The position numbers were made by a program, and so were the translations under genes. A stretch of DNA of 27,878 nt, taken from a virus. This document shows positions 1 to 27,878 of the stretch, in pieces (the stretch's first letter is position 1; each line of letters starts with the position of its first letter). The notes beneath the pieces were generated by a model. That model saw only the letters and a list, made by a program, of their open reading frames with translations, was not told where the DNA came from and ran no database searches. The stretch covers positions 1-27,878 of IMG/VR virus record IMGVR_UViG_3300010412_000152; one strand, 5' to 3'.

Positions 1-141
1 CGTTTCCATTATTTCATCGATACTATGATCAAGGTATCTAAAATTATCGTAAGAATTGACTAGTAATACCCTATCAATAATTTCCATTGTGTACATTTTT
101 CTCAACCAAGAAATAGTATTCTTTTTATCCATTATTTTCAT
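1..141 (-). CDS. Hypothetical protein, N-terminal part (runs off the window)
   Basis: An open frame of 47 codons starts at ATG 141 and is still open at the window edge, so the C-terminus is missing. An AGGTGG ribosome binding site lies 9 nt before the ATG, and the start is 6 nt after the stop of the upstream nucleotidyltransferase gene, so the two are probably co-transcribed. The visible part is rich in Lys, Met, Ile and Asp and shows no motif I recognise. A second ATG at 132 is possible. No function can be assigned from this fragment. Confidence 0.6.
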   Translation of the reverse strand, partial: MKIMDKKNTISWLRKMYTMEIIDRVLLVNSYDNFRYLDHSIDEIMET

Positions 142-147
142 TATCTA

Positions 148-657
148 TTACCACCTATCAAATAAACTGACTTCTCTCTCCATGAACGGACATTTGCTGT
201 GACAAAATTCAGCAATGATATCAGATGATGAATTTTTCTTATCAAGACCACCTACACCAAAGACAAACTCAACCCCATCAATATTTTGTTCGGGTATGTT
301 TTCTTTACCACGATCACCACCATTAACGAAAATAACTTTCTTTGGTTCATTCGGTATATAACGATCTTTTACATATTTGATCAGTTCATTCGCACTCCCA
401 TCACTGTCATCAAAAGGTATAACAATATCTACAAAGCGCAATGCTTGAATAATGGTACTTCTCGTTTTTCTATTTTGAAAGAAATAACCCTTCTTACGCA
501 CCAACCATTCATCACTATTAACACCAACAATCAATATATCACCGAGTGATCTGGCAGACCTAAGATACTCTACATGCCCCTCATGTAAAGGATCAAATCC
601 ACCAGATGCTACAACCACTTTAGGCATAAAGTTGAAATCGTTAAAAGATGCGACCAT
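148..657 (-). CDS. HxGH nucleotidyltransferase (cytidylyltransferase-like)
   Basis: The 169-residue protein has the nucleotidyltransferase signature at residues 18-28 (SGGFDPLHEGH), with the HxGH pair H25/H28 that binds the NTP triphosphate. A Ser-rich SSSDII segment at about 143-148 sits where this family has its second phosphate-binding ISTT-type motif. The length fits the single-domain family that joins CTP or ATP to a phosphorylated sugar or alcohol (glycerol-3-P cytidylyltransferase, heptose-1-P adenylyltransferase). The substrate cannot be read from sequence; a sugar phosphate is plausible given the sugar genes at the other end of the window. ATG 657 has AGG 5 nt upstream and overlaps the previous gene by 17 nt. 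ATG 627 (MPKVVVASGG) would give a more typical N-terminus but has no visible ribosome binding site. Confidence 0.85.
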   Translation of the reverse strand: MVASFNDFNFMPKVVVASGGFDPLHEGHVEYLRSARSLGDILIVGVNSDEWLVRKKGYFFQNRKTRSTIIQALRFVDIVIPFDDSDGSANELIKYVKDRYIPNEPKKVIFVNGGDRGKENIPEQNIDGVEFVFGVGGLDKKNSSSDIIAEFCHSKCPFMEREVSLFDRW

Positions 658-841
658 CTAGACCTAACCTTTCTCTCATTTCGGCATCTATTACTTGAAC
701 TATATCAATCATATCTTTGTGTTGCACTAGTTCTCCTACCGTTGTAGCAGGGAAGAATATGTTATATGAACCACAACCTTTCGTAACATCAATATATCCT
801 TGATCCAGTTTTTTCACAATTTCATCTTCAAGATATAACAT
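641..841 (-). CDS. Hypothetical protein, 66 aa
   Basis: A small acidic protein read from ATG 841, just after the speD stop at 846. The frame can be extended upstream to 913, but that would overlap the 3' end of speD by 68 nt, so the internal ATG is preferred. The ribosome binding site is weak (AGG about 9 nt upstream), which suggests translational coupling to speD. The C-terminal third (DIVQVIDAEMRERLGLDG) looks helical. No known motif; position only suggests it belongs to the speD operon. Confidence 0.55.
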   Translation of the reverse strand: MLYLEDEIVKKLDQGYIDVTKGCGSYNIFFPATTVGELVQHKDMIDIVQVIDAEMRERLGLDGRIF

Positions 842-845
842 AATA

Positions 846-1208
846 TCATGCCTGTCGCAATAGATAATGTGTTTTGATTGTTTCTGGTTGAAAGATTTTT
901 TCAACGGTATCAATTACGCGAGTTAGTGGAAATGGTTTACAAGAAAAAACATCAATATAAGCAGCACGATCTTCATTAGCAAAATGTGCACAAATATTGC
1001 TTGTTTCAATTAGTTGAACAAGTGTATAACCTTCTTTGTTTCCAGAACCAAAATTGACAACTTGTGGCTCACCATAGGCAACCATATCAATTTCTTTTAC
1101 CAATTCTTTAGCAAAATGTTTGATCACTTCAGCACTGGTAATTGCTGTTAGATTACAGTTCTTACAATCCAGGGCAAGGTGATATCCCCAATATTGTTCT
1201 GTTGCCAT
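846..1208 (-). CDS. speD: S-adenosylmethionine decarboxylase proenzyme (SpeD-like)
   Basis: The 120-residue protein matches the small prokaryotic AdoMet decarboxylase fold. The segment GYTLVQLIETSNICAHF (60-76) aligns with the family motif in which a serine is converted to the pyruvoyl cofactor by self-cleavage. Here the serine is S70, followed by H75 and C90 at spacings of 5 and 15. These are the same spacings as S63, H68 and C83 of the Thermotoga maritima enzyme. The enzyme makes decarboxylated AdoMet for spermidine synthesis in the cytoplasm; phage copies are known, especially in marine T4-like phages. ATG 1208 directly follows the TAA of the previous gene with a GAAGGGAAG ribosome binding site. 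No spermidine synthase is visible, so the phage would rely on the host for the next step. Confidence 0.88.
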   Translation of the reverse strand: MATEQYWGYHLALDCKNCNLTAITSAEVIKHFAKELVKEIDMVAYGEPQVVNFGSGNKEGYTLVQLIETSNICAHFANEDRAAYIDVFSCKPFPLTRVIDTVEKIFQPETIKTHYLLRQA

Positions 1209-1460
1209 TTATTTCTTCCCTTCCTTTTTGAGCCGTCGTTCTTCCCAATAAATATCATCAACTTTTTGTTTAAATTTTTGATATGTTTCAGAGTAAATCA
1301 TTTTATCATATGGATGAATAGTAACAGTAAATATGATACGATTTTTAATAGAACGCATAATTTCATATGGTATATTTATTGCACTTCCTTCACAATATTT
1401 ATAAATGTGAGAAAATATTTTTTCCTCATTAAATGCTACAACATTAGTTAATGATTTCAT
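1209..1460 (-). CDS. Hypothetical protein, 83 aa
   Basis: ATG 1460 has a GAGG ribosome binding site about 7 nt upstream; the open frame continues to a TTG at 1472 but that codon contains part of the site. The stop is immediately followed by the speD ATG, so they form an operon. The protein has a mixed N-terminal half and a strongly basic C-terminus (ERRLKKEGKK), compatible with nucleic-acid contact, but there is no diagnostic motif. tRNA-Ser(UGA) lies 17 nt upstream and probably shares the transcript. Confidence 0.65.
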   Translation of the reverse strand: MKSLTNVVAFNEEKIFSHIYKYCEGSAINIPYEIMRSIKNRIIFTVTIHPYDKMIYSETYQKFKQKVDDIYWEERRLKKEGKK

Positions 1461-1477
1461 TTTATTCCTCAAAATAA

Positions 1478-1567
1478 TGGCGGAGTGGTGGCGGAATCGA
1501 ACCCCTGGCCGTTAGGCTCCACTGGTTTTCAAGACCAGGCTAGTATCCCCGACTAGATACGCACTCC
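1478..1567 (-). tRNA. tRNA-Ser(UGA)
   Basis: Class II tRNA with a long variable arm. Anticodon stem CTGGT/ACCAG encloses loop CTTGAAA (anticodon TGA). Acceptor GGAGTGC is paired except for a C7/C66 mismatch. The discriminator is G73, as expected for serine, the T-loop is TTCGATT, and CCA is encoded. Confidence 0.95.
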
Positions 1568-1570
1568 GTG

Positions 1571-1801
1571 TTATTCATATTTATCAGGATTAAATTCATG
1601 ATATATCTGCATTGTAATATTCATTCTAATTTCATCTTGTTTATGTGATAACTTATTAAATTCAGGAAAACTTGCTATATACCAATATAAAGATATAGTT
1701 CCATTTTCCCAACCCATGGTATTTGCAACAGTATTTAGTATTACGGCATCATCATAATATACTTTAGCACGACCTAAAACATCTTTTGATAGCATATACA
1801 T
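1571..1801 (-). CDS. Hypothetical protein, 76 aa
   Basis: The open frame extends upstream through two tRNA genes, so the coding start is placed at ATG 1801, which has AGGA about 9 nt upstream. The product has aromatic and amphipathic segments (ISLYWYIASFPEF) but no transmembrane run and no motif I recognise. It lies between tRNA-Gln(UUG) and tRNA-Ser(UGA), with the stop 4 nt before the tRNA-Ser 5' end. Function unknown. Confidence 0.6.
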   Translation of the reverse strand: MYMLSKDVLGRAKVYYDDAVILNTVANTMGWENGTISLYWYIASFPEFNKLSHKQDEIRMNITMQIYHEFNPDKYE

Positions 1802-1820
1802 CACAACATATCCTATTTGA

Positions 1821-1896
1821 TGGCAGCGGACCAGGGGATCGAACCCTGACTTCTGGGGCCAAAACCCAGCGTCATAAGCCATTAGACCAATCCGCA
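1821..1896 (-). tRNA. tRNA-Gln(UUG)
   Basis: Anticodon stem CTGGG/CCCAG with loop TTTTGGC gives TTG. T-arm CAGGG-TTCGATC-CCCTG, discriminator G73, encoded CCA. The 1-72 position is an unpaired T/T; a weak or open first pair is a known glutamine identity feature. Confidence 0.95.
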
Positions 1897-1903
1897 ATAA
1901 ACT

Positions 1904-1977
1904 TGGTGCGGGCGGAAGGAATCGAACCTTCATCATCAGGGTGGAAGCCTGAGGCACTGCCAATATACCACGCCAGC
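1904..1977 (-). tRNA. tRNA-Gly(UCC)
   Basis: Loop CTTCCAC inside CTCAGG/CCTGA gives anticodon TCC. Acceptor GCTGGCG/CGCCCGC is paired except T3/C70, the same mismatch as in the other glycine tRNA of this window. Encoded CCA, A73. Confidence 0.93.
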
Positions 1978-1984
1978 ATTTATT

Positions 1985-2061
1985 TGGTTCACGGTCGAGG
2001 TTCCGCCCCTCGCAACTACTGTCTTATCAGGACAGCCCCTTCACTAGCTGGGTCACCGTGA
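1985..2061 (-). tRNA. tRNA-Ile(GAU)-like, non-canonical T-loop
   Basis: A perfect 7-bp acceptor (TCACGGT/ACCGTGA), A73 and an encoded CCA enclose an anticodon arm CTGTC-CTGATAA-GACAG (anticodon GAT) and a D-arm-like CCC/GGG hairpin. The T-stem CGAGG/CCTCG is perfect but its loop is GGCGGAA instead of TTCRANN. It overlaps the last 9 nt of the dCMP deaminase gene. It could be a divergent functional tRNA or a degenerate one. Confidence 0.65.
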
Positions 2062-2520
2062 AAAACTATAAAACTCCACTTTTGCTTCTTCCATCATTTT
2101 CACAGTCATTTCAAATGATTCGCGCCAACGATTTGGAATATCATCAAACTTTTCAGCGGGAACTATAACTCTACTAATACCCACTTGGACAATTGAAACA
2201 GCACAACGAATACAGGGAATTTGAGTAACATACATATGAGCATGTTCTAGCGGCACTCCCACTCTTGCCGCATTTAGAATACAATTTTCTTCAGCATGAA
2301 CAACATGATTTAGTTTCCATTCACGATCATGAATGCGATGGTCATCAATCATCGCGCGAGGTAATCCGTTCCAACCAGTAGAAAGAATAACTTTATTATC
2401 TGGTTTGATAGCAACAGCACCAACTTTCATAGATGGGTCTTTAGACCAAGTGGCGCATAGTTCTGCCATATCCATGAAACGATAATTCCAACTATTATTT
2501 TCAACTTTTATTACTGGCAT
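2053..2520 (-). CDS. dCMP deaminase-family protein
   Basis: The 155-residue protein carries the zinc-dependent deaminase signature: HAE at 75-77 (H75 zinc ligand, E77 proton shuttle) and PCxxC at 102-106 (C103 and C106). The family converts dCMP to dUMP, which would feed the ThyX encoded at 24248-24952 and bias the pool towards dTMP. An N-terminal block (CATWSKDPSMKVGAV) is typical of dCMP deaminases. ATG 2520 has AAAGG 6 nt upstream. The 3' end overlaps the downstream tRNA-Ile-like gene by 9 nt, so processing of that tRNA would cut the message. A ComE-type or tRNA deaminase is less likely from length and motif context. Confidence 0.85.
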   Translation of the reverse strand: MPVIKVENNSWNYRFMDMAELCATWSKDPSMKVGAVAIKPDNKVILSTGWNGLPRAMIDDHRIHDREWKLNHVVHAEENCILNAARVGVPLEHAHMYVTQIPCIRCAVSIVQVGISRVIVPAEKFDDIPNRWRESFEMTVKMMEEAKVEFYSFSR

Positions 2521-2538
2521 TATTTACCTTTCTCAAAA

Positions 2539-2616
2539 TGGACTCCTCGGGAGGACTCGAACCCCCACATATCGGTTCGTAGCCGAACGTTCTGATTCCA
2601 GTTGAACTACGAGGAG
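2539..2616 (-). tRNA. tRNA-Arg(ACG)
   Basis: Loop CTACGAA in TTCGG/CCGAT gives anticodon ACG, which would need A34-to-inosine editing by host TadA. Acceptor CTCCTCG/CGAGGAG is perfect, T-loop TTCGAGT, encoded CCA. The discriminator is T73, unusual for arginine. Confidence 0.93.
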
Positions 2617-2662
2617 TTATTTCTATTCCTACCGGCAAAATTATGTGTTTGACTATGACAAT

Positions 2663-2738
2663 TGGCGAACACACCAGGACTCGAACCTGGAATTGGAGAT
2701 TAGAAGTCACCTGTGATGTCCAGTTTCACCATGTGTCC
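2663..2738 (-). tRNA. tRNA-Arg(UCU)
   Basis: Loop CTTCTAA gives anticodon TCT. The anticodon stem GGTGA/TCTCC has one T/T mismatch. Acceptor GGACACA/TGTGTTC, T-arm CCAGG-TTCGAGT-CCTGG, G73, encoded CCA. It reads AGA/AGG, codons that AT-rich phages use often. Confidence 0.93.
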
Positions 2739-2743
2739 GAAAT

Positions 2744-2968
2744 CTAGTCTTTTATCTCCCAAGCCCAATGAACAACAACATAATCATCTATACAATTTTC
2801 ATGTGTGATCATGTCACTGTTTTTGCCATATTTATGTTCCATTTTTTCTTTCCAATATGGCCAATATACATCTAAAATATCTTGTTCTGTTACATCAATC
2901 GTTTCTGGTTCATCTAATATTCTTCCCATGCGTCCGTATTGTGGTTGTTGAAACCTATACTTCTTCAT
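2744..2968 (-). CDS. Hypothetical protein, 74 aa
   Basis: ATG 2968 has a strong GAGGAAGG ribosome binding site 5 nt upstream, located inside the 3' end of the preceding gene (14-nt overlap), so translation is probably coupled. The product begins with a basic MKKYRF and has a central acidic helix (DVTEQDILDVYWPYWKEKM) rich in Trp and Tyr. No motif recognised. The stop is 6 nt upstream of tRNA-Arg(UCU). Confidence 0.65.
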   Translation of the reverse strand: MKKYRFQQPQYGRMGRILDEPETIDVTEQDILDVYWPYWKEKMEHKYGKNSDMITHENCIDDYVVVHWAWEIKD

Positions 2969-3299
2969 CGGTGCCTTCCTCATATTTAGGCGGTGGAACA
3001 ATAGCATTATGAATATCTAGGTATCGGCATTCTAATCCAATAGAATAGGCTTCAGCACCAAAACCAAACACAGAATAAAGTACATGACGATAACTGCCTT
3101 CATCCTCAATTTCGCCTCTATATACACGACGCATTATAGCCGCAAATGCTTTTAGTTGATCTTCTTTTGAAAGACTATTCCAAAAATCTTCACTTGACTT
3201 TTCATATTCTTGTTCCATGGATTTCATCGCATTTGCAATGCTTTCTTCATCCATGAGAAGTTTGGTGAGCATATGCTCGTTATTAGCATCAAAACCCAT
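2955..3299 (-). CDS. Conserved phage protein of unknown function, 114 aa
   Basis: The segment FWNSLSKEDQLKAFAAIMRR at about 40-59 followed by a Gly/Tyr-rich SVFGFGAEAYSIGL resembles a small protein I associate with many large tailed phages, where it has no assigned role. The N-terminus is acidic and helical. ATG 3299 has AAAGGAGC 6-7 nt upstream. It sits between tRNA-Gly(GCC) and the 74-residue gene it overlaps. Expression with the tRNA island suggests an accessory host-takeover role, which is inference only. Confidence 0.75.
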   Translation of the reverse strand: MGFDANNEHMLTKLLMDEESIANAMKSMEQEYEKSSEDFWNSLSKEDQLKAFAAIMRRVYRGEIEDEGSYRHVLYSVFGFGAEAYSIGLECRYLDIHNAIVPPPKYEEGTDEEV

Positions 3300-3315
3300 T
3301 TGATTGCTCCTTTAT

Positions 3316-3389
3316 TGGTGCGGGCACACAGACTCGAACTGTGAACTTCTGATTGGCAACCAGAGATTTTACCTTTAAACTATGCCAGC
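3316..3389 (-). tRNA. tRNA-Gly(GCC)
   Basis: Loop TTGCCAA gives anticodon GCC. Acceptor GCTGGCA/TGCCCGC is paired except T3/C70, as in tRNA-Gly(UCC), which suggests the two genes are duplicates. T-arm CACAG-TTCGAGT-CTGTG, A73, encoded CCA. Confidence 0.94.
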
Positions 3390-3390
3390 A

Positions 3391-3476
3391 TGGTGGGAGT
3401 GGAAGGATTCGAACCTACTCAGCCTATGCACTTGATTTACAGTCAAGCCCAACTCTCCTACGTTGCGCGCACTCCC
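3391..3476 (-). tRNA. tRNA-Tyr(GUA)
   Basis: Class II tRNA: anticodon stem CTTGA/TCAAG, loop CTGTAAA, long variable arm, acceptor GGGAGTG/CACTCCC, T-loop TTCGAAT, A73, encoded CCA. It is one nucleotide from tRNA-Gly(GCC), and its 5' end overlaps the end of the next gene by 19 nt. Confidence 0.95.
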
Positions 3477-3676
3477 CATGGTGTTATACCACATTTATCA
3501 CACACTTCATCTAACAAAATATTACGATATAACCAACAATCTGCCCGATCGGCATTACCGATAATATCAAAATGTAATTTTGCATTAAGGTGATTATTCA
3601 AACGAGACGCAACTATTTCGTTTAATAGTTGTATATGTACAATAACATTATCTTTTACTGGATTTAAGGTTACCAT
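3458..3676 (-). CDS. Hypothetical protein, 72 aa
   Basis: ATG 3676 follows a GGAAG ribosome binding site inside the preceding SprT-like gene (29-nt overlap). The N-terminal half is a predicted strand/helix module (NVIVHIQLLNEIVASRLNN) and the C-terminus has a CxxC pair (VCDKCG). The last 19 nt are also the 5' end of tRNA-Tyr, so RNase P processing would remove the stop codon region from the message. Function unknown. Confidence 0.55.
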   Translation of the reverse strand: MVTLNPVKDNVIVHIQLLNEIVASRLNNHLNAKLHFDIIGNADRADCWLYRNILLDEVCDKCGITPWGVRAT

Positions 3677-4193
3677 TTTCAAAATACTTCCTGGAATCTA
3701 GGTATATCTGATATAGACCAAATTCGCGTCCATATGCTTCAATTTCCCATGGTGTTGTAAAATAGTCTGCTTCATTATTATGATAAAATTTCTTATTCCA
3801 CCGAAACCCGTGCCCATTAATCCGCATTGCTTTAGCGCCTCGCCCGACCATATAATGTCCATAGGCATTTTTAAGTTCACCTCGCGCATATTGTTTCACA
3901 TGTACCATTTCATGAGCAAGAGTTTTGATTTGCTTTATTTTTGGTTCTGTATTGCGAACAAAAATTTCAAATGTTCGTGGTAATCTAAGACCTTCTTCCA
4001 CTACTTCAGTCTCACCCATGATATCAATATTTTTGACAAAGCGAACTGTAATATTTAGTTTCTGGCACAGTCGGTTTGACATTAGTAATCTGGAAAACAA
4101 TTTTACGATTTTCTTTGTTTCCCCATGCGAGACCAAATCATTATTTCCAGTGACTTTTACCACTGGATTATATTGATCCTTCTTTTCCTTCAT
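3648..4193 (-). CDS. SprT-like zinc metallopeptidase
   Basis: The 181-residue protein has TLAHEMVHVKQ at 91-101, an HExxH zinc site (H94, E95, H98), and a downstream PWEIEAYG at 148-155 whose Glu is the likely third ligand. This arrangement is that of SprT/SPRTN-like metallopeptidases found in phages. Cellular relatives cut DNA-bound proteins; the phage substrate is unknown. A consensus promoter at 4219-4247 drives it. ATG 4193 has GAGG 9 nt upstream; the frame also reaches a TTG at 4208, which lies before the ribosome binding site. The basic C-terminus (NLKSSKR) overlaps the next gene. Confidence 0.8.
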   Translation of the reverse strand: MKEKKDQYNPVVKVTGNNDLVSHGETKKIVKLFSRLLMSNRLCQKLNITVRFVKNIDIMGETEVVEEGLRLPRTFEIFVRNTEPKIKQIKTLAHEMVHVKQYARGELKNAYGHYMVGRGAKAMRINGHGFRWNKKFYHNNEADYFTTPWEIEAYGREFGLYQIYLDSRKYFENGNLKSSKR

Positions 4194-4218
4194 ATCAAGT
4201 ACCCTCAATTATGGACAG

Positions 4219-4247
4219 ATGATAACATACTCAACTGGAAATGTCAA
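4219..4247 (-). promoter_or_regulatory. Sigma-70-type promoter
   Basis: Reading the minus strand: TTGACA (4247-4242), 17-bp spacer, TATCAT (4224-4219), with TGT before the -10 box as a partial extended -10. The predicted start near 4212 gives a 19-nt leader for the SprT-like gene. It separates that gene from tRNA-Thr(UGU). Confidence 0.8.
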
Positions 4248-4258
4248 ATGGAAAATAT

Positions 4259-4333
4259 TGGTGCCGGAGCCTGGAATCGAACCAAGATTTGATGCTTACA
4301 AGGCAACTGTAATGGCCATTATACTAATCCGGC
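4259..4333 (-). tRNA. tRNA-Thr(UGU)
   Basis: Loop CTTGTAA gives anticodon TGT. Acceptor GCCGGAT/CTCCGGC has one mismatch at 7-66 and the anticodon stem one T/T. T-loop TTCGATT, A73, encoded CCA. The 5' end touches the TAA of the upstream gene with no gap. Confidence 0.93.
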
Positions 4334-4909
4334 TTATAACCATAAGGAGTGGAAATATCTTGCGAATAAATCCATTCCTCTATTAACTCTTTTGTGTAAC
4401 AGTCTTGTTCCAATATCATTATCAATAAAGTTGTTTTTTACTCTGAAAGAAAATATATCTTCAAATTCAACTTGTGAAGATTTATATTCAAAAGCGAAAA
4501 TCATTTCATCAATAGCATATTTCCATATATTCAACCAAATTTCTTCTCTCTTAGCTTCATCAGTTTCCTTTTCAAGAGCATCAAATAAATGTTTTGGTAC
4601 GTCTTTCATAGAAATATATGAATATGATTTCTCATTAATATTTTTACGATATTCTACCAATAGAGCATGAATAACAACAGACAAAGTTCTATCAAGATTA
4701 TAAATCTCTTTTTTCTTCAGTTTAACTTTACAAGTAACTTTTCCATATTGTACCAACTTAAAATATTGTAATACAGGAAAGACAATACGTGTATCAATCC
4801 GTTCAATAAATTGATATATTTTTCCTTCTGGATTTCTTTTCGGTCTATGACCAAAAATAAAATATCGTAAAGATAACCAGGGTAAAACGGGTTTACCTGT
4901 TATTTTCAT
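4334..4909 (-). CDS. Conserved phage protein of unknown function, 191 aa
   Basis: ATG 4909 has AGAAGGA 9 nt upstream; a GTG one codon earlier is also open. The protein is Lys/Tyr/Phe rich, with a central helical block (WLNIWKYAIDEMIFAFEY) and a C-terminal MDLFARYFHSLW ending, both of which I associate with a family of uncharacterised phage proteins. No catalytic motif or membrane segment. It overlaps the preceding gene by 17 nt, and its stop abuts tRNA-Thr(UGU), so the tRNA must be cut from its message. Confidence 0.7.
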   Translation of the reverse strand: MKITGKPVLPWLSLRYFIFGHRPKRNPEGKIYQFIERIDTRIVFPVLQYFKLVQYGKVTCKVKLKKKEIYNLDRTLSVVIHALLVEYRKNINEKSYSYISMKDVPKHLFDALEKETDEAKREEIWLNIWKYAIDEMIFAFEYKSSQVEFEDIFSFRVKNNFIDNDIGTRLLHKRVNRGMDLFARYFHSLWL

Positions 4910-5120
4910 CACTTTTTTTCCTTCTCAAGGATTTAACAATATCACTATCAATAAATTGCCACAGAATATTAGTGGTGATATTGTCATTTTTAATAACACA
5001 TTCATCTAATGGATCTAAATGTTTTTCATTTTTTTTAATGATTGGATCAATAGCATGATATAGTTTTGTAAATGTATCAACATACAACTTATATAAAAGA
5101 TCATCATCACAGTATTTCAT
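4893..5120 (-). CDS. Hypothetical protein, 75 aa
   Basis: Starts 1 nt after the stop of the RlpA-like gene, with a GAGTG ribosome binding site 7 nt upstream. The N-terminus is acidic (MKYCDDD) and the C-terminus basic (VKSLRRKKSDENNR); most of the sequence looks alpha-helical. The 3' end holds the ribosome binding site of the following gene. No motif; function unknown. Confidence 0.6.
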   Translation of the reverse strand: MKYCDDDLLYKLYVDTFTKLYHAIDPIIKKNEKHLDPLDECVIKNDNITTNILWQFIDSDIVKSLRRKKSDENNR

Positions 5121-5121
5121 G

Positions 5122-5445
5122 TCATTTCACTCTTTCAATATGAACGGTGCACACTCCCGAACAACCAATCCTTCTTGCTGCTCCAAGCGATAGATCAAGA
5201 TGACGACCTCTAATGAAAGGTCCGCGATCATTTATTCTCACCACCACTTTTCGCCCACGATACTTAACTAACAATCTTGTTCCAAATGGATAACGCCTAT
5301 GTGCTGCTGTTAATCCATGTGGTCTAAATCTTTCACCACTTGCGGTATGTTTACCTTCCCAGTAAACAGATGCTCTTACAGTTTCAGCATTACTCACACT
5401 TAACATCAAAAATAAAAAAGTTAAAACTAATGGCAATGTTTTCAT
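5122..5445 (-). CDS. RlpA-like secreted double-psi beta-barrel protein
   Basis: Residues 1-20 form a signal peptide (MK, hydrophobic core, SNA cleavage site). The rest is a minimal RlpA-type double-psi beta-barrel: ASVYWEGKHTASGERF, LTAAHRRYPFGTRL, then VVVRINDRGPFIRGRHLDLS. E38, H49 and D73 lie in the conserved positions of the RlpA lytic transglycosylase site. C95 and C99 could form a disulfide in the periplasm. There is no SPOR domain, unlike full-length RlpA. A role in peptidoglycan cleavage at lysis or in cell-wall remodelling is inferred. ATG 5445 has AAAGGAGC 5 nt upstream. Length (107 aa) is short for the family but the barrel is complete. Confidence 0.85.
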   Translation of the reverse strand: MKTLPLVLTFLFLMLSVSNAETVRASVYWEGKHTASGERFRPHGLTAAHRRYPFGTRLLVKYRGRKVVVRINDRGPFIRGRHLDLSLGAARRIGCSGVCTVHIERVK

Positions 5446-5492
5446 ACATGCTCCTTTTCTTATTATTGTGTGATAGCCCCACCATCAGAAAG

Positions 5493-5615
5493 GGTATATG
5501 ATAGTCATATACCGAACAATTCCGCTTCACACACAACCAAACCAAAGTCAGTTTGGCTCCCAACAATCGCGGCGTTTAGCTTCGCCCATTGTCTCATATG
5601 CTCCTAGTGCTAAAC
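5493..5615 (-). other. Multi-hairpin non-coding segment upstream of the RlpA-like gene
   Basis: The 186 nt between tRNA-Lys(CUU) and the RlpA-like gene hold three inverted repeats: a perfect 9-bp hairpin with a 3-nt loop (5493-5513, GGTATATGA/TCATATACC), CCAAAC/GTTTGG (5537-5556) and GTTTAGC/GCTAAAC (5574-5615). The first could be a processing or stabilising hairpin in the RlpA leader. A 30-codon frame at 5505-5597 overlaps the repeats and has only a crowded ribosome binding site. Strand is inferred from the neighbours. Confidence 0.4.
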
Positions 5616-5631
5616 TCACATATGCGGTTTG

Positions 5632-5708
5632 TGGTAGACCTCCAGGGATTCGAACCCTGTCTATCCAGATTAAGAGTCTGCCGTGCTGACCGTTACACCA
5701 GAGGTCTA
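5632..5708 (-). tRNA. tRNA-Lys(CUU)
   Basis: Loop CTCTTAA in GCAGA/TCTGG gives anticodon CTT. Acceptor AGACCTC/GAGGTCT is perfect, T-arm CAGGG-TTCGAAT-CCCTG, A73, encoded CCA. Confidence 0.95.
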
Positions 5709-5715
5709 TTTAGTT

Positions 5716-5789
5716 GGAGGACCCTCAAGGATTCGAACCTTGTCCTAGCGGGTTAAAAGGCCGCTGTGCTGCCGTTACACCAAGGGTCC
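5716..5789 (-). tRNA. tRNA-Lys(UUU)
   Basis: Loop CTTTTAA gives anticodon TTT; the anticodon stem GCGGC/CCCGC has a C31/C39 mismatch next to the loop. Acceptor GGACCCT/AGGGTCC is perfect, T-loop TTCGAAT, encoded CCA. The discriminator is T73, unusual for lysine. Confidence 0.93.
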
Positions 5790-5794
5790 ATTTT

Positions 5795-5869
5795 TGGTGC
5801 CCCCACAGGGTATCGATCCCTGTTCTTCGGCTTGAAAGGCCGATATTCTAGCCAGTAAACTATGGGGGC
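5795..5869 (-). tRNA. tRNA-Glu(UUC)
   Basis: Anticodon arm TCGGC-CTTTCAA-GCCGA gives TTC. Acceptor GCCCCCA/TGGGGGC perfect. The T-loop is ATCGATA: A replaces the near-universal T54. Encoded CCA, A73. Confidence 0.93.
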
Positions 5870-5872
5870 TAT

Positions 5873-5948
5873 TGGTACTTGTCCCTGGATTTGAACCAAG
5901 CCTTTCTGTTCCACAAACAGACGTGCTAACCACTAACACTAAACAAGC
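5873..5948 (-). tRNA. tRNA-His(GUG)
   Basis: Loop TTGTGGA in TCTGT/ACAGA gives anticodon GTG. Acceptor GCTTGTT/GACAAGT has G/T pairs at both ends. T-loop TTCAAAT, encoded CCA. The gene lacks the usual bacterial G-1 and C73; it has T at -1 and A73. Confidence 0.92.
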
Positions 5949-5956
5949 ATAAACTT

Positions 5957-6024
5957 TGCTGGTCGCGCACCATCCCATCGGAAGGGATTTTGCCACCAGC
6001 ACTGCCACTCCGAGACTTTGGCAG
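5957..6024 (-). ncRNA. Unassigned structured RNA between tRNA-His and tRNA-Pro
   Basis: In an 80-nt gap inside a run of closely packed tRNAs, the sequence folds into a 7-bp stem TGCTGGT/ACCAGCA (5957-5963 with 5995-6001) enclosing a T-arm-like hairpin ATCCC-TTCCGAT-GGGAT (minus strand, 5972-5988). It is flanked by a second stem CTGCCA/TGGCAG (6002-6007 with 6019-6024). It has an acceptor-like stem and a T-arm-like hairpin but no D or anticodon arm and no CCA, so it is not a standard tRNA. It may be a tRNA remnant or a small stable RNA. Confidence 0.45.
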
Positions 6025-6028
6025 CAAT

Positions 6029-6107
6029 TGGTCTGTCAGGTAGGATTCGAACCTACGTTATTCCTCGCCCCAAACGAGGTGCCATTGCCAGGCTAGGCGA
6101 CTGACAG
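6029..6107 (-). tRNA. tRNA-Pro(UGG)
   Basis: Anticodon arm CCTCG-TTTGGGG-CGAGG gives TGG. Acceptor CTGTCAG/CTGACAG with the C1-G72 pair typical of bacterial proline tRNAs, T-loop TTCGAAT, A73, encoded CCA. Confidence 0.95.
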
Positions 6108-6111
6108 ATAT

Positions 6112-6187
6112 TGGAAGTGCAGGTGGGAGTTGAACCCACTTAGGACGGGTTTGCAATCCGCCGCCTTGTCCGACCAGCCCCTACACT
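6112..6187 (-). tRNA. tRNA-Cys(GCA)
   Basis: Loop TTGCAAA gives anticodon GCA, with an A/C mismatch closing the stem. Acceptor AGTGTAG/CTGCACT, T-loop TTCAACT, T73 as required for cysteine identity, encoded CCA. Confidence 0.93.
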
Positions 6188-6194
6188 ATGAAAC

Positions 6195-6443
6195 TTATTT
6201 TACTGAACCTGTAATCCAGTGATATACGTCTTTAATATCAGAACCAAATGCCCAAACAGCAAGTAACAGAATAACAATAATAATGACGCTTGTTGACATC
6301 CAACTGCTAGTTGCTCTTGTCACACCGATTGAAAAATTCAGAAAATCATTACCTAATACTTTAATCCCCATTTCAAACTTATTTGAGTTATCAACAACAG
6401 CAGGTTTTGAATTTGCTGCGGTTACTTCAGTTAATTCAGCCAT
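6195..6443 (-). CDS. Single-pass membrane protein, 82 aa
   Basis: Residues 51-68 (TSVIIIVILLLAVWAFGS) form one strong transmembrane helix. The N-terminal 50 residues are polar, low in Cys and Trp, and the C-terminal tail is short, so the topology could be either way. ATG 6443 has AAAGGGG about 5 nt upstream. The leader upstream contains a very GC-rich hairpin (6476-6496) after tRNA-Asp. The stop is 8 nt before the 5' end of tRNA-Cys. No homology recognised; a holin is possible by size but there is no direct support. Confidence 0.7.
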   Translation of the reverse strand: MAELTEVTAANSKPAVVDNSNKFEMGIKVLGNDFLNFSIGVTRATSSWMSTSVIIIVILLLAVWAFGSDIKDVYHWITGSVK

Positions 6444-6475
6444 CTTTTCCCCTTTTTATTTTTTTGTGATGGAAT

Positions 6476-6496
6476 GGGGGATGCCAGGCATCCCCC
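6476..6496. other. GC-rich hairpin in the leader of the 82-aa membrane protein
   Basis: GGGGGATG (6476-6483) pairs perfectly with CATCCCCC (6489-6496) around a 5-nt loop. No T-tract follows on either strand, so it is not a classic intrinsic terminator. It may protect the mRNA 5' end after tRNA-Asp is cut out. Next to it, about 25 nt repeat GTAG/GTGTAG (6499-6524). Confidence 0.55.
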
Positions 6497-6529
6497 CCTA
6501 CTCTACGCCACACTACACTACTACAAAAT

Positions 6530-6604
6530 TGGCGCCCTATAGGGTAATCGAAACCCTCTCAACCGTTAGACAGACGGCTAGCCTCACCAGATGCTTAATA
6601 GGGC
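6530..6604 (-). tRNA. tRNA-Asp(GUC)
   Basis: Loop CTGTCTA in GCCGT/ACGGT gives anticodon GTC. Acceptor GCCCTAT/ATAGGGC is perfect, T-arm AGGGT-TTCGATT-ACCCT, G73 as expected for aspartate, encoded CCA. Confidence 0.95.
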
Positions 6605-6610
6605 GTAACA

Positions 6611-6820
6611 TTATTCAGTCAGTAATATCTTTTCACTTTTATATATGGAAAGACCATTTTCACTGGTCAAACCGCGGCTTAGTTCATTATATTTTTCCAA
6701 AGCTTGTTCATATGTATCAAAACTTCCTGTATAAACAATGTCTTTGTTATTTGTGTTTTCTTCTTCAACAATCCACTTGGTTTCCAGTGGTTCCATTTGT
6801 CTGTTGAAATGATTGTTCAT
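6611..6820 (-). CDS. Hypothetical protein, 69 aa
   Basis: A small acidic protein (about residues 17-50: KWIVEEENTNNKDIVYTGSF, then a helix ALEKYNELSRG). It is the first gene after the promoter at 6855-6883, with a roughly 28-nt leader and a GGA ribosome binding site. The pattern of strands followed by a short helix with TYEQALEKY resembles small SPOR/DUF-like modules but I cannot place it. tRNA-Asp follows 7 nt after the stop. Confidence 0.65.
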   Translation of the reverse strand: MNNHFNRQMEPLETKWIVEEENTNNKDIVYTGSFDTYEQALEKYNELSRGLTSENGLSIYKSEKILLTE

Positions 6821-6854
6821 TTTATTTTCCAGCCTTTCGTTAATTTCGTGATAT

Positions 6855-6883
6855 ACTATACACTATTTATGTTTTCCAGTCAA
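6855..6883 (-). promoter_or_regulatory. Sigma-70-type promoter
   Basis: TTGACT (6883-6878), 17-bp spacer, TATAGT (6860-6855) on the minus strand. It overlaps the last codons of the 58-aa gene and would start transcripts near 6848, feeding the 69-aa gene and then tRNA-Asp and the tRNA cluster below it. Confidence 0.8.
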
Positions 6884-7039
6884 GTCATTGATGCCAGATA
6901 ATATTCTTATTTTATATCCATTCATTCTTGATATTTTTATATATTCCGAATCACTCCAACCGAAATTAAAGTGAATAACTAGAGGATATGTCATATAAAA
7001 TGCTTTATTATCTATACCAAACAGGGAAACTCTTTTCAT
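6863..7039 (-). CDS. Hypothetical protein, 58 aa
   Basis: The long open frame runs up through tRNA-Met, so the start is placed at ATG 7039 (MKRVSLFGIDNK), with AAGGA 11 nt upstream. The product has alternating hydrophobic and aromatic strands (FYMTYPLVIHFNFGW) and a basic C-terminus (GKHK). No motif recognised. Its 3' end contains the -35 box of the next promoter. Confidence 0.55.
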   Translation of the reverse strand: MKRVSLFGIDNKAFYMTYPLVIHFNFGWSDSEYIKISRMNGYKIRILSGINDLTGKHK

Positions 7040-7063
7040 TTCACTGTATATCCTTATTAAAAT

Positions 7064-7138
7064 GGTATGCAGGGAGGGACTCGAACCCCCATCAAAGTTC
7101 TTATGAGGAACCGGCTTTACCATTAAGCTACCCGCATA
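7064..7138 (-). tRNA. tRNA-Met(CAU), elongator type (or Ile2)
   Basis: Loop CTCATAA in GGTTC/GAACT gives anticodon CAT. Acceptor ATGCGGG/CCTGCAT begins with a paired A1-T72, so it is not an initiator. CAT tRNAs in phages can also be lysidine-modified isoleucine tRNAs; the sequence alone does not decide. T-loop TTCGAGT, A73, encoded CCA. Confidence 0.92.
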
Positions 7139-7142
7139 TTTA

Positions 7143-7433
7143 TTACTTTTGTTTGATTTGTGCAATCATTCCATCAGAAATGGGTGACTTATAAGTATTT
7201 TTTCTTCTTGTTAATATATTAATTGACCTATTTGGGAGCACTTCCAATTCAAAAATGAAAGCAGGACCGACATACTTATCTTTCAGTTCTTTCCGAATTT
7301 GTTTAATATTATCATCGTTGTCAATAATTTCATCCATTTCATCCATAGTTTTTGCATATCTATTCATTATAACATATTTGCCAGTATCTTTATTATCAAT
7401 GAAAATTGGAATATGTAGATTGTTAGTAGACAT
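7143..7433 (-). CDS. Hypothetical protein, 96 aa
   Basis: ATG 7433 has a strong AAAGGAG site 8 nt upstream. The middle is acidic (MDEMDEIIDNDDN) and helical, followed by a strand-rich segment (GPAFIFELEVLPNRSINILTRR). The acidic patch could mimic nucleic acid or bind a basic host partner, which is speculation. No known domain. It lies between the tRNA-like element at 7458 and tRNA-Met. Confidence 0.65.
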   Translation of the reverse strand: MSTNNLHIPIFIDNKDTGKYVIMNRYAKTMDEMDEIIDNDDNIKQIRKELKDKYVGPAFIFELEVLPNRSINILTRRKNTYKSPISDGMIAQIKQK

Positions 7434-7457
7434 GGTATATCTCCTTTATAATAAAGT

Positions 7458-7549
7458 TGGTAGGCGTGCTTGGAATCAAACCAAGTCGAGAACGGTAATC
7501 TGCCGCTGAAAGGTTTATAAATCCTCCCTGTGTATCAACACCCACGCCC
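7458..7549 (-). pseudogene. tRNA-like element fused to the 3' end of the GGQ gene
   Basis: The 3' half is a clear tRNA end: T-arm CTTGG-TTTGATT-CCAAG, acceptor strand CACGCCT, A73 and CCA. The matching 5' acceptor strand GGGCGTG (7543-7549) lies 92 nt upstream, inside the last codons of the release-factor-like gene. Between them are a 4-bp D-like hairpin GTGT/ACAC with a 4-nt loop, a weak anticodon-like arm GAGGA-TTTATAA-ACCTT (would be UAU) and a variable-arm-like GCGG/CCGT stem. It may be a divergent class II tRNA or a tRNA whose 5' half was replaced. Confidence 0.45.
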
Positions 7550-7931
7550 GTCTAGCTTCTATCAGTTCACCAAATTTCTTATCCAGTTCACTAGCAGCAA
7601 TTTGATAACCTGACACATGGTCCTTTACTCTGTTATCTGCTATATGATATGTTCTTATAGTTTCATTATTAACTATTCGTTCTGGATTTTCTTTTTGTAT
7701 CTCTTTCTGCACCCAACGTTCTAGTTTTTCACCTAGATTTTGAAATGCATCACTGAAATTTGACTTCCTGTTTCTATGTCTGGTGCATGATGCTTCAAGA
7801 CCTGACGGTAAGTGTCGTATTCGCACACAATTCTGGTTCTTATTTCTATTTTGCCCACCAGGACCTGTTCCGGAGAACCACTGGATATCAAAGTCTTTTT
7901 TGGTATAACAGTATTTTTCTATTTTTTCCAT
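7515..7931 (-). CDS. Class I release factor-like protein (GGQ domain only)
   Basis: The 138-residue protein has GTGPGGQNRNK at 21-31, with the universal GGQ (25-27) that triggers peptidyl-tRNA hydrolysis in the ribosomal A site. A second block at 93-108 (RTYHIADNRVKDHVSG) matches the region after the GGQ domain in bacterial RF1/RF2. The codon-recognition domain and the N-terminal domain are absent, so it is about one third the size of RF1/RF2. That resembles ArfB/PrfH-type rescue factors, although it lacks ArfB's long basic tail. A role in rescuing ribosomes stalled on cleaved or truncated mRNA is inferred. ATG 7931 has AGGT 7-8 nt upstream. Its last 35 nt double as the 5' part of the tRNA-like element. 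Confidence 0.85.
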   Translation of the reverse strand: MEKIEKYCYTKKDFDIQWFSGTGPGGQNRNKNQNCVRIRHLPSGLEASCTRHRNRKSNFSDAFQNLGEKLERWVQKEIQKENPERIVNNETIRTYHIADNRVKDHVSGYQIAASELDKKFGELIEARRAWVLIHREDL

Positions 7932-7948
7932 TTTAGATACCTAAATTT

Positions 7949-8025
7949 TGGTGCCCCTGGTAAGATTCGAACTTACAACATCTGGTTTCTAAGACCAGCG
8001 CCTCTGCCAATTGGACTACAAGGGC
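7949..8025 (-). tRNA. tRNA-Leu(UAG), short variable loop
   Basis: Anticodon arm CTGGT-CTTAGAA-ACCAG gives TAG, which reads CUA leucine codons. Acceptor GCCCTTG/CAGGGGC, T-arm GTAAG-TTCGAAT-CTTAC, A73, encoded CCA. The variable loop is only 5 nt (ATGTT), whereas bacterial leucine tRNAs are class II. Confidence 0.9.
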
Positions 8026-8026
8026 A

Positions 8027-8776
8027 TTATATTGGTAAAACACTTCTCGTTGATTTTAATCTTTCGTTGGCTATTTTAAAATAGTTTTCATCAATTTCAT
8101 AACCAACAAAATTTCTATTAAATCTGAATGCTGCAACACCAGTTGTTCCTGATCCCATCGTCAAATCTAATATCCAATTACCTTCATTAGAATAAGTTTT
8201 AATAAAATAGGCCATCATTTCAACAGGTTTTTGTGTTGGGTGTAATCCTTTTTCTTGAGAGAAAAATTGTATTGATAATGGATATCTTTCCCCATTTGGA
8301 TTATCTCTATGCATAGAATGTAACTGACCGTAAACTTCTCCAATTTTTTTATTACCTTTTGACTTAAATCTAAAATACGGTGTTGATTTCCAATTTTGTG
8401 GATTATATGTTGGTTTCTTTTGATAGAAAACCAAAACATTCTCATGATTCTTCATAGGCATTGAATTAGCCAACATTGGATTAGTGCCTTGTGGTTTTGC
8501 CCATATCCACTCATAACGGAAATCGTTTATATTTGAACCTATTAATTTTGTAGTAAAAGGTTGTGATGCTGTAAAAACCATAGCAGCATCTTCTTTTACT
8601 ACTCTATATAGTTTTTCCCACATTAAATCTAGATCAATTACAGAATCCCAGGCGCAAGCAGTAGTTCCATATGGCAAATCTGTTAAAACCATATCAATAG
8701 ATTTGTCTGCTAATTCATCAATTAATTCCAAGCAATTGCCTAATTTTATATTTGTCAAGGGTTGTGACACACTCAT
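8027..8776 (-). CDS. DNA methyltransferase, beta-class N6-adenine type
   Basis: The 249-residue protein has motif IV DLPYG at 33-37 near the N-terminus and the SAM-binding motif I DLTMGSGTTG at 204-213 near the C-terminus, preceded by HPTQKP at 179-184. This IV-TRD-I order is that of beta-class methyltransferases. D-x-P-Y favours N6-adenine over N4-cytosine. The target-recognition region is about 80-178; the site is not predictable from sequence. ATG 8776 has GGA 7 nt upstream and overlaps the upstream nuclease-like gene by 59 nt, so the two are tightly coupled. It could protect phage DNA from host restriction or be the modification half of a phage restriction-modification pair. The stop is 1 nt from tRNA-Leu(UAG). 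Confidence 0.9.
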   Translation of the reverse strand: MSVSQPLTNIKLGNCLELIDELADKSIDMVLTDLPYGTTACAWDSVIDLDLMWEKLYRVVKEDAAMVFTASQPFTTKLIGSNINDFRYEWIWAKPQGTNPMLANSMPMKNHENVLVFYQKKPTYNPQNWKSTPYFRFKSKGNKKIGEVYGQLHSMHRDNPNGERYPLSIQFFSQEKGLHPTQKPVEMMAYFIKTYSNEGNWILDLTMGSGTTGVAAFRFNRNFVGYEIDENYFKIANERLKSTRSVLPI

Positions 8777-9350
8777 AACTTTCCAATACCTTTTTCAATT
8801 CTTTTGGTTTGATTGATAACATAAAATCATCATTTTCACCACTTTTACCGCCTTGCTGATATTTAAAAACACTATCATCAATCATTTTTGATACTGTTTC
8901 TTTGTTATAAACATAGTTATATTTCGTGTGATTATTAAAATAATCAACCAACGTGATTGTCAGTATTTGCCAATCCTTTTTCAAAGCAATATGATTAATC
9001 ATCCAAGAACTGTTTTTTTCTGGTTTAAGTAGAGAAAATTTTGTTTCATTTTTAATGTAAATATGCTCTTTATCATCATAATTTGATAAATCTAAAATAA
9101 AATCATGACCAGCATTATCTCTATCTAAAGAATAGAAATTGGCTTTTGTATATAACTTCCTTTGTATAAATTCACCAACAGTCCCTTTTTGACCTGGATT
9201 CAAATAATAATAACCTTCATATGGTGTATTTAAAAATGGATCATCCTTAATCAAAGATTGAATATGATTACTAATTTCAAATTCTTCAATTTCATCAATT
9301 TCATTTTGAGAAATATCATTAGTATCCATTTTAAAAAATTTCATTAGCAT
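8718..9350 (-). CDS. Putative PD-(D/E)XK restriction endonuclease partner
   Basis: The 210-residue protein shows a plausible PD-(D/E)XK core: GEF with E60 in a helix, AGHDFILDL with D83, then strand HIYIKNETKFS with E102-x-K104, at the spacing usual for type II restriction enzymes. The N-terminus (8-30) is very acidic. No other nuclease motif is present. It overlaps the methyltransferase gene by 59 nt, with the nuclease first, which supports a restriction-modification reading. ATG 9350 has AAGGA 8 nt upstream; the frame also reaches TTG 9374 but that precedes the ribosome binding site. If not a nuclease, it could be a methyltransferase-associated specificity factor. Confidence 0.6.
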   Translation of the reverse strand: MLMKFFKMDTNDISQNEIDEIEEFEISNHIQSLIKDDPFLNTPYEGYYYLNPGQKGTVGEFIQRKLYTKANFYSLDRDNAGHDFILDLSNYDDKEHIYIKNETKFSLLKPEKNSSWMINHIALKKDWQILTITLVDYFNNHTKYNYVYNKETVSKMIDDSVFKYQQGGKSGENDDFMLSIKPKELKKVLESYECVTTLDKYKIRQLLGIN

Positions 9351-9366
9351 AATAAACTTCCTTAAT

Positions 9367-9443
9367 TGGTGCAAGTGCCATGGAATCGAACCAGGTTCTT
9401 CGGTTCTTCAGACCGACGCAATCACCAGACTTGCTCCACTTGC
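9367..9443 (-). tRNA. tRNA-Phe(GAA)
   Basis: Anticodon arm TCGGT-CTGAAGA-ACCGA gives GAA. Acceptor GCAAGTG/CACTTGC perfect, T-loop TTCGATT, A73, encoded CCA. Confidence 0.95.
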
Positions 9444-9444
9444 G

Positions 9445-9540
9445 TTATATTAATCCGTGTTGAATTGCTACAAAAAATGCTCCTAAACACAAAGCACAAA
9501 TAATCCACATGAAGAAAACAATCCATTGTGTAGTTGTCAT
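9445..9540 (-). CDS. Tiny single-pass membrane protein, 31 aa
   Basis: ATG 9540 has AAAGGAAA 5 nt upstream and the frame closes with TAA 1 nt before tRNA-Phe. Residues 6-27 are one transmembrane helix (WIVFFMWIICALCLGAFFVA), with a polar N-terminus (MTTTQ) and a short C-terminal tail. Its good ribosome binding site and its fit to the gap between two tRNAs support it as real. Function unknown; phages often use such micro-membrane proteins to alter the host envelope. Confidence 0.65.
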   Translation of the reverse strand: MTTTQWIVFFMWIICALCLGAFFVAIQHGLI

Positions 9541-9556
9541 ATTAGTTTCCTTTTAT

Positions 9557-9634
9557 TGGTGTCCCAGGTGGGATTCGAACCCACAACACCGAGGGTTTGA
9601 GCCTCAGGCCTCTGCCAAATTGGGCTACCAGGAC
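9557..9634 (-). tRNA. tRNA-Leu(CAA), short variable loop
   Basis: Loop CTCAAAC in TGAGG/CCTCG gives anticodon CAA, reading UUG. Acceptor GTCCTGG/CTGGGAC, T-arm GTGGG-TTCGAAT-CCCAC, A73, encoded CCA. The variable loop is 5 nt (GTGTT) and the D-arm resembles that of tRNA-Leu(UAG), so they are probably relatives. Confidence 0.92.
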
Positions 9635-9635
9635 A

Positions 9636-9890
9636 TTAAACTGGATGCCAGAAGATTTCTTTATTTTCCTTCACTTCTTCCGTTAGTTTATTCGTTAAAG
9701 CTTCTTTATGTGTTGCTTCCAAATTTGAAAGATTATCACCAGGAAATACAGTTACATTATAACCGTTATTGAACGAAATGTCAACCTGATATAACTCATG
9801 ACTGGTATTGTGCTTACGCAATAGGGAAACTGCTAGAGCAAATACCTCTGTATATTCTCTTGCCTTTGCGTTTTCAATCTTTATAATCAT
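9636..9890 (-). CDS. Hypothetical protein, 84 aa
   Basis: ATG 9890 overlaps the TAA of the previous gene (TAATG) and has GAGG 9 nt upstream, so translation is coupled. The protein looks like a small alpha/beta fold: a first strand and helix (EYTEVFALAVSLLRKH), two strands (YQVDISFNNGYNVTVFP) and a C-terminal acidic helix. No motif recognised. The stop is 1 nt from the tRNA-Leu(CAA) 5' end. Confidence 0.65.
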   Translation of the reverse strand: MIIKIENAKAREYTEVFALAVSLLRKHNTSHELYQVDISFNNGYNVTVFPGDNLSNLEATHKEALTNKLTEEVKENKEIFWHPV

Positions 9891-10147
9891 TACAATTTCC
9901 TCTTGAGGATATCACACAGTTGGTGAGCAAATTTTACTGGTGCAATATCGCGTTCAAATTTCCGTTTCATGGAAGCATATTTTGTGCGAACATCTGGTGG
10001 ATATTCAATACACACATAGGCTTCCAAATCTTGAGCGCATGTTTTCAATGTCTCAATTATAGACTCCAATTCATCCTTTGTCAAGGAAATATATTCTGGT
10101 TCCATTGTAACAATATTTACATTTTCATATTTTTTGACAGTTTTCAT
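9890..10147 (-). CDS. Hypothetical protein, 85 aa
   Basis: ATG 10147 has AAAGGATC about 9 nt upstream, overlapping the stop of the small membrane gene before it. The product is mainly helical (ELESIIETLKTCAQDLEAYV; MKRKFERDIAPVKFAHQL) with a basic C-terminus. No motif. It forms a run of coupled small genes from 10477 down to 9636. Confidence 0.65.
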   Translation of the reverse strand: MKTVKKYENVNIVTMEPEYISLTKDELESIIETLKTCAQDLEAYVCIEYPPDVRTKYASMKRKFERDIAPVKFAHQLCDILKRKL

Positions 10148-10162
10148 GATAGATTGATCCTT

Positions 10163-10315
10163 TCATAGTTTATATGATACAGCAATCAAAGCGGCATTTG
10201 CTACTGCATAACAAAGAACAACAACTGATAAAGCATAGTTGGTGCTCCATGCATATATTACTGCCTGACCAAAATACAACAGGGCAATAATAATCATTGG
10301 TATGTTCTGTAACAT
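10163..10315 (-). CDS. Small two-helix membrane protein, 50 aa
   Basis: ATG 10315 lies 3 nt after the stop of the preceding membrane gene. Residues 5-22 and about 28-48 are hydrophobic (IPMIIIALLYFGQAVIYAW; ALSVVVLCYAVANAALIAV), giving a helical hairpin with a few polar residues between. No strong ribosome binding site precedes the ATG, so re-initiation after the upstream stop is likely. Function unknown. Confidence 0.6.
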   Translation of the reverse strand: MLQNIPMIIIALLYFGQAVIYAWSTNYALSVVVLCYAVANAALIAVSYKL

Positions 10316-10318
10316 TTG

Positions 10319-10477
10319 TTATTCTTTAGATAATAGTGCCAGCACCACACTCCAAAACAATGATAAACACCAACCAATGACGAATGAAAGTGGGCTACTA
10401 ATCTCATAGTATTGTAAAATGAGAATACAAAAAAATACAAAGAAAAATGTCGCAAAAAATCCCAAGATGGTATTCAT
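10319..10477 (-). CDS. Small two-helix membrane protein, 52 aa
   Basis: ATG 10477 begins just after the 92-aa gene ends at 10480. Residues 4-23 (Phe-rich) and 30-49 form two membrane helices separated by QYYEISS. A GGAAGAT site upstream lies in the end of the preceding gene. With the 50-aa gene after it, it forms a tandem pair of small membrane proteins. Function unknown; holin-like size but not in a lysis context. Confidence 0.6.
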   Translation of the reverse strand: MNTILGFFATFFFVFFCILILQYYEISSPLSFVIGWCLSLFWSVVLALLSKE

Positions 10478-10479
10478 TT

Positions 10480-10758
10480 TCAATCTTCCCATTTTCCAAT
10501 AAACAAACGGTCTTGACCTGCTCTACTACGCGGGTTGGGTATTTCAATCAGTTCACCCAGTTCAACCAATCGGTCAACACATGCCATCATTGTCCATGTA
10601 TCAGCAGCACCAACACCAGGGGGTAATATCATTAGTTTTCCCATAGTTGCTGCACCAGATAACTTTATTAGTTTTTGGGCATTATCTCTAATGCCGAGAA
10701 ATAATGCCTGATTATCTGGTTCAAATACAGCAGACTTTAAATCTTGATAATGATACAT
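10480..10758 (-). CDS. Small winged-helix-like conserved phage protein, 92 aa
   Basis: ATG 10758 has GGAG 8 nt upstream; ATG 10773, which overlaps the TAA of the previous gene, has no ribosome binding site. The C-terminal half (TMMACVDRLVELGELIEI, then PRSRAGQDRLFIGK) reads as a recognition helix followed by a beta wing, a layout I associate with small conserved phage proteins of unknown role. DNA binding is therefore inferred. It is richer in G+C than the small membrane genes that follow it. Confidence 0.7.
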   Translation of the reverse strand: MYHYQDLKSAVFEPDNQALFLGIRDNAQKLIKLSGAATMGKLMILPPGVGAADTWTMMACVDRLVELGELIEIPNPRSRAGQDRLFIGKWED

Positions 10759-10772
10759 TTCGCGCACTCCCA

Positions 10773-12032
10773 TTAATGTGCTTTTAAAAGCACACAGTCC
10801 TTGTTGATCTTACCATTCACAGGCGCATCCTTGCCGCGAATGTTACTCAAAAACTTTCGGTCAGATACTTTACCACCTTTCATAAAGTCAGCAAGTTGAC
10901 TTTCTGGCTTACGCAAGGTCTTACCAGTGCTGGTCTTGGGGTCCCAGCCAGCAATATAGGTGCCCTTGATAGTCAGTTCCTTGTCAAGGTCAGACGCATT
11001 ATAAACATACAGTTTGCGCGTCTTATTGTTGAATACAAACACAGATTTGGCACCGACAATCTTTTCGGGCTTGATAGAAGTCAGTTTGTATTCATCACTA
11101 TACTGCAAATACTTGACCTTTGCAGCAAGTTGCATAGGAGTCTTAGACTTGCGAACACGGACCTTACGCGCCTTCTGCTTGAGAAGTTTGTATGCCTCAA
11201 GATCAGTAACAGTCTTTTCATACCAAGCCAGAATACGTTTTAGTTCAGGCTTCTTATAACGCATATAACCCTCAAACAACTGTGGGTCCTTCTTGAGGGC
11301 ACTCGCGCTTTTCAGCGTATTGATTTCCTCCAGTCGCTTTGAATAAACATCAATCATGTGGTCAACATAAGTAGCAGGCACATTATTTTTCACCAGCCAC
11401 TTATAGACATCCTCTTGATCATCTTCCAGACCTTGAATGTCGCCCATTATTTCATGTTGCTTTTCTCGCATCGCTTCCTGAATAGTAGGCTTTGCTGCTT
11501 CCTGTTTTAGTTCCTTCTTTTCTTCAACCAGCTTAGAACCAATTTCCACAAGGCCTCGCACCTTGTTATCAAAGTATTTTTTTGACTCTGGGTTTACAGC
11601 ACCAGTGGAAAACAGGTATGCGATAGATAGTGTAGGGAACGAAAGTTGGTGCTCTTTCAACTTTTTCAGGTTCTTTACATCATCTTTCGTAAAGCCATTT
11701 TTCAGAACATAGTCATAGAAAATGGGCAGAAGATCAGCACGATTGATCTTGCCCTCTTTTTCTTCCTCCCACAATGCATTGGTGCAGTTCCACCATTGCA
11801 TACGCAACGTATCTTCCTTGAGTTGCTCCCACTTGATTTCTGGGCTGACAACTTTCAAACCGCGACGACGGTCTTTAGTGACCTTGAATTTTACAGTAGG
11901 CTCATAAACCTTCTTTACTTTTTGTTGTGCATCAACATTATCGGTAGAAAACGATTTATTAGTTGAAAGGACTGGATTACGGCGAGCGTGCCGCGGTGTC
12001 ATTCGTTTTGCTCGTTTCGTATGCTTTGCCAT
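10773..12032 (-). CDS. Large basic conserved phage protein, about 419 aa
   Basis: The N-terminal 50 residues are strongly basic (MAKHTKRAKRMTPRHARRNP), followed by a long helical, charged middle (about 90-290, with probable coiled coil) and a C-terminal beta-rich part. The last 60 residues (TLRKPESQLADFMKGGKV; VNGKINKDCVLLK) look like a conserved tail I associate with other large phages, role unknown. Start: ATG 12032 has GGA 10 nt upstream; ATG 12047 adds five residues and overlaps the previous gene by 49 nt. The gene is visibly richer in G+C than its surroundings. A virion-internal or nucleic-acid-binding role would fit the basic N-terminus but is unproven. Confidence 0.7.
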   Translation of the reverse strand: MAKHTKRAKRMTPRHARRNPVLSTNKSFSTDNVDAQQKVKKVYEPTVKFKVTKDRRRGLKVVSPEIKWEQLKEDTLRMQWWNCTNALWEEEKEGKINRADLLPIFYDYVLKNGFTKDDVKNLKKLKEHQLSFPTLSIAYLFSTGAVNPESKKYFDNKVRGLVEIGSKLVEEKKELKQEAAKPTIQEAMREKQHEIMGDIQGLEDDQEDVYKWLVKNNVPATYVDHMIDVYSKRLEEINTLKSASALKKDPQLFEGYMRYKKPELKRILAWYEKTVTDLEAYKLLKQKARKVRVRKSKTPMQLAAKVKYLQYSDEYKLTSIKPEKIVGAKSVFVFNNKTRKLYVYNASDLDKELTIKGTYIAGWDPKTSTGKTLRKPESQLADFMKGGKVSDRKFLSNIRGKDAPVNGKINKDCVLLKAH

Positions 12033-12241
12033 TTTCGCTTTGTCCATTGATCACATGTGACTTTAGGGGCACTCTCGTTTCGGATAACATCAGTGCAATG
12101 CCATCCATCGTTCGGGTCTAATCGTATTGCTGGATCGGTTGCCCTTTCGTATACCATCATAAACAGTAACACAATGACAACGAAAAGCACAATCACCAAA
12201 TTCATCGGTGTGCGCTTATATGAGGGTTGCCATTGTGCCAT
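11999..12241 (-). CDS. Single-pass membrane protein, 80 aa, possibly leaderless
   Basis: Residues 13-31 (MNLVIVLFVVIVLLFMMVY) are a transmembrane helix. The N-terminus is short and basic (in), and the C-terminal 48 residues are charged and contain two Cys, suggesting an external domain. The consensus promoter at 12253-12281 places the start only about 5 nt before ATG 12241 and no ribosome binding site is visible, so the message is nearly leaderless. ATG 12205 (residue 13) would give a longer leader but also lacks a site. Overlaps the next gene by 34 nt. Confidence 0.65.
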   Translation of the reverse strand: MAQWQPSYKRTPMNLVIVLFVVIVLLFMMVYERATDPAIRLDPNDGWHCTDVIRNESAPKVTCDQWTKRKWQSIRNEQNE

Positions 12242-12252
12242 TTCTAACTGCT

Positions 12253-12281
12253 ATTATATACTGGTAATAATGAAAAGTCAA
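12253..12281 (-). promoter_or_regulatory. Near-consensus sigma-70 promoter
   Basis: TTGACT (12281-12276), 17-bp spacer, TATAAT (12258-12253) on the minus strand. Predicted start near 12246, a few bases before the ATG of the 80-aa membrane protein. It drives the operon that includes the large basic protein. Confidence 0.88.
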
Positions 12282-12321
12282 TACATCTTTTGGTTGTATT
12301 TTCTGGAAATACACGTCACAT

Positions 12322-12525
12322 TCATTTGGTAATGTCGCGTATTTTATAATACATGTTTATTAGTTCTTCCAATAAAACTCTATTATATAACTTTGAATCC
12401 AGATTGGTATTTCTAACTTCAATGGTCATTAAATCCATCATATAAGAGTAGTGTATACTATCCACAATTTTATTGACAATGTTTTTACCAAATTCTGTTT
12501 TGATTTTACATAATTGATTATTCAT
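12322..12525 (-). CDS. Hypothetical protein, 67 aa
   Basis: ATG 12525 overlaps the TGA of the upstream gene in an ATGA junction; the frame can be read from 12540 but that overlaps more and has no better ribosome binding site. The product is helical, with a KLYNRVLLEELINMYYK segment near the C-terminus that weakly resembles the YSNAxEx-helix of the two paralogues upstream. No motif. The promoter at 12253 follows it. Confidence 0.55.
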   Translation of the reverse strand: MNNQLCKIKTEFGKNIVNKIVDSIHYSYMMDLMTIEVRNTNLDSKLYNRVLLEELINMYYKIRDITK

Positions 12526-12722
12526 TTTACATTTACCCATTGCATTGCAGTCTGCAACAGTTTATTATAATCACCAGATGTTGCTTCCTCCTGAAACTTC
12601 ATAATTTCATCAGAAGAAACTTTCGCTTTACGCAAAGCACGAATGACATTTGCTAAGATTGAAAACGCATTACCATTAGTGCCAATCAGTTTGACAGTAA
12701 CATTAGGATATTTGACAGTCAT
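12522..12722 (-). CDS. Conserved small phage protein (GTNGNAF family), 66 aa
   Basis: The sequence VKLIGTNGNAFSILANVIRA, ALRKAKVSSDEI and EATSGDYNKLLQTAMQWVNV looks like a small family I recall from many phages and prophages, still without an assigned function. It is a compact strand-helix-helix protein. ATG 12722 has AGGAAA 7-8 nt upstream; an extended frame to 12770 runs into tRNA-Trp and is rejected. Confidence 0.8.
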   Translation of the reverse strand: MTVKYPNVTVKLIGTNGNAFSILANVIRALRKAKVSSDEIMKFQEEATSGDYNKLLQTAMQWVNVK

Positions 12723-12740
12723 TATATATTTCCTTTCATT

Positions 12741-12815
12741 TGGCGAATGAGGTAGGATTCGAACCCACACCCCAAGGTTTTGGAGACCTGGATGCTACCA
12801 TTACACCACTCAAAC
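12741..12815 (-). tRNA. tRNA-Trp(CCA)
   Basis: Loop CTCCAAA gives anticodon CCA. T-arm GTGGG-TTCGAAT-CCTAC, G73 as expected for tryptophan, encoded CCA. The acceptor GTTTGAG/CTCATTC has two adjacent T/T mismatches (2-71 and 3-70). Confidence 0.92.
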
Positions 12816-12828
12816 GCATTCTTATAAC

Positions 12829-12921
12829 TGGCGGACAGCGGTGGTCTTGATCCACAAACGATGGAATACACCGTTCACATGGCTTAGCAGGCCTGCCCAA
12901 CACCTTGTTGATTCACTGTCC
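12829..12921 (-). tRNA. tRNA-Ser(GCU)
   Basis: Class II, 93 nt with CCA. Loop CTGCTAA gives anticodon GCT; the anticodon stem has two outer mismatches. Acceptor GGACAGT/GCTGTCC, G73, long variable arm. The T-loop is ATCAAGA, with A in place of T54. It overlaps the end of the upstream gene by 9 nt. Confidence 0.85.
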
Positions 12922-13128
12922 GTTAATAACCTTATCAAACAATCTGGCTTCATCAAGAAACCTATTCCTAAGTTCAATGTATATTATAACTTCAGCAGCA
13001 TTGGAATATATTGATCCACCCAAATTTCTATTGAGAGAACGAAACAACTTTGGATAAAAATTGTCCTCATAATCTTGAATTTTATTTATGAAAATTTCTG
13101 CTGGTCTTTCTATTGGAACCACTTTCAT
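12913..13128 (-). CDS. NLGG-YSNA family protein, 71 aa (short paralogue)
   Basis: ATG 13128 has AAGGAG 8 nt upstream. From residue 19 the protein aligns with the C-terminal half of the 127-aa protein encoded just upstream (13224-13607): YEDxxxxKL, NLGG, YSNAxE, then ExRxRF and LF near the end. The pair thus looks like a tandem duplication with loss of the N-terminal part here. No known motif. The last 9 nt belong to tRNA-Ser(GCU). Confidence 0.65.
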   Translation of the reverse strand: MKVVPIERPAEIFINKIQDYEDNFYPKLFRSLNRNLGGSIYSNAAEVIIYIELRNRFLDEARLFDKVINGQ

Positions 13129-13143
13129 TTATAATCTCCTTAT

Positions 13144-13218
13144 TGGAGCCGTCGGGAGGAATTGAACCTACCGCCAAAAGGATACCAACCAGTTGCTCTA
13201 CCATTAAGCTACGACGGC
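13144..13218 (-). tRNA. tRNA-Thr(GGU)
   Basis: Loop TTGGTAT gives anticodon GGT. Acceptor GCCGTCG/CGACGGC is perfect, D-arm GCTT/GAGC, T-loop TTCAATT, encoded CCA. The anticodon stem ACTGG/CCTTT has two mismatches and the discriminator is T73, so function is slightly less certain. Confidence 0.85.
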
Positions 13219-13223
13219 AATAC

Positions 13224-13607
13224 TCATAGTCGATCTAAAAGAGGGTGATTGAATAGCACCCCTTCTTCATGGAAATCATACCTACTTTTAACTTCTTCAA
13301 GTAATATTCCTTCAACAGCGTTGGAATATTTTGTTCCACCCAAATTTATATCAATGTTTTTAGTTAATTTGGACATATTTATATCTTCATATTGCACGAT
13401 TTTTTCTAAATAAAATTCCACTTTCACTATGTCTGTTACAGACATTAATTGGTCTCTAATTTTGTGGAATTTTCTTTTTTGGTGTTCGGCAATCCGAAAA
13501 ACATATGAACTATATATGTCTGAACCAAAAAACATTTCAGAAACATCCATAGGTCTATCTTCTTTAGTATTGATTCCATACCAATATGTTTTATTTATTG
13601 GTTTCAT
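13224..13607 (-). CDS. NLGG-YSNA family protein, 127 aa (long paralogue)
   Basis: ATG 13607 overlaps the stop of the phosphoesterase gene (ATGA). The N-terminal 60 residues are unique (TYWYGINTKEDRPMDVSEMF). The C-terminal half carries QYEDINMSKL, INLGGTKYSNAVE and a Glu/Arg helix ending in LF, which the 71-aa protein downstream shares. The conserved Gly-Gly and Tyr-Ser-Asn-Ala suggest a defined turn or binding site, but I know no family with this pattern. The stop is 6 nt from tRNA-Thr(GGU). Confidence 0.65.
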   Translation of the reverse strand: MKPINKTYWYGINTKEDRPMDVSEMFFGSDIYSSYVFRIAEHQKRKFHKIRDQLMSVTDIVKVEFYLEKIVQYEDINMSKLTKNIDINLGGTKYSNAVEGILLEEVKSRYDFHEEGVLFNHPLLDRL

Positions 13608-14242
13608 AACTCAAGTTCCGTTGTTTCAAGTTCATTCAGACATTGAAAATGTGTTCCCATTATATTACCTTGCCATGAGACATGCCAATGACCAAAGAAC
13701 CAATATTTTGGTTTATGCATCTGCCACATTGATTCAAAAGCTTGCCGTGTCCTAGATGGCAAATCCATCTTTTGTTGACCGTTTTCTGCCATCAGTTGAT
13801 CAGCAATGACATTTGGGCACTCATGCGTCAACATGATTTCTGGTTTGACTGATAGATATTTATCAACAATTGCGTATAGAGCATTTGAGGATAGTTCTTC
13901 ATCAGCCCACCAAGTATAGTTTTCAACACGATAAGCACGATCAATTGAGTTGGCTCCACCAATAAACATTATATTATCTTCAATGTGTCCATCTGGAATC
14001 CATTGTGAATGTTTTAGACACACACCAGGATTATCATGATTACCACGAATGAAACGATGATTTCCTTTCACCATATAATCATAGGGTGGGTTTTGAAACC
14101 ACTGTCCTTCTTTAACACCAGAAGGATAACGAAAACCAACACCCATGTCACCGAGTTGAATGCTATTCTCACAATTCTTTATGATACTCTTATATTGGCT
14201 ATAGCGACCGTGAACATCACCGATTAATGTTAGTTTTTTCAT
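13604..14242 (-). CDS. Calcineurin-like metallophosphoesterase
   Basis: All metallophosphoesterase motifs are present in order: GDVHG (8-12), GDMGVG (31-36), GNHD (67-70), TH (139-140) and GHWH (184-187). These bind two metal ions and hydrolyse phosphomonoesters or diesters. The 212-residue single-domain form is common in T4-like phages; substrates suggested for relatives include protein phosphates, cyclic nucleotides and RNA ends, and none can be chosen here. ATG 14242 has AGGTG about 8 nt upstream. Just upstream is an intrinsic-terminator-like hairpin (14259-14286), so its promoter or readthrough source is unclear. Confidence 0.9.
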   Translation of the reverse strand: MKKLTLIGDVHGRYSQYKSIIKNCENSIQLGDMGVGFRYPSGVKEGQWFQNPPYDYMVKGNHRFIRGNHDNPGVCLKHSQWIPDGHIEDNIMFIGGANSIDRAYRVENYTWWADEELSSNALYAIVDKYLSVKPEIMLTHECPNVIADQLMAENGQQKMDLPSRTRQAFESMWQMHKPKYWFFGHWHVSWQGNIMGTHFQCLNELETTELEL

Positions 14243-14258
14243 GATTTATGCACCTAAT

Positions 14259-14286
14259 AAAAAAGCTAGCCCTCACGACTTGGGCT
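14259..14286 (-). terminator. Possible intrinsic terminator
   Basis: On the minus strand AGCCC (14286-14282), 9-nt loop, GGGCT (14272-14268), then AGC and six T (14264-14259). A short stem plus T-tract is consistent with a weak Rho-independent terminator ending the RNA that carries tRNA-Asn and the structured segment. Confidence 0.5.
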
Positions 14287-14341
14287 GAACGTCATCCAAC
14301 ATTGCGACTAAAGAGAACTCATTAGTAGTTGGATTGAGCAT
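14273..14341 (-). CDS. Possible 22-aa leader-type peptide
   Basis: ATG 14341 opens a 22-codon frame (Met-Leu-Asn-Pro-Thr start, Gln-Pro-Lys-Ser end) whose TGA lies inside the loop of the terminator-like hairpin. A coding frame that ends in a terminator hairpin is the layout of attenuator leader peptides, but there is no ribosome binding site and an inverted repeat ATCCAAC/GTTGGAT (14294-14334, with inner ACTAA/TTAGT) overlaps it. Listed as a weak possibility. Confidence 0.2.
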   Translation of the reverse strand: MLNPTTNEFSLVAMLDDVQPKS

Positions 14342-14350
14342 GTGTTATTT

Positions 14351-14449
14351 TTAAAGAAGCCGCTCCACATTCATCGGATACTTAACGCCACCTGCGCGAC
14401 CAGGTTAGAGTGTTCTCTCGGGTTCGCGTCCCGATACCGGCTTCTTTAA
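14351..14449. ncRNA. tRNA-like structured element bounded by a perfect 12-bp inverted repeat
   Basis: TTAAAGAAGCCG (14351-14362) and CGGCTTCTTTAA (14438-14449) are perfectly complementary. Read on the plus strand the interior gives, in tRNA order, a D-loop-like stretch containing CGGA, a hairpin ACCTG-CGCGAC-CAGGT (14390-14405), a small variable-arm-like AGAG/CTCT hairpin (14407-14418) and a T-arm-like TCGGG-TTCGCGT-CCCGA (14418-14434). There is no proper anticodon loop (6 nt, no T33) and no CCA. All true tRNAs here are on the other strand, so this may be an inverted tRNA relic or a different stable RNA. Confidence 0.5.
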
Positions 14450-14450
14450 T

Positions 14451-14527
14451 TGGCTCCCGCCTCAGGATTCGAACCTGACACTAGCAGATTAACAGTCTGC
14501 CGCTCCCACCTAGGTCGCCTCACGGGA
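14451..14527 (-). tRNA. tRNA-Asn(GUU)
   Basis: Anticodon arm GCAGA-CTGTTAA-TCTGC gives GTT. T-arm TCAGG-TTCGAAT-CCTGA, G73 as expected for asparagine, encoded CCA. Acceptor TCCCGTG/GGCGGGA has one G/G mismatch at 7-66. Confidence 0.94.
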
Positions 14528-14534
14528 ATAAACT

Positions 14535-14627
14535 TTAGTGAACATTCTCCAGCACCCCCACAAAGATTGTTGCCAAAGCAAGGGCAACAAGAACGATCTT
14601 GAGTGAAATAAAAGATTGTTCATACAT
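14535..14627 (-). CDS. Tiny single-pass membrane protein, 30 aa
   Basis: ATG 14627 has GAGGAG 7 nt upstream, within the end of the preceding gene, and the TAA is 7 nt from tRNA-Asn. Residues 9-25 (LKIVLVALALATIFVGV) form a membrane helix with a polar N-terminus (MYEQSFIS) and a short acidic tail. It resembles the 31-aa protein at 9445-9540 in size and layout, though not in sequence. Function unknown. Confidence 0.65.
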   Translation of the reverse strand: MYEQSFISLKIVLVALALATIFVGVLENVH

Positions 14628-14632
14628 TGTTA

Positions 14633-14863
14633 TTACTCCTCACCTCGCAATGCCATCAGCAATGGATTCATACTCGCATTATCAAAAACAACACCACCTG
14701 CTGCTTTGATACTTGCCAATCCAGTTGTAATAATCTTAAAGGGCACTTCGTAAATGCGTCCTTCCACTTCAAGATCAACCATACCAGGAGTTTTTGATTC
14801 ATTGATACCGAATTTTACATCAGTATATTCCAACTTGTTTTTCGCATTAAATTCAAAACGCAT
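14633..14863 (-). CDS. Conserved small phage protein of unknown function, 76 aa
   Basis: ATG 14863 has AAGGAT 9 nt upstream and avoids overlap with the previous gene, so it is preferred over GTG/ATG codons further up (to 14893). The protein looks beta-rich (FEFNAKNKLEYTDVKFGI; VDLEVEGRIYEVPFKIITTG) with a C-terminal helix ending SMNPLLMALRGEE. No motif recognised. A possible promoter lies inside the preceding gene at 14908-14936. Confidence 0.7.
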   Translation of the reverse strand: MRFEFNAKNKLEYTDVKFGINESKTPGMVDLEVEGRIYEVPFKIITTGLASIKAAGGVVFDNASMNPLLMALRGEE

Positions 14864-14868
14864 TGTAT

Positions 14869-15102
14869 TTATATCCTTTCCACTAAGAACCATTGATCAT
14901 TCGTGCTATTAAAGCACATTCTAGCGAATTTGTCAACCACTTTTATGTCATTGACACGAATACCTCCATTTTCTATAGATTTTCGTGCTTCTGTTTTGCT
15001 TTTTACCAACCCAGCACGGACAAGAAGTTCTGCTACTTCCATTCCTATGCTTTGGAAATCTTCCTCCGATATCTTATTCCTGGGTATTTTTACCACTTGC
15101 AT
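14869..15102 (-). CDS. Stand-alone S4 RNA-binding domain protein
   Basis: Residues 22-56 (VAELLVRAGLVKSKTEARKS, then IENGGIRVNDIKVVD) are a clear S4 domain. The pattern is closest to the C-terminal RNA-binding domain of bacterial tyrosyl-tRNA synthetase, including the short final strand (QWFLVERI). There is no catalytic domain: the whole protein is 77 residues. S4 domains bind structured RNA such as rRNA or the tRNA variable arm; tRNA-Asn and the structured element lie just downstream. ATG 15102 has AAGGA 8 nt upstream. Confidence 0.8.
   Translation of the reverse strand: MQVVKIPRNKISEEDFQSIGMEVAELLVRAGLVKSKTEARKSIENGGIRVNDIKVVDKFARMCFNSTNDQWFLVERI
14908..14936 (-). promoter_or_regulatory. 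Possible sigma-70 promoter inside the S4 gene
   Basis: TTGACA (14936-14931), 17-bp spacer ending in TGTGC, TTTAAT (14913-14908) on the minus strand. It lies in coding sequence, so it could be chance, but the spacer equals that of the other promoters and it would serve the 76-aa gene and tRNA-Asn. Confidence 0.5.
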
Positions 15103-15151
15103 TCATTAGTTCCTTTAGAAAATCAATTTGTTCAAGCGATATCATGATCAT
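15074..15151 (-). CDS. Possible 25-aa coupled peptide
   Basis: ATG 15151 overlaps the TGA of the preceding gene (ATGA) and has AAGGA 8 nt upstream, which are signs of a translated frame. It ends 29 nt inside the S4 gene in another frame, so it may simply couple the S4 start to the upstream gene. The peptide is amphipathic (SLEQIDFLKELMNASG). Confidence 0.35.
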   Translation of the reverse strand: MIMISLEQIDFLKELMNASGKNTQE

Positions 15152-15330
15152 GACGGAAATCCTTCCTCATATTTACCAGCAACAAAGTTTTCACCCATCA
15201 TTTCAGCATCATCCTTCCTGTCTGTTCGGAAGAACTGCTCCCAAACACAATCATCATCCTCAAAACAAAGCAAGATATATCCTGCTTTTGTTTCATCTAA
15301 TACAAGATCAATCTCATATGTTCTGTTCAT
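15148..15330 (-). CDS. Hypothetical acidic protein, 60 aa
   Basis: ATG 15330 lies 5 nt after the stop of the previous gene; only a weak AAAGA site precedes it. The protein is acidic (CFEDDDCVWEQFFRTDRKDD) with two Cys around an Asp-rich turn and a short beta pattern at the N-terminus (YEIDLVLDETKAGYILL). No known domain. Part of a run of five closely spaced small genes below the promoter at 16151-16179. Confidence 0.65.
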   Translation of the reverse strand: MNRTYEIDLVLDETKAGYILLCFEDDDCVWEQFFRTDRKDDAEMMGENFVAGKYEEGFPS

Positions 15331-15335
15331 AACAG

Positions 15336-15518
15336 TTATCTTTCTGAAACCTGTTTCTTGAGGAAAATTCTATAGCAGTCTCCATCAACAGGGCGATATT
15401 CCTTTATTATCTGAAAAGCTTCCCAACCTTTCTCACCACATTCAGATAAAAGTTCCATCAGGAAGCTTTCAGTACAAATTTCTGTAGTGTATATCCACTT
15501 CATCTTTACTTCAGTCAT
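15336..15518 (-). CDS. Small DUF4177-like protein, 60 aa
   Basis: ATG 15518 has GGAG 8 nt upstream and overlaps the stop of the gene before it. The layout of one strand (KWIYTTEI), a helix (SFLMELLSECGEKGWEAFQI) and a final strand (CYRIFLKKQ) with GEKGWEAF fits the small DUF4177-type fold (LNELGKEGWELV), found as single domains in phages and bacteria without known function. Confidence 0.6.
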   Translation of the reverse strand: MTEVKMKWIYTTEICTESFLMELLSECGEKGWEAFQIIKEYRPVDGDCYRIFLKKQVSER

Positions 15519-15793
15519 TCAAACTTCTCCGTGTTTGTTTCGATGAACTTGATCGCCTTCCAAAGCGATTCACATTCAACAATATCACCATCAGGGTCAC
15601 ATGCATAACAGATATCAGCATAGTATCCATCAGCATCAACCTTGGGGTCATCAATTGTACAAATCTCATAACCCCGATAGTCAATGTGATCATAAGCACC
15701 AGGAAAACCAGTTTCCAAAACAACTTTAAGTCCCTCAAGATTGGGGACCAGCATCTTATGATCATTTATGGTTGCGACTATCATCATTCCCAT
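15515..15793 (-). CDS. Hypothetical acidic protein, 92 aa
   Basis: ATG 15793 has AAGGAG about 10 nt upstream and starts 1 nt after the previous gene ends. The protein is acidic, with a Tyr/Asp-rich middle (IDYRGYEICTIDDPKVDADG) and C/D repeats (ADICYACDPDGDIVECES). Three Cys in a short span might bind a metal, but the spacing matches no family I know. Confidence 0.65.
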   Translation of the reverse strand: MGMMIVATINDHKMLVPNLEGLKVVLETGFPGAYDHIDYRGYEICTIDDPKVDADGYYADICYACDPDGDIVECESLWKAIKFIETNTEKFE

Positions 15794-15794
15794 G

Positions 15795-16124
15795 TTAAGA
15801 AACTCCTTTCGCTTGTTGCTTCGCTTTTGCTTCGTCTATCAGTTGCTTCCAGTAAATGGCAATTCGCATATTGCCATTTTTATCGCGCTTGCGCCAATAG
15901 TCAACTTGTTTCTTGGAGAGGAAACCGTTCTTCTCAAAAAACTTTGCCATGCCAGTTCCTTTGTTAGCATGACAGGGTCGAAAGCCGCGCATATTGTGAT
16001 ATATGGTCGCTTCGGCGTTTTGCTCCTCAACATTCTGACGATTATTGAGAACAACCAACGCGCGGGCGACCGCTTTGTCATTAGACTCCAGCAGGGAAAC
16101 GATATTTTGCTTAGTCAATTCCAT
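15795..16124 (-). CDS. Conserved phage protein of unknown function, 109 aa
   Basis: The segment GFRPCHANKGTGMAKFFEKN, then GFLSKKQVDYWRK and a terminal MRIAIYWKQL, looks like a family of small proteins I recall from several large phages; no function is known. N-terminus: helix with AVARALVVLNNRQ. ATG 16124 has GAGG 5 nt upstream and follows the promoter at 16151-16179 (leader about 20 nt), so it heads the small-gene operon. Noticeably richer in G+C than the helicase region. Confidence 0.75.
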   Translation of the reverse strand: MELTKQNIVSLLESNDKAVARALVVLNNRQNVEEQNAEATIYHNMRGFRPCHANKGTGMAKFFEKNGFLSKKQVDYWRKRDKNGNMRIAIYWKQLIDEAKAKQQAKGVS

Positions 16125-16150
16125 AGCGACCTCTTTTCCACATTCTCGCT

Positions 16151-16179
16151 ATAGTAGCACAAGTGGAAACAATAGGCAA
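16151..16179 (-). promoter_or_regulatory. Extended -10 sigma-70 promoter
   Basis: TTGCCT (16179-16174), 17-bp spacer ending TGTGC, TACTAT (16156-16151) on the minus strand; the TGn before the -10 box is an extended -10 element. Predicted start near 16145. CATGG palindromes lie just upstream. Confidence 0.75.
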
Positions 16180-16190
16180 CAGCTATTTGG

Positions 16191-16217
16191 GCATGGCAGC
16201 CATGCAGAAATGCATGG
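16191..16217. repeat. Overlapping CATGG palindromes upstream of the promoter
   Basis: GCATGG-CAG-CCATGC (16191-16205) and CCATGCA-GAAA-TGCATGG (16200-16217) share the central arm, so only one hairpin can form at a time. They lie 12-38 bp upstream of the -35 box, a usual place for a regulator site; no T-tract follows for termination. Confidence 0.55.
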
Positions 16218-16233
16218 GGATAAGACTATATTC

Positions 16234-16491
16234 TCATTGAAACTCTAGGTTGAAAACTTCATCAATATCATCTACTGGTTTAGTCGTAAATTCGGTCAAA
16301 ATGAATGCGGGTGTGAAACCATTAAATGCACCACCTGACTTCAGGAATTTTACATACTTTTTTGCATCATCTTCAAAATAAAAAGAATGAATGACCTGAT
16401 CGGTGGCATGTTCAAAAATACACCACAAAAATTCTCCACTTTGTTCTATCGGAACAATTGAGAAATTATCATCTTTGATTACTTGTATCAT
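16234..16491 (-). CDS. Hypothetical protein, 85 aa
   Basis: ATG 16491 overlaps the TGA of the previous gene (ATGA) and has GGAGG about 11 nt upstream. The protein begins with strands (IQVIKDDNFSIVPIEQSGEF), has an Asp-Asp-Ala-Lys helix (YFEDDAKKYVKFLKSGG) and an acidic C-terminus. No motif recognised. It is the last gene of the helicase operon before a 109-nt gap holding the palindromes and promoter. Confidence 0.65.
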   Translation of the reverse strand: MIQVIKDDNFSIVPIEQSGEFLWCIFEHATDQVIHSFYFEDDAKKYVKFLKSGGAFNGFTPAFILTEFTTKPVDDIDEVFNLEFQ

Positions 16492-16946
16492 TTTTTTATA
16501 TAACCTCCAACTGGATATTCTGTCATCATTCTCATTGGTCTATTGCGCGGTTTTGTGATATACATTTTCATTGTAAATGTTTGTTCCAAAGTGGCATAAT
16601 TTGTATTTTCAACTATTTCAACATAATCAGGATTTTTTTCTAATTCTTCCATGAACGCATATGCGAAATTCCTATAAATCTCTTGTCTAAAATAATTTTG
16701 ATAATCTTTTTCTTCCCACACACGCGCATCAATAGTTTTATTCATGGTAAAAACAAGAGGTTTATCAAATAAATCCTCAAACGAATTGTATTTCGGTTCT
16801 GATATTTTTTTATCAGAAACAAACTTACCTCTGTCTGTTAAATACTTTTCACAAAATTTTATTTTTTCTTCTTCACTACCATCTTCAAAAATTTTTACTG
16901 CTTTGTGGTTATCAAGATGTTTCTGGAATACTAATTGATCTATCAT
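16488..16946 (-). CDS. Hypothetical protein, 152 aa
   Basis: ATG 16946 overlaps the helicase stop in an ATGA junction, so it is translationally coupled to the helicase. The protein is charged, with helices (SEEEKIKFCEKYLTDRG; QNYFRQEIYRNFAYAFMEEL) and a terminal strand-loop (PRNRPMRMMTEYPVGGYIKK). Coupling to gene 41 suggests a replication-linked role such as a helicase partner, but it does not look like a known loader (gp59) and the inference is weak. Confidence 0.65.
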   Translation of the reverse strand: MIDQLVFQKHLDNHKAVKIFEDGSEEEKIKFCEKYLTDRGKFVSDKKISEPKYNSFEDLFDKPLVFTMNKTIDARVWEEKDYQNYFRQEIYRNFAYAFMEELEKNPDYVEIVENTNYATLEQTFTMKMYITKPRNRPMRMMTEYPVGGYIKK

Positions 16947-18337
16947 ACCTTAAACCCCTTGAATTTATCTTTCGTTAGATCACCAAGTTTTATCGGATTT
17001 GAAACATAATCATCCCTGCCCAATGTTTCAGTTTTCTTCAGACTTTCAACCTGTGCCTTTTCATCAACATTATACAACTTCATTTTTGCTTTATCAACTC
17101 CGATAACAAACCTACGATAACTTCCAGGATCACCATATCGGCTTTTTAGTTGTTTTATCAACAGTTGATTTAGTGCTTCCAGTTCCTCGGTGTTGATTAG
17201 AGCAAACATCAAATCTGCTGTTGCTGGCAGACCAAATGATTCAGATGTATTTTCTAGACCGAAATCAGAACTATTGAAACCAGCACGGTTTACTTGTGTT
17301 GCTGTTAACACAGGAACATCATACTCTACAGCCAACCCGCGCAATTCTTCAGCAATTGATTTGATATATGTATACAAGTTAGCATTTCCCCCTGGTTTAA
17401 TTCTCGCAGACGCACAAATGTTAATATAGTCAATGATAATAAGATCGGGTTTGAATCCCTTTTTCAATGCTAATTCATTCAATAATGCCTTGAAATGAAT
17501 TGTTGATGCACTTGCTGTTGGATATTCTTTTACAAATAGTTTTCCGTTTGTTTTTGCTTTATAACTTTCAAACCTCTCCTTATAGAGAGTTTTGGGCATC
17601 TTCATCAAGTCATCAAGTTTTATATTCAGTAAGTTTGCGTCAATTCTTTTAGAAATCTCCTCTTCAGAAATTTCCATTGTTATATACAATACATTCTTAC
17701 CTAATGTAAGAGCATGTGCACCAACATGACACATGAACAATGTTTTACCTGCTCCTGTTGGAGCAAGACAAACATTTAGTGTTTTATTCTTAAGTCCGTT
17801 TTTTGTGATTTTATTGAAGTAATCTATATCAAATGGTATGCGCGTTGCTTTTTCATGATAGTGTTCATAACGATCAAGGTATTGTTCCAGATAATCATGA
17901 CCAACATTTGGATCAAACGAAACAGCAAGAGCATCAGAAAGCAACTCTGGTATCATACCCTTAGACATTTTTGTTTTACCGTCAAGGATATCAACTGAAG
18001 TCATAATGGCATTATAAATAGCCTTTTCTTGACACAACTTTTCTGTAGCGTCAAGTAACCAATCTGTTGTTGTTTCGGTGTTATCTGATTTTATATCATT
18101 CAACAACTGAAGAACGGATTTTATCTGTTCATCTGTTGTTTTTATTGATTCCACTTCTATAGTAAGAGCATCAAAAGATGGAACTACATTATATTTTAGA
18201 ATGAAATCATTTATTTCCTTGAACAATATCTTATCTGATTGATTTGTAAAATATTCCTCTTTTAGAAAAGGCAGAACTTTTCGCGCATATTCCTCATTCT
18301 TCAATAAATTCTTCAGTATCGTCTTTTCTATTTTCAT
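16943..18337 (-). CDS. 41: Replicative DNA helicase, DnaB/T4 gp41 type
   Basis: The 464-residue protein has an N-terminal helical domain (1-140) and a RecA-like C-terminal motor. The motor has Walker A APTGAGKT at 192-199, a downstream MEISEEEISKRID (221-233) typical of DnaB motif H1a, Walker B LIIIDYI at 299-305 and a TATQVNR motif near 350. It is expected to unwind DNA 5' to 3' as a hexamer at the phage fork. Length and order match T4 gp41, and the pol-uvsX-41 gene order is conserved. ATG 18337 has AGGA 12 nt upstream and overlaps the previous gene by 44 nt. No primase gene follows within the window. Confidence 0.93.
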   Translation of the reverse strand: MKIEKTILKNLLKNEEYARKVLPFLKEEYFTNQSDKILFKEINDFILKYNVVPSFDALTIEVESIKTTDEQIKSVLQLLNDIKSDNTETTTDWLLDATEKLCQEKAIYNAIMTSVDILDGKTKMSKGMIPELLSDALAVSFDPNVGHDYLEQYLDRYEHYHEKATRIPFDIDYFNKITKNGLKNKTLNVCLAPTGAGKTLFMCHVGAHALTLGKNVLYITMEISEEEISKRIDANLLNIKLDDLMKMPKTLYKERFESYKAKTNGKLFVKEYPTASASTIHFKALLNELALKKGFKPDLIIIDYINICASARIKPGGNANLYTYIKSIAEELRGLAVEYDVPVLTATQVNRAGFNSSDFGLENTSESFGLPATADLMFALINTEELEALNQLLIKQLKSRYGDPGSYRRFVIGVDKAKMKLYNVDEKAQVESLKKTETLGRDDYVSNPIKLGDLTKDKFKGFKV

Positions 18338-18629
18338 TTAGGTTTTTTGTCCTATCAGCATCAGATACTTCTAATATCAACTTGTTCAAAATGAGTCCAA
18401 TAAAATTCTCAAATACCGTATCATTTTCTAAATTCACATTGGACGGGTTTCTCATTACATTATAGGAAAATTTCAACGTTGCTGTTTCATCTTCATTTTC
18501 CTTTACCGTAACTGTAGTATAATTATACACTATTCCTTTATATGGATCAACTAAAACTTCAATTGGAACTGTATCTTTATTATCAGCAATCAAATCATCA
18601 CGAAATTTGAAATCTTCTCCTAGTATCAT
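18294..18629 (-). CDS. Hypothetical protein between uvsX and helicase, 111 aa
   Basis: ATG 18629 has AAGGAG 9 nt upstream and overlaps the previous gene by 4 nt. The N-terminal 60 residues look beta-rich (PIEVLVDPYKGIVYNYTTV) and the C-terminus is acidic and charged. It occupies the place of T4 gene 40 between uvsX and 41, but its sequence does not let me call it a homologue. A helicase accessory role is inferred from position alone. Confidence 0.65.
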   Translation of the reverse strand: MILGEDFKFRDDLIADNKDTVPIEVLVDPYKGIVYNYTTVTVKENEDETATLKFSYNVMRNPSNVNLENDTVFENFIGLILNKLILEVSDADRTKNLNENRKDDTEEFIEE

Positions 18630-19075
18630 CTTTTATGCTCCTTAAATCTTAATTCAAGAATTTTGTCATCTTCCGTCATTTTATCTCTCGCGATACGGAA
18701 AATATAATCTTCTGTAAAATCATGTCGTTCAAAACTTATTTTTTCCCAATTCATAAATAAGTTACCATGTGGCCATCCTTTTCTTCCACATGTCACATAA
18801 GCATAAGCATATTCATCTTTCTTCGGGAAGATATCATCAACAGTAACACCAAGAAATTTTGCTACTTTTCGCAATGCTTCAACTTTATCTTCCATTTCAC
18901 AGTCTGGTTGATTTGTTGCTGTATCATATTTTTTAGCGGCGCGTAGCAGTTCTTTTAATTCCTCAAAGTCTTTTTTCAATGCTTCAAATTCTTCTCTTGT
19001 GACTTCAGGAAGTGTGGTTGAAGGCAATTTCCAATTTGATTGTTGATCCGTTAAAATTACAGATATCATACACAT
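18626..19075 (-). CDS. Hypothetical protein with coiled coil, 149 aa
   Basis: Starts 1 nt after uvsX; GAGG lies 9 nt before ATG 19075. Residues 24-50 form a short coiled coil (VTREEFEALKKDFEELKELL). Residues 68-82 (VEALRKVAKFLGVTVDDIFP) look like a helix-turn-helix-type element. The C-terminal half is mixed, with aromatic residues (YAYAYVTCGRKGWPHG). No enzymatic motif. DNA binding is possible from the helix-turn-helix-like part. Confidence 0.65.
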   Translation of the reverse strand: MCMISVILTDQQSNWKLPSTTLPEVTREEFEALKKDFEELKELLRAAKKYDTATNQPDCEMEDKVEALRKVAKFLGVTVDDIFPKKDEYAYAYVTCGRKGWPHGNLFMNWEKISFERHDFTEDYIFRIARDKMTEDDKILELRFKEHKR

Positions 19076-19076
19076 T

Positions 19077-20162
19077 TTATACTTCCTCTGTTTCCTTTTC
19101 TTCTTGTTCTTGTTCTTCTATAATGTTTGTTTTACCATATAAGAACTCACCTCTACACTTTTCATCAATTTCAACTAATAGTTCATCGGTGAAAAATGTT
19201 TCAGGATTTTTAAGTATTGCTGATTCAAATTCTTTCTTACCATTTGGAAATTCATATTTGTTTCCAACTTTCTTAACTAAACCGAATTTTTCACTCAAAT
19301 CAAGGAGTCCATAATATGGATCAAGTCCTTTTGAATAATCAAGTAATGTTTCAACTTTCTTATTTTCAATTGATACGCGCGATTTCTTTGTTGATGCTGT
19401 AATGATAACACCAGTTACATCTTTGGTCGTCTTATCGCGATCTTTCTTCTTTTTAAGGTAAATGATTGTTGATGCTGCGTATTCAAGACCTGAACCACCA
19501 CCCATTCTCTGTTCTGGAATATAAGAACCAATAACACTATAGACATGATTTGTGACGATTAGAGGAACATTTGCTTTGCCGAGTTTGAGGGTAAGAACAC
19601 GAAAAGCACCCTTGATAAGTTGCGCTCTTGTCATATCTCTTGTATCTTTATTGGAAGCAATATCTTCCATTTCTTTTGCTGTTGATAAATTGCCGAGTGA
19701 ATCAAGAACAAACAACATAGGTTTCTTGATATCTCTTTTGATATAGTTATCAAGGATTTTAATGGCTTCTGTTCTGAATTGTTGAACTGTTTCAACAGGA
19801 ACTATAGCAATTCTTTTAACATCAACATCACGATCTACCAACATTTCTTTAGAAATTGCTGCTTCAGATTCAAAATAAAAAACAAACCCTTCTGGGTTAT
19901 CAATAAGAAATTGTTTAACAATGTTGATAGCAAAGAATGTTTTACCTGTGGCCGGTTCACCTGCTAATGCTGTAACTTTATTAGATGGTAATCCACCATA
20001 AATGCTACCAGACAATAGAGCATTTAGTGTGCATGATCCAGTATTAATATAGCCACGAACGTCACCCGCGGCTATACCGTCATCTGCAACAGCAGCATAT
20101 TCATTATCTATTTCCCCTAGTATTTCTAAAAACTCATTACCTGTTGACTTCTTATTTGCCAT
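19077..20162 (-). CDS. uvsX: UvsX/RecA-like recombinase
   Basis: The 361-residue protein has Walker A GEPATGKT at 68-75, Walker B LFVLDS at 150-155 and a glycine-rich loop RMGGGSGLEYAAS, all as in T4 UvsX. It forms filaments on single-stranded DNA and drives strand exchange and recombination-dependent replication. The C-terminus ends in an acidic tail (EEQEQEEKETEEV), a feature of RecA/UvsX proteins that tunes DNA access. ATG 20162 has GGAG 7 nt upstream. It may be served by the promoter at 20787-20815. No UvsY is visible in this window. Confidence 0.95.
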   Translation of the reverse strand: MANKKSTGNEFLEILGEIDNEYAAVADDGIAAGDVRGYINTGSCTLNALLSGSIYGGLPSNKVTALAGEPATGKTFFAINIVKQFLIDNPEGFVFYFESEAAISKEMLVDRDVDVKRIAIVPVETVQQFRTEAIKILDNYIKRDIKKPMLFVLDSLGNLSTAKEMEDIASNKDTRDMTRAQLIKGAFRVLTLKLGKANVPLIVTNHVYSVIGSYIPEQRMGGGSGLEYAASTIIYLKKKKDRDKTTKDVTGVIITASTKKSRVSIENKKVETLLDYSKGLDPYYGLLDLSEKFGLVKKVGNKYEFPNGKKEFESAILKNPETFFTDELLVEIDEKCRGEFLYGKTNIIEEQEQEEKETEEV

Positions 20163-20165
20163 TTA

Positions 20166-20387
20166 TTACTCTCCAAGTTTTTCTACATGATGGCCACACC
20201 AATCATTATTATATACATCTGGCCAATATCCATTTGTGCCATGATCACCACCAACTATTTGTGGTGGATTATAGCGACAAACACCGTAACCCAACTTAAC
20301 ATGATTGTGTTGGTCAAAATATGGATTAAAATATTTACATTTTTGACATGTTCTTCCAACTGAAACAGGTTTTGTTATGACACTCAT
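20166..20387 (-). CDS. Cys/His-rich small protein, 73 aa
   Basis: Two CxxC-like pairs occur: RTCQKCKYF at 12-20, then YGVCRYNPP and DWCGHH near the C-terminus, which together could form one zinc site (C14, C17, C37, C64). It resembles small CxxC-type phage proteins, but I cannot place it in a family. ATG 20387 overlaps the cupin stop (ATGA) with AAGGT 8-9 nt upstream. Located between the cupin and uvsX. Confidence 0.65.
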   Translation of the reverse strand: MSVITKPVSVGRTCQKCKYFNPYFDQHNHVKLGYGVCRYNPPQIVGGDHGTNGYWPDVYNNDWCGHHVEKLGE

Positions 20388-20785
20388 GTTGATAACCTTA
20401 TTATATCTGATTCTTCCACTTTTTCACCATATTGCACTTCTATTGCAATCAAATCTTTATCCGGTGATGTATTGATAACTTGGTGTATCATTCCAATTTT
20501 TACTACGAAAGAATCCCCCTCTTTCATATATTTTTGAAAACCATCAAGCATAACTTTACATTCACCTTGAACAATAGTCCAAGTTTCTGTTCTATGATTG
20601 TGATACTGTTCGGAAATATATCTTAGAGGTTTTATAACAAGTCTTTTGACTTTATAATAACGATCCTCATATAATACTTTCCAGTTACCCCATCGCGTTG
20701 TTTCTATTTTTGGTGTGGATGTTTTACAATCACATTCTTTCCGTAATCCACAAGCACACCCACCTCCATGATCATACTTAGCCAT
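20384..20785 (-). CDS. Cupin-domain protein (mannose-6-P isomerase type II-like)
   Basis: The 133-residue protein has the cupin signature: HNHRTETW at 62-69 (H62, H64, E67), a GECKVMLDG strand, and GMIHQVIN with H101, giving the usual metal site. The Trp/Thr context matches the C-terminal cupin of bifunctional mannose-6-P isomerase/GDP-mannose pyrophosphorylase, suggesting sugar-phosphate binding. It has an unusual N-terminal Cys cluster (C10, C12, C18, C20) after a GGG run that could bind a metal. The AAAGGA site 8 nt before ATG 20785 overlaps the promoter at 20787-20815, whose start point falls inside this gene. Confidence 0.8.
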   Translation of the reverse strand: MAKYDHGGGCACGLRKECDCKTSTPKIETTRWGNWKVLYEDRYYKVKRLVIKPLRYISEQYHNHRTETWTIVQGECKVMLDGFQKYMKEGDSFVVKIGMIHQVINTSPDKDLIAIEVQYGEKVEESDIIRLST

Positions 20786-20786
20786 T

Positions 20787-20815
20787 AGTATATTCCTTTA
20801 TTTGTTGTTTGTCAA
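20787..20815 (-). promoter_or_regulatory. Sigma-70-type promoter over the pol stop and cupin start
   Basis: TTGACA (20815-20810) overlaps the polymerase stop codon; 17-bp spacer; TATACT (20792-20787) ends 1 nt before the cupin ATG. Initiation near 20780 would miss that ATG, so this promoter would serve the genes below (Cys-rich protein, uvsX, helicase). Confidence 0.65.
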
Positions 20816-23358
20816 GTCTTTTTGAAAAATGATTCTAATGTATTTACTTTCTCTGTTTTCCAACCAATACAATCCAGAATGATTTTCAACGGTTCAAGAA
20901 ATGATTTATTGAACTGTGTCTTATAATCAATATAATCATTCAAACCAAATTCTTCTGGAATAACATTATGGAAAGTTATAATATCAGTATGATGTTTATT
21001 TGGCTCTTTGATATAAATGAACTTTATTTTCTCACCTTCTTTTATCAATTCATATTTTTTATTCAAATCCATTGTGCGAATGAGATTATTATAAATCAAA
21101 GCACCACGAACATGTATTGGTGTTTTCAATCCATATATCTTTATGTCATCATGATATTTTCCTATTCCATTGACCGTTCTTGGAAAGGCAATATCAGCAA
21201 CATTCAATGTTCTAAACTCTTTCCGAAACTTATCAATAAACTTTATGATTGAATTTTCATCTTGATTTAGGATAACATCAAGAGATTCCCGAAGTTTTGT
21301 GCGACATGCTGCTGGTGTTGATGATTTGACCATTTCCAAACCCATAACTTTGATCTTTGGTTTAGATAGTCTAACACCTTCATCATCATGAACATTGACG
21401 ATATATCTTTTCTTTGCTGTCCAGATACCTTTATCAGCCAACACTTCTCGTTTCATATGCATTTTTTGTTGAAATGCATTGGTATATTCTGCCAATTCTT
21501 GATATGATTTATTGATAAAATCTTGTAACTTTTTATTACAAACTTTATCCATAAAGTCTATTATTTCATTTGTTTCAGCATTGGGATTTGTTTTTAGGAT
21601 TGTTTCTTGAATGAGTTTATCCATAGACAGATAGATGGAATCGGTATCTGAAGCAATGACATAATCAACATTATTTGTTTTCAATAATGTGTTCATGAAA
21701 TCATTCATCTTCTTTTCAATCCAACGAATGGAAAGTTGTCCAGCAGTTGTTACAGCACTGGCTTGTCTAACATCAAAGAAACGGAAAAACTCATTACCAA
21801 GCGCACCATAGGCTGAGTTGAGTGAAACTTTCTTTGCTAGTTGTAGGTTATCATATCTTGCGATTTGATTTTCTATTCGTTTTCTTTCCGATTCATTAGT
21901 TACAGATTGTAGTTCTTTCTTTGACTCAAGCATTTTCTTTTTATAGACTTTACGATCAGTATACATTGTTTCCATGATTTCAGCCAGGAAACCTTGTTTC
22001 TTGCGAGAAAAGAACTGACCGTTTGGTGTTGCTGTTATATCATACAACTTCAGAAAAGACAAATCTCTTTTCTTTTCCAACATGTCATCAATATCATTTA
22101 TTGGTGTTATGTTTTTTGGCCAGTTTGTTGGTTCAATGAACATTTCTGGTGAAATATTATATTGCATAATCAAATGTGGATATAGGGAATCAAGATCAAA
22201 AGAAGCAATCCATTTATGCATACCAACTTTGGGGTCTTTGACATATGCTCCCACATAAGCAGACTTTTTCACATGTTCTTCATTTGGTGGAATGATAATG
22301 TTTCTTTTCAGAAGATGATTATAGATAATAGCATCCCACATTCTAACTTGGGTAAAAACATCCTCATAGTTACATTTACTATCATAAGCAAGTGTAAGAG
22401 CCAACTCAATAAGTTTCAACTTGCCGTCAAGTCTGTCTACCAGACCAACGTCATGAATATTATACTCTATGAACTTTTGATAGTTATCGCGATATAAGGT
22501 ATGTAAGTTTCCATATTCATCATATGTTAGTTTCTTCTCCCCAATTTCAACATTAGCAATAGCATCAAGACGATATGATTCCTGTGATTTGCCTCTGGGA
22601 GCAAACTTCTTATACAACTCAAGATAATCAAGAACAGCAACACCAGATATAACATAGTTCTTTTGTGACTTACCAGCCACAAATGCTGTTCTTTCGTAAT
22701 AGTTACCCCAAGGCGAAATCTCTTTCGCCTTTTCTTCACCGAATATATTGATTATTCTATTGATGATATAGTTGATATCGAAAAATTTGATATTCCATCC
22801 AGTTACAATATCGGGGTAATCAGAAGTCCAAAAATCAAGAAAATATTGAATCAATTCAATTTCATTTTTACATTTTATGTAACGAACATCGTCGTGACTA
22901 TTATTGAAATCGCCGCAACCAAATACAAAATATTTGCCACCTTTCTTAATTGTGATAGCCGTAATTGGCTCAACTGCTGTTTCTGGGTCTGGAAAACCAT
23001 TTTCTGATCCTACTTCTATGTCAATATTGAATATGGTAATAAGAGACAAGTCCCATTCAATATTGGTTTGGTATTTATCAGCAATGTATGCGTATTCAAA
23101 CCTCTGGTTACCGAATATTTTGAATCCAGCAATATCTTTATTATCCTTTATAAACTTTTTTGCTTCATATAAAGATTTAGGAGGGAGTTCTTGCAAACTC
23201 TCTCCTGTAATAGTTTTATATGGTGTGCTTCCTGTTCTGGAAATAGTATAGAGTTTTGGATTATAGTTTAGTTTTTCATTGACTTTCTTTCCATTTTTAA
23301 TTCCGCGAAACAGTATTTTTGAACCATGCACACCAACACTGGTATAGAAATCTTTCAT
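20812..23358 (-). CDS. 43: Family B DNA polymerase (T4 gp43 type)
   Basis: The 848-residue protein has the full family B layout. Exonuclease motif I is NIDIEV (D113, E115); ExoII lies in the SDYPDIVTGWNIKFFD region (about 179-194). Polymerase motif A is FDLDSLYP (387-394), motif B is KKVSLNSAYGALGN (509-522) and motif C is DTDS (571-574). It is the replicative polymerase with 3'-5' proofreading. Length is close to T4 gp43 (898), with no intein, split or insertion. ATG 23358 has GGAG 4-5 nt upstream and overlaps the TAA of the preceding gene (TAATG), so translation is coupled to that Sm-like gene. The -35 box of the next promoter covers its stop codon. Confidence 0.96.
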   Translation of the reverse strand: MKDFYTSVGVHGSKILFRGIKNGKKVNEKLNYNPKLYTISRTGSTPYKTITGESLQELPPKSLYEAKKFIKDNKDIAGFKIFGNQRFEYAYIADKYQTNIEWDLSLITIFNIDIEVGSENGFPDPETAVEPITAITIKKGGKYFVFGCGDFNNSHDDVRYIKCKNEIELIQYFLDFWTSDYPDIVTGWNIKFFDINYIINRIINIFGEEKAKEISPWGNYYERTAFVAGKSQKNYVISGVAVLDYLELYKKFAPRGKSQESYRLDAIANVEIGEKKLTYDEYGNLHTLYRDNYQKFIEYNIHDVGLVDRLDGKLKLIELALTLAYDSKCNYEDVFTQVRMWDAIIYNHLLKRNIIIPPNEEHVKKSAYVGAYVKDPKVGMHKWIASFDLDSLYPHLIMQYNISPEMFIEPTNWPKNITPINDIDDMLEKKRDLSFLKLYDITATPNGQFFSRKKQGFLAEIMETMYTDRKVYKKKMLESKKELQSVTNESERKRIENQIARYDNLQLAKKVSLNSAYGALGNEFFRFFDVRQASAVTTAGQLSIRWIEKKMNDFMNTLLKTNNVDYVIASDTDSIYLSMDKLIQETILKTNPNAETNEIIDFMDKVCNKKLQDFINKSYQELAEYTNAFQQKMHMKREVLADKGIWTAKKRYIVNVHDDEGVRLSKPKIKVMGLEMVKSSTPAACRTKLRESLDVILNQDENSIIKFIDKFRKEFRTLNVADIAFPRTVNGIGKYHDDIKIYGLKTPIHVRGALIYNNLIRTMDLNKKYELIKEGEKIKFIYIKEPNKHHTDIITFHNVIPEEFGLNDYIDYKTQFNKSFLEPLKIILDCIGWKTEKVNTLESFFKKT

Positions 23359-23669
23359 TACACTCCTTTTGGAATAATCAAATTGTGAACTGGTGTCACA
23401 ATACCACCAAACTTTGATTTATATTGATTTGTAAATTCATCAACAGGTGTCATTATAGCAAGAATATGGTTTTTGTCAAGCAAAACTGCCTTATCTGAAG
23501 TAAATTCACACCATGGTACCAAAAAAACTTGAGGTGTGTTTGGATTGGTTTGTGAAGGTGCAATAAGAACACGCAAAGGATTTTTCAATGTAAGTTTACC
23601 TGAACTTTCCTCAACAACATCGGCAATGATTTCTTCACCGTTTATTAATCTAACTAATTTAACGTTCAT
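23358..23669 (-). CDS. Conserved phage protein, Sm/LSm-like fold, 103 aa
   Basis: The N-terminus VKLVRLINGEEIIADVVEE, followed by LTLKNPLRVLI and VPWCEFTSDKAV, resembles the beta-strand core of Sm-like proteins, and the tail NQYKSKFGGIVTP looks conserved among T4-like phages of aquatic bacteria, as I recall. A role in RNA or polymerase regulation is conceivable: T4 places the translational repressor gene regA upstream of gene 43 in the same operon, but this protein does not look like RegA. ATG 23669 has AAGGA 9 nt upstream. Confidence 0.7.
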   Translation of the reverse strand: MNVKLVRLINGEEIIADVVEESSGKLTLKNPLRVLIAPSQTNPNTPQVFLVPWCEFTSDKAVLLDKNHILAIMTPVDEFTNQYKSKFGGIVTPVHNLIIPKGV

Positions 23670-23865
23670 CTGTGTTATTCCTTTCTTCTCTCATTTTTCT
23701 GAAAATCTTTTGTATTGTCTCAACTATAACTATCATTCCAACTATAGTGAAAATGGAATAATACATAATGTCCACAATAGGAATGCCAATAGAAAACAGT
23801 ATAAGCACTATAAAGAAAATACCACTTGTATATATCAGTGGTTTCTTTCTTCTATTATCACGCAT
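23659..23865 (-). CDS. Small two-helix membrane protein, 68 aa
   Basis: A basic N-terminus (MRDNRRKKP) is followed by two membrane helices at about 10-30 and 34-50 and a charged tail (RKMREERNNTDER). The positive-inside rule suggests both ends are cytoplasmic. ATG 23865 overlaps the end of the previous gene by 8 nt with GGA upstream. Function unknown. Confidence 0.65.
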   Translation of the reverse strand: MRDNRRKKPLIYTSGIFFIVLILFSIGIPIVDIMYYSIFTIVGMIVIVETIQKIFRKMREERNNTDER

Positions 23866-24067
23866 CTGCTATTTCCAACATATAATCATATACTCCAACT
23901 GTTACCCACTTTTCTGGAATATATGTCGTGGCAATACCATTCTCATTGACATAAGAATACTTGTTATCAAAATCCATGATCTTGACAATGCGTTCCCACT
24001 TTCCATCAAAAGCACGTTGCTTGAATTGTGTTTCTAAAACGCGCATTTGCTTTTCATTCTGTACCAT
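23858..24067 (-). CDS. Hypothetical protein, 69 aa
   Basis: ATG 24067 has GGAG 8 nt upstream; an extended frame to 24103 overlaps the previous gene further and is not preferred. The product has a helix (EKQMRVLETQFKQRAF) and a strand-rich C-terminal part (YSYVNENGIATTYIPEKWVTVG), looking like a small SH3-like or KOW-like barrel, but the match is loose. Function unknown. Confidence 0.6.
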   Translation of the reverse strand: MVQNEKQMRVLETQFKQRAFDGKWERIVKIMDFDNKYSYVNENGIATTYIPEKWVTVGVYDYMLEIADA

Positions 24068-24251
24068 CTTTTTTCTCCAATTTGAATGTATCAAAAAATA
24101 CATTTATAAAATATAAGATTGTCATAACAAAAGTTATATTAACTATAAAATCTTTATTTGGAAATAACGCTTCAGGATAATAGTTATATAAATATATATT
24201 TATTATCCAACCAATAACACCAAGTACGGCAGTGATTCTAAAAAACATCAT
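24054..24251 (-). CDS. Small two-helix membrane protein, 65 aa
   Basis: Membrane helices at about 5-22 and 36-54 are separated by a Tyr/Pro/Asn loop (LYNYYPEALFPNKD); the C-terminus is charged (KLEKKDGTE). ATG 24251 overlaps the thyX stop (ATGA-type) with GAGG 7 nt upstream, so expression is tied to thyX. Function unknown. Confidence 0.65.
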   Translation of the reverse strand: MMFFRITAVLGVIGWIINIYLYNYYPEALFPNKDFIVNITFVMTILYFINVFFDTFKLEKKDGTE

Positions 24252-24952
24252 TTATTTTCCTCATAAATCAAACCACCAAGACTTGGAAACTTTTGTACAA
24301 TAATGTCATGTGCTTTTAGAGCAATTTCTCGGTGTTCTTTTTGGGTGCCAGGAGACATACGCAATTGACAATAATGAATCCAAGAACGCAATGTGCCAGC
24401 CATATACATTGTTGATGATGTTAATCCTTCTGGAAGAATAACTCTGGCTTGTTCTTTAGCAATACCTTTTCCAATTGCCCAGTTATAATAATGTTGTACT
24501 TTTTCAACAATTATATTTTGTATTTCTTTCCATTGTTCTTGAAGTGTAATATCATCAACTTCAATTGAGTTTTGTCTATTTTTAGTATCCTGTAACCTCG
24601 CTTCACGATAAACAAACCCCATATCAGTAGGATTAGCATAACGTTGGCTAAACTCCTGAAATGAAAATGATCGGTGCCGTAAAATCTGTCTACCAATATC
24701 TCGCGTTGTTTTGATTTCCATCACCAGATGGACCATTTCAAATGGACTCCAATGATGATTGCGAATCAAATATGATAACAACTTAGGAGCAGTTTCGGTG
24801 TTGTTTTGGTTACTTGGATTTGAAACACGCGCAACATAAGCAATAAATTCATCTACAGACATTGGCGTTTGTTTGCCTGGTTCATATATTTCAGAACCAT
24901 TCTTATCAAGATCATATGGTTGTGTTATGGCAACTAACTTCACTTCACTCAT
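24248..24952 (-). CDS. thyX: FAD-dependent thymidylate synthase ThyX
   Basis: Residues 92-105 (RHRSFSFQEFSQRY) are the ThyX signature RHRxxSxxxxSxRY. The enzyme makes dTMP from dUMP using methylene-THF with FAD and NADPH, and works as a homotetramer. Other conserved elements are the early ARVSNPS (41-47) and a C-terminal IHYCQLRMSPGTQKEHREIA that closes the active site. Length (234 aa) is normal. T4 itself uses ThyA-type Td; ThyX is common in phages of aquatic and soil bacteria. ATG 24952 has GGAG 7 nt upstream. Together with the deaminase at 2053-2520 it forms a dCMP to dTMP route. Confidence 0.95.
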   Translation of the reverse strand: MSEVKLVAITQPYDLDKNGSEIYEPGKQTPMSVDEFIAYVARVSNPSNQNNTETAPKLLSYLIRNHHWSPFEMVHLVMEIKTTRDIGRQILRHRSFSFQEFSQRYANPTDMGFVYREARLQDTKNRQNSIEVDDITLQEQWKEIQNIIVEKVQHYYNWAIGKGIAKEQARVILPEGLTSSTMYMAGTLRSWIHYCQLRMSPGTQKEHREIALKAHDIIVQKFPSLGGLIYEENK

Positions 24953-24964
24953 TTTAAATCTCCA

Positions 24965-25243
24965 TTATTTCTTAGTTGTTTTCTTTTTGTTGCGAGTTCC
25001 CTTTGTTTTTGGTGGTGTTTTTGTTACTGCTCTTGCTTTTCTTGTTCTCTCTTTTGTTACTTCTGGTAATGTTACATCAGGACTATATGCTACATTATTA
25101 CTGGTATTTGCTAAATACGTTGTATCAACATACACTATTCCAGTATGAGTTGTATTTAAATAATGCTGTCTTGGAACTAATCGCCTCGGTGGCTCCTTTT
25201 TTCCTTTGCCAAATAAATTGGCAAGTAAACTTTTGAATGACAT
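24965..25243 (-). CDS. Basic-tailed small protein, 92 aa
   Basis: ATG 25243 has GAGG 9-10 nt upstream, and the consensus promoter at 25276-25304 gives it a leader of about 26 nt. The N-terminus (FKSLLANLFGKGKKEPPRR) is an amphipathic basic helix; the middle is Tyr/Thr/Asn rich; the last 30 residues are very Lys/Arg/Thr rich (KTKGTRNKKKTTKK). This suggests nucleic-acid or membrane-surface binding. First gene of the thyX-pol operon. No family recognised. Confidence 0.7.
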   Translation of the reverse strand: MSFKSLLANLFGKGKKEPPRRLVPRQHYLNTTHTGIVYVDTTYLANTSNNVAYSPDVTLPEVTKERTRKARAVTKTPPKTKGTRNKKKTTKK

Positions 25244-25275
25244 TTTATTATTACCTCTTATTTTTGATGGTGTTT

Positions 25276-25304
25276 ATTATAACACTAAAATACTCAACTG
25301 TCAA
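25276..25304 (-). promoter_or_regulatory. Consensus sigma-70 promoter
   Basis: TTGACA (25304-25299), 17-bp spacer, TATAAT (25281-25276) on the minus strand: both hexamers are perfect. It sits in the only clear gap after the sugar cluster and should drive the thyX-polymerase operon from near 25269. Confidence 0.92.
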
Positions 25305-25306
25305 CA

Positions 25307-26542
25307 TTATTTATCTTCATTCCCCAATTGATCTATTCTCATTTTTGGAAAATAGCGACAGAATAATGTGTCACCTTTTGATATATTTCTCATTACCGAG
25401 ACTTTCCGTTTGATTTCATCATAGAAATTCCATGCTAATGGAACAAATAATATATTATCATTCTCATATTCATATAATACAGATGAAGCATAGATTGGAA
25501 TGCTAGACCCTGGTGTGAATCTATTTTGTTTGAGAGGATTGTCATCAATGATGAAATCAAGATCAAGGCCAGTAAAGTTTAATACAGTCATTCCCTTTGC
25601 TGGTGCACCATATCCTACCAGTTTATATCCTTCATACTTATCTCTATTAACTGTATAGAGTAAGTTGTTTTTTATTCTGTGTGTGTTTTCAGCAAACCAA
25701 ACATAAACACCTGGATTATATAAATCTGCTTCAGCACTCTTACGCATATCCACACTTAAGTCTTTTAGTTGTCCTTCTTTTCTTACTTCAAAAATGAAAC
25801 TGGTACCATGAATTGTGGCAAGATCAACATTTGTTAATACCATTCCTGCACGTTCACACAACTTTTCCATTGAGTTAACACAGAAAAAAGAAATGTGTTC
25901 GTGATAAATGGTATCAAATTCACCATTCCTAATCATGTTTGCTTGTGATGTTTGAATAAATAGTTTTCCATCATCAGGCATAATCTTTTTTGCTGTCAAT
26001 AGAAAATCAAGTGGATTAGATGTATGAGCAAATACATTTTGTGCCACTATAATAGATGGTTGAACCGTGAACTTTTTTGTAAAATCATCATTGAAATAAT
26101 CACAAAATACATTATGGTTTTTTGATGATAGTTCAAGCAAGTTTTTAGCTGGATCAACACCAAATGTGGCATAACCCAACTCTTTAAAATAATCAAGTTG
26201 TGTTCCATCATTACAACCAACATCTAAAACAGATTTCTGATCCATTTTATTTCTAAGATCAACATAACCAGCAAACTCTTTGAAATGTTCGCGACCTGTT
26301 TGTGTTGTTCCACTAACATAAAGATAATCCTCAAACATAAGTTTGGGATCAACAGTGTGTGTCAGTTGAACATGCCAACAATCATAACACACATTGATTG
26401 CCAGAGGATATTCCTCTTGCACTTGTTCTTTCGTTAGTTTGTATGAGTTAGCAAGCGGCTGCTTGCCCAAGTCCATTACTGGATGCAAGTTTTCTTTACC
26501 ACAAGCAACACATTCATTTAGTTGCGTATAATTTTGTGTCAT
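25307..26542 (-). CDS. NDP-sugar C-methyltransferase-like protein
   Basis: The 411-residue protein has the three-part layout of TylCIII-type sugar C-methyltransferases. An N-terminal zinc domain has CxxC pairs at C11/C14 and C52/C55. A SAM-binding core follows, with VLDVGCNDG at 105-113. A C-terminal part has GYGAPAKGMTVLN and DFIIDDNP. Relatives methylate the sugar ring carbon of dTDP- or other NDP-sugars. A role in building a modified sugar for a glycan on the virion, on host surface, or on DNA is inferred. ATG 26542 overlaps the previous gene by 4 nt. There is a 3-nt gap between its stop and the thyX-operon promoter. Confidence 0.85.
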   Translation of the reverse strand: MTQNYTQLNECVACGKENLHPVMDLGKQPLANSYKLTKEQVQEEYPLAINVCYDCWHVQLTHTVDPKLMFEDYLYVSGTTQTGREHFKEFAGYVDLRNKMDQKSVLDVGCNDGTQLDYFKELGYATFGVDPAKNLLELSSKNHNVFCDYFNDDFTKKFTVQPSIIVAQNVFAHTSNPLDFLLTAKKIMPDDGKLFIQTSQANMIRNGEFDTIYHEHISFFCVNSMEKLCERAGMVLTNVDLATIHGTSFIFEVRKEGQLKDLSVDMRKSAEADLYNPGVYVWFAENTHRIKNNLLYTVNRDKYEGYKLVGYGAPAKGMTVLNFTGLDLDFIIDDNPLKQNRFTPGSSIPIYASSVLYEYENDNILFVPLAWNFYDEIKRKVSVMRNISKGDTLFCRYFPKMRIDQLGNEDK

Positions 26543-27288
26543 TTATAAGAATACTCCATTTTCATATCTATCAATGGATCCTTTTCAAATATAATCATGC
26601 TATCATAAAAATGTATTGAAGATAATCCTTTTATAAAAAGATTTAGATTTTGCAATTCATGAATTTTATTATTATCTTTTGCCTGTATTGTGGTCATTTT
26701 ATTTGTCGTCGTATCAAAAGACAATAAGCCAGAATCGGTATGATTTGTTTCATTTATAATCCATTGCTCATTTAATAAATCAACAAATTGTTTGCTATAT
26801 TCTGTAAATGCTTTTGGATTACCATATGACATACCATATGGTTCTTTCATATAACTGGTATGAGTATCTTCAACAATGGCAAATCCTCCTTCTGTGATAT
26901 GAGGAAAAACTTTTTGTAATGTGATTATTTGTTGGTGCATATAATGCCCACCATCATCAATGAAAATATCAATAGGTCCTATTTTAGGTAATACTTGATC
27001 CCAAAATTCTGGATTTCCTTGATCTCCAATGAAAATTTCAACATTACCTTGATCAAAAGTCAAATTACCACTACGTTGTTTATCAATATCTATACCAAAA
27101 ATTTTACTATCTTTAGTGAAGTATTTGCTCCACATATCGATAGAACCTCCATCAGCCACACCCACTTCAAGTAATGTAATGTTTTTATCTTTAAATTTGC
27201 TCATATATCGGTCATATACAGGAAAATAACGACTCCACTTGTCGGCTTTTTTATTTACTGTTTTGAAAATTTTTAACAATTCGCTCAT
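26539..27288 (-). CDS. SAM-dependent sugar O-methyltransferase (CmcI/MycE-like)
   Basis: The 249-residue protein has SAM motif LLEVGVADGGS at 39-49, an acidic IDIDK end of strand 2, and IDIFIDDGGHYMHQQ at 106-120, whose DDGGH is the metal/catalytic signature of the MycE/CmcI family (rhamnosyl, mycinosyl and cephalosporin-type O-methyltransferases). Substrate: likely an NDP-sugar or a glycosylated acceptor made by its neighbours. ATGA overlaps on both sides place it in one operon with the epimerase and the C-methyltransferase. Confidence 0.83.
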   Translation of the reverse strand: MSELLKIFKTVNKKADKWSRYFPVYDRYMSKFKDKNITLLEVGVADGGSIDMWSKYFTKDSKIFGIDIDKQRSGNLTFDQGNVEIFIGDQGNPEFWDQVLPKIGPIDIFIDDGGHYMHQQIITLQKVFPHITEGGFAIVEDTHTSYMKEPYGMSYGNPKAFTEYSKQFVDLLNEQWIINETNHTDSGLLSFDTTTNKMTTIQAKDNNKIHELQNLNLFIKGLSSIHFYDSMIIFEKDPLIDMKMEYSYK

Positions 27289-27878
27289 ATTTCAATCCAT
27301 TCCCTATTTTTTAGTGACCAATCAACAACTTCACCAATTCTTTCTACAAGTGATCTTCTGGGTTCAAAACCTAAATTAGATAGATAACTTCCATCAAGAG
27401 CATAACGCAAATCATGTCCTGGTCTTGAACTATGAAAATCAACTAATTCATAAACAGGTTCTTTTCCTTGCGCTTGTGCGATTATCTTTACCAAAGATAG
27501 ATTATCAATTTCTTCTTTACCAACAACATTGAATTTTGGACATCTTGCTCCACCATAATCAGGTTGATAAACAAATTCTTTTTGTTCATTATTTAAATGT
27601 AAAAGAAAATACATTGCTTCTGCTACATCTTTGGCGTGAATATAAAAGCGACTACCAGGAACAGTTTTTGTTTTATCAGAATGAATCATGATTTTTTCAC
27701 TATCACGAATTTTCTTAATACACATAGGAATAAACTTTTCTGGATGTTGTCGTTCACCAAATACATTCATTGTATGTGTAATATAGATTGGAAGTTTATA
27801 TGTATTTTCATAAGCAACACAAAATTCCTCTGCTGCTGCTTTTGATGCTGAATAAGGATTTGTTGAGTTATATCTATC
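27285..27878 (-). CDS. NDP-sugar dehydratase/epimerase (extended SDR), C-terminal part
   Basis: The frame is open to the window edge, so the N-terminal Rossmann fold (GxxGxxG) lies outside. The visible 197 residues start with RYNSTNPYSASKAAAEE, which includes the SDR catalytic YxxxK (YSASK). They continue with THTMNVFGERQHPEKFIP, the typical substrate-loop of dTDP-glucose 4,6-dehydratase and related epimerases, and RFYIHAKDVAEAMYFLL. The C-terminus (RPGHDLRYALDGSYLSNLGF and a closing PRRSLVERIGEVVDW) is normal for RmlB-type enzymes. It is coupled to the methyltransferase by a 4-nt overlap. Whether it is a dehydratase or a 4-epimerase cannot be decided without the rest. Confidence 0.85.
   Translation of the reverse strand, partial: DRYNSTNPYSASKAAAEEFCVAYENTYKLPIYITHTMNVFGERQHPEKFIPMCIKKIRDSEKIMIHSDKTKTVPGSRFYIHAKDVAEAMYFLLHLNNEQKEFVYQPDYGGARCPKFNVVGKEEIDNLSLVKIIAQAQGKEPVYELVDFHSSRPGHDLRYALDGSYLSNLGFEPRRSLVERIGEVVDWSLKNREWIEI

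Follow-up and report, generated by a model that had tools for sequence, protein, structure and literature searches.

A nuclease-methyltransferase gene pair in a marine T4-like phage as a probable Type II-like restriction-modification module

The IMG/VR virus fragment under study comprises 27,878 bases (the "window", i.e., the whole stretch of DNA that was analysed); its annotated genes, like its 21 tRNA genes, are all located on the minus strand. Its source is a marine T4-like phage: the DNA polymerase shares approximately 50% identity with its nearest matches, which belong to Synechococcus T4-like phages, and genes for UvsX and a DnaB-like helicase are also present. The tRNA genes are interspersed with small ORFs between positions 1821 and 14527, and among them, between tRNA-Phe and tRNA-Leu, lie the genes for a candidate nuclease and a DNA methyltransferase (MTase). 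As proposed in a first-pass annotation of this DNA, the minus strand does contain both ORFs, which overlap by 59 nt. The locus is organized as follows:

7949..8025, minus strand: flanking tRNA-Leu(tag), with a TCGA site inside at 7967
8027..8776, minus strand: beta-class N6/N4 DNA methyltransferase, 249 aa, predicted cognate modification enzyme (PF01555, PADLOC MTase_II)
8138..8167, minus strand: DLTMGSGTTG, SAM-binding motif I of the methyltransferase, residues 204-213
8666..8680, minus strand: DLPYG, catalytic motif IV of the methyltransferase, residues 33-37
8718..8776, minus strand: overlap of the nuclease and methyltransferase genes, 59 nt
8718..9350, minus strand: predicted PD-(D/E)XK nuclease, candidate Type II restriction endonuclease, 210 aa (phrog_6927; T4-GC_685 family of cyanophages)
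9039..9047, minus strand: E102-T-K104, predicted (D/E)XK motif, E and K invariant
9102..9104, minus strand: D83 of GHD, predicted metal ligand, invariant
9171..9173, minus strand: E60 of the QKGxxGE helix, invariant
9367..9443, minus strand: flanking tRNA-Phe(gaa), with a TCGA site inside at 9386

The ATG at 9350 is preferred as the nuclease start, since a TTG start at 9374 would enter the tRNA-Phe gene. The sequence GGAAAG is found immediately 5' of the MTase ATG, and further in-frame MTase starts occur 6 nt (GTG) and 18 nt (TTG) downstream of this ATG. In other pairs of this kind the two genes overlap by 7, 34 or 61 nt, counted from the first possible starts. The tRNA-rich region also encodes a 138-aa RF-1-domain protein with a GGQ motif (7515-7931, minus strand; PF00472, 5.9e-19), which may be a release factor or ArfB-like, and a second methyltransferase-like protein is encoded at 26539-27288 on the minus strand (phrog_21658, 1.9e-22).

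The upstream protein matches phrog_6927, a family of unknown function (4.8e-15), and yields no significant match in Pfam, NCBIfam, PADLOC or PDB sequence searches; five of its relatives match the PADLOC Type II endonuclease model PDLC03515 (REase_II) at 1e-4 to 2.5e-12, and the window protein does not. The T4-GC_685/phrog_6927 proteins form one family with it, including P-SSM7_054 and S-ShM2_059, which bear T4-GC 685, and a distant member in S-BM3 carries the annotation "restriction endonuclease"; the family records give no specificity, MTase linkage or evidence of site loss. Homologues were identified by tblastn in P-SSM7, S-SSM4, S-SSM6b, ACG-2014f and one marine single-cell virus, and a profile scan of IMG/VR returned 130 relatives, 80 of which were retained. 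No bacterial source of the nuclease has been identified, since it was not found in pattern scans of genome contigs (two) or plasmids, which were limited searches.

The first-pass annotation had suspected a PD-(D/E)XK core in this protein, to be abandoned if E102 and K104 were not conserved in homologues or if structure prediction gave no restriction-endonuclease fold. The suspicion has held on both counts. E60, D83, E102 and K104 do not vary across 34 non-redundant homologues, and QKGxxGE, GHD and ExKF were observed in 86 of the 86 loci examined. AlphaFold (AF2) models of the window nuclease and of a paired relative (pLDDT 83 and 91, respectively) match NhoI, I-Ssp6803I, Eco15I and SPARDA nuclease subunits best among PDB structures in Foldseek, with PvuII lower down; probabilities are close to 1 for the best matches, yet the TM-scores are modest (approximately 0.35-0.5). 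Judged by the modelled core fold together with the D and (D/E)XK catalytic residues, the protein meets the definition of the PD-(D/E)XK superfamily.

The downstream protein matches PF01555 (1.2e-29) and PADLOC MTase_II (5.7e-71), and its motif IV precedes motif I, the order of the beta class. By family and motif order it qualifies as a beta-class amino (N6A/N4C) MTase, with DLPY in place of DPPY. The earlier designation as a beta-class adenine MTase can thus be kept for the class and not for the base, because the sequence does not distinguish adenine from cytosine-N4 methylation. The enzyme is 60-69% identical to the MTases of other nuclease-MTase pairs, and the target-recognition region is conserved.

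Linkage of the two genes is observed from either side. Among 86 nuclease loci, the MTase lies directly downstream in 47 and does not in 32, and the remaining 7 end too early to tell; conversely, this nuclease is found directly upstream of 58 of the 80 closest MTases. A linked candidate endonuclease, regarded in the first-pass annotation as exceptional, is therefore common in this MTase family. Most of the other MTase loci harbour an unrelated candidate nuclease of approximately 195 aa upstream ("type B", HKxGxD...ISxKxG), e.g., L113, L129, L145, L147, L149, L153, L161, L169, L170 and L172; for the type-B members searched, Pfam, PADLOC and PDB gave nothing convincing. A third type of partner, the HNH proteins upstream of the MTase in L174-176, was considered and rejected, because a type-B nuclease is present there too, with the HNH gene lying between it and the MTase. 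The association of one MTase family with different candidate nucleases gives the locus the appearance of a restriction-modification (R-M) module, and with the 59-nt overlap and the conserved linkage the Type II hallmark of separate, linked endonuclease and MTase genes is met. In a protein tree of the nuclease, lineages without an MTase occur in several separate places among the paired ones.

These nuclease-only lineages provide the main evidence on function. In seven such genomes or contigs taken together, TCGA was observed 3 times against 794 expected occurrences, compared with 636 observed and 885 expected in 12 nuclease-free cyanophage controls (counts are given below as observed/expected). 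S-SSM4 contains none (0/330), G005 retains 3/261, and contigs G004 and G006-G009 have none at all. TCGA shows the largest contrast among 136 tetramers (log ratio -4.96), AGCC being next at -0.90, and none of the 5- and 6-mers discriminates between nuclease-only phages and controls to the extent that TCGA does. The pattern was first noticed in a scan of four genomes and in per-locus counts, and the seven genomes were pooled afterwards; the pool excludes ACG-2014f and L087, two nuclease-only misfits, as well as G002 and G003, which are close kin of G005 and likewise free of TCGA. Since many IMG/VR contigs are interrelated, their counts do not represent independent events. TCGA counts are normal in the cultured phages most closely related to G005, G007 and G008 (S-WAM2, 62/69; S-RIM44, 67/80; Sf-CH1b, 59/75). 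Even the T-loops of all tRNAs found in the TCGA-free nuclease-only genomes read TTCAA instead of TTCGA. The paired phage P-SSM7 tolerates TCGA (259/340), which is consistent with protection by its MTase and does not prove it. TCGA is thus strongly indicated as the site of the main branch of the family, although cutting is inferred and biochemical data are lacking. A literature search on R-M in cyanophages and on TCGA avoidance found nothing specific.

Several cases do not fit. ACG-2014f carries the nuclease without an MTase, yet has normal TCGA counts (335/415), and the L087 contig, also with the nuclease alone, retains 25/51; L087 lacks GGCC (0/45), as does the nuclease-free S-CAM7 (0/56). 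Some paired contigs are TCGA-poor as well (G011, 7/64; G012, 19/101; G013, 21/103). ACG-2014d is the reverse case, free of TCGA without a nuclease of this family. Type-B nuclease-only genomes, considered as a second test of TCGA loss, gave no decisive answer: on the 464-kb contig L277, TCGA stands at 107/270 in the 200 kb counted. As separate observations, in L031 a different methyltransferase directly follows the nuclease (4521-5501) and the contig is still TCGA-poor (4/53), and S-SSM4 is also devoid of TTTAAA (0/54) and AGTACT (0/50), unlike its relatives.

A divergent branch of the nuclease (approximately 36% identity, no adjoining MTase), represented by S-ShM2, S-RIM14, S-SSM2 and S-BM3, goes with another tetramer. 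TTAA is missing from S-ShM2, S-RIM14 and S-SSM2 (0/289 combined), in which TCGA is normal, and reaches 12/83 in S-BM3, which has the same nuclease as the S-ShM2 branch; in all 19 other cyanophages counted TTAA is normal (approximately 0.78-1.07). The loss was found by asking what S-ShM2 lacks and was then checked in relatives. It amounts to one or two lineages only, as S-ShM2, S-RIM14 and S-SSM2 are one species. Loss of TCGA in one branch and of TTAA in another suggests a family of Type II-like enzymes that cut 4-bp palindromes, whose specificity can shift over this degree of sequence divergence.

Outside its tRNA genes, the window is depleted in TCGA more than in any other tetramer (9/44); AGCT (13/56) and CCGG (5/18) come next. 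Eighteen of the 27 TCGA sites fall within tRNA genes, 17 of the 21 tRNAs having a TTCGA T-loop. This pattern, weaker than in nuclease-only phages, is consistent with an MTase that shields sites the phage could lose only with difficulty. The window nuclease shares no more than about 29-36% identity with the branch in which the link with TCGA was measured, and both its specificity and its activity are inferred; with this reservation, we favour TCGA as the site of the window pair by a modest degree. It remains possible, if less likely, that the two genes form an R-M pair and the nuclease reads AGCT or some other palindrome: the protein is divergent, the TTAA branch demonstrates that specificity can shift, and AGCT is nearly as depleted as TCGA. 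This tetramer is, however, depleted in most cyanophages irrespective of the nuclease, and the similarity of the window MTase places it with pairs whose nuclease-only relatives avoid TCGA.

Taken together, we assign a probability of about 0.82 to the reading that the overlapping genes encode a phage-borne Type II-like R-M pair. Besides the catalytic residues, the predicted fold and the conserved linkage, the reading is supported by the observation that phages lacking the MTase have also lost one particular tetramer, which a genuine pair would lead one to expect; cutting, methylation, the methylated base and the biological use are inferred, and there are no biochemical data. According to the proposed mechanism, the upstream PD-(D/E)XK endonuclease would cut a 4-bp palindrome, TCGA in the main branch, and the downstream beta-class MTase would mark the same site, such that phage DNA is spared. 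During infection the nuclease might then attack unmarked DNA, i.e., the host chromosome and/or co-infecting phages, and without the MTase it could presumably be kept only by purging the site from the phage's own genome, tRNA T-loops included.

A different origin of the site loss must be weighed: a TCGA-cutting restriction system of the host might have caused it, the phage nuclease serving in recombination or DNA degradation and the MTase being an anti-restriction orphan. Phages do avoid host restriction sites, and most cyanophages lack CCGG whether or not they carry this nuclease. Moreover, ACG-2014d is free of TCGA (0/310) and has no nuclease of this family. In this phage (L305, 9562-10158) another protein, 198 aa long and weakly matching PvuII (E 0.011), occupies the slot that holds the nuclease in S-SSM4; in both phages the slot lies behind the same helicase gene, and in S-ShM2 it is filled by the distant nuclease branch. 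We nevertheless consider host restriction an improbable cause, since depletion of TCGA follows the nuclease across lineages while the nearest nuclease-free relatives are normal, and since the divergent branch lost TTAA instead. The host strain does not readily account for the loss either: S-SSM6b, isolated on WH8109, carries the S-SSM4 nuclease, but Syn19 and S-SSM7 from the same strain keep normal TCGA (74/98 and 53/61).

Two further functions of the nuclease appear very unlikely. A homing endonuclease that resides by chance among tRNA genes beside an orphan MTase is suggested by the match to I-Ssp6803I, one of the best structural matches, and by the position of the pair between tRNA genes. 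Such enzymes are recognized by an intron or intein location or a long unique site. Here the gene is free-standing, overlaps the MTase gene and occurs in ordinary gene clusters of the relatives examined; the MTase link is kept in more than half of the loci, and long recognition sites would not demand the genome-wide loss of a 4-mer. A modification-dependent enzyme, directed against DNA that rivals or hosts have methylated, would agree with the top structural matches, the m5C-dependent NhoI and Eco15I (PMC11347163), but the adjoining MTase of the same phage and the near-complete removal of TCGA or TTAA are better explained by methylation-sensitive cutting, and the lack of cytosine in TTAA speaks against m5C dependence in that branch.

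Returning to the R-M pair, several known systems are comparable. The NhoI/BisI family, whose BisI enzymes require methylated GCNGC (PMC11347163), provides the closest solved fold by Foldseek and shares only 10-15% identity with the window nuclease. TaqI resembles the window pair in that TCGA is the predicted recognition sequence of the latter; M.TaqI is a gamma-class enzyme, unlike the beta-class window MTase. Chloroviruses and Marseilleviridae are lytic viruses that employ an endonuclease and an MTase to attack host or rival DNA and spare their own (PMC7253447); they infect eukaryotes, and the marseillevirus site is GATC. By analogy with them, use of the phage pair for host DNA breakdown or exclusion of rivals may be inferred. 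Within T4-like cyanophages, ACG-2014j (L303, 3901-5179), Syn19 and Syn2 carry pairs annotated as R.RsaI-like endonuclease and adenine methylase, in which a small nuclease gene likewise overlaps a PF01555 MTase gene. The present nuclease profile does not, however, pick up the RsaI-like protein, whose MTase is only distantly related. GTAC is absent from S-RIM44 (L301, 0/82) and S-SM1 (L290, 0/70), in which tblastn found no RsaI-like protein.

Restriction is normally directed against phages, whereas the lytic phages described here appear to wield it. We regard it as reasonably probable that lytic marine phages use fast-evolving, interchangeable Type II endonucleases as weapons, and that MTase-free lineages immunise themselves by clearing a 180-kb genome of every copy of the target tetramer, down to the change from TTCGA to TTCAA in the T-loops, each genome thereby recording the specificity of its own enzyme. 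Nuclease-only relatives would then be a record of the target site that can be read without an experiment. This suggests a general route to the sites of uncharacterised phage nucleases, provides specific and cheap predictions (TCGA for one nuclease branch and TTAA for a second) and is relevant to the question of how cyanophages, lacking T4-style base modification, break down host DNA or keep out competitors.

The P-SSM7 pair is preceded by the gene of a ParB-like protein; the 424-aa window ORF at 10773-12047, considered as its counterpart, was discarded because the two show no similarity. A GxxDGxHR-motif protein is encoded just upstream of the pair in L021 (1083-2902), L024 (1680-2873), L068 and L101; it looks ParB-like by eye and has no Pfam hit. 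In P-SSM7 a 2OG-Fe(II) oxygenase is also encoded just upstream of the nuclease-MTase pair.
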